Origin: Rhizodiscina lignyota
Lineage: Eukaryota > Ascomycota > Dothideomycetes > Aulographales > Rhizodiscinaceae
Assembly (NCBI GenBank): GCA_010015805.1
Contig: ML978125.1
Span: 1,922,001 to 1,986,000 of the forward strand
Length of the DNA: 64,000 nucleotides
Direction: 5' to 3'
The translations under genes and the position numbers were made by a program. The notes under the pieces are model-generated. The model did not search any database, had not been told where the DNA came from, and saw only the letters and a list, made by a program, of their open reading frames with translations. Position 1 is the stretch's first letter. Every line of letters starts with the position of its first letter. Positions 1-64,000 of this stretch are shown piece by piece.

Positions 1-1352
1 CCAGCGGTTGCAACTGTGCCGAAACCAGTGAATGGGACGAATCCAGCTGGCACGCACGTGCAACAGGAGCCGGTCTGTGAACCAATTGGTCTTGCATCAC
101 AGTCTCAGTATGGAAGAGAAGAATTCTCTCTAGGCTCCATGGCCGACTCTACATACGAGTATCTGCCGAAAGAGTACATTCTTCTTGGTGGATTGAATAA
201 CCAGTACAAAAGCATGTACGAAATGGCCATTGACACTGCCACTAAGCACAACATCTTCCGTCCAATGCTCCCAGATGACAAGGACATTCTTCTCTCAGGA
301 TCTCTCTGGGTCCAGACATTCACCGAAGAAAGTGAAAAGCCAACTACGTATAGGCTCCGTACTTCCACCGCGCATTTAACTTGTTTCGTCGGTGGCATGT
401 ATGGTCTGGGCGCCAAAATCTTCAATCGCGAGAAAGATCTCGAGATCGCAAAGAAACTTACGGAGGGCTGTGTGTGGGCGTACGATACAATGCCAACAGG
501 AATCATGCCAGAATCATACAGTATCATGGCATGCGATGATTGGGACGACTGCAAGTGGAACGAGACCGCTTACCACAACGAGCTTGATCCTGGCCGAGAA
601 ACCAGATTCCAGCTCTACGAGCAGCAGATACAGCGCTGGAAGGACGCACAAGCTCAAGGACCTACGACTGAGGTTAAAGTAAAACCACAGGAGACTGCTG
701 ATCCGTCCGCTGCTGCGAAGAAGGGTGGGGATGAGACTGAGGTCCAATCGAAAGCGAAGAGGCAATTAGACATCCCGGATCCTGCGAAGCCCGTGACAAA
801 AGAGTCGGCCACCCCCACTATCCCAGAGAAGACACCCGAAAATGCTTTAGAGAAAGCCATTGAGGATCCTAGCTTTCATATAAAGAAGCCGTTGACACAC
901 GAAGAGTTTGTAGCGATGAGAATAAAGGACGAGAGGCTACCGCCTGGGGTTACTCTACTAAATGATAAGCGATATCTTCTCAGGTCAGTTCATGTGAATC
1001 ATCTTCTCATTACTCTTAGAGATTAACAGACCATAGGCCGGAAGCTATTGAATCCGTCTGGTACATGCATCGTATCACTGGCGACCCTCACTGGCGCGAA
1101 GCAGGCTGGCGGATGTTCCAGGCTGTGGAGCGGTACACGCGAGTAGAATTCGGTCACTCTGCAATCGATGACGTGACAAAGGAGACTCCGTTGCATAAGG
1201 ACGAGATGGAAAGTTTCTGGATGGCGGAGACGCTGAAATATTACTATCTGCTGTTTGAAGACGAGAGCGTGGTTAATCTTGATGAATGGGTGCTGAACAC
1301 CGAGGCACATCCGTTCAGAAGACCGAGCGTGGAGACAAAAGCGGAAGAGTGA
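1..1352 (+). CDS. Class I alpha-1,2-mannosidase (glycoside hydrolase family 47), 3' part
   Basis: GH47 enzymes trim alpha-1,2-linked mannose from N-glycans in the ER or Golgi. The gene enters from the left edge: the frame is open from base 1 with no ATG, so the N-terminus lies outside. Exons are <1-983 and 1037-1352. The intron (984-1036, GTCAGT...TAG) is fixed by the join, which restores the family motif [17 protein letters not shown]. Visible hallmarks are the block around MPESYSI and, near the end, TEAHPF, whose Thr binds the catalytic calcium in this family. A Lys/Glu/Pro-rich, probably disordered stretch (bases about 640-890) sits between the catalytic helices and the RPE motif; I recall similar insertions in some fungal members. 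The enzyme is most likely an ER or secretory mannosidase, but the signal/anchor region is not visible. LDB17 follows on the same strand. Confidence 0.9.
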
Positions 1353-1843
1353 AAGAGGCTAGTAATGTTAGGGGTTCACACTTTATGTTCTGCATGTGGG
1401 CGAATGTATATTTGGGATGGCGACATTACATTGCATAGCATCGGACTCGCGCGTGGCGTTAAGGGCTGCGCCGTATTAAAGACCAGATTTGGCATCATGG
1501 CATTTGTAAAGGAAAATTGGATTTTGTTCATTTCTCGAAGCCACTCGGAGAGTAGTCTATGTCTAAGGGTGCTCCACTACAGTGTTTGTGTGTCCTGTCG
1601 CAGAAGTGTTGCACTCCCTGGCCATTTTACTGCTTCCTCATCAGTTGAGTCGATCAACCACGCGACGCCACAGCCTCATCTGCTGAGGCGGCATCTCCGA
1701 TTCCGCATTCACTACCCCAAAACCTCCAACCCCTCCACGCGCTGTTTACAAATCGCGGCGATTTCCAATGCAAAGTTCTGTCACTCTGCTGGGCGTAGCC
1801 TGGTGATAAACCATGCATTCGCGTTCACGTCGTCGGCCGCAAG
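1353..1843. other. Intergenic: GH47 3' flank and LDB17 promoter
   Basis: No convincing gene. An open frame across 1365-1958 lacks an ATG start and overlaps LDB17 exon 1 in another frame. A small inverted repeat lies at 1673-1689 (GCCTCA, 5-nt loop, TGAGGC). The stretch must hold the LDB17 promoter. Confidence 0.6.
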
Positions 1844-3541
1844 ATGGAATTTGAGGTCTCCTACGACCTTGAAAGCGCGGAGCAATTCTGGGACGGTGCG
1901 ACCCCGCCACTTCATCTATCTCCTTCTGCCTGCTTGTTATAGTAATGAAAGTAACTGACCTTACTCGGGAGAGACAGAACTCGACGATATAGTCTCCGCG
2001 CACGCGGGCTCGCACGAGACCATCGACAATGCACTGCGCTCATACTTGCGCTTCACCAGCAACTACAAGGGTATGAGGGGCACGCGAGTCTTGGAGATTG
2101 GCTATCGAGAGAGTGATACTGATGCGTAGTGAGCAGATGAATATTTACAATCGGATTACGATGTCGCGCGATGCACGTACAAGCTGCTGGAGTCGGCGCT
2201 GTTCAAGGCGCACATGGAGTATGTCCGGCGGCAAATCGTGTATGGGCTCTTGCAGGTGAGTTCTTGGGCGATAAGTGCTCATAACAGTCAAAGGAAGAGG
2301 ATAGCTGATATCTACACCAGGAAGACGAGTCGCAGACCCTCCACCTCATAACCGCGATCCTCCTTTATGACGGCCGCAACCACGATGAGACATTCCAGAT
2401 GATGCAGACAGAAGGAGCATTCCCGCGTCTGATTGAATTGATAAGGAGTCATGGTATCAACGGCTCCGAAGTTGATCGCGACCTTCACAGGCTACTCCTT
2501 GATCTACTATACGAGATGTCACGGATGCAGCGCTTGACATGGGAGGACCTCACATCCATCAATGACGAGTTCGTGCTCTATCTATTCCAGATAATAGAGG
2601 AGCTGAGCGATGATGCGAATGATCCCTATCACTATCCTGTGATCAGGGTCCTGCTTGTGCTTAACGAGCAGTATATGGTCATGTCGGCAACCGGTGCACC
2701 AATAACGAATCGGGTGGTCAAGATGCTTTCATCGCATGGAAATTCTTACAAGACGTTTGGAGAGAACCTCATCCTACTATTGAACCGCGAGTCCGAGACG
2801 AGTCTACAGTTACTGATACTGAAATTACTTTATCTGGTTTTCAGTTCACAGTCGACGGCCGAATATTTTTATACCAACGACCTGCACGTTCTGTTGGATG
2901 TCATTCTGAGAAACCTGCTGGACCTCCCTGGCCCTCTAGAGGACTCTTCGGACGGAAAGACGAGTGGGATGCTTCGACATACTTACCTGCGCGTCTTGCA
3001 CGTCTTGCTGGCGCACAGCCAGCTCAAGCGACCAGGGATGGGGTACAAGCGCGATGAAGTGTGCAAGATTCTGCGACTTCTAGGCTCAAACTACAACCCA
3101 GAAGCCAACGGGCATAGTGAACAGTACATGAACTCAATGAGCTCCGGCATGTTCGCGCACTTCGCACCCATTGACCCTACGACACTCCGTCTCGCTCGGC
3201 GTTGCGCGGCTGTAGACTGGCTAGGTGATGCGGTAGGCGAAAAGGAGACAGTCTCTCCAATTCTGACAATCAGTCCGGCAAGCAGTTTCCCCACGCCGGA
3301 TCTAAATGCGGCAAATGACTCGACGACGAACGGGAACGGTAATGGTGCAGGGCAGAAAGAAGTCGCGCGGAGACACTTACTTGGAATGAGTTCACCACAG
3401 GGAGGCGAGAGTGCACTGAGTGTCATTGAGATGGCAGAGCAGAAAGAGAAGCCTGGTGTCCTGAGTCCGAGTCGTATTCGTAATGCGAATGGGTTGGGAG
3501 TTGGAATGGAAACTGGAATTGCAGAAGCGGAAGCTGCGTGA
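1844..3541 (+). CDS. LDB17: LDB17/SPIN90-like actin and endocytosis regulator
   Basis: Ldb17 is the fungal SPIN90/NCKIPSD relative; it acts at cortical actin patches during clathrin-mediated endocytosis, and SPIN90 proteins activate Arp2/3. Predicted exons are 1844-1895, 1978-2070, 2137-2255 and 2321-3541, giving 494 residues. Each junction restores conserved sequence: MEFEVSYDLESAEQFWDELDDIV across the first, DEYLQSDYDVARCTYKLLES after the second, and VYGLLQEDESQTLHLI across the third. The first donor is GTGCGA rather than GTRAGT. The conserved helical domain runs through about residue 310 (motifs SSHGNSYKTFGENLILLLNR, YFYTNDLHVLLDV). The tail is low-complexity and Asn/Gly-rich; it lacks an obvious SH3-binding polyproline run. 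Family assignment is firm; the exact exon 1-2 join is inference. Confidence 0.85.
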
Positions 3542-4280
3542 TCATACTGAAGGGCAGTGAATAATATATATGCGCTTGAAAATTCATGTTGAGAATTTTG
3601 GTTATTGGGTATAAGTCTTTTTCCTTTGGCATGAAGCGAGGTTTCTGTGTCGGCATTGTCGAAGGCGTTCTGCAGGGTAAGATATGAGTATTTTGAGATG
3701 ACGCACATAGCGTCTGAATGATCAATCGAAATGAATTATTGCTTACTTCGATTTTCAAGCGATACTGTGCACCTCTCAACGCTAATCCTACCTGTAGTCT
3801 CCGAAAGGGGCATCATTCTTCAGACGACCATTCTTCGGTGGAGCCTGCGCTGTTGTTCAAGCATCAATTATACTTTAGAAGGCCTTTCTTCTGCCGCGCT
3901 CGCACATGTGTGAAGTGTCACCTCAAATGTGAGCGGGATCTGAGCAGACGGTACGACCGTATTATTCATTTAATCTCACTACTACAACTCTCAGTGTGAC
4001 TCCGTAACTTCGCTCGAATTCTCCGGCCCTTCCACCTTCTGCCAAACCCGGTCAAATCATATCCAATACCTCCATTGCGCTCCTTAACCACTCAACTTCC
4101 CTTGCACGTCCACCGCACCTGCGCCAGACCTTTATACATAGAGCTCCCGGCTCGATAAGTCCCACACCACCCCCCACATGCCTCCACCACTATCATCCAC
4201 ACAAAAAGTAGTGTCGGGACCTTTTTGCCAAACGGCTCTTCACACCTCTGTGCTTTCTCCACTCTCCATAGTCGTCCACT
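3542..4280. other. Convergent intergenic region
   Basis: Lies between the stops of LDB17 (+) and BNA6 (-), so it should hold two 3' UTRs. Short open frames (for example 3718-3999) have no recognisable product. The part from about 4010 to 4270 is C-rich on the plus strand. I see no RNA gene or repeat. Confidence 0.6.
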
Positions 4281-5483
4281 CTAATTGCCTTTCGCCTGGA
4301 CCTTTGGCACGACTTTCAGCGAGAAGTCGACATGCTTGACTCCTTGATGTATGCTGCTCGAGCTGATCACATCCACGTCCTCGCACACGTACGCCTCGAC
4401 ATTCTCCGGCGTTAGTCCCCCACTCACTTCAACCAGCGCCCTTGCCTCGTTTCCTCGTCCCCATTTATCTTTCAACTTTTTTGCACATGCTCTTACCCCT
4501 TCGCCAGTGAAGTTGTCAAGCATAACAACATCGGCTCCTGCTGTGATCGCCTCGTCCGCCTCCTCAAAGGACTGGCATTCGACTTCGATCTTGATAGCAA
4601 AGCCACCTGCTGACTTTGCTGCGTGAACGGCTTGGGTGATACTGCCACAGCTCCAAACGTGGTTGTCTTTCAACATAGTCATTGCGCTTAAGTCGTGCCG
4701 ATGAGGGTCGCAGCCGCCAACCAGCATGCCATATTTCTCGACTAGTCTGAATCCCGGCGTTGTCTTACGAGTGCCGGCGAGGGTATTCGAGTATCCAGCT
4801 TTTCGTAGTAGAGAGAGCAAATTTGATGACGCTGTTGCTACGCCAGAACAGCGTGCCAATGTGTTCAGCGCTACTCGCTCCCCGAGAAGGAGTTTGCGGA
4901 CAGGACCACGCACAGTTGCGACATGGGTTTTACCGCCTTCGATATAGCTACCTTCGGGATAGTGCCATTCCACACTACATATAATATCAGATAAGATGTG
5001 CTGATTATTGATGGCTGTCGAGACCTTACGTGCAATCGAGTTGTTTGAAGACCTCGTCAAAAAAGGGTAGTCCTGCGACCACTCCCTGCCGAGAGATTCA
5101 GGTAAGAACTATCATAAATCGATTGAATGAACTGAAGATGGTGATGGAACTGGGGAGGAACTGGGGAGGAGCCATTTTGGAGGGCATAAGTTAATGACCT
5201 CGATAACTGAGAGTGTTCACTCAAGGACAGCGTAAAAAAACAGAGTTCAGAAACGGGAATGGGCCGTTTCAGAGAATAAGCATGTAGATGCAAGACAAGC
5301 GATTCTGATTACCTTGCTCTTGCCCAATAGCTTCGCCTCTGCCATATCGTCCCCTACGACGAAACCTCCATAGTCGAAACTCGGGGTGTCTTCCTCCAGC
5401 CACTCCGCCACCATGCGCTTGTATGTCTGCGGTAGCAAATGCGCCACAGTGCCCTTCGCGGGGGCACCCTCTGTCGATGGCAT
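4281..5483 (-). CDS. BNA6: Quinolinate phosphoribosyltransferase (nicotinate-nucleotide pyrophosphorylase, carboxylating)
   Basis: Converts quinolinate plus PRPP to nicotinate mononucleotide, CO2 and PPi, the last kynurenine-branch step of de novo NAD synthesis. Exons, reading down the minus strand, are 5483-5313, 5085-5030 and 4974-4281, giving 306 residues, a normal family length. The joins restore [21 protein letters not shown] and then TVEWHYPEG. Family motifs follow in order: [56 protein letters not shown] and EVSGGL. These include the basic residues that grip quinolinate and PRPP and the acidic strand ends of the alpha/beta barrel. The 227-nt first intron is longer than its neighbours. 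The gene is divergent from the HeLo-like/Rho fusion across a 753-bp spacer. Confidence 0.93.
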
Positions 5484-6236
5484 GATGATAGAATTCGAAA
5501 TTGGTCTGGCGAACTTATTGAAGGATGGATGAGTATTATGTGCTCTTGATTCTATTTAGCGTTGACCCATCCAAGGCGGACCCGAACAAACCCGACAGGG
5601 GGCATTCACTCCACATCACCACCTTCCTTCCTACATATATACATTTACCCATCAATGTCTAAGATGATAAACTATCCATTTTACAAGTCCCATGCTCAGC
5701 ATATCGTTGACACTTCTTTGCTTCGGTACTCTCGTCCTTTCAAGCTCGAGATGGGTTGTGTGGGAGCTATTCGGCGCAGCCGAAGGGTAGCAAATCGACG
5801 ACAAATATCATACGTTAATGGTAAGGCTGGCAGAGAGGGGCTGCAAAGGCAACTACTTGGCTTCATCATTGCCGCGTCAACGTGCAGAACTGGGCTTTTC
5901 AGCTCGGGTGCTTCAGCGAATGATGAGTTCGTGGAACTCGTGGAACCGTGGCTGGAGGGAGCCGTGTAGTTCACAAGGCATCCTGAAGACTGCAAGGCTG
6001 TGAGGCTGAGCGCAAAGAAGCAACTGCAACGTCTTATTTCTGGCTCAAGTTTTCTTTCCTACTGTTCAGTTATACCAATTTGACTGCTCTACCTATGTTT
6101 CTGCGACGAAGTCATATCTCGTTGCAATTCTCTCATTCTCTTTCGCAAAAGAAGCAGATTTCATGGATCATCGTAGTATCAAATTTCTTCTTCTACGCTG
6201 AAGGACCGCATCGGATGAGACTGGGTTGACACGACA
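5484..6236. promoter_or_regulatory. Divergent spacer between BNA6 and the HeLo-like/Rho fusion gene
   Basis: Must contain both promoters. A frame open from ATG 5655 to 5969 (about 105 codons) shows no family motif, and I do not call it a gene. No clear TATA box or known operator was identified. Confidence 0.5.
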
Positions 6237-9200
6237 ATGACGGACCCTCTATCAATAACTACCGGCGTCCTCACTCTCCTTGGTGTGACTTACCACGTAG
6301 GCTGCGAGTTGAAGAAATTCCGCGATGGCGTGGCTGCCATTGACGCGGTCATTGGATCACTCATTGACGATGTCGATGCCCTTCACAATGTGCTGGAAGC
6401 TATGAAAGAGACCTTTGGCCAGCCGGATACTGTGACAACACTGAATGCTACCGGACACATAGGCAATCATTGGCGAAACATGTCTCGAAGCCTAGGCGAT
6501 GCTGAGGGAACCTTGTCTGATCTTTTGCTTGTGCTTCAAGATGTCAACAAATGTACGACGTTCCTAGATGGTCCTCGAAAACAGCTTCGCTACAAAGCCA
6601 TGTCAGATCGGATTTCGCGATATAGCAACCAGATTTCATCCTACAAACAGACATTGCAATTGTCCCTGCAGACCTTGGTTTTGTGAGCTTTCCATAATCT
6701 TACTAACGTGCCGTGCTGACTCTTTCGTAGATGGAACCAAATAACGATACGAGCAACGACGGATAACATCATGCCTGGTCTCGACGATTTGAATAAAAGT
6801 ATTCGAAAGATCGCGCTTCAGATCACAACGAGATTAGAGAAACTGGAATTACTTCAAGGTGGTGCAGTGGAAGCCCAGACGAAGATTGAAGCTGTCGTTA
6901 TGTCGAACTTGAGAGAATGTGTCCGGTCGTCCGCGACAATCGTGTCGTCAGCATCAACGATTATGGCTAAACTTAGCGACAGGCCTTCAACGACTTGTGA
7001 ATCTGACGTTGCAGACCTTCTCCCACCGCAAAATAATCACCTCGTGGGAAAATGGATGGCGTCAGTACCGGTCTTCGAAGCCGACTCTTTGGATGTTGAA
7101 AGCCCTCCCCAAGTTCCACCCAGTGTCATCGCTTCACAAGTTCTCGAATATCCAGAGGAAGACGCGGACTCGGACTCGGACCTCGAGAACGAGCTTGCTC
7201 GTGTCCTGCTAAAGCACGGGAAAGATCAAATGGAGGCGGGAAATTACGAGAGGGCGGAACGAAATCTTCGGAACTGCTTATCTCGCCTCGCCAGACCTTC
7301 TGGTTCAAGTCCAATCTCTAAGAATGACGTCCGCAGTCTCCTGGTAGATTCTCTCATCAAACAGAGCAAGTGGCATGATGCTGGACAAGAGTTACGCAAA
7401 CAGCTTGCTTGGGACGAAGGAGTCAGAGAGCGGGGAGATCAGAAGCGTCTCCTGGACATGGCTCTTCTTGTAGATGTGCTCATGACACAAGACAAGCTCT
7501 CTGAGGCGCAAGTCTATGCTCGACGTCTGCTTTCGGAGTATCGGGAGCTTGGGGATCGTGGCCACGATGGCGTTGAACTCACTTTGCGGACCCTGGTGAG
7601 GATATGTCAGGCAGAAGGCAACAACGAAGATGAGGAAGCTTACTCTTCAATGCTCGTGGTGTTCTTTCAAGAGTCTGTCAGTGGTGCACCTGAATTAACC
7701 GCGCAATACCCACCTGAGGATAGAGGCGATCTAGCGGTGTCGGAATTTCCAGTTCCTCCTTCCCATGAAGTCACCGGGAGATTGGCATTAGCACCAGTGA
7801 TTGAGGTCACAGAAGAACAGCCACAAATCCATGGGATTGCCGAAGAGGTAGTTTCCAAACCCGATAGAACGCGCCGATTCTCGTTTGAACCCGAGCACTC
7901 GAAACCAGTACAAGCAGTTGATGGGGGAGAGCAAAACCAAGAGCAAGGTGGGAATCAACACAACTCTGCAGAGACTTCTCAGAATTCAGATTCCAACTTC
8001 CAAGCGTTTGGAGAGGGCCCGAAGTTGACGCGATATGATAGCAAGCAGTTCACGGTAAGCTGAATTGGGGTTTCTGCCTTGAGGTTGTATCTCAGCTGAT
8101 GACATATTCTTTCCCTGCAGATGCCACAAACTATCAAGTCCACTGCAGATATGCGGGAGCAAATCCATGCTCCAAAATCTGCATTACCTACCATCAGCCG
8201 ATCCCCATGGTTGAAAGTGAACAGGCAGTTCCCTCTCAGACGGCAGCGTGGAACGTCCCTCGAACTTCCACCGGTTCTGCGGTCCATCTCAGAAGGAGGC
8301 CTGGGCTCCAACGTACTACCGGACCACGTACCCATTGGCACAACAAAGGTTACAACCATTCAGGCGTCTGAGTTAGATCCCATAGATGCTCAGAGGATCG
8401 AAGAAAATGATACTCAACCTCCTACGTCAGGGGAAGCAAGGATAAGTGCTGACTGCAGTCTCTCGACAACTAGTTTCAACACATTTGAAACTCCCCGGAC
8501 GAAATCCAGAAGAGTTGAATTCAGGAGGAAGCTGCTATGTATTGGTGATCCGCTTTGTGGAAAGACATGCTTATTGAGGTTTGTCATTTCTAGCAACTAC
8601 TTCCGCTGTTTACTAACAGTGTCAATTCTCCAGTCGACATGCAAAAGGCTCCTACGCAAGGGTACGAGGAAATCGGGGAGATGACCTCTGATGTTACTCT
8701 AACAATATCGCAGTGGATGAGTACGACCGCCTTCCAGAACTACATTTGCAATGTTAGTATCGCCTCTATGACAGTCGAGTTTGCTTTCTACGACACAAAC
8801 GGCGTGATGGATTACGACCGAATACGTCCGATGTCGTATCCGAACACAGACATCATCCTATTATGCTTTACAATTAACGAGCCCCACGCCCTATCAAACA
8901 TTGAAGAAAAAGTGAGTAGTGGGTATAGTAACGTTGCTGCTTATGCTAAGAGGACCATCAAGTGGGTAGACGAAATTCGCCGCTACCTAGACGGCGTCGA
9001 CGTCGTGCTCGTTGGGAATATGTCGGACCTCCGGGATGATCCAGGACAGCGTCAAGAGGATATGATTAGTACCCAAGAGGTGATTATTTGCCCCAAATGG
9101 CCAATTCTGTGCTAACATCTCCAAGGCTGAGGAATTCGCGGAGCGCATGGGTGCTCTTAAGTACTTCGAATGCTCCGCTAAGACCGGGGAGGGCGTAAAG

Positions 9201-9320
9201 GAACTTTTCGAATTTGTAGCGATGAATTCGATCATCAAAAGTCGCAGCCGAGCACAGAACAGACGAAGCTTCAACCGCCTGTTCAGGAAGTCGATGCAGT
9301 CCCTGTCGCTTCGCTCGTAG
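6237..9320 (+). CDS. HeLo-like N-terminal domain / TPR-like / divergent Rho GTPase fusion protein
   Basis: Predicted exons are 6237-6682, 6731-8054, 8121-8578, 8634-8661, 8714-8911, 8963-9079 and 9126-9320, giving 921 residues. Residues 1 to about 140 (start MTDPLSITTGVLTLLGV) resemble the HeLo-like N-terminal domain of fungal STAND/NLR proteins. About 290-460 is helical, Ala/Leu-rich and TPR-like (GKDQMEAGNYERAERNLRNC). About 460-720 is probably disordered. From about 727 it is a Rho-family GTPase: P-loop GDPLCGKTCLL (732-742), switch I TTAFQNY, G3 DTNG, then RIRPMSYP, EKWVDEI, VGNMSDLRDDP and ECSAK. Splicing out exons 3-6 aligns ungapped with RhoA/Cdc42, which supports the exon model. The catalytic Gln is Val (residue 783), the NKxD Lys is Met, and the basic tail has no Cys, so no CAAX. 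The final two introns end in AAG. Role unknown; a cell-death or signalling function is inference. Confidence 0.78.
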
Positions 9321-9526
9321 GGCTGAAGGAAGCTTCTCACGAGAAGACTTTTGCTGCAGCTCATATATGTCGTTTAAGCGAAGGCAGACTTTCAAGGACC
9401 TTTGTTGTTCAGGCGTTTTAAATCGCTCTACACAATGTATTTATAAAGCAGCAACTGCTTTGGGACCCTAGATGAAAAGACTACGAACGCCGACCAAACC
9501 TCGCAATGCAGAAGTGATTATACACA

Positions 9527-11128
9527 TTATGGGAATCCAAAGCCCTCTGGGAAGTGGAAACCTCCACCTCCGCCGCCTCCTTGTGCGTGGAACTTGAAAT
9601 GTTGTTGTCCACCACCCTGCTGGAAGAAGAACTGTTGGCCTCCCTGACCGCCGAAGGGGAACGGGCTTCCCTGGAACGGATGACCACCTTGTTGGCTCAT
9701 TGGGTCGTTCGGATCGTCCCCCTTGTCGAACCTTGCTTTCAACTCTTCGTCTCCTAGCACCTCATAAGCTTCGTTGATGGCAGCCATCTTCTTCTCTGCT
9801 GCTTCCTTCGTAATTCCCTGCGCCGCAGCTTTGTCGGGGTGGTATACCTTCGACAGCTGGCGATAGGCGCGCTTGATCTCGCGTTCATCAGCATCCCTGG
9901 ATATGCCAAGGACTTTGTAGTAGTCCTTCTGTTTCGAGCGCTTAAGCAGCGTTTGCGCCTCGTTGAGCAGCTCTTGGAGCCGATGAGAACCCTGATGGTG
10001 TTGTTTTGCATCGTTGAGTGTGCGGATAGCGGCCTCAAAATCGTCTTCTGCGATCTGCTGCTTCGCCTGAGAGAGTGATGCTGATAAAGAAGTTGGGTTG
10101 TACTCGAGAGTTTCTCGGCAGTATGTCTCCGCGCGCTTGTGGTTGTTCATCTCCATGTACGCCTCGCAAGTAAGTTCCACGAGCATGCCGTAGAGACCTT
10201 CTGGTGATTTTTCGTGGATGTATCCCTGGGTCCGATATTCTTTGCTGTCCTCCTTCACTTCATCCAGCAGCCCCGGCTCCGCCCCTTGTTTGGCCAACAG
10301 CTTCACCGCAGCGTTGAACTTCCTCTCTTCCATGTTCTTCCTCACTTTCTTGATCTGTTTGTCAAGTGCCTTCTCCCGCCGCCTCAACGCCATGCACACC
10401 TTGCTGTCCGGGTCACTTTGCAGACACTTTGCGATCTGTTGCAGCGCTTTCTCCGTCTCGCCAAGGGAGAAGAAGCTCTCTGCGCTAATCTGCAGGTGGG
10501 GCTCAGTATTTCCAGAATTTATCTGCAGAACGTGCTGCAAATCGCTGATTCCTTCAGCAACTTCTCCCTTTTCGAACCGACACCGTGCTCTTAATTTTCG
10601 TAATTCCAGCGCGCCTCCAGCGACCATGAGCGCCACTCCGGCATGCTGCAAACATCCATCCCAATCGTGCGACTTGACAGCTTCCTCTGCTAACACTACT
10701 GCGCCTTGTGCTTCTTCTAGTTCAGCGACCTCAGAGCCCCCTGTCTTGCCCGCCGCCTCATAGTCCTTCCGTGCAGCTTCCCAATCGCCGCTCCTGCTCT
10801 TTAGCTTGGCCCGTTGTAATAAAGCTCCTTCGAAATCTGGTTTGATAGCAAGTGCTCTATCGAAGTCTTGCCGTGCTTGGACATTGCGGCCAAGGGAGAG
10901 GTAGGCGGCGCCGCGCTTGAAGAGGGAGAGGTAATTCTGCGGATCGCGTGAGATAGCGATGTCGAAGTAGGTGAGAGCATCTTGCGCATTGCCTTTCCCA
11001 AGCTCCGTACTAGCAGAACTGAGGAGCTGGTTAACAGGCGTATCGGCGGGTATATCAGCGGCCGAGAGCGCTGCGACTGTTGAAATGATCGCAGCGCTGA
11101 GCGCAATGCTGATGAATGGAACGCGCAT
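9527..11128 (-). CDS. ER-lumenal DnaJ/TPR co-chaperone (P58IPK/DNAJC3 type)
   Basis: Single-exon 533-residue protein. An N-terminal hydrophobic segment (about residues 5-21, ending near AALSA) looks like a signal peptide, placing it in the ER lumen. TPR units follow (about 30-390; for example [16 protein letters not shown] and [18 protein letters not shown]). The J domain covers about 401-470, with the HPD triad at 430-432 that stimulates Hsp70 ATPase, so the expected partner is BiP/Kar2. The C-terminus (about 480-533) is a Gly/Phe/Gln/His-rich tail, and there is no KDEL-type signal. Metazoan P58IPK helps BiP deliver or fold misfolded clients during ER stress. The gene converges with the Rho fusion and is divergent from POL2. 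A GACGTCAC (bZIP-like) site lies about 127 bp upstream of the start. Confidence 0.9.
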
Positions 11129-11385
11129 GATGATTAAGGAATGTCGAGTGGGAAAGAGACGCTCGAATAATGCCTCCAGGAGAGGTTTCTATGAGGTTGT
11201 GTCCATGTATATATGAAGGTGGGTGAGAATTGGACACATGTCAATTCACAATGGGACGTCACTCCCAAAGTCCCGAGTTATTGAGGCTGAAAGCGGCAGG
11301 GACAGGTGGCGTCTCCTGTGTTCTGATCGGGCTTAGCGTTTCAGCCACTGCAGGGATATTTCGTGTCGCGTTAATCGCCATCGCG

Positions 11386-11391
11386 ACGCGT
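11386..11391. promoter_or_regulatory. MCB element (ACGCGT) upstream of POL2
   Basis: Perfect MluI cell-cycle box, about 215 bp before the POL2 ATG, within TCGCGACGCGTCGCGCG. The MBF complex (Mbp1/Res with Swi6) binds this word and drives G1/S transcription of replication genes in ascomycetes. The site is seen; MBF use is inference. Confidence 0.6.
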
Positions 11392-11579
11392 CGCGCGTAA
11401 ATGGCCTTTAGCATCCGTATGTCGAACCTTGTACTCCTTGTCACAATTGATTCGCATTGACAGCTGGAACACTCGGATTTCTCATTTGTGAGCTCGGGTT
11501 TTAAAAGAACTATCACGATGATACTTGTTTGAGTGGAGGTCTTGAGACATATCCTTTCACAGGTCGCGGCGCGTCCTTG

Positions 11580-11585
11580 ACGCGT
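11580..11585. promoter_or_regulatory. Second MCB element (ACGCGT), near the POL2 start
   Basis: Perfect ACGCGT 17-22 bp before the POL2 ATG, so possibly within the transcript leader. Together with the box at 11386 it makes a two-site arrangement typical of MBF targets. Confidence 0.55.
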
Positions 11586-11601
11586 CGGTGAAGACATCAC
11601 G

Positions 11602-14600
11602 ATGCCAGTACGACGAAAGGAATTCCGGCGGATGGAGAAAACCGGGCAGACTTCGTACGGACCAAGACGACCGCAAACCATATCGACATCCGCTTTGCGA
11701 AGTTCGGAGGCCACTTCTCAAAATGAAAGGATCGAATCAACCCGCCTCGCTAACAAGATTGATGAGTCCATGGGATTTGAGAGATATGACTCCGGCAAAA
11801 AGCGCATCGGATGGTTATGCAACATGCATAGCACGAGTGTTGAGGACGAAAGGGTACCTGGTGGCCGAGCTGGTGTCGACTTCTACTTCATTGAGGACGA
11901 TGGGGGGACTTTCAAGGCAACGGTTGAATATGATCCTTACTTCTTAATCGCGATCAAAAGGGGGAAAGAGGCTGAAGTCGAAGAGTGGTCCAAGCGAGCA
12001 TTTGAAGGTCTCGTTAAGGCTATCAAGAGAGTGGAAAAGGAAGACTTGAAAATGCCGAACCATCTCCTCGGGTATCGACGAACTCTCCTTCAGCTTTCCT
12101 TTGCCAATGTCAACGATTTGCTCGCAGTGAGAAGAGTCATCATGCCAATTGCCGAGAGGAACAAAAGCAAATTGAATGCCATGGACACGTATGCGGAAGT
12201 TGCTAGTGCAAACGCAGGATTCGACATTTTTGACGAAGATCAAGAGTATGAGAAGCGCTCGAATGGCACTGTTGATGCCAGTGACTTCATTGTCGACATT
12301 CGAGAGTACGATGTGCCATACCACGTCCGTGTTGCGATCGACATGGACATTCGAATTGGAAAATGGTACACGGTCGAAGCGAAACATGGCGTTGTTACCC
12401 TCAGCTGTATCGAGGAGCGACTCCAGCGTGCAGATCCTGTCGTGATGGCATACGATATCGAGACGACAAAGCTTCCGCTCAAGTTCCCAGATGCTGCGAT
12501 CGATCAAGTCATGATGATATCGTACATGATTGATGGACAAGGCTTTCTCATTACCAACCGAGAGATTGTGTCCGAGGATATTGCCGACTTCGAGTACACC
12601 CCAAGGCCAGAATATGAAGGTCAATTCCTGATCTTCAATGAGCCAGACGAGCGCGCAGTCTTGGAACGATTCTTCGAACATATCAAGGAAGCTCGACCTA
12701 CCGTCATGGTCACATACAACGGCGACTTCTTTGACTGGCCCTTTGTTGAAACTCGAGCGAGCATTCTGGGAATCGATATGTACCAGGAAATCGGCTTCCG
12801 TAAGAATAGCGAAGACATCTACCAATCGGATTATTGTGCGCACATGGATGCGTTTGCTTGGGTCAACCGTGACAGCTACCTGCCGCAGGGAAGTCGTGGT
12901 TTGAAGGCCGTGACAGTCGCAAAGCTAGGATACGACCCAGACGAGCTTGATCCTGAGCTGATGACCCCATATGCGAGCGAACGACCGCAAACGCTTGCTG
13001 AGTACTCAGTCTCCGATGCAGTTGCGACTTACTACCTGTACATGAAATACGTTCACCCTTTCATCTTTTCCCTTTGCACCATCATTCCGCTTGGTCCAGA
13101 CGACGTCTTGCGCAAAGGAACTGGAACGCTTTGCGAGATGCTTCTCATGGTGCAAGCATACCAAAAGGAGATTTTGCTTCCAAACAAGCACCAAGCGCCA
13201 AAGGAGTCTTTTTGGGACGGACACCTGCTGGAGTCGGAAACTTACGTAGGCGGACATGTAGAGAGTATTGAAGCAGGAGTGTTTCGAAGCGATATTCCTT
13301 GCAATTTTGCACTGGACACGACTGCGATCGATGAGCTATTGGAAGATCTCGATGCTGCATTGATGTTTAGTATCACTGTGGAAGAAAAGAAGAAGATGGA
13401 AGATGTCGAAAACTACGATGAAGTCAAAGCGCAGATAGCAGAGAAGCTGATGCAACTAAAGACGACGCCAAACAGAAACGAGAAGCCATCGATCTATCAC
13501 TTGGATGTTGCGTCTATGTATCCGAATATCATGACGACCAACCGACTTCAGCCTGACTCTATGATACAAGAGTCTGATTGTGCTGCGTGCGATTTCAACC
13601 GCCCTGGAAAGACTTGCGACAGAAGACTACCGTGGGCGTGGCGCGGAGAGTTTCTCCCTGCCAAGCGAGACGAATACAACATGATCCGACATGCTCTCGA
13701 AAACGAGAACTTTCCAGGGCGATATCCCAACAGTCCTCCCAGAACCTTCCACGAGTTGCCATACGACGAACAAGCCGCTTTCGTCAAGAAGAGATTGCAA
13801 GATTATAGCAAGAAGATCTACCACAAGATTCATGATGCGCGAACGATGGAAAGGGAAGCCATCATCTGCCAGCGAGAGAATCCTTTCTACGTCGATACTG
13901 TCAAGGACTTCCGCGACCGACGATACGACTTCAAGGGCAAGCAGAAAGTGTGGAAAGGAAAGACAGAAGCGCTAAAAGCTGGTGGAGCAAGCGCTGCCGA
14001 AATCGATGAAGCAAAAAAGATGATTGTTCTGTTTGATTCACTACAGCTTGCTCACAAGGTCATTCTAAACTCATTCTACGGCTACGTGATGCGGAAAGGA
14101 TCGCGGTGGTATTCCATGGAGATGGCAGGTGTTACGTGTCTAACTGGCGCTCGAATCATCCAGATGGCTCGACAGCTTGTGGAGCGGATCGGCAGACCTC
14201 TGGAATTGGATACTGATGGTATCTGGTGTATTCTTCCAGCCACCTTCCCTGAGAATTTTGCGTTCAAGCTGAAGAATGGCAAGAAGATGGCTATTTCTTA
14301 CCCCTGCGTCATGTTGAACCATCTGGTACACGCTAAATTCACAAACCATCAATACCAGACGCTTGTGGATCCTGCAACATTCCGCTACGAAACTCACAGC
14401 GACAACACGATCTTCTTCGAAGTGGACGGACCGTACAAGGCCATGATTCTGCCAACCAGCAAAGAGGAAGACAAGAATCTGAAGAAGAGATATGCAGTGT
14501 TCAATCATGATGGCAGTTTGGCAGAGCTGAAAGGGTTTGAGGTGAAGAGAAGAGGTGAACTGAAGCTCATCAAAATCTTTCAGACTCAAATCTTCAAGTT

Positions 14601-17600
14601 CTTTCTTGAAGGCTCAACTCTCGCGGATTGCTACGCGAGCGTTGCAAGAGTCGCAGATCAATGGCTTGATGTGCTTCACCAGCACGGTTCAACGCTTGCT
14701 GATGAAGAACTTATCGATCTGATTTGTGAGAACAAGAGCATGGCGAAGACGCTGGAGGAGTACGGGACACAGAAATCGACAGCCATCACGACAGCAAAAC
14801 GCCTAGCAGAGTTCTTGGGAGAACAGATGATCAAAGACAAGGGGCTTAACTGCAAATACATCATCTCGTCCAGACCAAGAAATGCTCCTGTTACCGAGCG
14901 AGCGATTCCTGTTGCGATCTTCTCGGCTGAGGATCAGGTCAAACGGCACTTCCTGCGAAAATGGCTTCGAGAAGATCCTAGTGATATGGACCCTCGAACT
15001 ATCATTGACTGGGAATATTACCTTGAGCGTCTTGGATCTGTGATCCAGAAACTGATCACGATTCCTGCAGCACTGCAGAAGGTTCGCAACCCAGTTCCAC
15101 GCGTAGCACATCCAGAATGGCTCGAGAGGCGGGTCCGGCAGAAAGACGATGTCTTCAAGCAGAAGAAGATGACAGATATGTTCGAGACAAAGAAGATGCT
15201 TGCAGATATCGAGCCCAACACCGTAGCCAACCGTATGGGCGATCTGGAAGACTTCGGCTCGTCCCAGCTGAAGAAGCCGGTGAAGAATGGGACGGTGACG
15301 AAGATGGTGCAGAAACGCAAGGCCCCAGAGGCCGCTGTACCTGCTCAGGTTGACCCATATGCTGCTTTACCTGCGAAGATGCCATCAATAACGGAGGACT
15401 ACCCAGGCTGGCTGCAATATCAAAAGAAGAAGTGGAAGATCCAAAAGCAAGCCCGGATCAGACGCCGCCAACTATTCGGTGAAAAGCGAACCGATGCGGC
15501 TGATGCGATAGGCACTTTCTTCCGCAACCAAGCCGAGCTCCAGTACATCAGTACTTGGCAGCTACTGCAGCTAAGAGAGAGCGAAGTCCTTGGAGAAGTC
15601 CGAGCATTCGTGCTCATCGGCAAGAAAATCCATGCACTCAAATTCATTATCCCAAGAGTCCTGTATGTCAACGTCAAAGAGGAGGAGCTTCCCGATATCA
15701 AGGAGATCGAGGGATGCAAGGTGGAAAAGGTAGTTGGACATACACTCCCGAACGGACACCCATCGGTCCACCTATTCAAAATGACGATGCCGGAACAGAC
15801 ATTCGTTGGCGAATCACAGAAGCTGGGTTTACTGTTCAATCACCCCAGTGTAGAGGGCGTGTACGAAAAGCAGATGCCGCTGAACATTCGTGCTGTCCTG
15901 GAGCTTGGCAGTACCTGCACATTCGACGAGAAGCAGAAAGGAGTGCTCGGCAAGGGATTAGAGCAAGGATTCGACCTCTCCACTCTTCGGAAGGTTCCTG
16001 CTCGCCAGCCTTACCTGGAGGGCGTAGAGATGGGATACCTTTACCTATACCACTTGATCACAGCAAGCGATCGATCTGGAGAGAGAGAGGTCTTTGTGCT
16101 GATATCGCCATTCACGAACAATGCACAAATGATTCTGCTCAGTCCGACGCGAGAGGAACAGAGCTGGCCAAATGTTGACAGGATATACGAAAAGGAGTTC
16201 TCGGATCGGCTTGAGAAAAACGGTGGTGACCAATGGCAGCCTGGTATCGAGTATCAGTCCAGCGTCAATTTCAAGAGAACGCAGCACATCTCGCGACGGA
16301 AAGCGCTCGAGGAGCTCTCACTGGCCATTAAAAAGATGAGAAATGAAGAGAAGGAGAAACCGCTGCTGCTTGTGCTACAGTCTCAGCATCATCGGATGTT
16401 GCCGCACGAAGTTCCCATCATGAAAGAGTTTCCCATCATTCCGCTTAAGCCTGATGAGGCGAGTGGACAGCGACTCGGCCTGCAATGGCGAGAGTCCGTT
16501 TCTAAGCGGATGGTCAATCACTATCTCAATTTTGGCTCATGGATTTCACATCTCACGGACCTTGCTCGATATGGCGACATCCCCCTTTGCAACCTGGAGA
16601 CGCACGACCCGCGATTCTTGATAGACGTTGCGTATGCTCGGCGACTGCAGAAGGAGAAAGTGGTGCTATGGTGGTCTGCTGGGCCGAAGCCCGACCATGC
16701 TGGTCATGAAAAGGACGATGTTCTCAGCCCACTAGAGACTGTCGAAATGCCATCGGTGAACACTCCAGGAACTTATTCTTCTGTCTGTATAGACTTGAGC
16801 ATCCGCAATCTCGCCATCAACACAATCCTCGCATCTGCCTTGATAAACGAGGCAGAAGGCAGCGACTCCATCTCGTTCAATCCTGCTGCTCCAACGGAGA
16901 ATGGTGAGGACGAAGGCTCGCAAATCATCTACTCTGAGAAGGCCTTTGCGACAGCTGGCATCGCGGTGCTTCGTGAAATGGTCAAAGCCTGGTGGTCGGA
17001 AGCCTGCAATGACAACCAGATGGCGGATGTTATGGTCCAGCATCTAGTACGATGGGTGGAGAATCCTGGCTCCTTCCTGTACGACCGAGCTTTGCACTAC
17101 TACGTTCAGATGATGTCGAGGAAAGCTCTTCAGCAGCTTATGACCGATTTCCGGCGTGTTGGCTCAAATGTCGTGTTTGCTAGCGCACATAGGCTGCTAC
17201 TCCAGACCACGAAGGCTGAAGTCGGAAACGCGTTCGCTTATACTGAGTACATCCTGAAGGCTGTCAAAGCAAAGCCACTGTTCAGCTTTCTGGAGCTCGA
17301 CATCAGAGAATACTGGGACTACCTTGCGTGGTCCGACGAGCACAACTACGGCGGTAAGGCAACCGAAAAAGTCGTAGAGCAAGAGAATCAGCAACTCAAC
17401 CTCGTCATGTGCTGGCAGCTGCAAACATTCTTGCCGAAGCACTTGCAGGAACCCTTCCACAATTGGATCGTCGAGTTCATCGAGCTGATGCACGCCCGGA
17501 AGAGGCCTGCTGTCGTCCCAGGACCAGATGGGTCGACGGCACCTCGAGTGACACAGCTGCCATTTAAGTCACTGACGGAAGACCCGGAATCAACAACACC

Positions 17601-18324
17601 CACGAACCATCTAACTAAGAGCTTCACGAAGCCATTGCTCAAGCAGCTATCCAGCTTGATAAAGCAGCATAGCACTGAGAGTTTGCAAGAAATGTTCCAA
17701 CTAGATTGGACGTTTCCAATGCTGGCGGGTGGCCAGGTTTCTGGCACAAATCCGGTGTTGCAGCTCGCGAAGAGCATCATCCACGTCCTCTCCCTTGACA
17801 GAAGCATTAGTCTCGAAGTACGACTTCTTAGACGCGATATGCTGGCTCTCTGCGACATCAAAGAATTTGCCCCTGAAGCTTCCTGGATCAATCCAAGTGC
17901 CAGCCTTAAGATTGAGGGGCTTGTCTGCGAAGAGTGCTGCGCCGTCCGCGATCTGGATCTCTGTCGCGACGGAGATGTAATACCGCCTCCAAAGTACGAT
18001 GAGAGGAGTGACAACGTACCACGACCAGCCTGGAAATGTCTTGCGTGCCACGCGGCCTATGATAAGCGGCGCGTGGAGGAGAAATTGATTGCGGAGGCAG
18101 AGAAATTGGTGGTTAAATGGACGACGCAGGATTTGAAATGTGCGAAGTGCGCAAAACTAAGGGTGAATGAGTTCATGGAGCATTGTGCCTGCGCAGGGCT
18201 GTGGGTGGAAACGGTCAACAAGCATGATGTGCGGAAGAGGCTTGATGTCTTTGCGAGGGTTGCGGAGGCGCATCAGTTGCGTATTTTGGGACTTGTAGCG
18301 GAGGATATGAAAGAGGGATTATGA
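11602..18324 (+). CDS. POL2: DNA polymerase epsilon catalytic subunit A
   Basis: Leading-strand replicative polymerase, 2240 residues in one exon, matching the family's 2200-2250. The proofreading exonuclease motifs are intact: DIETTKLP (D285/E287), YNGDFFDWPF (D375) and YSVSDAVATYYL (D472). Polymerase motif A (DVASMYPNIM, D635), motif B (NSFYGYVMRKGSRW, from N823) and motif C (ELDTDG, D870/D872) are all present. The catalytically inactive C-terminal polymerase half follows. The protein ends with two Cys clusters: CEEC from residue 2109 with CLAC, then CAKC with CAC, where the second is the likely Fe-S/Zn module contacting the B subunit. The start is the first in-frame ATG; the stretch before FERYDSGKKRIGW is short and variable. 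Two ACGCGT boxes upstream fit G1/S control. Confidence 0.97.
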   Translation: MPVRRKEFRRMEKTGQTSYGPRRPQTISTSALRSSEATSQNERIESTRLANKIDESMGFERYDSGKKRIGWLCNMHSTSVEDERVPGGRAGVDFYFIEDDGGTFKATVEYDPYFLIAIKRGKEAEVEEWSKRAFEGLVKAIKRVEKEDLKMPNHLLGYRRTLLQLSFANVNDLLAVRRVIMPIAERNKSKLNAMDTYAEVASANAGFDIFDEDQEYEKRSNGTVDASDFIVDIREYDVPYHVRVAIDMDIRIGKWYTVEAKHGVVTLSCIEERLQRADPVVMAYDIETTKLPLKFPDAAIDQVMMISYMIDGQGFLITNREIVSEDIADFEYTPRPEYEGQFLIFNEPDERAVLERFFEHIKEARPTVMVTYNGDFFDWPFVETRASILGIDMYQEIGFRKNSEDIYQSDYCAHMDAFAWVNRDSYLPQGSRGLKAVTVAKLGYDPDELDPELMTPYASERPQTLAEYSVSDAVATYYLYMKYVHPFIFSLCTIIPLGPDDVLRKGTGTLCEMLLMVQAYQKEILLPNKHQAPKESFWDGHLLESETYVGGHVESIEAGVFRSDIPCNFALDTTAIDELLEDLDAALMFSITVEEKKKMEDVENYDEVKAQIAEKLMQLKTTPNRNEKPSIYHLDVASMYPNIMTTNRLQPDSMIQESDCAACDFNRPGKTCDRRLPWAWRGEFLPAKRDEYNMIRHALENENFPGRYPNSPPRTFHELPYDEQAAFVKKRLQDYSKKIYHKIHDARTMEREAIICQRENPFYVDTVKDFRDRRYDFKGKQKVWKGKTEALKAGGASAAEIDEAKKMIVLFDSLQLAHKVILNSFYGYVMRKGSRWYSMEMAGVTCLTGARIIQMARQLVERIGRPLELDTDGIWCILPATFPENFAFKLKNGKKMAISYPCVMLNHLVHAKFTNHQYQTLVDPATFRYETHSDNTIFFEVDGPYKAMILPTSKEEDKNLKKRYAVFNHDGSLAELKGFEVKRRGELKLIKIFQTQIFKFFLEGSTLADCYASVARVADQWLDVLHQHGSTLADEELIDLICENKSMAKTLEEYGTQKSTAITTAKRLAEFLGEQMIKDKGLNCKYIISSRPRNAPVTERAIPVAIFSAEDQVKRHFLRKWLREDPSDMDPRTIIDWEYYLERLGSVIQKLITIPAALQKVRNPVPRVAHPEWLERRVRQKDDVFKQKKMTDMFETKKMLADIEPNTVANRMGDLEDFGSSQLKKPVKNGTVTKMVQKRKAPEAAVPAQVDPYAALPAKMPSITEDYPGWLQYQKKKWKIQKQARIRRRQLFGEKRTDAADAIGTFFRNQAELQYISTWQLLQLRESEVLGEVRAFVLIGKKIHALKFIIPRVLYVNVKEEELPDIKEIEGCKVEKVVGHTLPNGHPSVHLFKMTMPEQTFVGESQKLGLLFNHPSVEGVYEKQMPLNIRAVLELGSTCTFDEKQKGVLGKGLEQGFDLSTLRKVPARQPYLEGVEMGYLYLYHLITASDRSGEREVFVLISPFTNNAQMILLSPTREEQSWPNVDRIYEKEFSDRLEKNGGDQWQPGIEYQSSVNFKRTQHISRRKALEELSLAIKKMRNEEKEKPLLLVLQSQHHRMLPHEVPIMKEFPIIPLKPDEASGQRLGLQWRESVSKRMVNHYLNFGSWISHLTDLARYGDIPLCNLETHDPRFLIDVAYARRLQKEKVVLWWSAGPKPDHAGHEKDDVLSPLETVEMPSVNTPGTYSSVCIDLSIRNLAINTILASALINEAEGSDSISFNPAAPTENGEDEGSQIIYSEKAFATAGIAVLREMVKAWWSEACNDNQMADVMVQHLVRWVENPGSFLYDRALHYYVQMMSRKALQQLMTDFRRVGSNVVFASAHRLLLQTTKAEVGNAFAYTEYILKAVKAKPLFSFLELDIREYWDYLAWSDEHNYGGKATEKVVEQENQQLNLVMCWQLQTFLPKHLQEPFHNWIVEFIELMHARKRPAVVPGPDGSTAPRVTQLPFKSLTEDPESTTPTNHLTKSFTKPLLKQLSSLIKQHSTESLQEMFQLDWTFPMLAGGQVSGTNPVLQLAKSIIHVLSLDRSISLEVRLLRRDMLALCDIKEFAPEASWINPSASLKIEGLVCEECCAVRDLDLCRDGDVIPPPKYDERSDNVPRPAWKCLACHAAYDKRRVEEKLIAEAEKLVVKWTTQDLKCAKCAKLRVNEFMEHCACAGLWVETVNKHDVRKRLDVFARVAEAHQLRILGLVAEDMKEGL

Positions 18325-18670
18325 AAAACGAAGTGCAGTAGGTAATGCATAACATGAGAGGCATACGGGGGTTGGAGACCATTGCATTCCAAATCAGCGT
18401 ACTGAGCATAATAGGTGTTGGTCTGCGCATCTGTTTAGAGACATCAATATGATGCTTTTCCCTTCATATCCCCAGGAGTTCTCACTTAGGAATCGATCAC
18501 CAACAACTTAACAAATGCATGATTTCAACGAAGAATAGATAAGCAATAATTTGGGGTATCTTAATGTCCAGATCTGCGCCCGTTTCTTTTTAAAATGCTT
18601 CCGTTCAGTTGTCCACTACGCCTCCAGCCATGCATCAATACCAGTCAATAAAAAGGGTTCAAATCCACAC
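18325..18670. other. Convergent intergenic region between POL2 and VPS71
   Basis: Holds the 3' flanks of both genes. A tRNA-like B-box word occurs at 18656-18666, but no A box or cloverleaf accompanies it. No gene seen. Confidence 0.6.
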
Positions 18671-19501
18671 CTAGAGACTACAGTGAGAGTCATGCTCCGC
18701 TTTATGGACCAAGCTGCAGACGCGTCCGCCACACTTCAAACACTTCACATCTCCCCAATATCCACAGACGTCGCAAAAGTGCCTTCGCAGTGAAGCGTAG
18801 TGCGAAGCTGGCGCCGCTCTCGCTGCGTTGTAGGAGAGGGGAGGCGCGGTGATGAGGCGCAAAAGCTCATCTTGTGAAGGAAGTGGTGGTATAGATGTAG
18901 CGAGCAATGGATTGACGTCGAATTCTGATGGCTCTACGGCATTCGTGGTAGTGGTAGGAGGTACCGTGTCCGGCGCAGCAGACTTGATATGAGAAGTGTT
19001 CACCGGGCCTGCTTTTCGCTTCTTGGGCGGTGGCGGTTGAGGTATCGCGTATGATGGAGCAATCTGTGGTCCCGCATAAGAAGTAGAAGATCCACCTTGC
19101 TCAGACTGTTTGCTGAGATGAGCTACCTCGTCCTCCAGGTGGTGTTTGAAAGCTTTGTCGCTTAGGAGGATCTTCCTCACTCCGGTGGTCTGTTTCTTGC
19201 TTGGCTTGTCGTCCCCTGCCTTCTTCGGTATTGCTATTGCTACCTCTTTCCGGTCGTACCTGTTCTCACTGTTCAGGTGTTCAAGACGCTGTCGGATCTC
19301 GCGTTCTTTCCTTGAGCTTAGCACATCTCCTGAGACAGCGACATTCTCGAAGCGCGTGGAGCGTTTCCCTCTTATGCTGGCAGTAGGGTTGAGGGGCGCT
19401 TTCGAGGGGTCGATGTAGTTGCTGTCGGGAACCAGGGCCCAGCCGGGGGTCGGGCGCACGGCGCTGGGGCCGGTAGTGGGCAGCTCTTCAATTTGGGGCA
19501 T
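18671..19501 (-). CDS. VPS71: SWR1 complex subunit VPS71/SWC6 (HIT zinc finger)
   Basis: Vps71 (human ZNHIT1) is a subunit of the SWR1 remodeller that deposits histone H2A.Z. The 276-residue product ends with a HIT-type zinc finger: HFCDVCGYWGDVKCLKCGG, then CSLVH and a final HCSL, giving the Cys/His pairs for two zinc ions at the extreme C-terminus as in the family. I chose ATG 19501 (MPQIEELPTTGPSAVRPTPGW) because it is the first ATG in frame and matches the family's usual opening. The frame stays open to about 19681 but without another ATG. The middle is basic and low-complexity, with a PKKRK-like nuclear signal. It is divergent from fluG over 270 bp and convergent with POL2. Confidence 0.88.
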   Translation of the reverse strand: MPQIEELPTTGPSAVRPTPGWALVPDSNYIDPSKAPLNPTASIRGKRSTRFENVAVSGDVLSSRKEREIRQRLEHLNSENRYDRKEVAIAIPKKAGDDKPSKKQTTGVRKILLSDKAFKHHLEDEVAHLSKQSEQGGSSTSYAGPQIAPSYAIPQPPPPKKRKAGPVNTSHIKSAAPDTVPPTTTTNAVEPSEFDVNPLLATSIPPLPSQDELLRLITAPPLSYNAARAAPASHYASLRRHFCDVCGYWGDVKCLKCGGRVCSLVHKAEHDSHCSL

Positions 19502-19771
19502 GTCGCGCTGAGGCTGAAAGGCGAGTGATATAAGTAGCAGAGGCGCCGGAAACCATAGCTCGGCTGATGGGCGGGGGCCAGGAACTCCGCCCGTGTCAGA
19601 CGAGATACGAGAGGGCGGCAAGAGTGTTTGATAGCGTGGATAGCAAGGCCCCGTAAGAGCTAGGACGCCGACCCATGCCAAGCCGTGCCTTCATTTTATG
19701 TTGCGCCTACTTATAATAAGCTTACCGACGCGACGCCGCTCCTGAAAATGTGAGTAGAATTTCTGGCCGCG

Positions 19772-22765
19772 ATGGAAGAAGACTTCGAAGAGCTGCGGAC
19801 CGTCATCAGGACCTTCCCGGTCATCGACAACCACGCGCACAACCTTCTGGTGCCTGCTGAGCTTGAGAGCGAGCCTTTCGAGTCCATCACCACCGAGGCA
19901 CGTGGATGGGCGCTTGAGGACACGCACACCTCTTTATCTCACATTCGCGCGGCGAAACAGCTCAGGGAGCTCTACGGATGCGATCGCGACGCAGATTGGG
20001 CCTCTGTGCTCAAGAAGCGCGCAGAATGGCTCCAGCAACGGCCCGAGGAGCTGATCCGAAAGTGCCTCGAGGGTACGTACTCGATTTTGATGGACGACGG
20101 CTTGGGTGGAATCGCGACTAAGTGCCATCCTTACGAATGGCATGACAAGTTCACCACCAATCACTGCAAGCGCATCGTCCGTATTGAGACTCTCGCCGAG
20201 GACATCATGGAGAGTGCTCTTAAGGAAGCTACTGAGGAGATGATCTCCGAAAAGTTCCTTGCCGGAATTTGGGTCATCTTTACCAAAGCGTTCGAGGAAG
20301 CAATCCAGGATGCTATTCACGATCCAACTGTTGCCGGATTCAAAAGCGTAGTCTGCTACAGGACGGGCCTGGATGTGCAGCACGACTACGAGGAATGTCT
20401 CATGCGAGTCGGCAAATCTTTTGAACGTTATGCCTCCAAGTGCATCATGAAGGGGGAATATCGGATCAAGAGCAAGTCTGTCAACGACTTCGTTGTGGTC
20501 AAAACGCTGGAGCTGCTCTCTACCACTGCACACCCTGGCGAGACATCGAAGCCGCTCCAATTTCACACCGGCCTTGGAGACAATGATATTGACCTGGATC
20601 GAGCCAATCCCGCATATCTCCAACCACTAATCGAAGTTTATACTAATGTTCCTTTTGTTATCTTGCATTCAGCTTACCCTTACACCCGCGAGGCGGGCTA
20701 CCTGGCAACGGTGTTCAAGCACGTCTATCTTGATGTCGGCGAGGTTTTCCCAATGGTCAGCAGGGACGGGCAGACATCCATTGTCCGCCAGTCTCTAGAA
20801 TTGGCACCGTACAGCAAGCTGCTTTGGTCTACTGATGGGCACTTCTTTCCGGAGACATACTGGCTGGCGAATAAACAATTCCGCGAAATCCTTGAATCGG
20901 TGAGTTCAATTTGTCTTGTCTCTTGTCACATAAAAAATCAACAGCCTACATTCCTTGCAATTGAATGCAGTGAGCCGATTTGTAAGCGAGTGAAACTACA
21001 TAATCCCATTTGTGCTAAATGTGTCATTTTCGATGCATACTATGGCAAAATCCCCCTCCTGAATTTCTCTACATCCATGCACCGTGGAAACTATATTGCC
21101 TGAAGCAGGGCCTGATCAATACGATGTTTAGGTCCTTCTCGAGTACATTCATAACGACGATTTGTCCATTACTCAGGCTATCGAATTGACAAAAGCGATA
21201 CTCTTCGAAAACTCCAACAGGTTGTACCGCCTCAACTTTTTCCCTCCCGGTCGACGATCCTCTGCAGTTTCACTCCCTTCGAGGCCGCTCATGTCTGCTC
21301 TATCGGCTCAGGCACCTCCATTCCCCGCCCCTGGAACATCAAAGTCTCTGTACGATCCCACTGTCCTTTCAGCATTCGTCCGTGGCCGTGGTACCAAATT
21401 CGTATATGTGCAATGGTATGACTACATGGGTACAATGCGCACACGAATCTTTCCTATAGCCGAGTTCTCCCGAATTATCCGCAATGGCTCTAGAATCGGT
21501 ATGTCTCGCGGAAACGCGGGCACCCTGCAGAACGACCATACAACTCCAGCGGTCAGTACTACGGGAGCAATCAACGTCGAACCTGATCTGCGTTCGTTAC
21601 GTCCGACTATAGCAAACGATCCACTGGCACCTTCAGCAACGGTTATGGCTTATTGGCGTGACGAAGAGGGGAGACCCGCCGTGGAAGACCCGCGCAACGG
21701 GCTTGAATTGCTTCTTGAACGGCTGAAAGACGAATACAAAACGCGCCTCCTCATCGGATTTGAGGTGGAAGTCACATTTCTACGCCGCAACCCCGAGAAT
21801 TTACAGTCGCCGTATCTACCGCTCACAACGAATCACGCTTGGGGAACGCTCACTCCGGACCAGTATACCAATGCCCTTCCTTTGTTGGCAGAAATCACAG
21901 AGGCGTTGTCCTCGGTTGGTATCACCATTCAGCAGTTCCACTCTGAATCCGGCCTCGGCCAGTATGAGTTCGCCCTGCCACCACTCGATCCACTTGTAGC
22001 AATTGACACTCTCATGCAAACTCGCCAAATCATTGCACGAGTCGCGGAGAGTAAAGGCCTCCGAGCAACACTTCACCCCAGTCCATTCTCAGGTATTGGC
22101 ACTGCAGCACATGCGCACATTAGCTTGAACCCGATAGGACCTCTCCCGGCGATCCCGGAGAAGATTGAGACGGGATTTTGGGCAGGCGTTCTGAACCATC
22201 TTGAGGCAATCTGTGGCTTTACCCTTCCTGAACTGGAGAGCTACAAGCGCGTTGTGGACGATGGTTGGACGGGAGGAACTTGGATCTGCTGGGGCACGCA
22301 GAACAGAGAGACGCCGCTGAGGAAGATAACGAATGGACGGTGGGAGGTGAGGTGTATCGACGGATGTGCCAACATGTATTTGGCCATCAGCGCAATCATT
22401 GGTGCAGGCCTCATCGGACTTAAGAAGGGCTTCGGGCATGCTTTCCTTGGTCGTGACTGCGAATGTGAGTTTCCATCTCGGCTCTGCCGCTTTGTCCTGA
22501 GCGTTCCTTTTGAGTTTGCTAACCCACGTGAGTAGATAATCCTGCGCGGATGACAGAAGATCAAAGACGCGAGTACGGCATCGAACGGCGTATGCCAGCC
22601 AGCCTCGAAGCCGCTCTCTTCGCCTTGGAAAATGACCAGGAACTCTCCAATGTACTGGCGCAGAACGTTGCGGAGAATTATGTATCCATGAAGCGGGAGG
22701 AGCAGCGCATGCTCAGCGGCATGTCAGAGGCGGGACGCAGGATCTGGCTCATCGAGAGATACTGA
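19772..22765 (+). CDS. fluG: FluG-type amidohydrolase / type I glutamine synthetase-like fusion protein
   Basis: Exons are 19772-20899, 21132-22464 and 22536-22765, giving 896 residues (Aspergillus FluG, from memory, is about 865). Residues 1 to about 410 form an amidohydrolase-like barrel (VIDNHAHNLL near the start, LQFHTGLGDNDIDL, and LLWSTDGHFFPETYW with the metal-site Asp). The remainder is a GS-I-like domain with the usual ligand motifs: GFEVEVTF, ESGLGQYEFALPP, AHAHISL, WGTQNRETPLR and WEVRCIDGCANMYLA. These look catalytically complete, although activity of FluG's GS half is not established. In A. nidulans FluG is needed for an extracellular signal that starts asexual sporulation; the role here is inference. 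Intron 1 is 232 nt, unusually long for this window, and contains no gene I can see. Confidence 0.88.
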
Positions 22766-23558
22766 TCGATGTCCCTTGTACACATACATTTGTCTTCTTG
22801 TATTCCGTTGCGGTACCATAGAAACCTGTATACCGCTAGCCTGATTCAGTACCTTTCTCATTCCTGACTCCTGAAATGTTCGGAATCATTCCGGAACGGA
22901 ATAATGGCGTTCTTCCCTAAGGATCATGGCCAAGTTATCTTTCGGTTATTGCTATTGGATCGACGTAAAATAGTTCTGGACAGTCGAAATTGACAAATCT
23001 CTGCGACTCTGATAACATCGCTTAGGCATAATTGGCAAGACTCAAAACATGTTTAAGTCTAACGGTGGCGCCCTCAGGTTCTCACTTGTTGGCGCAACGA
23101 CCTACCTCATATAACAAGTCATGACGGCTGTGTCAGCAACACGAGCCTCCCAGCCTTTGCCAAGTTCTTCGTTTCAGTCCATCGCTGCTCTGCTGAGGCT
23201 CGGCATGGTCACCTTATTCCAGCTGCTGCTTACGTTAGCCGACTAACGAGATAGGCTAAGAGCGCGGCGAAGTAATCCTGGCATCTTCCAACAGGCACCA
23301 GCGTGCCCAGTATCCAGAAGTTTGGGAGCCTCCTTGTCTAAGCTTGCCTTTTTGGTCTAGCCTTCCGTCCAGAGCCAGAGCTTCAGCTGGCGGCGGCCGC
23401 TGATAGTAGAGCAGTGGTAACCTCAGGCGGGCGACATGTATAAGTAAAGCGAGACCGACGCGTCTTGCTTACAGGTAATCTAGAAATTGGACATCTCTTC
23501 ACTCTCACGTTCATTTTATCTTCCATTCATCTCTCGTTCATTTCAATTCAAAATTGCC
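22766..23558. promoter_or_regulatory. Intergenic: fluG 3' flank and promoter of the hemerythrin-like gene
   Basis: No gene recognised. A TATA-like word (GTATAAGTA) lies near 23438, about 120 bp before the next ATG, and an ACGCGT lies at 23458-23463. CT-rich sequence follows up to the start codon, as is common in fungal leaders. Confidence 0.5.
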
Positions 23559-24525
23559 ATGGCGACAGAGCAGAAGCCCTGGGCCGATGGTCCTCTTCCA
23601 TTGCTGGACACAACGTCCTGGAAGTCCACTGACGCGGTATGTTCAATTCCTTCATGATGTCCTTCATGAAATTCTAGTCTTGAACGCGACAATGCCGCAA
23701 TATTGCAAATCACTGATATTCTCCAAGAAAGAGCATATGTCCATCCAAATGGGCCTCGAGATGGTCGCGGCGCACAATGGCATGATCCGCGGCATGAACG
23801 CCATCTGTCTACAAGGCCCTAATATCCACGACCCCCAAGACGTAGCCGACTTCCTCTTCTTCTGCCAGATGTGGTGCGTCAGCCTCGAACACCACCATGA
23901 CTCCGAGGAAAAGTTCCTGTTCCCGGACTTGACAGCGTACACTGGCAAGCCGGATCTCATGAGCGAGAACATTGAGCAACACAAGACCTTCCACGACGGC
24001 TTGGACGCGTTTCAGAACTATGCCAGCGAGACAGCTCCAGAGCAGTACCGCTGGGAGGACATGAAGAAGATCATCGACGCATTCGTGCCGTCGCTGTACG
24101 CGCATCTAGAGGCCGAGGTGCCCACTCTGCTCGCGCTTCGCGACTACGATAACGCCGAGCTGAAGAAAATTTGGAAGAGGACAGAGGATTATGCAAAGGA
24201 CAACAAGGACCCGAGGATGAAGGTTCGTCCTGCTTCTGCGCTGGAGACTCTCCACTGCGGTCCTACGACTACCCAGTCTTATGTACTATACGCGTCGAGA
24301 GGAATGGGCTGTGCTGACCACTGTATGACATGACAGGACATTATTTGCTTCGCAATTGGCAACATTGACCGCACACATGAAGACGGATTGCACAAGAACT
24401 TCCCACCCTTCCCATTTTTCGTTCCGTACGTGGCGCACTACTTGTGGGGCAGGAAGCACAGCGGTTCGTGGAGATTGTCGCCATGCGACGCGTGGGGTCA
24501 GCCAAGATCGATGCCATTTGCCTAG
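23559..24525 (+). CDS. Hemerythrin-like HHE cation-binding domain protein
   Basis: Exons are 23559-23636, 23728-24222 and 24337-24525, giving 253 residues. The four-helix HHE domain shows the expected His/Glu ligands in order: AHNGMIRGMN, LEHHHDSEEKFLFPDL, EQHKTFHDGLDAF and YAHLEAEVPTLL. Such proteins bind a di-iron centre and are linked to oxygen, iron or redox sensing; the substrate is unknown. The C-terminal SPCDAWGQPRSMPFA block is typical of this fungal subfamily and confirms exon 3. Two splice sites are unusual: intron 1 (GTATGT donor) must end at CCAAG to keep the frame, and intron 2 begins GTTCGT. The start ATG 23559 opens MATEQKPWADGPLPL, the familiar opening of this family. Confidence 0.82.
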
Positions 24526-25801
24526 GCGAAGCAGAGAGGCTTGAAGAAGTAGCAAATAGACGTTGAAAAGGGGAAGCACATTGTAACGCTGACATAAGCG
24601 CGATACGAGATCTAGATCTGCGAATACTCATTCAGGGAATTGCTGAAAAACAGTGGCGTTTTGGAAGATCCGGGTGCTGGAATAGTCCAATGGTTATCAA
24701 ATGCGTGTAGAACTTATTGTAATAATGACAAGGAATCTAGAACAGTTGAGGGAATTTTTTGTCATTGATCTCAATCTACATAGTGCTAGGCCTGTGTTAC
24801 CCAGCAAGAACAACGCAGACGAACCAACATGCCTTCAAAAAAGGTATTTTCTTCTTCTTTTTTTTCTTTTGAGTTTTCTTTCTACCAAGACAATTCCCAA
24901 GCCGCAGTTCCAGTTAACGTAGTCGAGGAAACCGTAGTCACAAAAGGTCCCCTCATGGTGCGAACTTAGCAGAATACACCCTTGGACTGATCTAGTCTGC
25001 TTTCCCATACCAGTTTCAGCATAAAGTATCCCTCGAAAGAATCTTCGCAAGCTTCGAGGCGTCTACCGTTAAAGGAGAAGCGGTGATCAACAGTTGGAAA
25101 GATCTCAAGGTGGACGGCTTGAGATAGAGTGTGGAAGATTCGGAAGAGGAGATGGGGTGATAGTGACAGCGGCGTATCATTCGTAGACTGTCTCAAGCGC
25201 CTGGTGACACCGGAGACAATTTCGAAGGTAGTAGTTGTGCAAGCCAGCTCGAGTCGTCGTAATTCAGTAATTTGAGAGCGTAGAGGGTGTCAATACGACC
25301 GATAATCGTATCAGGGGGAATTGGTTGATTATCCATATTCATAGTGTGTTGAGGGAAGGTGTTCTTGTCGAGAGATCTTCGTCAAAGCGTGACGACCAGG
25401 ACTGTGTGACCGGCACAGCGGGAGGGAAACTATGAGTACAATGCTGCAGTGGCTCCAAAGAGGTGAGAAATCCATGTCTTCGTCAGGGTCCAGTCAAAAG
25501 TGGATCATGAGGTCGCTGGACTACTCCATCATCGAATGCAGAGCCCAAATGGAGAAAAGAAGCTGCAAATAAGAGGTATGTGCAGAAACAAAACATCGGC
25601 CGATACTAAGATGGCCATCTCATATCGTAGCCGACGCATCCGGATGAGTAAAACCCAAGCTGAACCAAGGAGTGCATATCATGCAAGACGCGCGAAAGCG
25701 CACCGTGATTGAGAAACCCCGCCGCAGTGGAAAGGTCTTTTTGTGAGAACGCCGATACTCCGAAATACCCTCTAAGTGACCCGGTGGAGAAGTGAAGTTG
25801 G
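24526..25801. other. Long convergent intergenic region before DHH1
   Basis: About 1.3 kb between two 3' ends. Only short frames without recognisable motifs occur. A pyrimidine-rich run (CTTCTTC, then a T run) lies near 24848-24875. Part is likely the DHH1 3' UTR. No RNA gene or repeat identified. Confidence 0.55.
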
Positions 25802-27426
25802 CTATTGCTGGATAGGAGCAGGCTTTGGCTGCCTGCCTTGTCCAGCAAAACCATTCTGGCCATTTCTCTGGCCTTGAGTGTGTTGGTTGGGATCACGTGG
25901 AGGACCCCTTCGCTGCTGATACTGGCCACCACCGCGCTGACCGCGTTGTGCGAAGCCACCTCGAGAGCCGCTAAGCTGCCTAGTGATACTCGCATCCTGA
26001 TTCTGCTGCTCTTGAGAGGGATTGTTGATTGGTCTCGGGATCGTCTCTGGAGTATCGTAGACATATAGCTTCTTCTCGATGACTTGAGGAATCGGCTGAA
26101 TCTCGGTACCCAGTTCCTGCTCAATGCGATAAAGGTTGAAGCGGTCTTCCCAGTTGATGAGATTGATTGCAAGACCTAAATGGCCAAAACGACCAGAACG
26201 ACCAATGCGATGAAGATAGGTCTCGGCATTCTTCGGGAAGTCAAAGTTGATGACAACGTTGACAGCTTGGATATCAATACCGCGCGTCAACAGATCAGAA
26301 CAGACCAAGTTTCTGCACACTCCATTGCGGAAATCATGAAAGACGCGGTTTCGAGCGTGCTGCATCATGCGCGCATGAGAGTAGAAGCATGAGTAGCCCA
26401 GTTCAGTTATCTTCTTGGCGAGAAGCTCGACGCGGTTCGTCGAATTGCAGAAGATGATGGATTGGTTGATTTGAAGTTTGTTGAAGAGTGTATTCAAGCA
26501 GTGGACCTTCTGCTTCTCTTCGACAAAAGCGTAATACTGGGTAATACCACGGAGGGTAAGCTCATCCATGAGATTGATTTCGTATGGTGTCTTCATATGC
26601 TGGTCCTTGAAGCTTTTCACTGAGATAGGGAACGTAGCACTGAACAGCATGACCTGCCGATCCTTTGGATGGAATGCAAGCAGCTGCTCCACGCTTGGTG
26701 TGAACTCTGGGGAGAGGAGCTTGTCGGCCTCATCCATCACAAAGGTTTGACAACCCGATAGATCAGCCACTTGCTTGCTTGCAAGATCCAAAATCCTGCC
26801 CGGAGTTCCAACAATGATGTGTACGGTCTCGCTGAGTCGAATGATGTCGTCCTTCAAGCCAGTACCACCGGTACTGACCATGACGTTGAGTCCAAGATGC
26901 TTCCCAAGAGTCTTGCAAACCTGAGACGTCTGCAATGCCAATTCACGCGTCGGGACAAGTATGAGCGCTTGAGTTTTTGTGCTCTTGGGGTTGATGCGTT
27001 CCAGAGTGGGGATAACGTATGCGGCAGTCTTTCCAGTTCCATTCTTCGCACGCGCGAGAATATCGCGGCCAGTGAGCGCTACAGGGATCGCCTCTTCTTG
27101 AATGGGGGATGGCTTCTCAAAACCGGCTTCGAATATGCCCATCATGAGTTCGCGCTTGATATAGAAATCTTCGAACTCGAGGCCTTTTGTTCCCAAAACA
27201 TCCTAAATCAGTTAGTAAAAGATGGTCAATATCTACACGTATACCCTTTTTTCGCACATCTGTCTGTACTCGTGTGTCTTTGGAGGGTTGCTTGAGCCCC
27301 TGCTTCCAGTCGTTGCCATCTTTGGCGTTCGTGTCGCTATAACTTATTAATACGCGCAGGGTCTCGAGCGATAGGTACTCACGTCAGCTTTGATGCTGCC
27401 AACTGATTCGTGATATCTGTTGCCAT
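25802..27426 (-). CDS. DHH1: ATP-dependent DEAD-box RNA helicase DHH1 (DDX6/Rck/p54 family)
   Basis: Cytoplasmic helicase of P-bodies that promotes decapping and represses translation. Exons, down the minus strand, are 27426-27383, 27336-27258 and 27202-25802, giving 507 residues. Joins give [20 protein letters not shown], then [16 protein letters not shown]. The second donor is GTGCGA. Motifs are all present: Q motif ([10 protein letters not shown]), I (AKNGTGKT), Ia (PTRELALQ), II (DEAD), III (SAT), IV (IIFCNS), V (TRGIDIQ) and VI ([10 protein letters not shown]). The C-terminal tail (after about residue 440) is Gln/Asn/Gly/Arg-rich, as in fungal Dhh1 proteins where it favours phase separation. 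The 652-bp upstream spacer is shared with the rhomboid gene. Confidence 0.96.
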
Positions 27427-28078
27427 TGTGAACAATGCCTGTGCAAGCAGGCTATATGGGGTATGTTGTGTCGAGCCGAAGTTGAAAGATCGAGTCGATG
27501 TGGGCCTTGAGAAGGCCCGTTACGCAGTTCAGCCGTAGAAAGATGTGGGGATTGCGGGAGAAAGAGTGGTCTCTGTGCGTGCAATACCTAGGCGACCTAG
27601 GTCTTAAGAAGTTGCAGGGCGTAAGGTACGAGGAGTGAAGTTTTGTGTGTGTTGAAAGTGGCGTCTCGGTTGATTCACAGGCTTGTCGGCTGTGAAAGAA
27701 GGCTGAGTCTGCGAGTAAACGCACTTTAATAGCTTTGGCGAAGCGTTAGAGGCAGTGTGTGGGGGTGGTAGGTTGTGTGAGAGAGTGCGCGCGTTGTTGA
27801 GGGTTGTTTATTGTTGTGGGAATTGTGGGTGTGAAGTGGGAGGAGAAGGCCTGAGGTTGTTTTTGAGGTGCGCCAGCTCTGCGGCCGAGCCACCCCGAGG
27901 TCAGAGCGCCACGTCCGCAGCGCGCCAGCGGGACAAGGACTTGTGTCACCCACCATGTGTCGAAAGGGCACTTCATTCCAGGAAGACCCGTTGCTTATAT
28001 CTCTTTTTTCCTTTCTCCCGAGCGAGAGTTTTCTACGTACTCAGGTAGTCACCGCACTAGCCTGGTCTGTAATAGAAG
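27427..28078. promoter_or_regulatory. Bidirectional promoter between DHH1 and the rhomboid gene
   Basis: A 652-bp head-to-head spacer. GT-rich/CA-rich asymmetry is marked around 27750-27850. An imperfect repeat of CCTAGG/ACCTAGG words lies near 27587-27601. No coding region recognised. Confidence 0.5.
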
Positions 28079-29008
28079 ATGATCTCTCTTATTGACGGCC
28101 TCAGAGCTTCACGTTCCATCTCTCTATTTGTTCGACTACAAACTGTACCATCGCGATGCCTCATGCAATCAAGGCTTTCATCTTTTCAGAATCGTTTATA
28201 TTATAGCGTTCGGCAGCCTTGCCAATTGAGCCTGGAGCTCTTATCACATGGACGACGCAGCCGCTCGAGCTCTTTTCCAAGGTCTACGTCTAGAAACGTC
28301 ATGCTTTCGGCCAGCCGTATAGTTCTTCGAACATATACCACCGGTCAAAGCTATGGAGAATACGTGCGCCATTCCGCCTCGAATTCTCGCTTCATCTGGG
28401 GTCTCATCATTGCCAACACAATTGTGTTTGCAGGATGGGAATACTGCAAATTCGGGCAGGGAAGCGACCAGCTGAAAGCATTCATGTACAGCAATTTCGT
28501 CATCAGTGGAGATCACATCAAAGCTAACCGATACTGGACTATTGTCACATCAGCATTCTCACACATCAGTGAGGGACACTTCCTGGGCAACATGATAACC
28601 CTTTACGCATTTGGATCCCTTCTCGCTACTTTTCCTGGGATGAGAGTAGCTAACTTGGCAGTCCTGAGCTTTGGTTCTGCCGTCTCAGGCAGTCTCGGAT
28701 GGCTCTTGCATGAGAGACGAGATGAACAAGCGTACGTGCAACGCCATGCAGTGGGCGCTAGTGGCATGATTATGGGTCTTGGAGCTGCTGCAGCCTGTTT
28801 GACCCCAACGACGACGTTCTTATTATTCGGTATCGTTCCAATGCCCTTATGGATGCTAGTTGGCGGCTACTTTCTGTACGATTCTTACTACTTGGACTCA
28901 AAGGATAGCAGAGTCGGACATGCGGGCCATTTGGGTGGTCTTGCTTTCGGAGTTGCATACTACGCTCTGAGACTGAGACGTCTTGGAGGTATCTTCCGTT
29001 TACGTTGA
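28079..29008 (+). CDS. Rhomboid-family intramembrane serine protease, probably mitochondrial
   Basis: Single-exon, 309 residues. The rhomboid core is intact: HFLGN (H167/N171, oxyanion side), the nucleophile motif GASG (S229) and the catalytic His in GHAGHLGG (H284). Hydrophobic segments lie at about 105-121, 171-186, 190-210, 225-242, 245-268 and 284-297, matching a six-helix rhomboid with a possible extra N-terminal helix. The first about 90 residues are rich in Arg and Ser with few acids (SRCLMQSRLSSFQNRLYYSV), suggesting a mitochondrial presequence. It could be Pcp1/PARL-like or the second, less studied fungal mitochondrial rhomboid; I cannot separate these. The gene converges with HAUS1 170 bp downstream. 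Confidence 0.85.
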   Translation: MISLIDGLRASRSISLFVRLQTVPSRCLMQSRLSSFQNRLYYSVRQPCQLSLELLSHGRRSRSSSFPRSTSRNVMLSASRIVLRTYTTGQSYGEYVRHSASNSRFIWGLIIANTIVFAGWEYCKFGQGSDQLKAFMYSNFVISGDHIKANRYWTIVTSAFSHISEGHFLGNMITLYAFGSLLATFPGMRVANLAVLSFGSAVSGSLGWLLHERRDEQAYVQRHAVGASGMIMGLGAAAACLTPTTTFLLFGIVPMPLWMLVGGYFLYDSYYLDSKDSRVGHAGHLGGLAFGVAYYALRLRRLGGIFRLR

Positions 29009-29178
29009 GCTCAAGGATTGGTGGGGAGGGCGCCAAGGTTGGATCTATCAATGGATTTAAAGATGCGGTCTCAATTGACCTGCCGAAGGGATCTGTTTGG
29101 ATAATTCGTGGAGCGATAGCGGGTTAAATTCGAGTATAATTGTATACTGCATTCCAGAGTAGAGAATGTTATGGGAAT

Positions 29179-30248
29179 CTATTTGCCCACCATTTCCGCA
29201 AATACTTTGTCTCTCTCCCTCTTCAGGAGCTCGACCTCCTTCTCTATTCTCTTAACCTCCTTCCTAGCTGCATCTCGATCCGGTGGAAGTCCCTCGAACC
29301 CCTTAATTTGGGATTCCAACTGGTTTACCCGTTTCCTCATATCTACTACCTCATTCTCCAGTTCTACAACATCTTCCACGCCAACACTGTACTCGCTTCC
29401 CGGTAAGCTAGCACTGAGGGCATTTAGCCTCTCCTCGTACTCAGCAACCTTGGCCTTTAGCATCTTGGTATTCCGCGTCCATTCTTGTGTCTGTTGTGGA
29501 AGGGACAATGGCACGCTGAATGTGTTTGCAGTCGTGTCTTTCGATGGTTGGATGTCTCGAAGCTGCGCGCGAAGAGCAAACATTTGCGACTGTAGGTAAG
29601 AGTGAAGGTGGTTAAGTCGATGAAGTTGCTGGCTCAAAGCGTGAGACTGGGTCGTTAATTGAATGAGGGTGTGCGCAGTGCTAAAGTGCGTTAGCTCGAC
29701 ACGTTTGAGAATCAAAGTACGGAAGGGTTGTTACGATTCAGCACCAGGCCTTGGAGAGTCAATGGCCACGCTGCAAGCCGCTAGTGCATCAAGACTTTGT
29801 TGTGCGTCTGGCGAGAGATGCATTCTTAATGCCTCCAGGATAGCCGCATCGTCATCCGAACGCTCTAGATCTGCCTTGTACGAGATTAGCGCCAGTGTAT
29901 ACGATCAAATCTTTGAAATGTTGGCCATTTGACGCGTCCAACGCGTCTTGCTCTGGCTCAGACTGCTTCGTGCTTGAATTGACAACGTACCTCAACTTCA
30001 GCCAATGTCCTCTTCTCAACCGTCCACAGCACCTCTCGCTCTTCATCTGCCTTCTCATTTGCTGCAACAAGAGCTAGAAGAGCTTTCAACGTGTCTTCAT
30101 TTCGTTCAAAAAGCGGCACGCTACGACCTTGATACTTGGACGAGAGCCACGAATCGATTTGGGCCCAGTCGGCGGCTTGAGCACGCTGAGCACGAGCTTT
30201 GCTAGGCGAGAAGGAGAGGGAGAAATGGGGAGTGAGTGTCGGATCCAT
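29179..30248 (-). CDS. HAUS1: HAUS augmin-like complex subunit 1
   Basis: Augmin binds spindle microtubules and recruits gamma-tubulin for branching nucleation. Exons, down the minus strand, are 30248-29991, 29874-29735 and 29680-29179, giving 299 residues. The N-terminus carries the conserved fungal HAUS1 block (DWAQIDSWLSSKYQGRSVP, then FERNEDTLKALLALVAANE). The second join gives GAES/TAHTLIQLTTQSHAL. The C-terminal third (MLKAKVAEYEERL, VVELENEVVDMRKRVNQLE, VKRIEKEVELLKRERDKV) is coiled coil. Intron 1 (29990-29875) must end at ACAAG to stay in frame, another AAG acceptor, and contains two ACGCGT boxes. Assignment rests on the N-terminal block and coiled-coil layout from memory; another spindle coiled-coil protein is the main alternative. 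Confidence 0.7.
29932..29946. promoter_or_regulatory. Pair of ACGCGT (MCB-type) boxes inside HAUS1 intron 1
   Basis: Perfect ACGCGT at 29932-29937 and again at 29941-29946, spaced 9 bp start to start. Both lie within the first HAUS1 intron, about 300 bp into the gene. They could be an intronic MBF site; the words are seen, the function is inference. Confidence 0.45.
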
Positions 30249-31002
30249 TGGTAAGATTCAATTACGATTTAAACAGCTGATAACAGGGCGACTCTAGATT
30301 TGCAGTGGAAGGGTGTTCCTCATAAAGTGTCCCAACAGGGCGCACGGACAGGGGGCATTTCAAACACGGCCACCATGCTTCATTTTCACGAGCATATATT
30401 ATTCAGATAGCAGACCTATTTTGCTGGCTCATTTCATTGAGATCGTCCATGTATTCCGCCTATCTTGATTGATGATTTCCTTTAAAATCGTGGGCTGAGA
30501 AATTTGGGAATTCCTTGCTGGTAATTGAACAACCTGTGAACACGCCGTACCAGAAGATGGTATCTTTTGCTACTTTTACTGAATAGACGCTTGCTAGGAT
30601 AGAGATTGAACCGTAAAAGTAAAGCTGTACAGCCATCTAATTATGCCTGTAATGTGAGGGTCGCGAAGTCAGTGCAGCTCCCATGGCAGCTCGAACGCAG
30701 TCTGGCCACATCGCACAACTGGGCGCTGCTGCATGTCTTTTGCGGGCCTTCGCCGTTACAATCTCTTGTTTTCTTCGACTTGGACCAAGTACAGTAAGGT
30801 TGTGTCACATTTGTTCTATATGTATCTTACAACGATCATATCGCCCTTCCCGTTCTTCTCACGCCGCAAAGCTCAATCCAGTGACGCTGGGCGTCATCAT
30901 ATCGTAGAAAGTAGACTTCATGAAAGACGTACCACGAGGGTATAATGCAGAATAGAGATCTTTCGCCAATGTAGCCGGTCAGAAGCACACCAAACCGCAA
31001 CT
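30249..31002. other. Intergenic: SDR 3' flank and HAUS1 promoter
   Basis: Both flanking genes are on the minus strand. Short frames (for example 30606-30945 on the plus strand) show no family features. No repeat or RNA gene seen. Confidence 0.55.
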
Positions 31003-31902
31003 TCACCAAGGTAACTGGAGCGGGCCTGGCAAATCCTTCGACCCAAGCACAGCTTCTGCCGTACCAATGTCACTGGAAAAGCATCAGTAAAGAGTTTGGA
31101 CGACGTATGGAGTAAATGTATGCTTACGCTGCTCCTCGAGGAGCCCAGAATTGTCCCGTCTTATCCAGATCGAACGTCTCGATGAACTCAATCAAGCTCG
31201 TGGCCGCCACTTGTGGATATACAGCTATTTAACGTTAGCATCGCGGCTTAAACTACCAAGCTCACAATTCTTACCACCACCGGATTCCCAAAACTTGTCG
31301 TAGCCGACTCCCTTTGTCATATCGGTCCTCATGAAGCCAGGGTGCACCAGTCCCACAGCAATACCCTTCTCCTTCAAGTCTTCACTTAGCAACTTTCCCA
31401 CCATGTTCAGTGCAGCTTTGCTGGCGTGATGGCCGAAGTTGCCGCCGCCATTGGGTCCATGTCTCAATGCGATGCTTCCAGCCTCACTGCTCACGAGAAT
31501 GATCTTTGGATTCGGCCCGACACCTCTCTTGCGGAACATTCCCGCCTTAACAAGATGGTGAACCAAGAACACGGGGCCGATTGCGGACGTCTTGTACATC
31601 TGGAGCTCCTTATCAAAAGATGGCTCGTCGAACGTTTCGCTTCCGAAGTATCCGGCGGAGATGATGCAGATATCAATGCATGTGTCGCTGCTCAACCGAG
31701 AGGCAATTTTGAAGCCGGCTTCCTCATCTGCAACATCGATATTTGGGATCCAGAACACATTATCGGGAAATTCTGGATTGCCTTTAAATGGAGCAGTGTG
31801 CCGTGATGTAGCGAAAACGCGATTCCGATCTGACGAGGCGTATTGCTTTACGAGCTGGGCTCCCAGACCACGAGTCCCTCCAACTATGAGTACAGTTGGC
31901 AT
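31003..31902 (-). CDS. Short-chain dehydrogenase/reductase (classical-like SDR, C-factor type)
   Basis: Exons, down the minus strand, are 31902-31275, 31224-31128 and 31072-31003, giving 264 residues. It is a Rossmann-fold NAD(P) oxidoreductase of unknown substrate. It has the cofactor loop GGTRGLGAQL at the N-terminus, the structural IISAG element (NNAG equivalent), the catalytic Ser in ILVSSEAGSI, and HHASKAALN in place of YxxxK. The usual catalytic Tyr is therefore His, with Lys kept. HPGFMRTDM is the standard post-catalytic motif. The last two exons give FWAPRGAADIGTAEAVLGS and a final LPW, a conserved ending of this fungal subfamily, which fixes both joins. The His-for-Tyr swap may lower or change activity. 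Divergent from the thioesterase gene. Confidence 0.85.
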
Positions 31903-32397
31903 GATTGATTGATGTTTTCGTGACTTTGTTGAGTAATAATCTGAAACTTTTGAAGCTTGCTGGAATTTGGCAGTCTCTCCATTTCGCTCCCGCTTTGCTT
32001 TATATGCCCAATGTCAAGCGGACGTAGTTCGGACAGGGTATAGCTCCACCCATCTCCCGCGGCTCCGGCCAAACAGACATTGTGACGTTCATGTACCAGA
32101 TCTTGTAGGTGATGGTCAGTAAGCAGCACTTAAGCAGGCATTCGTTGATCTCCGACAGTGGTCCCTTGCAATTTGTCGCGTGCTTCATGCAGGGCGCACG
32201 AAAATGCATCGTGACGTACCTGCGCGGACTTATCTCTGCCCTTTTGCGGATCGGATCGCGGCCAAAGGTTTCAGGAGGGGATTTCGACGACCAAGACCCT
32301 CCATTCGTTCGGGTATATCTCGGGCTTGGCCTTTGATATCAAAACATGAAGCAGTAACTCGGTCGATCTAACAAAACGCATCTTCAAAATTTCCAAT
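31903..32397. promoter_or_regulatory. Bidirectional promoter, SDR and acyl-protein thioesterase
   Basis: A 495-bp head-to-head spacer. On the minus strand, GGGCATATAAAGC (TATA-like) lies near 31999-32011, about 100 bp before the SDR start. No gene within. Confidence 0.55.
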
Positions 32398-33138
32398 ATG
32401 GCAGATGAGGAAGGCCCCGTTATTAAGCCCGCGACAAACCCGCCTTCTGATCCGGCGAAATCGGCGGTTTTCATCTTCCTCCACGGGCTCGGGGATGATG
32501 GATACGGATGGGCAGACATCGCAGATCAATTCCAGGCTGCTCATAAACTACCGCACCTCAAATGGATCTTTCCCAGTGCGCCAGAAAACAGAGATGCGAT
32601 GGAACGCGCTTGGTTTACGCCGACGGGACTGTCGCCTGTCGCAAACTCGAGGCCTGAGCTTGATGATCCTGAAGATGAGGACGGTCTGATGAGAAGTCTA
32701 AGATCTATAGAGGCGATGATTGATGATGTCGTCGCAAAGGGCACACCAGCAGAGAGAGTCATTCTCGGCGGATTCTCGCAGGGTTGCGCTATGACTCTTC
32801 TGGTGGGCTTGATGTCGAAATGGACTGAAAAACTGGGCGGTTTAGCCGGCTTGTCTGGCTTTATACCCTTGGCAGGGAAAATTAAGCAACTGAGAGAAGA
32901 GAACAATTTACCGGGAAAGGTGGAGAAGCAAGTACCGATGTTCATTGCTCGTGGCACTAAAGATATGCTCATTCCCAAAAGATACTGGAGAATTTGTATG
33001 GAGACGCTGAAGGATATTGGCATAGACGACACTACAATCGAAAGCCACGAATATGAAGGGATGGCCCACTCCGCTTCTGGGGCAGAGCTAAGAGATCTGT
33101 GTACATGGCTGGAGAAGACTGTGCCATCAATCGAATGA
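32398..33138 (+). CDS. APT1: Acyl-protein thioesterase 1 (phospholipase/carboxylesterase family)
   Basis: Cytosolic alpha/beta hydrolase that removes S-palmitoyl groups from proteins such as Ras and G-alpha. It is 246 residues in one exon. The catalytic triad is visible: Ser in GGFSQG (S127), Asp in RGTKDMLIP (D189) and His in GMAHSASG (H224). FLHGLGDDGYGW forms the oxyanion loop, and FPSAPENRDAM replaces the more common PSAP...VT element. An acidic insertion (PELDDPEDEDG, about 86-96) lies before the helix that precedes the nucleophile elbow. ATG 32398 is the first in-frame start and gives the normal family length. It converges with SMC6 106 bp downstream. Confidence 0.92.
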   Translation: MADEEGPVIKPATNPPSDPAKSAVFIFLHGLGDDGYGWADIADQFQAAHKLPHLKWIFPSAPENRDAMERAWFTPTGLSPVANSRPELDDPEDEDGLMRSLRSIEAMIDDVVAKGTPAERVILGGFSQGCAMTLLVGLMSKWTEKLGGLAGLSGFIPLAGKIKQLREENNLPGKVEKQVPMFIARGTKDMLIPKRYWRICMETLKDIGIDDTTIESHEYEGMAHSASGAELRDLCTWLEKTVPSIE

Positions 33139-33243
33139 TTATCAGCTAGAGTACAAAAGTACGACCCTTTCCGAAAGCAACTTCAAGCAATGTTCCTGCA
33201 TGGACAGAAACAAGTGTAATTACATGCTATGTGAATCAATTTC

Positions 33244-36200
33244 CTAACGGCGCTCCCTGGTGAAACCTGAAGGCAGTGGCTGTTGGCCACGTTCAGGATC
33301 GCTCATCCTAGTCAGAGTTAGTATCTCAACATGTTCCAGGTAGACAGGTACTTACTTGATGACAGTCACATCATTTCCGATATGGCTCGCGTTCATGCTC
33401 TGTGGGCTGATCAAGATGAACTGTTTGCTGACACTTTGTCTCGCTGCTTCAATCATCATCTTCATGCTAACATCACGATTGACGTTATCCATGAAGACAT
33501 CGAACTCATCGAGGCAGCGGATCGGTGAGCCCATCGCGTCCCACAACGATAGGAGGAGACAGATCGTTGAGTATGATTTCTCGCCACCGGAGAGAGTTTT
33601 TGTCTGACGGCCCTTGTCGCTCGCACGTGTGATATCGGGTTCGACCTGGATTTCCAGCAACTTCTCCTTATGGTACAATTTTAGCTGCCCCCTGAACTTT
33701 CGATTGCTGAGGAGGTACATGAACTGGTTCCGCGCCCGAACAGAGATAAATCTCCTGAACATCTGCCAGCGGTCCAGACGTTGCTTTCGCGCAAATTTCA
33801 GAGCTTTGCAGATTTTATCTGCCTCGACGAATCGAGCCGTTTCACGATCGCGATGCTCTTTCGCGTCAAGTGCCCTCCTCTTGAGCTCAACCTTGTCACC
33901 ACCAAGCTGCGTCTGAGTCTGGGTAATTTTCCTGCGGATTTCCGTTAGAGTCTGGTCAAGACTGTCGGCAGTCCGTCCAGGCTCGACCTCTACACGCTCG
34001 GAAATTAAGCTGGCTTGCCTAATGTGCTCGGCGACAACGTCTTCTTGCCGTTTCTTGTCTTGATAAACATTCTCGAGGTCCCTCTCGGCGTCTCTTACGA
34101 TGGCCAAGGCCTCGTTTTTCTTTTTGAGCGCAGTCTCTCGTCTCACTGCTGCCTTCTGTTCACGAATAGCAAGTTTCGACTGCTGAGTACTGAGATCTGA
34201 GATCTGTTTTTCAAGATCATCGAGCTTGCTTTTCTGCGCCCTGGATTCGGCATTGATGCGATTTAGATCCTCAAAGGCGCCTTGGAATTGTACTTCGGTA
34301 TTGCGCTCTTCCTCTTCTGCGCTCCGTAGTTGACCCTCTAGTAAAAGCAGCTGGTCTGGCTGGGCAGTCTCCGCCTCGATCTCGTCATGTAACGCATTTG
34401 CTCTATCCCGTGCTTGCTGGCTCTGCAGTTTTATCCTTTTATGGTCGCGGTCGTGGCGGAAAATAGCCTGTGAGGCTTCCTTGATAGCCTTCTCGAGCTC
34501 GCGGAGTTGATCTTGCGTCTCTTTGTACTCTCGGTTTAGTATTTGCAAGTGCTCCTGCTCCTCTCTAAGAAATAAAATGAGCGCAGGTCAGAGGAACGGA
34601 AGGAGTATATGGTACCTCAATTGGTAATCACTGTTAGTGTTCATTCGCGTGAGGCCTCCTCCCCAAGACGGCATTGGAGAGAACGACTCTCCTCCACCCG
34701 AGCCCGGTTGAAGTCGGAATCCAGCCCCGCGCCTCGTCTCATGCATACAAAGTGTTGCCCTCACGCTGCGTGGCCTTGGCCCATTCTTCGGAAACATGAA
34801 TTCGTTTGCTTCGTCACGATTTCGCACCAAGGCAATTTGCTCGGCAGCTTGATTGATAATGGCCGCATTCCGGGCAAGCTCGTTATCAAACTAGAAGAGT
34901 CAGCATTAGCTAATTGAAGATGGGGTTTCCTTTCTCACCTCGAGGATTCTCAGGACAGTCACTACATCTGAATCCGGCTCATTCGTAGTTGTATTGATCG
35001 GCATCTTGTCTATTAATAGAGACATTTGTTCCCTGTGCGAATGAGCTATTATTTGGAACACATGTTTTGGATCCTTACCAGCGAGCCTGTTTCATGAGTT
35101 GGCTCAGAATTCTTTGGTCGTCTTTATTCGTGCAGAGGAACGCATTGTAGTTCCCACCAAAGAGTCGCTCAACAATTGATGTCCACTCAGGTTTGAGAAT
35201 CCGGACGAAGTGTCCCATTGGACCAACAGGTTTATCTTTAAATCGATGTTGCTCCCTCTGGATGAGGTCTAGAAGCTTCTGCAGGTTGTCCGGAGAGGGA
35301 TAAGCCTTGATCCACTTACCGCGACTGGATTCGAGCCGCTCGATGTTTGCTTTGCATTTCTCAAGCTCGTCGCGCTTGCTTTTACCTCTTGGCTTGGCTT
35401 CGTTGACTGCATTATCTGCCGCTTTCTTTGCAAGCTCAAGTTCACGGAAACCTTTACTGCTTTCTTGAAGTTCGTTCTCAAGCTGGGTAGCTTTCTCTTT
35501 GGCTGTTGAGAGTTCGTCCACTTTCTCGGCATGCTGCCCACCGTTCGCATCAGCAATGCGACGTTCTTCGGTGGCGATTTCCATTTGGAGTTTCTCTCTC
35601 CTCTTTTTGGCAGCAGAGAGATCGCCCCCTATATCTCGATGCTGCTGAAGTGTTTCCGCCACCTCTTTCCTGATTCGAGCAAACTCCTCTTGAGCATGAC
35701 TCTGTTCCTCCTTGATGGGTTCTGCCTTGCTCTCGCACTCCTGAACCTCTACATGCGCTTGCTCAGCTGCTGCATTTGCCACATCGTAGTCCTTGCTCTT
35801 ATCGTCAGCATCGGCCTTTTTGCCTTCAATCTTGGTTTGTATTTCACGAATTTCATCGTCGGCTCTGGCAAGTTTCTTTTCTTCATGTTCAACTTGGCAC
35901 CATGCCATCTGCCGCTCATATTTGTAGTATTGATCTTTTAGGCCGTCGGTTGCCTTCAGTTTGTCAACATTGTCTTTCGCTTTGCGGAATAAGGATCTTG
36001 CGTATTTCTTATTTTCCTCAAGTGTGTCCAATTTCAGCTCGAGGTTGTTCAGCGTGTCAGACATGATCTGATAGTCGTTGTCGAGAGTCTCCAGTTGCGT
36101 GCCCTTGAAGAAGAACTTATACTTCTCCTTTGGGCCAGAGTTGTTCAAGAACTCGCGCGCTTGGTCCTGGGTGAGGCACATCATTGGGTTGTCCAATTGA

Positions 36201-37013
36201 AGGGCAAATGCATCAGTAATATCTTCAAGGTCGAGCTTCTTAGTCGATATGACTTTGCCTTGCGAATTTTTGATCTTGAACCCACTGGTTCCAGTCTTGG
36301 TGAAATGCCGCTCCACAATGATGGACTGGCCGTAAACATCTGGGTTGTACGCGCTGGGACCTTGGTTCTTGATTCTCACACTCAAAGATGCAGAATCACT
36401 ACCCTGCTTGATGAAGTCCGAGAGCTTCTGACCACGGTTTGTAACTGTTGTCTTGCCACCCAGACACAACTGCAGGGCGGTGAGAACAGCACTCTTTCCA
36501 CTTCCATTGTGACCGATTATAAAGTTGATCAGAGGTCCAAGCTCAATCGTGAGCCTTGAGTGACACATGAAGTTGGTGCATTGCACCTCTTCGATAATCG
36601 CGTTTTCGGCCGCGTGGTTTTCAGTGAATCGCGAGGCGCGCTCTTGGATTTGCTCGATTGCACGCTGTTGTTCGGTTTCGTCAGGTTGATCATCATCAAG
36701 GCCCGCGTCACGTTGAGTTGCGTAGTCAAATGGCTCATCATTCAGATGCCCATTCTCATGACCGTCGCGATCGTCAGTGTCAGAGGGAAGATCAGCAAGA
36801 ACGTCATCTTCGATGTCGGTAGGCGCGTCTCCATTGATTGTGTCCGAGACACGTTGCCTTTTGTTCAACTAGGAACTTGTTTAGCTTAATAGGGACATGA
36901 GCAGGCTGAGGACTTACGCTAGCTCTGCTCAAGCTAGATGAGGCTGTTTCAACTTCGAACACTTCCTCGCCTGCAGCAGAAGCCTTACGCTTCCTACCGT
37001 CGGCTGGTGCCAT
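33244..37013 (-). CDS. SMC6: Structural maintenance of chromosomes protein 6 (SMC5/6 complex)
   Basis: ATPase core of SMC5/6, needed for recombinational repair and resolution of replication intermediates. Exons, down the minus strand, are 37013-36918, 36868-35079, 35032-34939, 34890-34616, 34564-33356 and 33307-33244, giving 1175 residues. Walker A GHNGSGKS is at about 151-158, the signature SGGEK at 1077-1081 and Walker B CLDEFDVFMD with D1104/E1105. Two long coiled coils flank the hinge (about 580-720; GPMGHFVRILKPEW at its start). Each join restores family sequence; the last, VTVIK/MSDPERGQQ, supplies the conserved SMC6 end that lies beyond the long frame. An N-terminal basic/acidic region (GRKRKASAAGEE) precedes the head. 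All six exons keep frame, so the gene looks intact. Confidence 0.95.
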
Positions 37014-37490
37014 CTCAAGACTTCTGAACGGTGTTCAATGGCGGGTGCGAATGCTGATGAAGAAGACGGTGTGAGGTGGTTGAAGTCGACGCGACAGGGA
37101 GCCTGTTTGGGTAGGGCACAAGCCTTTAGCGCGTTTCACGAAATCACGTGATGCCTTAGTACCACGTCTTTGCAGGGATGAAGCCGATACCAGTGGTGGG
37201 CAGTATGCAGGTTTTCACGTTTGAAAGGGGAGGGAGAGAGTGTGTGCAAAGACTGTGAAGTCGTTGCTTTCGCACGATGAGAAAAAGCCGAGAGCTTAAC
37301 TCGTGCATGCGGTGTATCCCACATGTATGTTACCCACGAACCTTGGCCCATTTCCCCCCCGGAACGCACACGCTAAAGAGCAGGCACAGCGAATGATCAG
37401 AGTAGCGAAGGATCCCAAAAAAGAAGCCTAGAAAATCAAAGCAAACCCAAAGATACCCAGCGGAGCTTGTGAAGCCTCAAAGCCAACTCC
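37014..37490. promoter_or_regulatory. SMC6 promoter and SLM1 3' flank
   Basis: A 477-bp tandem spacer (both genes minus). Holds an E-box palindrome at 37144-37151, a C-run near 37355 and A-rich sequence at 37415-37455, next to the SLM1 stop. No gene seen. Confidence 0.55.
37144..37151. promoter_or_regulatory. TCACGTGA palindrome (E-box/bHLH site)
   Basis: Perfect 8-bp palindrome 131-138 bp upstream of the SMC6 ATG. CACGTG is the core for fungal bHLH factors such as Cbf1. Use in SMC6 control is inference. Confidence 0.4.
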
Positions 37491-40400
37491 TCAGTAATTC
37501 CCTCCCGGAGGAGCCACAGGGTATTCCCCTGGAATGTGTAAATCCCCAACCGTAACATCCGTGTTATGCCTGATCACACTGGGAAAAATAGCACCCGTCG
37601 CCTTAGCATTTGCGTTTCCATCTCTCCCAGTATCGTATGCTGTGTGACTCTCCAAGTCGGTCCCAGCCCTCTTCGGCTCTGGAGGCACGCTTGAGATGTC
37701 CGATAGTGTTGTCGGCACGCTACTAGTTCTCCCAGCTGGACTGGAGATCGAGCTCAACCCCTCCGCTGAAGGCCGACTTTCATGGTCAGTACTACCATCG
37801 ACGGTTATGGGAATAGGGACGGTGTGGTCTTGTGCTCGTGGTGGAGGCACATTGGGACCGTCTTGTTCTTGGGCTTGTTCCGCTTCGATCCGCTTCTGTC
37901 GCCAGTATTCTTCTGCTGCAGCTGTTCCAGTTGCTCCCACCACTGCATCTGTGGCAGCTGGCGCCATCCACTCTGCATAATCCGCACTGTGTCGTTGGGG
38001 TCCATCATACATGGAGCGCTGGCCCGCTTGCGCCGCTACCGATGGATAAGGTGCAGGTGCAGTACCCGCAGTCGTGCTGCTTGCATGACGCATCGTAGGA
38101 TAACCCCCGTACGGTGCATCTCGCGGGCTAGTGACGCGATCTGCGTGCGGCTGATCGTAGGGCTGGGCCACCGACGATCTTACTCCTCTTTCGCCATACG
38201 CCGACTCGTACTGCGGTGCCATTTCCCCTGCTGCGATTCCTCCGGCCGCCAGTCCGCCAGCAGCAGTGGTAACGTCGGTGGCTCCGGCTCCGGCGCCGGC
38301 TAAACCACGGTCAAGCTCATTCTCTTCGCTCGTCCCGCTACTAGGGCTCGTTGGCGCTCGTAAGTTACGGCCTATTGCAAGATCTGACGGAAACCTCCCA
38401 CCTGGTTGTGGTCTCTTCGCCCTTTCAGCTAGCACTTCCTTCTCTGTACCCGTGCCTTCCACCACTCCGACTTCTTGCGCGGCGTGCGCGTTGGCAACGG
38501 CGTTAAGACTTGAGGCGTTGGCACTGTAAGGAACTTCGTCCGCTTCGTCCTCTTCCATACCCGAGTCGCCAGAGATGCTGCCAGCGGTGTACGACCCAGC
38601 AGACATGCTGCGGGCATGCTTGCGGACATATGCATCACGTTCTTTCCCAGTAGAACTAGTGAGCATTCTGATTGCATCATACCACGCGAGCATCGTTTCA
38701 TAGGTTTCTGCACGGAATACCCAGGAGTGCCCACGATGCATTGTGCCGGTCTGTCGACCCTTCAACATGAATTTGTGAGAAGACGAACCGGGCTGCGAAT
38801 GCGATCCCAGCTTTTGGTCGGGTAGGAAGAGGGACATAACCGGTGGTTGCGAGTAGATACGGTCCGCCGACTTGAACTCGTGAAGGTGAGTCGGTGACAG
38901 GACGTACCTAAGTTTTGGTTAGCTTTAGTGCAATAATTCTTGTAACGCGGTGGATGCGAGAATAAGTTAAAAAAAGCAACGTAAACCATGACCGAATGTC
39001 CAAGCTCAATCCGCAACTGGTCACTCACCATCCAGGCGTATAACTCTTCAAGTATTTGCTCTTCCTCTCCAACATTCCCGCTCGTACCTCGGCGGCAGCT
39101 GGATGGTCTTTTCCAGGATATTCTATTTCCTCGACTCTTCTCAATGGCACATCCGGGCCAACAAAATGGGGATCTGATTCCACAAAACGAGTCCATTCCT
39201 TATCCTTCGGTATGGTGATTGGGCCTGATCGTAATCTCTCGATGGTGTCATAGTTTTCGTCACTTTCGCGCTTCAAAATGGAAGCGAACGCATTGTACGC
39301 TTTCTGGATCTCGCCGATGACAATTGATTCGAGCTCGCGACCAGAGTGTTCAAGGTTGAGATAGGCCTGGGAGTGTTAGCTGCCTGTTGTAGAAGTGTAG
39401 CTATGCACACGCACTCTGTGGAGGTAATTCTCTTCGTCAATCTGTCTTTCCACTTGCCTATCTACGCCAAGTTTGATGACAAACGGATCCTCTTTCCCAA
39501 CGGTACTCTCGGGGTCCTGGTCAGCGGCAGCGAGAGCCTCCTCGAGATGTGCAACCATTTTCCGCGTCTGTTCTTTCTCCTTCTCGACCGAGTTTTTGAA
39601 GTCACCAGACAGTGATTTGATCTCCTTTATTTTCGCAGCCAAATCTGCCCTGAGACCGCTCAGCTGGCCTATGACATCGTTCTCGATATCGCGCGCCTTA
39701 TTTGCCTCAGTCAAAGTATGCTTGTGATAGTCTCTCAGGATGCGGTTTGCGTCGTTGATGCCACCGTCGGTGAGGAACAGAGGAGGTGCATTAGTATTGC
39801 TGATAACATTTGCGACTTTGAGGAGTGCTTTGGACCGACTATCGTAGGATGCTTGTATTTCTCTGAAATACGTTATAAGGTCTTTGAGGAATTTCCGCCA
39901 CGCTGTGATCTGTTGTTAGCTAGTTGCAAAGCGCACTCCCGTTGGAAATGAGACCATGCACCTTGAAAGCGATTTGCCAGAATATCGGTTGGGGCTCCGC
40001 TCGTAGGAATTGGTGTATAGAATACGCTATTCGATGCCGAATCTACTCTTGCACCTTCTCCATCCATGCTCACGCCCTTGATACTTCCTGCGTGTATACT
40101 TCTACGGCTTCCGCTTCTCTTCAGACTGCCCCTTTTGCTAACGCTTCCCTTCTTCTTCAAAGTATTGCTTCTCGCCACGCCGCCGACTCCCGCGCCAACG
40201 GCTCCTCCTGCGCCTGCTCCTCCCGATGATGCTGCGGACGCCGCGCGTTGCAGCCCTGCGTGCTCGAGCTCGTACACTGAGGAACCACGGTTGTCGGCTG
40301 CGGTACCAAGATCATCGAAGCGACCACTACCCATGTACACGTTCTGATGAAGCGATTGCGAGAGCGGGGACGAGTCTGTGGGGTGGCCTGGTGTGCTCGC

Positions 40401-40511
40401 GAAGTCGGCGCCAGCGATGCCACTGCCAGGCGCATTCATGCTCGTAGAGCCCACGCCATAGCCGCGCGACTGTTGCACAGAGTTGGGCGCTGGCACAGAA
40501 TTGTATGCCAT
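37491..40511 (-). CDS. SLM1: SLM1/SLM2-like PH-domain protein (TORC2/PI(4,5)P2 effector)
   Basis: Slm proteins bind PI(4,5)P2 at eisosomes and the plasma membrane and recruit Ypk kinases to TORC2 for membrane-stress signalling. Exons, down the minus strand, are 40511-39962, 39902-39415, 39366-39029 and 38907-37491, giving 930 residues. The first about 180 residues are Ser/Gly/Ala-rich with a basic patch. Then comes the F-BAR-like helical part (AWRKFLKDLITYFREIQ to about 430) and the PH domain (about 440-545: KSYTPGWYVLSPTHLHEF, WVFRAETYETMLAWYDAIRML). The C-terminal 380 residues are low-complexity, ending in a Pro/Gly-rich tail. Exon 2 uses the second of two nearby CAGs (39903), the only one that keeps frame. 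ATG 40511 (MAYNSVPAPN) is the first in frame; a further upstream exon cannot be excluded. Longer than yeast Slm1 because of disordered ends. Confidence 0.86.
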
Positions 40512-41413
40512 TGAGGCGGTGATGCCGCCCTGGTGGATCGGCAATGTTTACACGGCCAGGCTCGAAATTCCGATAAACTTTAGTGCTGTTTACTTCTGAC
40601 TGTTGGAACAACACTGTTTCGGTATCGATTTTGTCGTTGGTAAGAGGTGAGTAAGGGTTTCCACGAGTTCTAGGCTTTATGCAGAGTGGGGTGACTCTGG
40701 TGTCGTAATGCGTGGAGCTGTGGAGCTGGCTGCCAGGGCTCGGTCCGACTAGGTTGCTCGCTAGTTCGGCAGCATGGGTCGTTTCGAAGGATATTATTTG
40801 TACTTTGAGGCGGAGCGTGAGATTACGAAAGGCTCCTGAGGCGTTGGAGGTGTAAGAGAGTGGTAAGGGTGCAGAAATGGTAGGGGTGATGGTTGTTTGC
40901 GTAGCGAAGCTCGTCGTTGAAGACTTGTGGCGCTGTCGAGACGTTACGTCAGTCCCGTCCACATCGATCGGCGACAAGCCAACCGTCACGACTGATAGTC
41001 ACGCCTGCAGATGAAAAGCTGCGATGTGCGTCTCCGTTGCATCCGAGAAATCACTCGCGCCTCACTAGGATCTACTAGTTAAGGTTGACAAGCCAAGCTT
41101 TCTGCATTCCGATCGCTTTCGGTTACTTCTGTGGAGCACGAGTCTTTGGGCTAGAGACATTGTAGCATATTGAGCGGCTGGATGGTGATGAAGAATTGTT
41201 CTGAATTACGTCATGAATTGTGCAAACGTAGAATGATCCTGATGTACATTGATTGCAGTGTGTGAAGATATCTAGTTACTTTCCCATATCTTGGCCCCTT
41301 TTCGGGGCCGTGATAGTCGCCTCCCTTTTGGATGCAATTGATGCATGGACTTTCGATCAACCTTCTATGAAACTCTCTAGCAAATGTGCCCCCACACCCG
41401 CTCCTGTCACTAC
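40512..41413. other. Intergenic: UCH37 3' flank and SLM1 promoter/leader
   Basis: About 900 bp between two minus-strand genes. A frame on the minus strand stays open from about 40989 into SLM1 exon 1 in another frame, but it lacks an ATG and any motif; I treat it as leader or chance. No RNA gene or repeat seen. Confidence 0.5.
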
Positions 41414-43023
41414 TCATGGACTCTCTATTTCACTCTCCTTGATGAGTGTTTCTAGAACACTCCTCCTAGTATCAGGATCCTCGGCTTCAGCGAGATATCT
41501 GACCCACTCTCTCACCAGGGGTCCATAGTCCCACGTCCTTCCATCTGCCCTCTCTTCCTCATCCCTTTGGCTGCGCTCCTCCGCCTCGTACGCACTACGA
41601 AGTCTTGCCTGGTCTATAACGAGATTCTGATGCAGCTGAAGGAGCGTACTCGGCTCTAGGTTGGGATCGTTTTCGAGGATGTGGCATGCCCTGGTCAACA
41701 CGCACGCTTTATCGATTAGAAAAGAGTCGATACCATATGCAGGTTCGGGTCCTATGAGAGGATATGATGGCTCTGGCGCGGTAACGGCCGTACCGTTCGT
41801 TACGGAGTGGGTTCCATTCGTTCTCGGCTCTCCAGAGTCTCCTCCAATGCCCCTATCACTCATTGACTTAGGTGTCAAACTCTGTTGCTGCTGAATAGGA
41901 GACTGATCACGGCCATCAGCGACAAAGTGTCTCCATCCAGGCTGAACTTCGTCCAATCGAGCCTCCAGAGCAGCGAGACTTTTGATATTCTCAGCCAAGC
42001 GTTCTTGTGCAATGAGCAGCGGATCCTTCGTCATTGCGAGGACGTTGAATTGTATGCCTTCGTTCGCAAACAGCGCCATCCGCTCCTGCATAACTGCTGC
42101 GACTTGGGTCACCCAACTGTCATCAGAGTAAGAGCCAAATTTCTGCGGCTGCTTTTCCATGCCATCCATTCGCCATATCTCACCAGATGCCGGCATGAAC
42201 GCGATGAAATGAAAGCCATTTGTATCATCCTCTTCGGGCTTCTTCTTCTTGTTATTCCTTGCTTTCGTGCCCCGATTTCTGTATCGCTTTGCTTTGTCGA
42301 ATTCGTTTTTAAAGGCTAGGTCCTGATACAACATGTCTGACTTCCTCGCCCATGAGTTGTGAGCCTGCCTTACGAAAGCAAATTCGGCAACAGCTCTTCC
42401 TCGTTCAGTGGGTGACATGTCTTTCGTTGAATCTTTGAACCTGCTGATGTGCTTTCCGAGCTCCACGTTTGGGATATTCATGACCAGATTCAATAAAGCG
42501 ACGGAAGCACACGCATTTTGCACTCTCTGATTTGCGAACCACACCTGATTAGACACTTCTTGCTCTTCCTGCTCTTCATCCAAGTCGCAGAAGCGGAAGA
42601 GGAAGATGATTCCGTGTATGGGTTTACTATGAAGCATTAGTTTAGAACACTCGTTATAGTCGATTTGGGCTACGAACGGCAGGCCGTTAAGTGTCTCATC
42701 GTCGAGGCAGAGGACTTCTTGTACTCTTGTGCCTTTGACGCCCCACTTGTTGAGGATAGAATTAAAGAACGCCTGCTATCAGATTCAGCCCATGACAGTC
42801 ATAATTTTGATGCTATTGCTCAAAGAAATAGAATTAAGTAGACGAATGAGTGACGTACTGGCTCAGACTCTATCTCGCACCATCCCTGCCACTTACGCCT
42901 ATCGTCGTCGGTCGCTGGAGCAGTTGGGGGGTTCGGAAATTGAATTTCCTTAGACATTTCGTCTTTGGCAGTTTTCGCAGCTTGTCCTTCGGTCATTTTC
43001 CTCCTCTTGCTTGATCGAGACAT
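41414..43023 (-). CDS. UCH37: Ubiquitin C-terminal hydrolase, UCH37/UCHL5 type
   Basis: Peptidase C12 deubiquitinase; UCH37 relatives edit ubiquitin chains at the proteasome (or at INO80 in animals). Exons, down the minus strand, are 43023-42859, 42772-42678 and 42626-41414, giving 490 residues. The joins restore CEIESEPAFFNSIL and NGLPKPIHGIIFLF. Catalytic residues are the Cys in VQNACASVALLN (C126), His in NGFHFIAF (H226) and Asp in EIWRMDG (D241). A Lys-rich loop (residues about 195-220, NNKKKKPEEDD) sits at the active-site crossover. The C-terminal third has UCH37-like helical sequence broken by a low-complexity segment. The 51-nt second intron starts GTTCGT and contains no in-frame stop, so its retention would insert 17 residues. 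The N-terminal basic run (SKRRK) may be a nuclear signal. Confidence 0.88.
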
Positions 43024-43497
43024 TTTTCGCTGCGCCAAAATAACTCTCTTGAGAAAATGGTGAGCGTCGAGTGGGGGAGCGTAAGTGCTGGAGATGTAGT
43101 AAAATCTAGAGACTTCCTTTTACTATTAAGAACTGGAATTACGTACAACTGGGGAAATTTAGTGAAGTGTACAAAGCCGCGACAATCAATGGGCATCAAA
43201 GGCAAATGAAAGAGTTGCAAAGGTGGATGGATTTGTGGCCGGAAGCTGATGCAGCCTCCCAACTGTGAACCTCCGCCAAGCCGCCCAAAACGTCACGTCA
43301 AGCTTGGAAACGCGTAAAACACGCCTTTTTCCACGTCGCGAAACACCCACTCACAAGCATTGCGCAAACCAAAAACTCCCAGCGCATAATCTCCATACCT
43401 TTGCAATTGCAACCACGAGATTTTCACACGTGTGTCGCGCTATCCAGAGAAGAAATTCGCGCCGTGGATTTCACAAAGCTCTTCAATACACGATGCA
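43024..43497. promoter_or_regulatory. Bidirectional promoter between UCH37 and POM152
   Basis: A 474-bp head-to-head spacer. Contains ACGCGT at 43310-43315 and CACGTG at 43427-43432, the latter 66 bp before the POM152 ATG. An in-frame extension upstream of POM152 (to 43432) has only a GTG, so it is not used as the start. Confidence 0.55.
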
Positions 43498-46400
43498 ATG
43501 AACGGCACTCCGCGACTCCGCTCTGCTTTCCCAGACACGCCACAAACTGATCGCAGAAGAAGTCCTGCCAACTCGCGGTATGGAGCATCTCCTGCTACTC
43601 CAGGCTCGGCCTCGCGAGCAAACGGCACTCCGCTACCTCCAGTCCCATCATCACGACCTGAGTCGTCCGCACCTCTCATCCCGTTCGATACGATAGACGC
43701 CGCCTCACAACGACTATATGTCGCGACATTCTATATTGGGCTATGGGCATGGCGGCTTTATGACTTCTACAATCTCCTTATTGACGATACGGAGAGTTTG
43801 TGGCTGTTCATGAAATGGATTGCAATAGACGGCATCTTTCTTTTTGGACTGCCGGCTTTGAGGATACCATGGCTTGAATGGAGCAGTGCTGCGATGACAA
43901 TCCTATTTTTGGCGCATGCATTATTGGATGGCATGCTAATGTTTAAAATTGGCATTCCCATCACAAGCTGGATAGCTGCTCTCGTTAAATTGCTATACGA
44001 CAGAGAGATAGCAATCTCAGAAATATCGGTCAAACCTGGCAACGTCCTCCACAATGCCTCCCTCATCATGGGGCGTCAGGTCATCCATATCCTACCAGAA
44101 GGCTCTGCGATGCTGAATCCAGAAGGCCACTCGTTTTGCCTTGGTACGACGAGGCTTGAAGTCCAGCTGCCGATTCAAATCAACCAAACAACGCCAATCT
44201 CAATCGAGCTACTCCGAATCGATTTGGATTCCATGGAGCAAGAGATTGTCACAATATCTGGATCGACCGCGAGGAAATTGAAGAGAGATGCGGCCCGAGA
44301 ACTCAAGAACGATGACACAAGCAGTCCGTTGACTCTGCGATATCCCGTAAAGAAAACAGGATACTACATCTTGTCGAAAGTTGTGGATGAGTCAAAGCTG
44401 GAAGTTCAACCACGGCGGTCACACGCTGCTGTTGTCTCTTGTCCCTCCGCAAGAGTTAAGCCGACCCTCCCTGATCGCTGCAGAGACGAGCTGTCCAACA
44501 TCGCTCTTGAAGTGCATGGGACTCCGCCATTGAAGCTTAAATATCGGAGATCTGTCAACGAGGATGAAGCGCAGCGAGGATCCTTTCAGAGCCTACAGCC
44601 CGACGACTTTGTTTCTCCTTTATCGAAGCTGCAACCCATGAGTGCTTTGACCAAGACTGGAGAGATAGATGTTTCTTGGGCGCAAGCGCGCACTGTCAAT
44701 ATTCCGCTCAATGAGACGCTGCAGACAAGTGGACTATGGAGCTACGATATCGAAGAGGTCCAAGATGGCCTGGGCAATGTCATCAGCTATGCCAAACTCT
44801 TCGAGAAGAATGAAAGGTCTAAGATCCATGCCCAGGATCTTCAACAGTCTTTCAGCGTTCACGAGAGACCAAAATTGTCATTCCGTGGATGTGATCCTCG
44901 ACATCCCCTTCGTGTTCCAAAGGGTTATTCCACATCACTCCCCTTTCAACTTGGATCTACAGGGAAAGACGGGACCATTTCTGATGTGCATAATATCGAA
45001 TACTTTTACACTCCAGAGCAAGACATCTTGCCGAGCGGAGGGCAAAGTACAAATGCGTTATCCAAACAAATTGTAATCACCCCTGGCCAGGAGCAGCATA
45101 TCCAGGAACCGGGACTCTATTCCCTTTCTTCCGTTTCGACAAACTTCTGCGGAGGAGAGGTCCTTGAGCCCTCGTCCTGCGTGCTTCAGAATCCCGCACA
45201 GCCCGATCTTTCGTTCGAGGAAGAGGACATCACCGACAAATGTGCTATGAAGCCCATCGGGAAAAAGATATCCCTCGATCTTATTGGCACCCCGCCCTTT
45301 CAAGTACGATACTCCGTTCGCCGGCCTGGCCAGAAAGGAAAGAACGAAGCCTCAAAACGATTCGATGGCCACAGAGGCGAGCTCACCCTTACACCATACG
45401 ACGCGGGAAGTTACGAATACCAGTTTGAAGATATCTCAGATGCCGTGTATCCAAACCACAATATACACGGTAAGAATCTGGTTGTACGGATGGACGTCAA
45501 GCCTCCGCCATATGCACGATTCGTTTCCGCAGGTTACGGAGTAGCAGATCAATGCATTGGCGAGCCAATCGAATTGAAAGTCTCCCTGCAGGGTGAAGGG
45601 CCTTGGGACTTGGAGTATGAGATTATCCATGCAGGCAAAAGGACGAAGTATCCTCTGAAAGACATACAGCAGAGTCCAATCACGATAGTGACTGACAAGG
45701 TGAACAACGGCGGGGATTATACGATCAGCCTCTCCAGTGTAACAGACAGCTCCGGGTGCAAAGAATATCCAAAGGAGGAGGCGAAGATTAGTGTCAGGCA
45801 TCAGCGACCAAAGGGAGGCTTTGCGCCAATCGAAGGTAAATACAGCGTAAAAGCACTACAAGGCAAGAGAGTGAGTCTGCCGGTTCGGCTGACAGGAGAG
45901 CCGACGTGGACGGTTGCGTACCAGCACCTTTCTGGGGCGTCGGAGAAAGTGACGATCATAACCATGCAAGACGCAAACGATTTTATCGACGTTGTTGAAG
46001 CCGGGACGTACAAGCTTATGGACATCAAAGATCACGTCTGCCCTGGAACAGTGGATACGGCTGCAGACAGCTTTAATGTAACATGGCTGGAGAAGCCCAA
46101 GCTTCACGTTACAGATAGCGAGCTTGTCACACACAACAGCGATACGAAGTACACAAAGAACGCCGTTTGCGAGGGTGATGAGGATAGTCTGGATCTGTCT
46201 TTCAGTGGTAAGCTGAGTTTCACGCCCCGCATACTGAATAATGCACTAATACCTTATAGGCTCCCCTCCCTTCAAACTCGCATATGAAGAACACCGTCGG
46301 CCGACAAACGGCGCCAAATCCATGCGGAAGCATGAGCTTCCTGGTGCTTTAGGTCTTGCGTCCATCCAGATGGACACAACTCAGGCTGGAGAATACGAAT

Positions 46401-47446
46401 ACAAGTTCACCCAACTCTCGGACTATAATTACGACCACGACTCTCGTGATTTCACACCAATGACAGTCTCGCAAAAGGTCTACTCCAGGCCATCTGCGCG
46501 CTTCGCCAACCCAGGCAAAACATACAGCTACTGCGCTTCAGACCACGAAGAGGCAAGCGAGACAATGGAGACCATACCGATCAAGCTGATTGGTGAGCCG
46601 CCATTCAGCATCGAAGTCGAGCTTAAGCATCATTCGGCTGCAAAGCCAGAATCAATCTCTGTCTCAAACATTCCGGGCAAGTCTTATGACCTCCGCATCC
46701 CACACCGTCACCTTCACCTGGGCAACTCTGCGCTCTCCATTCGGAAAGTGCGCGACTCGCGAGGCTGCCAGTCTGCATCTCTTCCTCTCACGCCTCCATC
46801 TCGAGAGAAAGATGGCCAGAGCAACCAACGCGTCCTTCTCTCTGTACACTCTGCTCCATCCATCACTCCTCTCGAGCCACAGACAGACTATTGCGTCGGC
46901 GACCATGTCTCTTTCAGTCTTGCCGGCCAGCCTCCCTTCAACGTCTTCTACACCTTCGAAGGCGTCGAGCGCAAGGCAAGCTCCCAATCCACCACATTCC
47001 GCCGTCTCGCCGAGAAACCCGGCGTCTTCACCATCAAGGCAGTATCCGACTCTGCCTCTACCTGCCGAGCGCCAGTCATCGATCCGCTTGCGCATGGAGT
47101 ACAGAAGAGCATACATCCTCTTCCAGCTGTACGCGTGTCCAAAGGTAGGGACACCCGCGTCGATATCCATGAGGGCGGCGAGGCGCAGATCCTATTTGAG
47201 TTCGAAGGCACGCCGCCATTTGAGTTTACGTGGACGCGTAGCTCGCTGGAGGATAGGCGCACAGGTAGGAAGGCAGAGGTGCTGGAGACTAGGACAAGTA
47301 CGAGCCAAGAGCATAGTCTGAGGGTCACGGCGAGCGAAGAAGGTGCTTATGAGGTTGTCTCTGTAAGAGACAAGTGGTGCGGTGTCAGTAAGATGGGGCA
47401 GGGAAAGGGTGGAGGTGGGAGGGCAGATAGGCTGTTGACATATTGA
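43498..47446 (+). CDS. POM152: Nucleoporin POM152 (nuclear pore membrane protein)
   Basis: Integral pore-membrane nucleoporin that builds the lumenal ring of the nuclear pore. Exons are 43498-46207 and 46260-47446, giving 1298 residues (yeast about 1337). The N-terminal about 60 residues are a Pro/Ser/Arg-rich cytoplasmic tail. Transmembrane segments follow at about 75-165 (YVATFYIGLWAWRLYDFYNLL, then two or three hydrophobic stretches). The remainder is a chain of Ig-like lumenal repeats with the recurring pattern GTPPF/GEPPF plus Y-x-L or YEY-F (for example IGTPPFQVRYSV, GEGPWDLEYEI, GSPPFKLAYEE, GEPPFSIEVEL, GQPPFNVFYTF, GTPPFEFTWTR). The intron falls exactly within one such repeat (FSG/SPPF), which confirms the join. 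ATG 43498 is the first in frame. Confidence 0.92.
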
Positions 47447-47743
47447 GGGCATCGCGAAGAGTCAAAAGCATTGCAGGCGTTCGGTCTCTCGTTGCTGCCT
47501 TTGGGATTTTGGAAGTGGCTCAAGTTTGATACCAAGTGTATAGGTTGTTAGAGAAAGGTGCGTACATCAAAGCGGGAATACCATGGTCGCTCACCTTGCT
47601 ACCATTCAAGTGGAGCTAGAAATTATCTGGTGTTTAATTTCCCAATGCACACGATGATATCATTGAGTGTTCTTTATGAATGATGTGTTGTTGCCTATCA
47701 AAACACAACGCAACCTTCATCTCTCTACTAAATTCTCCACACA

Positions 47744-48349
47744 ATGTACCTGACGTCCCCTAAATCAAGTAAATCCTCAAGCTGCAAATCCATTCACAAG
47801 ATGGCCAAGGACAAGTACACTGTTCACTACTCCGACATCCGCAGGCGATGCGAAACTCCTCCACCTCCGATCTTCCCGCATCGCAGCCAACGCTCCCCAA
47901 CACCATCGCCGGAAAAGCGCTCCAATCTTCAACGCGTTCTTTACCTCCATCATGGCGGCAGGACACTTCTCCCACGTCGCTCTGAGATTAAGAAGACCAA
48001 GGCATCCGACTGGTGCAAGGACTACGGTTTGCCATCTTTGCGCGGACTACCGATCAAGTCTTATTCCAAGATCTTCGCGCTACTCTCTGCTGGCGACAGC
48101 CCGGACCGACGGAATCTCTACACAGCGATATCACCGGGCATGAGTCTGCCGCGGAAACTTGGTCTTCTGAGCAATGTGTTCTGGGAGTACGAAACAGAAG
48201 AAGAGAGAGTGGAAGACGATGAAGATGTGAGCATGGAGGATTACGATAATGAGCAGGAAGATCAAGAGAAGCACGAGGACGAGGACGAGGAGGAATACGA
48301 GGAATATGAGGGAAGTGATGATACGAGGGACGGTGACTACAAACCTTGA
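47744..48349 (+). CDS. Hypothetical protein with a very acidic C-terminus
   Basis: A 201-codon frame from a real ATG. I recognise no family. The N-terminal half is basic and Ser/Pro-rich (CETPPPPIFPHRSQRS), followed by a moderately hydrophobic middle (DWCKDYGLPSLRGLPIKSYSKIFALLS). The last about 50 residues are nearly all Asp/Glu/Tyr (VEDDEDVSMEDYDNEQ). The layout, basic then acidic, is seen in chaperone-like nuclear proteins, but no function can be assigned. It sits 297 bp downstream of POM152 on the same strand. It could be a lineage-restricted gene or a chance frame; the start-to-stop ATG frame and codon use favour a gene. Confidence 0.5.
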   Translation: MYLTSPKSSKSSSCKSIHKMAKDKYTVHYSDIRRRCETPPPPIFPHRSQRSPTPSPEKRSNLQRVLYLHHGGRTLLPRRSEIKKTKASDWCKDYGLPSLRGLPIKSYSKIFALLSAGDSPDRRNLYTAISPGMSLPRKLGLLSNVFWEYETEEERVEDDEDVSMEDYDNEQEDQEKHEDEDEEEYEEYEGSDDTRDGDYKP

Positions 48350-49215
48350 AGGCGGAAATGATCCTGATGGAACAGAGCTGGCGTCTTTTGGAAAACTTTG
48401 GGAGAGAGCATTGTCCTGTTGGGAAGAGGAAGCGGAGTGAACCGAATCGCCGTGAGCTGGCTGTCATAGATACCGGCCGAAGCAGATGGAGAGGTCCTGT
48501 AATGTGCTATGGTCGCATTTGGAATATGCGTAGAGGAAGCTGGAGGTGCTCTGAACCTGCACCCCACGCCGTTCATCTAAAATCGTGTGCTGTAGCTGCG
48601 TGACTGCTGGCCACTCACACACCGTCCTTCCGACTCTTTCATCTAATAAAAGGCCCATGTGCATCCGTCTCGTGCCGAACCGTTTCGCGAAGGACGCTTT
48701 CCAGAGTGATCCGGCGCACAAGTTCCAAGATTGTCTTCCGCACGAATCCTTAGGCACGCCTCGGCCGTCGGTGGAGAGAAGAAGCCGCGCCTGGCTCACC
48801 GAGGCCGCCCACGGGCCCACGAGAATAGGTGATTACATGATTACAGGAGCAGGCTCCGCTAGGCAACTGTGACTCCGTGAGGCTCTGGAATTAGATCAGA
48901 CGCAGTCATTCGGAGCCAGTCACGGGGCTGGTGTAGAGATCAAATGCGCGCGATGCAGGGCCGCCGCCGCTGAACGCCCGCATTGGCCGGAGGAAGGCGG
49001 TCTATCCAGGTGCGTGGACGGTGGTTAAGGGTATCCTGCGATTCGGGCCCCATTTCGAACACATCCCTATCGACGTCACCTGAAAAAGTACGAGCTCAAA
49101 ATCCCATGCTGACCCGCTCAACTTCACACTTCCTCCCCGACAAGTGAGCACCTCTATACATACCAATTGGCTTGTCACTCTTCCCTTGACTGCCTTTGTC
49201 GTCGCTGCAGGAGCC
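48350..49215. promoter_or_regulatory. Promoter and probable 5' UTR intron of the Sec14-like gene
   Basis: About 870 bp without a recognised gene. A leader intron is likely at 49144-49210 (GTGAGC donor, GCTGCAG acceptor), ending 5 nt before the ATG. The upstream ATG at about 49106 would start a short out-of-frame uORF in the spliced leader. GC-rich sequence lies at 48755-48830 and 48960-49000. Confidence 0.45.
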
Positions 49216-51290
49216 ATGAACAGGACCAACACGACGTCGTCCTCGCTGTCGCGCGTCGAGTCCTACCAGTATCCGAATGCCCACCTTGGCCATTTGTCGG
49301 AGGCGCAAGAGGGCGCACTAGAAGACTTCAGAATATTATGCGAGAAAGAGGGCTACTATAAGCCAGCTGTTGGGCATACACAAGCAAGCCATGACGATGC
49401 GACTTTGCTGTAGGATTTTAGTGTCCGCTTGCTGAGATTGCTTATAACTGAATGCATGCAGTCGATATCTACGCGCCAGAAAGTTCAGCCCGAGAGATGC
49501 CCTCATCCAGTTCAAAGATACTGAGAACTGGCGGAAAGAGAATCACCTGGAAGACCTCTACAACACCATAGACGTCGATGAATATGAAGACACTCGCAAA
49601 TTGGTACACTTTGCTTTTTCACATCCGTCATGGGACGGCCTGTGCTGATACCGCATTCTCAACAGTACCCGCAATGGACCGGCCGACGCGACAGGCGTGG
49701 CATACCAGTCTACCTCTTCAAAGTCTCTACCCTCGATTCAAAGACCGTCTCCACCTACGAAAAGTCCATTTCTAAATCCATAACCGTTCCGCACGATGAG
49801 AAGAAAGTCCCGACCAAGATGCTCCGCCTTTTCGCCTTGTACGAGAACCTCATGAACTTCGTCCTTCCTCTATGTACTATGCTGCCGGACAGACCGAATA
49901 CCGAAACGCCAGTCACGCAGAGCAACAACATTGTGGACATAAGTGGTGTTGGGCTGAAACAGTTTTGGAATTTGAAGAACCATATGCAGGATGCCAGTAC
50001 GCTGGCAACGGCTTATTATCCAGAGACGCTGGACCGTATCTTCGTACGTGAATTCCTTTAAATTCTGTTCCCTGCGACGATAAAGTGGTCTAACTCCGCG
50101 ATTAGATTATCGGGGCGCCGGCATTCTTCCCCACAGTCTGGGGCTGGATCAAGCGCTGGTTTGATCCCATCACCGTCTCGAAAATCTTCATCCTCTCACA
50201 CAGCAACATGAAATCCACCCTCGAACAGTACATCGATCCTGAAAATATCCCTAAGAAGTATGGCGGCGAGCTCGATTTTGAATTTGGAATGATGCCCGTC
50301 CTTGAACCCGCGATTACGGAGCACTTGAAATGGAGTAACCCAAATAAGCAGAAGGGACAGAACACGATTCCTACAGGACCACTCAAATGGACAGATGCAG
50401 CGTCGAGCAAAGAGCTGGAGCTTGTTGCAGTTGGGACGAACAATGGAATCCCTAGGAAACAGGTTGTTGCGTCGACAACAATGCACAGACATAATCTCTC
50501 GGAAGCGATGAATGGTGACCTGATTGGCATCAAGAATCTCGGTCTCGAACGCACCACAACGACAGACGGCCGCGACACCCAACCAACAGAGGAAGGTGAC
50601 CTTTACTATGGCTCCGATCTCAGGTCCTCATCTAACTCTGGCTCCGCGACACCAAACCCTGCTCCATCCCAAACCGATACATATCCACCGTCAACGTTAG
50701 CCCCCACAAAGACCGACGCAGAAGCCAGCAACACCCACGAGGTCGCTAACGGTGCAGATACTGTCCCAGCTGCTGCGCCCAATGCTGATCCCTCTGCGAC
50801 GATACAGCCCGTCACGGCTGGCAGCTCCGGCAAGACTGGCGAACAACCGCGTGTAGGGACATCTGAGACCCGTTTCGAGGCACAGAATGACACGCATGCG
50901 GCCGGAAAGCTAGAAGAGGGTACTCCCGCGGTTGTCGACCATGGACACGGCGACAAGACCGTGACGATGGAGCCCATGACTATCGGGCAGGCCCCGAAAG
51001 AGAAGCCGATTCCGCCTATTCAGAAGGACCAGGCCACTTTGCTTGATCAGGCGAAGGCTGCCGCAGGAGCTGTCTACGATCAGGGTGTCGCTGTGGCGGG
51101 TGCGGTCGGTCTGGTCAAGACGGAGGAACAGTTGCAGAAGGAGAAGGAGGAAGAGGCGAAGAAGAAAGAGGAAGAGGAGGAGCAGCATAAGCGCGATGTA
51201 AATGATCCGAAGGTTAACGAGGCGAGTGATGGGAAAGTGGAAGGGTTTTTGAGGTCGGGCCTGGGCAGTGAAACGGCGAAGGTGGAATAA
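49216..51290 (+). CDS. Sec14-like phosphatidylinositol transfer protein (CRAL-TRIO domain)
   Basis: Exons are 49216-49409, 49462-49603, 49666-50043 and 50106-51290, giving 632 residues. The CRAL-TRIO N-terminal part (HLSEAQEGALEDFRILCEKEG, then ATLLRYLRARKFSPRDALIQF across a join) is followed by the lipid-binding domain (YPQWTGRRDRRGIPVYLF, VGLKQFWNLKNHMQDAS, YYPETLDRIFIIGAPAFFPTVW, YIDPENIPKKYGGELDFEFG). Such proteins exchange phosphatidylinositol for phosphatidylcholine or present PI to kinases. The C-terminal about 230 residues are disordered, Ala/Thr/Pro-rich, ending in a Lys/Glu-rich coiled stretch (EKEEEAKKKEEEEEQHKRD). A possible further exon lies at 51356-51529 (see findings). The specific yeast homologue (Sec14 or an Sfh protein) cannot be decided. 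Confidence 0.88.
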
Positions 51291-51312
51291 TATGCTCCCC
51301 CATGAGCATATT
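51289..51312 (+). repeat. Perfect inverted repeat overlapping the Sec14-like stop codon
   Basis: Arms AATATGCTC (51289-51297) and GAGCATATT (51304-51312) pair perfectly around a 6-nt loop CCCCAT. The 5' arm uses the last two bases of the TAA stop. In the mRNA it would form a 9-bp stem directly at the start of the 3' UTR. Confidence 0.55.
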
Positions 51313-52662
51313 TATCCTGTTTTGGCGCGAGGAGGCTAATATGCGGGTTTTGTAGTTGCCATCCTCCTCGGATCCCAGCTGCATAGCGCCGTCGGGAGGA
51401 GAACTACAGGCCATTGGTGATTCTGGCGGGGATAATTGGTTGAAGAAGCTGGGCAAGCGGATTCGAGGCGAGCTCGGTCGCCTGGATTGCCATAATGCGG
51501 AGAGAGATTCAGATCATTGGATGATGTGAAAATCGGTCATACCCCTAAAGTCTATACTTTCTGCCTCTTTTCTTGTCGAGCAATGGGATACACAGTTGCA
51601 TATCTGCGGCGTTTTGGGGCGCTCATAAATGCGCACTTTATGAATACCTCAACACTCCTGTAGATTTCTTAATACCGGCACAGTATAAAAAAGGCCGTCG
51701 TAATGAATTGAAAATGCACTTATTTGAAAACGGGAACTACTCATGTATTTCCCTGAAGTGCGCTCTAACCAAAGTTTGTTAAGTGTTAGAGTTATGGTTA
51801 GGGTGGCTTCTGCTGTCTTTACACCGTTAAATGCGGACTAGTTCAGGCACAAGAAAGGACTCTTTCAACTTGGTGAGCTAATGCAAGAAAGTTCTCAAGT
51901 TTTCGTATTAGAGTATCTGTATCCTAATCATGGAGATATGACAAGTGGACCAATTGTATTGGTCGAGCTTGCATGCGGCGGATTACGCAGCAGGAGTTGT
52001 CTTCATTCAGCCCTTCTAGCCAGTGGAGGGCAGGCAACTGACAACGTCCATGGGATGGCTCCCTATGACTCGGAGCTTCTGCCACTATGATTCAGCAGAC
52101 CTGAAGCATGCGCAGGTGTCAGAGAACAAACAAATGTCTCAAGCTTGCCAGCGAATGGGTGAAGAGCTACTAGCGCCCGAACATGGTATATTTTGAGTAA
52201 ATACCGATCCTCATTGAGGTAAACCACGAGTGTATGATGTTAGTCCAGGCTGGCCTGAACGAAAAGAGTTCCGCTTTCATGATGCCGGATTTAGTCGACG
52301 TGATGCTTTTGTATTAGACGCCCATCAGGCTTCGTAGGAAATCAGAAAGGAGCACGAGAAAGGACAAGGTGCTGTGCCAAAGGAGAAAACTTTTCCGTCC
52401 GCGCACCATCCGCAATCCGTACTGAACTAATATCTGAAAGAAAGGCAAAAGGATATATCCTGTCCATTGCTTTATAAATGCCACACCCTCGATATCGAAC
52501 TATTCAACCCGAGAGTAAGCTCGCCCGCAGATCCTTCATTGCCTTTCTAAATTCTCCAAATTCTCCGTTCGCAAAGTGCGCACTAAGTTCAACAACTCTT
52601 TGAGCACAGTGCAGGGTCCAGGTGGCACTGCCTAGCTTCTCTTCCGTGTCCTCCAGCTCCTT
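51313..52662. other. Long convergent intergenic region
   Basis: About 1.35 kb between the Sec14-like gene and a coiled-coil gene on the opposite strand. An open frame at 51356-51529 might be an extra exon of the Sec14-like gene. The rest is relatively AT-rich with only short frames and a few TTAGGG-like words near 51786-51803. No gene or transposon remnant recognised. Confidence 0.5.
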
Positions 52663-53100
52663 TCATGCCTCATCTAGCTTATACCGCGCCGCACGAGCAA
52701 GTTCATTGGCGAGGTCGAATGCTTCCTTCTCATATTCGAGTTGTTGGCGAAGCTCAGTATTTCTTTCCTCGAGCTCTGCATTAAGATCACAGTAGTCCTT
52801 CCGTTCCCTTTGATGACGTCTCTTGAGGACGGCAATTTCCTGCTGATGCATCTTTTGTTCTGTCGTCGCTCGTTCCTGAGCGCAAGTTTCGCGCTCTGCA
52901 AGAGTTTCCATTGTCTTCTTCAAGCTTGCCAGGAGGCTCGCCCCCTTTTGCTCTAACTCGGCTCCACGAGCCTCTTGCTGCCGTAGGCTTTGAGAGAACT
53001 GCGTTTGCTGCTCCTCAAGATCTCGGATCTGGTCAATACCATGCAACACATCTTTGAACTCCGCCGGAATTTCCATATTCGTATCGAACGCTTCTGCCAT
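52663..53100 (-). CDS. Hypothetical coiled-coil protein
   Basis: A 145-residue product from a genuine ATG. Nearly the whole length is heptad-like and charged: IRDLEEQQTQFSQSLRQQE, LLASLKKTMETLAERE, EIAVLKRRHQRERKDY and ELEERNTELRQQLEYEKE. There is no transmembrane segment or known domain. It would form an elongated dimer. A TATATA word on the minus strand near 53359-53366 lies about 260 bp upstream, and a TATA box with a long leader is plausible. It and the next gene (53709-54692) share strand and coiled-coil character but no clear sequence similarity. No function can be named. Confidence 0.6.
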   Translation of the reverse strand: MAEAFDTNMEIPAEFKDVLHGIDQIRDLEEQQTQFSQSLRQQEARGAELEQKGASLLASLKKTMETLAERETCAQERATTEQKMHQQEIAVLKRRHQRERKDYCDLNAELEERNTELRQQLEYEKEAFDLANELARAARYKLDEA

Positions 53101-53708
53101 AACTCTGAAGACTCTTTAGAATAGTCCAGATGATTCACTCGAATTGTATGATGTGTCGTAGGAGATAGAGCGGATACTAAGAATGTTCTGAAGCGTAGTC
53201 TTATGATCGGTTGTAGATGGGACAAGCTCATGTGGGCGTGTATGGTGAGTTGCAGAGGGCGTGTTTGTTGTTGAATAATAGTGATCAGTTAAGGCACTGT
53301 CAATCACGATTGAAAAGAGTTGATTGAAGGAAGAATGCTCACTGCGGGTGGTGTGGAATATATAGCCGGCAAAGGGCGCTAAGCCTAGCGAACACCCTCC
53401 GACAGGTACTGAATTAAGAGTTGAATAAAATTGATGGTGGAAGGATGTGAAACGATAAAGGTTAGTTTGTGGCTAGTCTTCTCTCAAAAGTACTCTTTTG
53501 AGGGCCTGATTGAACTTGTGAAGGGGCTCGTATAGCAAATTCAGGATTTAGAGAAAATAGTCAATGCTGCAAGACAAGGCTTTTCAGAAGAATGAAAACA
53601 GAAGAGAGAAAATGACCGCCAGAAATGCCGAAATAGAATCGAAGGCCCGCAGAAATGCCCGAAGTGAAAAAGACCTCCGTTAATGTCAATGTGAACTGCT
53701 GAGTATCA
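53101..53708. promoter_or_regulatory. Spacer between two coiled-coil genes
   Basis: Promoter of the 52663-53100 gene and 3' flank of the next. Contains the minus-strand TATATA (about 53359-53366) and a perfect small inverted repeat at 53483-53502. Confidence 0.5.
53483..53502. repeat. Short perfect inverted repeat
   Basis: CTCAAAAG (53483-53490) and CTTTTGAG (53495-53502) flank a 4-nt loop TACT. It is intergenic, about 385 bp upstream of the minus-strand coiled-coil gene. It could be a dyad binding site or a transcript hairpin. Confidence 0.45.
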
Positions 53709-54692
53709 TCATGATGCACCAGAAACAACATCCACCAATGCCTTCATCGCACGTCCTAAGTCCCCAAGTGTATCCGCCACTAGTGGCCGTCCGGTTTGTA
53801 CGACCGCCTCGGTTGCTCCATGTAGCAGCTTCAGGCGTGAGCGAGCTTCATCTCTCTCCTTACTAACGCCAAGTAGATCTTCCTGCAGCTTTTGCTCCTG
53901 AATAATCCATCCGGACTTGAACGCGCCCAGGGTCGCAATTCCCGACAGTGCTGAATTCAGTTTTGCCTGAAGATGATCGCGACTTTGGATAGCAGCATCA
54001 CGTTTCTTGATTGCGCTCTCCTCTCCAGCTTTGGCATTCTTCGTCTCTTCCATTACTTCTCTCGCCTTCACAGCTTGGTTCGAATCAAGTTCGCTCTTCA
54101 ACCGCTGAATTTCTTTGGAGAGGTTCCGAGTTTGTATGATCTTCGCTTCGAGAGCGCTGTCGGTGGACTGTAGCTTTTCCGAGAAGTTCTTGACTTCAGC
54201 CTTTTCGTGATCGAGCGAGCTCTGCAGCAGGGCTTTATCCGCGGTGTGAGTTTTGACTTGTTCGTTGAGTTGCAGAATAAGCTTGTCTTTTTCAGCCGCC
54301 TCCTTACTCTGTGCATCATGCGCAGCACGAAGAGTGTCCAGCTGCTGTGTCGCAATTTGCCAGTCAAGGTCCAGCTCAGTCCTGATCTTTTTGAGTCGCA
54401 GACTTGTAGCCTCCCAATCCTGCGGTTTACTGTTCGCTTGAACATGGGGTGCCGTCCTTTTAACTGGACTGGTCTTAACCCTTTTGGGTTGTGGATCGGT
54501 GTTGTCCTCCTCTGATGCTGTAGGGGCATCAGTAGCGTCCGGTGAAGGAAGAGCTGCCTTCCTTTTGGTTGGAACCGGCTTGATTTTCTGGGGCTGTTGA
54601 GCTGTGGTCTTTCGATTCGATACCGGTGCGACAGAAGTACTCTTGCTCGGTGCAGATTGGGACGTCTTTGGTTGTTGCTTTGTACGGGCCAT
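53709..54692 (-). CDS. Coiled-coil protein with a histone-H3-like N-terminus (MARTKQ)
   Basis: A 327-residue single-exon product of unknown family. After Met removal the first five residues, ARTKQ, are the same as histone H3 residues 1-5. The next about 90 residues are basic and Pro/Ser/Thr-rich with Lys-Arg clusters (VPTKRKAALP, PQPKRVKTSPVKR) that look like a bipartite nuclear signal. Residues about 95-260 are coiled coil (LDTLRAAHDAQSKEAAEKDKL, EVKNFSEKLQSTDSALEAK, IQRLKSELDS). The C-terminus (LGDLGRAMKALVDVVSGAS) is helical. Layout suggests a nuclear, chromatin-associated scaffold, which is inference only. The next gene, SHMT, is divergent. Confidence 0.68.
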   Translation of the reverse strand: MARTKQQPKTSQSAPSKSTSVAPVSNRKTTAQQPQKIKPVPTKRKAALPSPDATDAPTASEEDNTDPQPKRVKTSPVKRTAPHVQANSKPQDWEATSLRLKKIRTELDLDWQIATQQLDTLRAAHDAQSKEAAEKDKLILQLNEQVKTHTADKALLQSSLDHEKAEVKNFSEKLQSTDSALEAKIIQTRNLSKEIQRLKSELDSNQAVKAREVMEETKNAKAGEESAIKKRDAAIQSRDHLQAKLNSALSGIATLGAFKSGWIIQEQKLQEDLLGVSKERDEARSRLKLLHGATEAVVQTGRPLVADTLGDLGRAMKALVDVVSGAS

Positions 54693-55808
54693 GGTCTCTC
54701 AAGAGATGGCGGCTTAGAGGTGATTCAAAAGAGAAATTGGGATGAAAGAAGTTTAGTTGCAAGCAGGTACGATACTTGAGATTTGATCCACAAGCGAAAG
54801 TAGTCATAAAGGAAGTTGAAAGTTGACTTGCTTGCGTCCAGAGGGCAAGAGCACTATCTATGGCCTTAGCTGTTCTGGATAAGGGGGAACAGTGCAGAGG
54901 AGAGAGTGTGTGTTCGTGGAGTACATGAGGCGAAGGAAGGGAGATGTAAGAGTAGAAGGTTGATGAAGTAGACTGTAGCACCGATGTTCGGCCAGCTCCC
55001 TACTGGAATGTTGGGAGCAGGAGATCAGCAGGCCTGGAGCGAGGTCGCTTCTCGTGGTTTCAATTGAGATGAGAACGGGCTGCCTCCCAGTACCAATTGC
55101 TTCCACTAGCAGATCACAGTGGCTACAGGACCTCTACACACAGGAAAGCAACTGAGAGTCCCATACCCACTACGATTTCACCTTCGTCTAGTCGTAGCAT
55201 CGAAGATTGACGACCTATCATTGAAAATGAATGTTCCATAGTCTTCACATAAAGCACAGCAAGATACGGAGGATACGAAAATAATCGAAGGCAGAAGAAC
55301 CTCTCCCTCTGTTTCCTTGGGCAACCGTTGGAGAGAACTTGTCCGTGGGGGAGATCCGAGTGGAATTTCGACTCTGCGGGCGACCATTTCTTGAAAGTAG
55401 GTGTGTTAGATGAGGCGCTCTTGTTCGACTAACTTGGGCATTGTGAAATGAAGATGATACGTTTATCTATCACAAAGATTGGCAATAATTTCGAGCTGAT
55501 TAGTCCGAGGTCTTCAGCGACGCCTCTATAGCCACAATCGCGTGAGGTTGATGATGCCAGGTGGTGGAACGGCCCACGGCCTTTCGGGTCTTCCGACTTT
55601 CAAGCCACAGCTGCAGGGGTGTATGCAAGTCTGGGTCGATCGCTAGGGAAGCGAAGCAACCCTGGTCAGTGGCTTGAGTGGCTTAAGTGCGGGAGCTTCC
55701 ATTTTTTCGACTCACACTGGAGGGGACCTTCCCCATCTTTCTTAAAAGACGCCCTGAGACCTCAAATCGCCCACCAGACAATTCAATTGTATACCAAAAT
55801 TACTCAAG
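54693..55808. promoter_or_regulatory. Divergent spacer between the ARTKQ protein gene and SHMT
   Basis: About 1.1 kb with only short frames, none with motifs. It must contain both promoters. CT-rich sequence near 55705-55745 and 55795 fits an SHMT leader. No RNA gene seen. Confidence 0.5.
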
Positions 55809-57343
55809 ATGCAGAACGGCTCACCTCCCAGCTATGCTCTTCCACAGTCCCATCAGGATGTATGCGAACAATTCAAAATGCCCCGCGGTCGCGCTGTTCT
55901 GACGCTGTATAGCTCATGGAGAAGTCCCTCGTCGACTCTGATCCTGAGATCGCAGAGATTATGGTATTTAACCCTCTAAATCATCATTGGAAACCAACTG
56001 ATTCGCAATTCTAGAAAAAGGAAATTCAACGCCAGCGCGAATCTATCCTCCTCATCGCCTCTGAAAATGTCACCTCCCGCGCCGTCTTCGATGCCCTGGG
56101 CTCGCCGATGTCCAACAAATACAGTGAAGGATATCCCGGTGCACGTTACTATGGCGGCAATGAGAATATCGACGCGGTCGAGCTTCTGTGTCAAAAGCGT
56201 GCCTTACAAACGTTTGGGCTGGATCCAGAGAAATGGGGAGTCAACGTCCAGCCCCTCAGTGGCAGTCCTGCGAATCTTCAGGTCTACCAGGCCATAATGC
56301 GACCTCATGAGAGGCTCATGGGCTTGGACTTGCCACACGGAGGCCATTTAAGCCACGGTTACCAGACACCGCAGAAGAAGATTTCTGCCGTCTCGACGTA
56401 CTTCGAGACATTCCCATACCGTGTCGACCTCGATACTGGCATCATCGATTATGACCGGCTGGAGGAAAATGCTCTGATGTACAGGCCGAAAGTACTCGTT
56501 GCTGGCACTTCAGCATACTGCCGGACCATTGATTACGCTCGCATGCGCAAGATCGCGGACACCGTTGGATGCTACTTGATGGTCGATATGGCTCATATTT
56601 CCGGCTTGATTGCTGCTGGCGTAAACGACTCACCCTTCCCATATGCGGATATTGTTACGACAACCACACACAAATCCCTTCGTGGGCCACGTGGCGCTAT
56701 GATCTTCTTCCGCAAGGGCGTGCGGAAGACAGATCCAAAAACAGGCAAAGAGACCCTCTACGACCTTGAAGGACCAATCAACTTCTCCGTCTTCCCAGGT
56801 CACCAGGGCGGCCCGCACAACCACACAATCACTGCTCTTGCCGTTGCCCTAAAGCAGGCCCAGACTCCAGAATTCAAAGCATACCAAAGCCAGGTCATCA
56901 AGAATGCCAAGGCCCTCGAGCAGGAATTCAAGTCGCGTGATTACAAGCTTGTTACGAACGGAACGGACAATCACATGGTCCTTCTTGACCTAAAGCCACT
57001 CTCCCTGGATGGTGCAAGAGTTGAAGCAGTTCTGGAGCAAGTCAACATTGCATGCAACAAAAATACCACCCCTGGTGACAAGAGCGCGCTTACGCCTTGT
57101 GGTATCAGGATCGGAGCCCCAGCGATGACAAGCCGAGGCATGGGAGAGGAAGACTTTAAGAGAGTCGTTGGATACATTGACACCTGCATTAAGCTTTGCA
57201 AGACGGTGCAGGCTGGCCTGCCGAAGGAGGCCAACAGGCTGAAGGATTTCAAGGCCAAAGTTGCGGATGGCAGCGTTCAAGAGATCGCTGAGCTGAAGAA
57301 GGAGATTGCAGCATGGGCAGGCACCTTCCCGCTACCAATTTAG
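55809..57343 (+). CDS. SHM2: Serine hydroxymethyltransferase, cytosolic
   Basis: PLP enzyme interconverting serine plus tetrahydrofolate with glycine plus 5,10-methylene-THF; it feeds one-carbon units to nucleotide and methionine synthesis. Exons are 55809-55859, 55913-55963 and 56015-57343, giving 476 residues. The two short first exons give [17 protein letters not shown], then [17 protein letters not shown], then [11 protein letters not shown], the usual cytosolic opening without a mitochondrial presequence. The PLP lysine lies in [16 protein letters not shown] (K254). Other family motifs are [34 protein letters not shown] and [11 protein letters not shown]. The strong conservation suggests intact function. 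The short introns (53, 51 nt) are typical of this genome. Confidence 0.96.
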
Positions 57344-57836
57344 CGCAATGATGGTCTTTCCTGGCTTGCTGGCGTTCAGAAGGCTTGAGGACAGGCTCGG
57401 AAGGAATCTGAAAAGTATTGGATGAGCAGACGCTTCAACGCTGCATTTTCTGGCGTTAATTGGAATCTCTCTAACCAAGGATCGAGGTGCGACTGCTTAA
57501 CCAGTCCCAGATTCTAGCCATTTTAATCCAATTAATGTGCCACTTTCACAACTACACGTCTCTTCTAATGCTGTCTGGCCAAGTCACGAGTCGCGACCAG
57601 GGGCTGGGTCTCTACAACTGGAAGTCATTTTAGGAATGCGATAAGTCTGGAAGGAAGTGACAATGCACCTCAAGGAATTGGATTGTTTATTTGAAGGAAA
57701 GGACTAGCGAACTCCGAGACTATTTATCTGGCTTCGGAATTGCAGTACCATTGAGCATTGAGTGTCTTGTGCTGCATGCTATTGTTATCCGATCGGAACG
57801 ATTTGTCGATCGCGGGGGCGCTAAACCTTAAGTACC
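57344..57836. promoter_or_regulatory. SHMT 3' flank and UBP8 promoter
   Basis: A 493-bp tandem spacer. No gene. No clear TATA box was identified; a GATCGGAACGATTTGTCGATC imperfect dyad lies close to the UBP8 start, around 57791-57811. Confidence 0.5.
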
Positions 57837-59785
57837 ATGCAGGACCAACAAGCCTCAGGGTCTAAAGATTCCATCGACATCAACCCCGACCCAGACTCGC
57901 TCTCACCGAACTCTCCAAACCATTACCCATCTCCCTCCACCCTCTCTCCCGGACAATGTGAGGACTCCGAAACCGACTCAGTTCGCTCAATGGACTCCAT
58001 CACGGTCACGCCGAAATCCGCTGCGACGGTGGCGTCGCCGAAGGTCATCAAAACGGCGAAGTCGTTCCCTTCGCTCACCAACGTCCCTTATGCTGCATAC
58101 GGCTGCGGTAAGCTCATGGAAGATCTTGTCCTCGGAAGCGGAGCTAATGAGGATATAGAGCATGTACAAGAACTGTTCAAAGAGAAGAGGAAGATATCAC
58201 AACAGCAGTATAGCCTCCTTCTTCAAACCATCTTCGAAAAGCCCCACGCCGTCTCTCAGATGCGCAGATCGCCGAATGGCGATGCTGGAAGACCTTCGTT
58301 ACTACCGACGTACCTATGTCTACAATGCCCATATGTATATTCAGAGGAGCAGAGGGATAAGCACTGGCAATTGAAGGGGCATGCATTTTGTACGTCTGAC
58401 GATGATGTCCCGGATGCTCAGCTCTGACATTGCTATAGCTGTCGAATCGAGATCAGGGTATTTGTACTGTCAGGAATGCGCAGACTTTATATACGACCCA
58501 GCGATGGAGGAGATACGCCTGCAGAAAGGTACCCCTAGCACGCACATCGCCTTCGGGCTGGAACATGCTAATCCTACTCGTAGGCCGCCGGAAAAGAAAG
58601 CTCGATGAATACCTAAATGGCGAAGATGCTAGACAGGTCACCACAAACTCACAATCCGTCCCTTGTCGAGCGAACGGCCTGAGGGGCCTCTACAACATGG
58701 GACAGACATGTTTCATGAGCGTGATCATGCAAAGCCTTGTCCACAATCCTCTGGTTCGAGCATTCTACCTTGGAGAAGGACATAAGAATGTAGATTGCGA
58801 GAAAGAGAGTTGTACAAGTTGTGCAATGGATGAGATATTTACGGAATTCTATTCTGTGGAGAAGACAGAAGGGTATGGTGCTGTCAATATGCTCATGGGG
58901 AGCTGGAATAGTGCACAGGTATGCGAGGCTAGCTGAACTCTCAGTACAATTGCTAATAGCGTGCAGGCTCTAGCAGGCTATCAGCAACAAGACGCTCACG
59001 AGTACATGCAATTCCTCTTCCACGCGCTTCACACCGAGAACGGCGGAACATCTGATTCGAAGTCCAGCTGCTCCTGCATAATTCACAAGACATTCTACGG
59101 AAAGTTGCAAAGTACTGTGACTTGTGAAAAATGCAAGAACACTACCATAGCCTATGATCCGGTGATGGATCTAAGCCTCGATGTGAGAAATACAGCAAAG
59201 AAGCGCAAGATGGATAAAACGGATGGAGATGCAGCGCAGTCAAGAGATATCGAACTACGGGACTGCCTGGAGCGCTTCACAGCAAAGGAGAAACTCTCTA
59301 CTGGAGAATACACGTGTCAGAATTGTGGAGGAGAGCAGCAGAATGCGACCAAGCAACTCAGCATACAAAAGCTCCCTCCGGCACTTTCCATCCACTTCAA
59401 AGTAAGTCGCGTCGCTACACGTACTTATACGTGAGAATACTAACGAACTATATAGCGGTTCGAGCATTCTAAAGCGAACGCGTCAAAGCTGGAGACGAAA
59501 ATCAAATTCCCCACACAGCTCGACATGCATCCCTATACTGCTCAGGCGCGCGCGTCAAAATCATCATCCACTTCGCCGAACGAGCATCCGCCATCTCACA
59601 TCTACGAGTTATCGAGCGTCATTGTGCACAAGGGCAAAATGGATTCTGGCCATTATGTGTCCTACTCCCGAGAAGGTAATGACTGGTTCATGTTTGACGA
59701 CAGTAAGGTCGTTTTGAGCAGCGAGTCAGACGTCCTGGGCGCTCAGGCATATTTGCTGTTTTATCTCGCCAGGGATCTGGACTGA
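57837..59785 (+). CDS. UBP8: SAGA complex ubiquitin-specific protease UBP8 (USP22 homologue)
   Basis: Removes ubiquitin from histone H2B as the catalytic subunit of the SAGA deubiquitinase module. Exons are 57837-58389, 58439-58528, 58584-58918, 58967-59401 and 59456-59785, giving 580 residues. The N-terminal about 60 residues are disordered and Ser/Pro-rich. The ZnF-UBP domain follows (YLCLQCPYVYSEEQRDKHWQ, then HAFSVESRSGYLYCQECADF across intron 1). The USP catalytic domain starts at about 245: Cys box GLYNMGQTCFMSV (C257), then GYQQQDAHEYMQFL, two CxxC zinc pairs (CEKC, CQNC) and His box DSGHYVSY (H537), followed by the Asp in FMFDDSKV. Every join restores family sequence. ATG 57837 is the first in frame. 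Confidence 0.94.
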
Positions 59786-60164
59786 GGAAATTCTCGCTTT
59801 AATATCTCAGGGTCTCGCAAGAAAGAACTCGCATGGACGGGCATTGCGGCGGGATTGGGACACTGCTTGAGGATTCGTGAGCATTTCGTGGACCAACGGG
59901 ACATTCTAATTCTCGAATTGGCCCGGCTACGGCATTGTTTTAATAGCATAGCGAAGAGGCCCAACTATCGTATTAAACTTGACTGATTTAAACATTGCTT
60001 TGCCGTCGGTTGATGCTGTATGAGTCCCGAGGTCGTTCCTACATAGTGCTCTCACGTGTCGACGTGGTGTTAGCGCGTCCAATTCCAACACTCCAGATTC
60101 CACTTTCGACTAATATAAATTTGCCATTCAATGCCAGCTTCTTTCATCCACAACTTCGTACACG
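59786..60164. promoter_or_regulatory. Intergenic: UBP8 3' flank and ELYS promoter
   Basis: 379 bp between tandem plus-strand genes. TATAAAT-like sequence (near 60113-60119) lies about 48 bp before the next ATG. No gene seen. Confidence 0.55.
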
Positions 60165-61179
60165 ATGCTCGACGTCAAGTCCTTCGACGCCATCTTCTCA
60201 TATGACCCTCGAACGCACTACTTGAATGATCGACTCGGCGAAATCAACAAATGTCGCCATACGCTCGATGTCCTCTTCATCGAACGACTCCTCGATAGCC
60301 TTGGCCTTAAACATGCCGCTCAACTGTATGCACCGCGCGACAATCGCGGACTGAGAGAACTTCACCATGAGATTGTGACAAGCAACATTGCAATGCATCA
60401 CAAGCAAGCTCTGCTATACTACATCCTCATGGACGTTCAGCATCCAGACGAGGAGGAGGCAGAGAGGTTCGCGAACGAAGTGGATCTTCCCCAGTCGTAC
60501 AGATGGGCGATAATGGGCTTCTGGGAGATGGACCAACTGGATTTCAGAGTATGTTTAATCTCGCCCTTTCCCTTTCTATTATGACTTCTGACGACAACAT
60601 TGACTGATGAAATGATAGTCCGCCATGGATCATCTCACACACCCCTCACTACTCCCGACTTTCTCCTCCGATATCCTCGCCATTCTTCTCGTGCACTCAA
60701 AGGACCGTACATTGCCTCTAGCATATCACCATGCAGTTTCGCCCCCGCTGCCGCTCGGCTCCGACCTACGCCAGCGATACTTCCAATATCTCGTGTCGCT
60801 CAGCGTAAAGCAGGCGTTCTTCTTCACTCGCTCACAGCCGGATCGCCAGGAACTCTTCAAGGCTCTCATTAAACACATTCTCACAGAGAAAGCATCCGCA
60901 GCTCGCGCCGACCAGGCAGTTGATCTAGTCGATCTCCCCATGGATGCGGAAGAGCAGGAGTGGTGGGAGGATTTTCTTACGGGCAAAGGCCACGGACTGC
61001 CAAAAGCTAAGGATACATTGAACATGAGGGATATTCTCACAGGACGGGAGGGTAGATTGCTGCTCCCAAAAAAGGATCGTTCAGATGGAACAATGATCGA
61101 TGGCGTTGATTGGAGTACGTTCAGGAGTGGAGTTTCCAAGGCTATGGGCCCGAGGAGCGGAATGACTACCAAATACTAG
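60165..61179 (+). CDS. ELYS-like nuclear pore complex assembly protein
   Basis: Fungal ELYS-domain proteins (S. pombe Ely5 type) attach to the outer-ring Nup107-160 complex; animal ELYS seeds pore assembly on chromatin. Exons are 60165-60548 and 60619-61179, giving 314 residues. The domain begins FDAIFSYDPRTHY and runs through RRHTL-like helices (ERLLDSLGLKHAAQLYAP, MHHKQALLYYILMD, DLPQSYRWAIMGFWEMDQLDF). The join LDFR/SAMDHLTHPSLLPTFSSDIL continues an ELYS-type alpha-helical repeat, followed by RQRYFQYLVSLSVKQAFFFTR. The product is short compared with metazoan ELYS because fungi lack the beta-propeller and AT-hook parts. It converges with the LPAELRN genes. Confidence 0.85.
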
Positions 61180-61384
61180 TCAGGAGTAAGTCATGATTTT
61201 CAGGAGTCTATTCTGTTTATGATACCCCGTTTTGCTGCCGTTGCTCCCTTCATGGTCTCTCACGGCATGTCACGGCTGAGATTTCTTACACAATAAGAAC
61301 GGAAGAGCCATGCTCTGCTTTCGTTGAACTGAAGCATTGCTTGATGTTCTCCTCTCTTTACATCATTTTTTCACTCTTGTCCGC

Positions 61385-62518
61385 CTATGGTTGGTGATCG
61401 AAGCTACCGTGCTTGACCTTGTCCCTAGCGGTAATAGTGTAATTCCTGAAAAATGGAGGTCCACAGATCCTCCTTCTTTCCTCCGTTGTAAGTGTATATT
61501 CCTCGTCTGTAATCCCCTTCATTTGGCAATACTCTCGAAGCCACTGGGCACAATTCTGCCCATGTGCTGTGGAAGGCCTCACCCAGCGAATCGTCGTCTG
61601 CAGCACATTCCGAGCGGGAGCAGTAGCCGCATCATCCACGATTCTGGGTAACGCACCCAGCAATGTGCGCATATCCCTACCTTGCGGAGCGCCGAATATC
61701 CAACTTCTTTGTCCGAAGACATTCCGAAGATCTATAACAAGCGTTCGCTTACCCTCATCTTGTTCGGTAGCCTGACTTTTATCTTGTTTGGAAGCCTTCC
61801 TCTTTTCCCGTTCGAAAGCTTCCTGGATGCAAGACTTGACTACGATCAGCGCTGCCTCTTGGACTCTGTCTAGTGCGGTTTGAGTATCTGCATATGCGCC
61901 AGATCCACCGCCGACATATCCTCCGAGTAATGCTACGACATCAAGTTTCACATTGTGGATGGAGCGCAGACCATTCTGTGTGGTACATGGCGCCGCCGTA
62001 TTTCCTGTGAGGGGCATCAACACATGATGCGTTTCATTCCACACATGTTCCCTCGTCGTTGCGTTACAAAATCGACAGGTAAAGGTCGCCTCCTTAAACA
62101 TAATACCCCAAAATCCATTGAACATAGCATGGCTTACAAGTGATAGAGGAGGCAGAGGGATCCGCCTATGCAGGCGTTCTGGAACGAAGAGCGACGGGGC
62201 AAGAGGCTGTTGATAGAGCGACAAGTCAAGAGGTTGTCCAACGAGCGACAGGATAAGAGGCTCCCGATAGAGCGACAGGGCAAGAGGTCGCCGATAGCGT
62301 GACTCCACAATATGCGAATCAAGGTCTTCAATGTAACGCTCATAAACCTTATTGCGAAGCTCGGCTGGCAGCCTCGCAAATGGGAAATGTTTTGACGAGG
62401 TTTTCGTAGACGACATTTTAGTCACGTCGGTTGAAGAAACAGCAGCGTCCGATTCAAATACTGACCGCCTTCCCTTTTGCTGCTTGCTTCTTTGGGCGGC
62501 TATGGCATGCTCGCCCAT
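61385..62518 (-). CDS. LPAELRN F-box-like protein with a 9-residue tandem repeat
   Basis: A 377-residue product. I start at ATG 62518 (MGEHAIAAQ), the first ATG in frame; the frame stays open slightly upstream without another ATG. Near residue 50 it has LPAELRNKVYERYIEDL, the F-box-like opening shared by many dothideomycete proteins, probably a protein-protein adaptor domain. Directly after it, four copies of a 9-residue unit of the form PLxLSLxxx are encoded by 62189-62296. Later it shares blocks with its neighbour (62737-63705): ATFTCRF versus MTFNCRY, RTLVIDLRNVF versus RTIIIDLRDFF, and AQWLREYC..GITDEEY versus AQWLEHHC..GVEWEDY. The two are tandem paralogues; biological role unknown. A Cys pair (CRFC) precedes the middle. 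Confidence 0.72.
   Translation of the reverse strand: MGEHAIAAQRSKQQKGRRSVFESDAAVSSTDVTKMSSTKTSSKHFPFARLPAELRNKVYERYIEDLDSHIVESRYRRPLALSLYREPLILSLVGQPLDLSLYQQPLAPSLFVPERLHRRIPLPPLSLVSHAMFNGFWGIMFKEATFTCRFCNATTREHVWNETHHVLMPLTGNTAAPCTTQNGLRSIHNVKLDVVALLGGYVGGGSGAYADTQTALDRVQEAALIVVKSCIQEAFEREKRKASKQDKSQATEQDEGKRTLVIDLRNVFGQRSWIFGAPQGRDMRTLLGALPRIVDDAATAPARNVLQTTIRWVRPSTAHGQNCAQWLREYCQMKGITDEEYTLTTEERRRICGPPFFRNYTITARDKVKHGSFDHQP
62189..62296. repeat. Coding minisatellite: four tandem 27-bp units
   Basis: Units at 62189-62215, 62216-62242, 62243-62269 and 62270-62296, all beginning GAGCGAC (plus strand) and containing AAGAGG. Length 27 is a multiple of 3, so copy-number change keeps frame. On the minus strand each encodes nine residues of the PLxLSLxxx type. 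Confidence 0.88.
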
Positions 62519-62736
62519 CGTAAGTCGCGAAAAGCAGCCCAAGAAGCCGAAAGAGAACCCGCCGCAAAGGGGTTAGTTAATCACAGGCGGAAAGAGTTTG
62601 GTAAGCGTCGGAACCTTTGCACTTTGGTATGCACTCTTGCCTAATGTATGCTAAATTTGTCCAGTGTAGAGCTCGTCAACCTCACTTCCATTCGCCTCAC
62701 AAATCCTTTCAATCCTGACCGAGCCTCTTTCTCTGC

Positions 62737-63705
62737 TCACGTCAGCGTTCCGGAAGCACTGCCGCTGCGACCGATCCTTCCTGTGAGAGTCGTCCAGTAA
62801 TCCTCCCACTCCACACCACGGGTGGCGCAATGATGCTCGAGCCATTGTGCGATTGCTTGGTTCGCGGCCGGGATGGGGTAGTTCCACCGAACTGTCACGT
62901 CCAGGCGGAATTTCTGCTTGGCCTCGACAATACTCTCAATCAGAGAGCACAGCAAGTCTTGCTGCGTCGGCGCGCCGCTGTTGCCGGGGAAGCTGAACTC
63001 CTTGACATGGCGCGTGAAGAAGTCGCGTAAATCGATGATGATGGTCCGGTTCTTCGGCGGGTCTTCCTTGGGCTCATGAGAATCTCTGGACTTCAGAAGA
63101 TCTCCCTGGAACTTTGTGGGACCTCCCTTGATCTTTGGACGAATCGCTTTAGCACTTGGAGCTTCTTTTTTGCGCGACTCCAGAGGCTCGTTGTACTCAG
63201 ATAAAGCAGAGATCCTAACAACTTCACAGATTCTTTTCAGTATCTCTCGAACGACTCCCGGATAGCTCGCGTCGTCTTGAACTCCTTTAAACGCCACAAC
63301 GTCTATGCTCACTTGCTGGGCTCTTTTGAGACTATTGAGCGTAGTCTGCTGGCGCGAAGAACCGTTGTATAGCGATTCCTGGGTGCTGTGGGTGCTACGC
63401 TCGTACTCAGCGCTTCCAAGGGTGTAAGTGTACCGGCAGTTGAACGTCATCTGGCGAAATATGATGCTCGCGAGCTCACTGGAGACCTGTTTGTTGACGC
63501 GTAGCATTGGAGGGGAAAAGAGCTGTCGCATGAATGAATCGTCGCCGCCGAAAGTACGAAGGACAAGAGATCGTGGGTTGCCGTGTTTTGTACCCCGCAA
63601 CGATATCTCGTGGAGGTAGCACTCATAGATGGCATTGCGAAGCTCAGCTGGGAGGTCAAGGAAGGACTCGATCTTCTGAGGCTCCATGGTCGTTGTCTTC
63701 TCCAT
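62737..63705 (-). CDS. LPAELRN F-box-like protein, paralogue of 61385-62518
   Basis: A 322-residue single-exon product. It opens MEKTTTMEPQKIESFLDLPAELRN-AIYECYLHEI, the F-box-like domain. It contains MLRVNKQVSSELASIIFRQMTFNC, common in this family, then a Lys/Pro-rich low-complexity loop (about 185-225) and the conserved RTIIIDLRDFF strand. The C-terminal block AIAQWLEHHCATRGVEWEDY matches the neighbour at 61385-62518 in position and spacing, so the pair arose by tandem duplication. It lacks the 9-residue repeat. Such proteins are numerous and fast evolving in this class; substrate or partner unknown. ATG 63705 is the first in frame and precedes the domain by 17 residues. Confidence 0.75.
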   Translation of the reverse strand: MEKTTTMEPQKIESFLDLPAELRNAIYECYLHEISLRGTKHGNPRSLVLRTFGGDDSFMRQLFSPPMLRVNKQVSSELASIIFRQMTFNCRYTYTLGSAEYERSTHSTQESLYNGSSRQQTTLNSLKRAQQVSIDVVAFKGVQDDASYPGVVREILKRICEVVRISALSEYNEPLESRKKEAPSAKAIRPKIKGGPTKFQGDLLKSRDSHEPKEDPPKNRTIIIDLRDFFTRHVKEFSFPGNSGAPTQQDLLCSLIESIVEAKQKFRLDVTVRWNYPIPAANQAIAQWLEHHCATRGVEWEDYWTTLTGRIGRSGSASGTLT

Positions 63706-64000
63706 CGATGTGCGTATACAGGTTAAGGTTCGAGAGGAATGTGCGAGGATTTTAAACGATTCCTAGGTGTTTGTGGATTGGCTGCGTGATGTGTTTGGTT
63801 TGGTGTTTGGGTTCAAAGTTTTCGAAGTATCACATGCTCCTTCCCGCGTTCCCGTCAAGTCACTGTGAACCTTAAGGCTGACGGCTGGCAGTGGCTCGGC
63901 CCGCATCCCTCCAACCTCCACCGGACTCGAGATATCAAGCCAGAATTCCTTGGAGATCGATGGCCATGTGGCGGTGCTCTTAATCAAGTCCGTTTCCGGA
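63706..64000. promoter_or_regulatory. Upstream flank of the last LPAELRN gene
   Basis: 295 bp to the window edge, upstream of the minus-strand gene starting at 63705. No gene or clear motif seen; a G/T-rich stretch lies at 63770-63815. Confidence 0.4.

Follow-up and report, generated by a model that had tools for sequence, protein, structure and literature searches.

The window, a 64,000-nucleotide stretch of Rhizodiscina lignyota DNA, contains on its forward strand a predicted gene (6237..9320, +) of seven exons and six introns that encodes a protein of 921 residues. The protein begins with a HeLo-like domain and ends with a Rho1-like G domain and its tail; between the two lie a degenerate TPR-like segment and then a polar linker of considerable length. 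We rebuilt the exons independently (6237-6682, 6731-8054, 8121-8578, 8634-8661, 8714-8911, 8963-9079, and 9126-9320), and the spliced reading frame runs for 922 codons including the stop, with no internal stop codon; this bears out the claim of a sequence-only reading that the locus holds one intact seven-exon gene. The nearest in-frame stop 5' of the start ATG is at 6216, and introns 1–6 (48, 66, 55, 52, 51, and 46 bp, respectively) all begin with GT and end with AG. Five of the joins, those of introns 1 and 3–6, are supported by homology, as a match to Pfam family PF17111 crosses the exon 1/2 junction and an alignment with yeast Rho1 is ungapped over the joins of introns 3, 4, and 5 and carries on past intron 6. 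A strict donor/branch/acceptor pattern is found in introns 1 and 2 only; introns 3–6 fall outside it and are placed on the basis of the yeast Rho1 alignment. Retention of intron 5 would stay in frame and add 17 residues without a stop; the absence of a gap at this point in the Rho1 alignment led us to model the intron as spliced out. Across the window, strict consensus introns number 30 on the forward strand and 16 on the reverse strand against 30.55 expected per strand. As this is no enrichment over random sequence, the window-wide scan was not counted as evidence, and a local test of intron 2 was kept. Codon bias, trained on the other ORFs of the window, is 0.149 bits per codon in the HeLo-like domain, 0.174 in the TPR segment, and 0.172 in the G domain.

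The fusion of these domains into one chain hinges on a single predicted intron, intron 2 (8055..8120, +), which lies within a linker that has no homology. Its donor reads GTAAGC and its acceptor CAG, with CTGAT as the branch-like site; it conforms to the strict pattern and joins the frames on either side. An in-frame site with the full pattern occurs in 0.785% of random 120-nt stretches (n = 20,000, with the dinucleotide make-up of the window), in a test that was devised after the site had been seen. If intron 2 were not spliced, translation of exon 2 would terminate at 8061-8063, and exon 3 starts with an ATG at 8121; both features are what would be expected of two adjacent genes, the first encoding a HeLo-TPR protein and stopping at 8063, the second encoding a GTPase from the ATG at 8121. 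Codon bias in residues 591–722 is also compatible with two genes, being close to zero, neutral rather than positive, yet the best of the six frames there; intron 2 itself has a frame that scores just as neutral. Because this protein stretch and an intron frame are both neutral, codon bias leaves the choice between one gene and two undecided. Against two genes, however, the gap between them would be just 57 bp, and these 57 bp sit inside a full-pattern, frame-joining intron of the kind counted in the post hoc test above. We regard a pair of adjacent genes as very unlikely.

The HeLo-like N-terminal domain (residues 2–187; 6240..6845, +) encloses intron 1 (6683-6730) and is recognized by PF17111. 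When the N-terminal 235 residues are scanned alone, the match covers residues 2–187 with an E-value of 6.4e-9 and 35.9 bits against a curated cut-off of 27.2; in the whole chain, it has an E-value of 1.9e-7 and 31.1 bits, with its best stretch at residues 116–180. Nine shuffles of residues 1–235 were made, and none of the six that were scanned matches PF17111 at E ≤ 1, one shuffle giving a weak match to an unrelated Pfam model (E 0.049). A HeLo-like N-terminus had been proposed from the letters of the sequence, and the score above the curated cut-off together with the shuffles supports it at the level of sequence. The family is named PigL_N in the Pfam version used here, Helo_like_N in PMC9815663, and 'Fungal N-terminal domain of STAND proteins' in PMC10512319. 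A sequence search of the PDB with the N-terminal domain returns no convincing match. Residues 1–148 folded alone from the single sequence give an all-helical model with three long helices at low confidence (best pLDDT of 67.3), and in a Foldseek search with this low-confidence model, the best 50 of 794 PDB matches at E ≤ 10 are assorted helical bundles, with none at E ≤ 0.001 and no MLKL or HET-S among them. The most hydrophobic 19-residue stretch of the protein begins at residue 5, nearly tied by another beginning at residue 31; in HeLo and HeLo-like domains, the extreme N-terminal helix is described as needed for membrane targeting and cell death (PMC12881547). In addition, PF17111 is found in proteins that are distinct from NLRs but whose genes lie next to NLR genes (PMC9815663), and for this reason the domain does not by itself make a protein an NLR.

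The middle of the protein contains a degenerate TPR-like segment (residues 296–457; 7170..7655, +) of four helix pairs. In the whole chain, the TPR_12 model matches residues 394–451 at E 0.0019, below its cut-off, and with the segment alone the match improves to E 1.2e-4 and 22.7 bits, also below the cut-off of 30.1; a sequence match to kinesin light chain is weak (E 0.018). An AlphaFold model of residues 270–459 alone, built from the single sequence, contains four helix pairs with a mean pLDDT of 75.7 in the best of five models (46–76 over the five). Used as a Foldseek query, it finds the TPR domains of LGN and kinesin light chain as its best PDB matches (E 8.4e-4), with a low TM-score of ~0.42. 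The predicted tandem helix pairs and these structural matches agree with the TPR-like middle that had been suggested, and since the profile scores stay below the cut-off, we describe the segment as a probable, degenerate TPR. It is followed by a polar linker (residues 463–720; 7671..8510, +) that contains intron 2 and has a hydrophobic fraction of 0.28, and no Pfam family matches residues 460–720 at E ≤ 1.

The C-terminal Rho GTPase domain, also claimed at the outset, is supported by sequence (residues 727–889; 8529..9221, +; exons 3–7). The Ras model PF00071 matches it at E 1.3e-36, and the Roc and Arf models score above their cut-offs on the same residues, more weakly than PF00071. Among the 60 best of 747 PDB matches, yeast Rho1 is the best (E 1.3e-49), with TC10 at E 3.7e-36 and the top Cdc42 chain at E 8.1e-36. 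Identity to yeast Rho1 is 78 of 169 aligned residues (46%), and the alignment has two gaps, of four and two residues, both in the insert region.

The same alignment reveals that the two residues central to GTP hydrolysis are both replaced: Rho1 G19 (RhoA 14) by Pro734 and Rho1 Q68 (RhoA 63) by Val783, where RhoA numbers are taken to be those of yeast Rho1 minus 5. In the altered P-loop (residues 732–739; 8544..8567, +), Rho1 A20 (RhoA 15) next to the proline is replaced by Leu735, and elsewhere the changes are A66 to Asn781 (RhoA 61) in G3, K123 to Met838 (RhoA 118), Y39 to Met754 (RhoA 34), P41 to Thr756 (RhoA 36), and E45 to Gln760 (RhoA 40). Most of the nucleotide-binding frame is kept, including the P-loop CGKT, switch I Thr757 (Rho1 T42, RhoA T37), N761 (equivalent to RhoA N41), the G3 residues D779, T780, and G782 (Rho1 D64, T65, and G67), the G4 residue D840 (Rho1 D125), and the G5 SAK at S874–K876. 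The C-terminal tail (9222..9317, +) lacks a prenylation signal; there is no CAAX cysteine at the end of the chain, the last 25 residues contain no Cys, and the last 30 contain nine K/R and no D/E.

In Ras, the position-12 change G12P leaves hydrolysis near normal, and it is consequently the loss of the Gln that carries the argument for a hydrolysis deficiency here. The RND proteins and RHOH, in which Gly12 and Gln61 (Rac1 numbering) are both replaced, are GTPase-deficient and lack the classical switch mechanism (PMC8305018), and the equivalents of both residues are likewise replaced in this protein. From these residues, the G domain should be able to hold nucleotide but not hydrolyze it in the usual GAP-assisted way; its appearance is that of an atypical Rho module, either GTP-held or a pseudo-GTPase. 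In G4, Thr or Leu is reportedly favored over Lys among fungal Rho proteins (PMC8146680), and given that preference the K118M change may be unimportant. No relatives were found in the viral and prokaryotic collections, and the altered residues may be conserved or may reflect drift. Changes at several normally conserved positions could also signal that the fusion gene is in decay and its G domain no longer functional. Such decay is highly improbable in our view, as 922 codons stay open across seven exons and codon use is coding-like in the HeLo-like, TPR, and G-domain segments.

These results bear on the proposal, made in the sequence-only reading, of an NLR-like layout in which a GTPase fold supplies the nucleotide switch. 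The observed part of this proposal stands, in that HeLo-like, TPR-like, and Rho elements are present and neither NACHT nor NB-ARC is among the seven Pfam families that match the whole chain at E ≤ 1; the switch role is weakened by Pro734, Leu735, Asn781, Val783, and the absent CAAX. A receptor of this kind, with a cycling Rho GTPase in place of NACHT, would account for a single chain that combines repeats and a nucleotide-binding fold with a HeLo-like N-terminus, and for the retained P-loop GKT and switch I Thr. However, because the hydrolysis residues are replaced in an RND/RHOH-like pattern, a Rho fold acting as an NLR-type switch is argued against. Lacking NACHT and NB-ARC, the protein falls outside the definition of a STAND/NLR, although one of its domains is typical of that class. 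The architecture differs as well. The order in NLRs is effector, NOD, and repeats, whereas here it is effector, repeats, long polar linker, and GTPase, so that the TPR-like segment precedes the G domain and the C-terminal repeats that follow the NOD in STAND/NLR proteins are lacking. Furthermore, STAND oligomerization depends on helical parts of the NOD, which a Rho fold does not have. We judge a cycling-switch receptor unlikely, and infer from the pattern of the G domain that it is more readily explained as a docking or mimic domain that does not cycle than as an NLR switch.

The surroundings of the gene were analyzed by scanning 17 window ORFs (seven near and ten further away) with Pfam, out of 45 of at least 180 residues, the DNA polymerase epsilon ORF being scanned in part. 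The nearby ORFs belong to the SPIN90/Ldb17, quinolinate phosphoribosyltransferase, TPR-DnaJ, DNA polymerase epsilon, HIT zinc finger, amidohydrolase, and glutamine synthetase families, and those further away include hemerythrin, DEAD helicase, rhomboid, short-chain dehydrogenase, SMC, PH, and ubiquitin hydrolase families; two of the 17 have no Pfam match. No NACHT, NB-ARC, HET, patatin, or PF17111 domain is found at E ≤ 0.001 in the 17 ORFs, and on this basis we see no sign of an NLR cluster or an adjoining NLR partner. Neither Rfam at its gathering thresholds nor a tRNA scan returned anything for the window.

Several other ORFs of the window deserve mention in their own right. Upstream of the HeLo-like/Rho gene, the ORF at 2309-3541 (+) carries a SPIN90/Ldb17 leucine-rich domain (PF09431, E 5.7e-48), an actin-related family. 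The adjacent gene at 9527-11130 (-), convergent with it, is rich in TPRs, carries a DnaJ domain at its C-terminus, and is presumably DNAJC3/P58IPK-like. Two adjacent ORFs at 61385-62572 (-) and 62737-63762 (-) have an 'LPAELRN' stretch in common and may be a tandem pair; the latter also has a weak F-box-like match below the cut-off. The ORF at 53709-54698 (-) encodes 329 residues with a K/P-rich start and, by eye, a coiled-coil-like middle, and has no Pfam match at E ≤ 0.001.

The composition of the protein suggests a single fungal signaling protein in which a HeLo-like domain is controlled by a TPR docking surface and by a Rho module that is deficient in hydrolysis and attached through a flexible linker. 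We favor this reading tentatively and put its chance of being right at somewhat less than even. Under such a model, the HeLo-like helical domain would provide membrane targeting or self-association, and the TPR docking surface and the atypical Rho module would restrain it from behind, a form of autoinhibition. Without cycling, the Rho module would most likely bind GTP or a partner, and toward Rho effectors or regulators it could act as a docking, mimic, or possibly bait domain. When a partner binds, or when that binding is disturbed, the HeLo-like domain might be released or clustered at the membrane, with a putative link to cell death.

The protein could instead be a scaffold or morphogenesis protein of a Rho pathway with no immune or cell-death role, in which PF17111 simply self-associates. 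The identified neighbors are mostly housekeeping genes, with no NLR-type domain among the 17 ORFs scanned, and extended or large fungal GTPases are known, such as Rho6 of Trichoderma and the Big Ras GTPases (PMC8146680). As the literature links PF17111 to NLRs and to executioner proteins (PMC9815663, PMC12881547), we find a role confined to scaffolding possible but rather unlikely. Another possibility is an integrated decoy, in which the Rho-like domain baits foreign Rho-modifying or Rho-binding factors and its disturbance triggers the HeLo-like domain. A Rho mimic without the catalytic Gln or a prenyl anchor that keeps the equivalents of T37 and N41 (T757 and N761) would suit such a role, mammalian pyrin guards RhoA (PMC11781737), and in Sordariales 185 non-canonical domains were counted in 378 NLRs, some of them proposed integrated decoys (PMC12258605). 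No fungal case of a Rho bait appears in the literature consulted, however, 'gtpase' and 'small gtp' are absent from the main text of the Sordariales survey, and the parallel with pyrin is a loose one because pyrin does not bind RhoA directly (PMC11781737); we consider a decoy quite unlikely. More specific still, and distinctly improbable, is a NACHT-free fungal immune-type sensor in which a non-cycling Rho mimic acts as a bait or a GTP-held brake on a membrane-active HeLo-like domain. If this were true, interference with Rho signaling would directly trigger regulated cell death, and the protein would do in one fungal chain what the pyrin-RhoA guard does in mammals.

A tblastn search of the protein against the 64-kb window returns the gene itself only. 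Pattern scans of viral contigs yielded two stretches for residues 150–459 and four for the G domain, and a scan of prokaryotic genome contigs with residues 1–148 yielded 32; no stretch was confirmed as a relative, and as these searches covered viral and prokaryotic collections, they say nothing on the spread of the gene in fungi. Among the matches listed, a HeLo-like/Rho fusion is named nowhere in the titles and abstract beginnings of the open-licence literature. The Sordariales NLR survey gathered its proteins by their NB domains (PMC12258605), and because such surveys start from NB domains, NACHT-free architectures with another G domain would escape them. The gene appears to join a fungal immune or cell-death-type domain to a Rho domain missing the residues for switching itself off, an unusual combination. 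If real and conserved, it would link HeLo-like domains to Rho signaling in one polypeptide and allow the idea that Rho proteins are monitored in fungi to be tested directly.

The preferred reading, a HeLo-like domain under the control of TPR and Rho modules, can be set against several known systems. With the fungal HeLo-like NLRs and executioners, such as HELLP, the protein shares the PF17111 N-terminus and a hydrophobic first stretch, and kinesin light chain TPR structures have served as the model for the TPRs of fungal NLRs too (PMC4986451). Unlike HeLo-like NLRs, it has no NACHT or NB-ARC, its TPR-like segment comes before the nucleotide-binding fold, and a Rho domain sits at the C-terminus. 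Its likeness to the fungal Rho1 family lies in the end-to-end alignment with yeast Rho1; in contrast to that family, it lacks a CAAX, carries G14P and Q63V, and has an insert region six residues shorter than that of yeast Rho1. As 111 surveyed fungal Rho proteins span 151–338 residues, with a CAAX in 99 (PMC8146680), a 921-residue protein is outside the range of that survey. The replaced Gly12 and Gln61 equivalents are held in common with RND and RHOH, but those are small single-domain animal proteins, whereas this is a multidomain fungal one. The Big Ras GTPases and Trichoderma Rho6 resemble it in their unusual size or N-terminal extension and in their altered G motifs; Rho6 has an N-terminal extension of ~130 residues and an altered G1, and the Big Ras GTPase TBRG-1 has a role in secondary metabolism as well as in conidiation (PMC8146680). 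By its description there, TBRG-1 has G1, G2, G3, and G5 with a poorly conserved G4, whereas here G1 and G3 are altered, and the available description of TBRG-1 and Rho6 mentions no HeLo-like domain. Finally, p190RhoGAP also contains degenerate G domains inside a large multidomain protein; its pseudoGTPase domains belong to animal RhoGAP proteins and have nucleotide-binding defects (PMC5593906), whereas the Rho1-like domain described here retains most of its nucleotide-binding frame.
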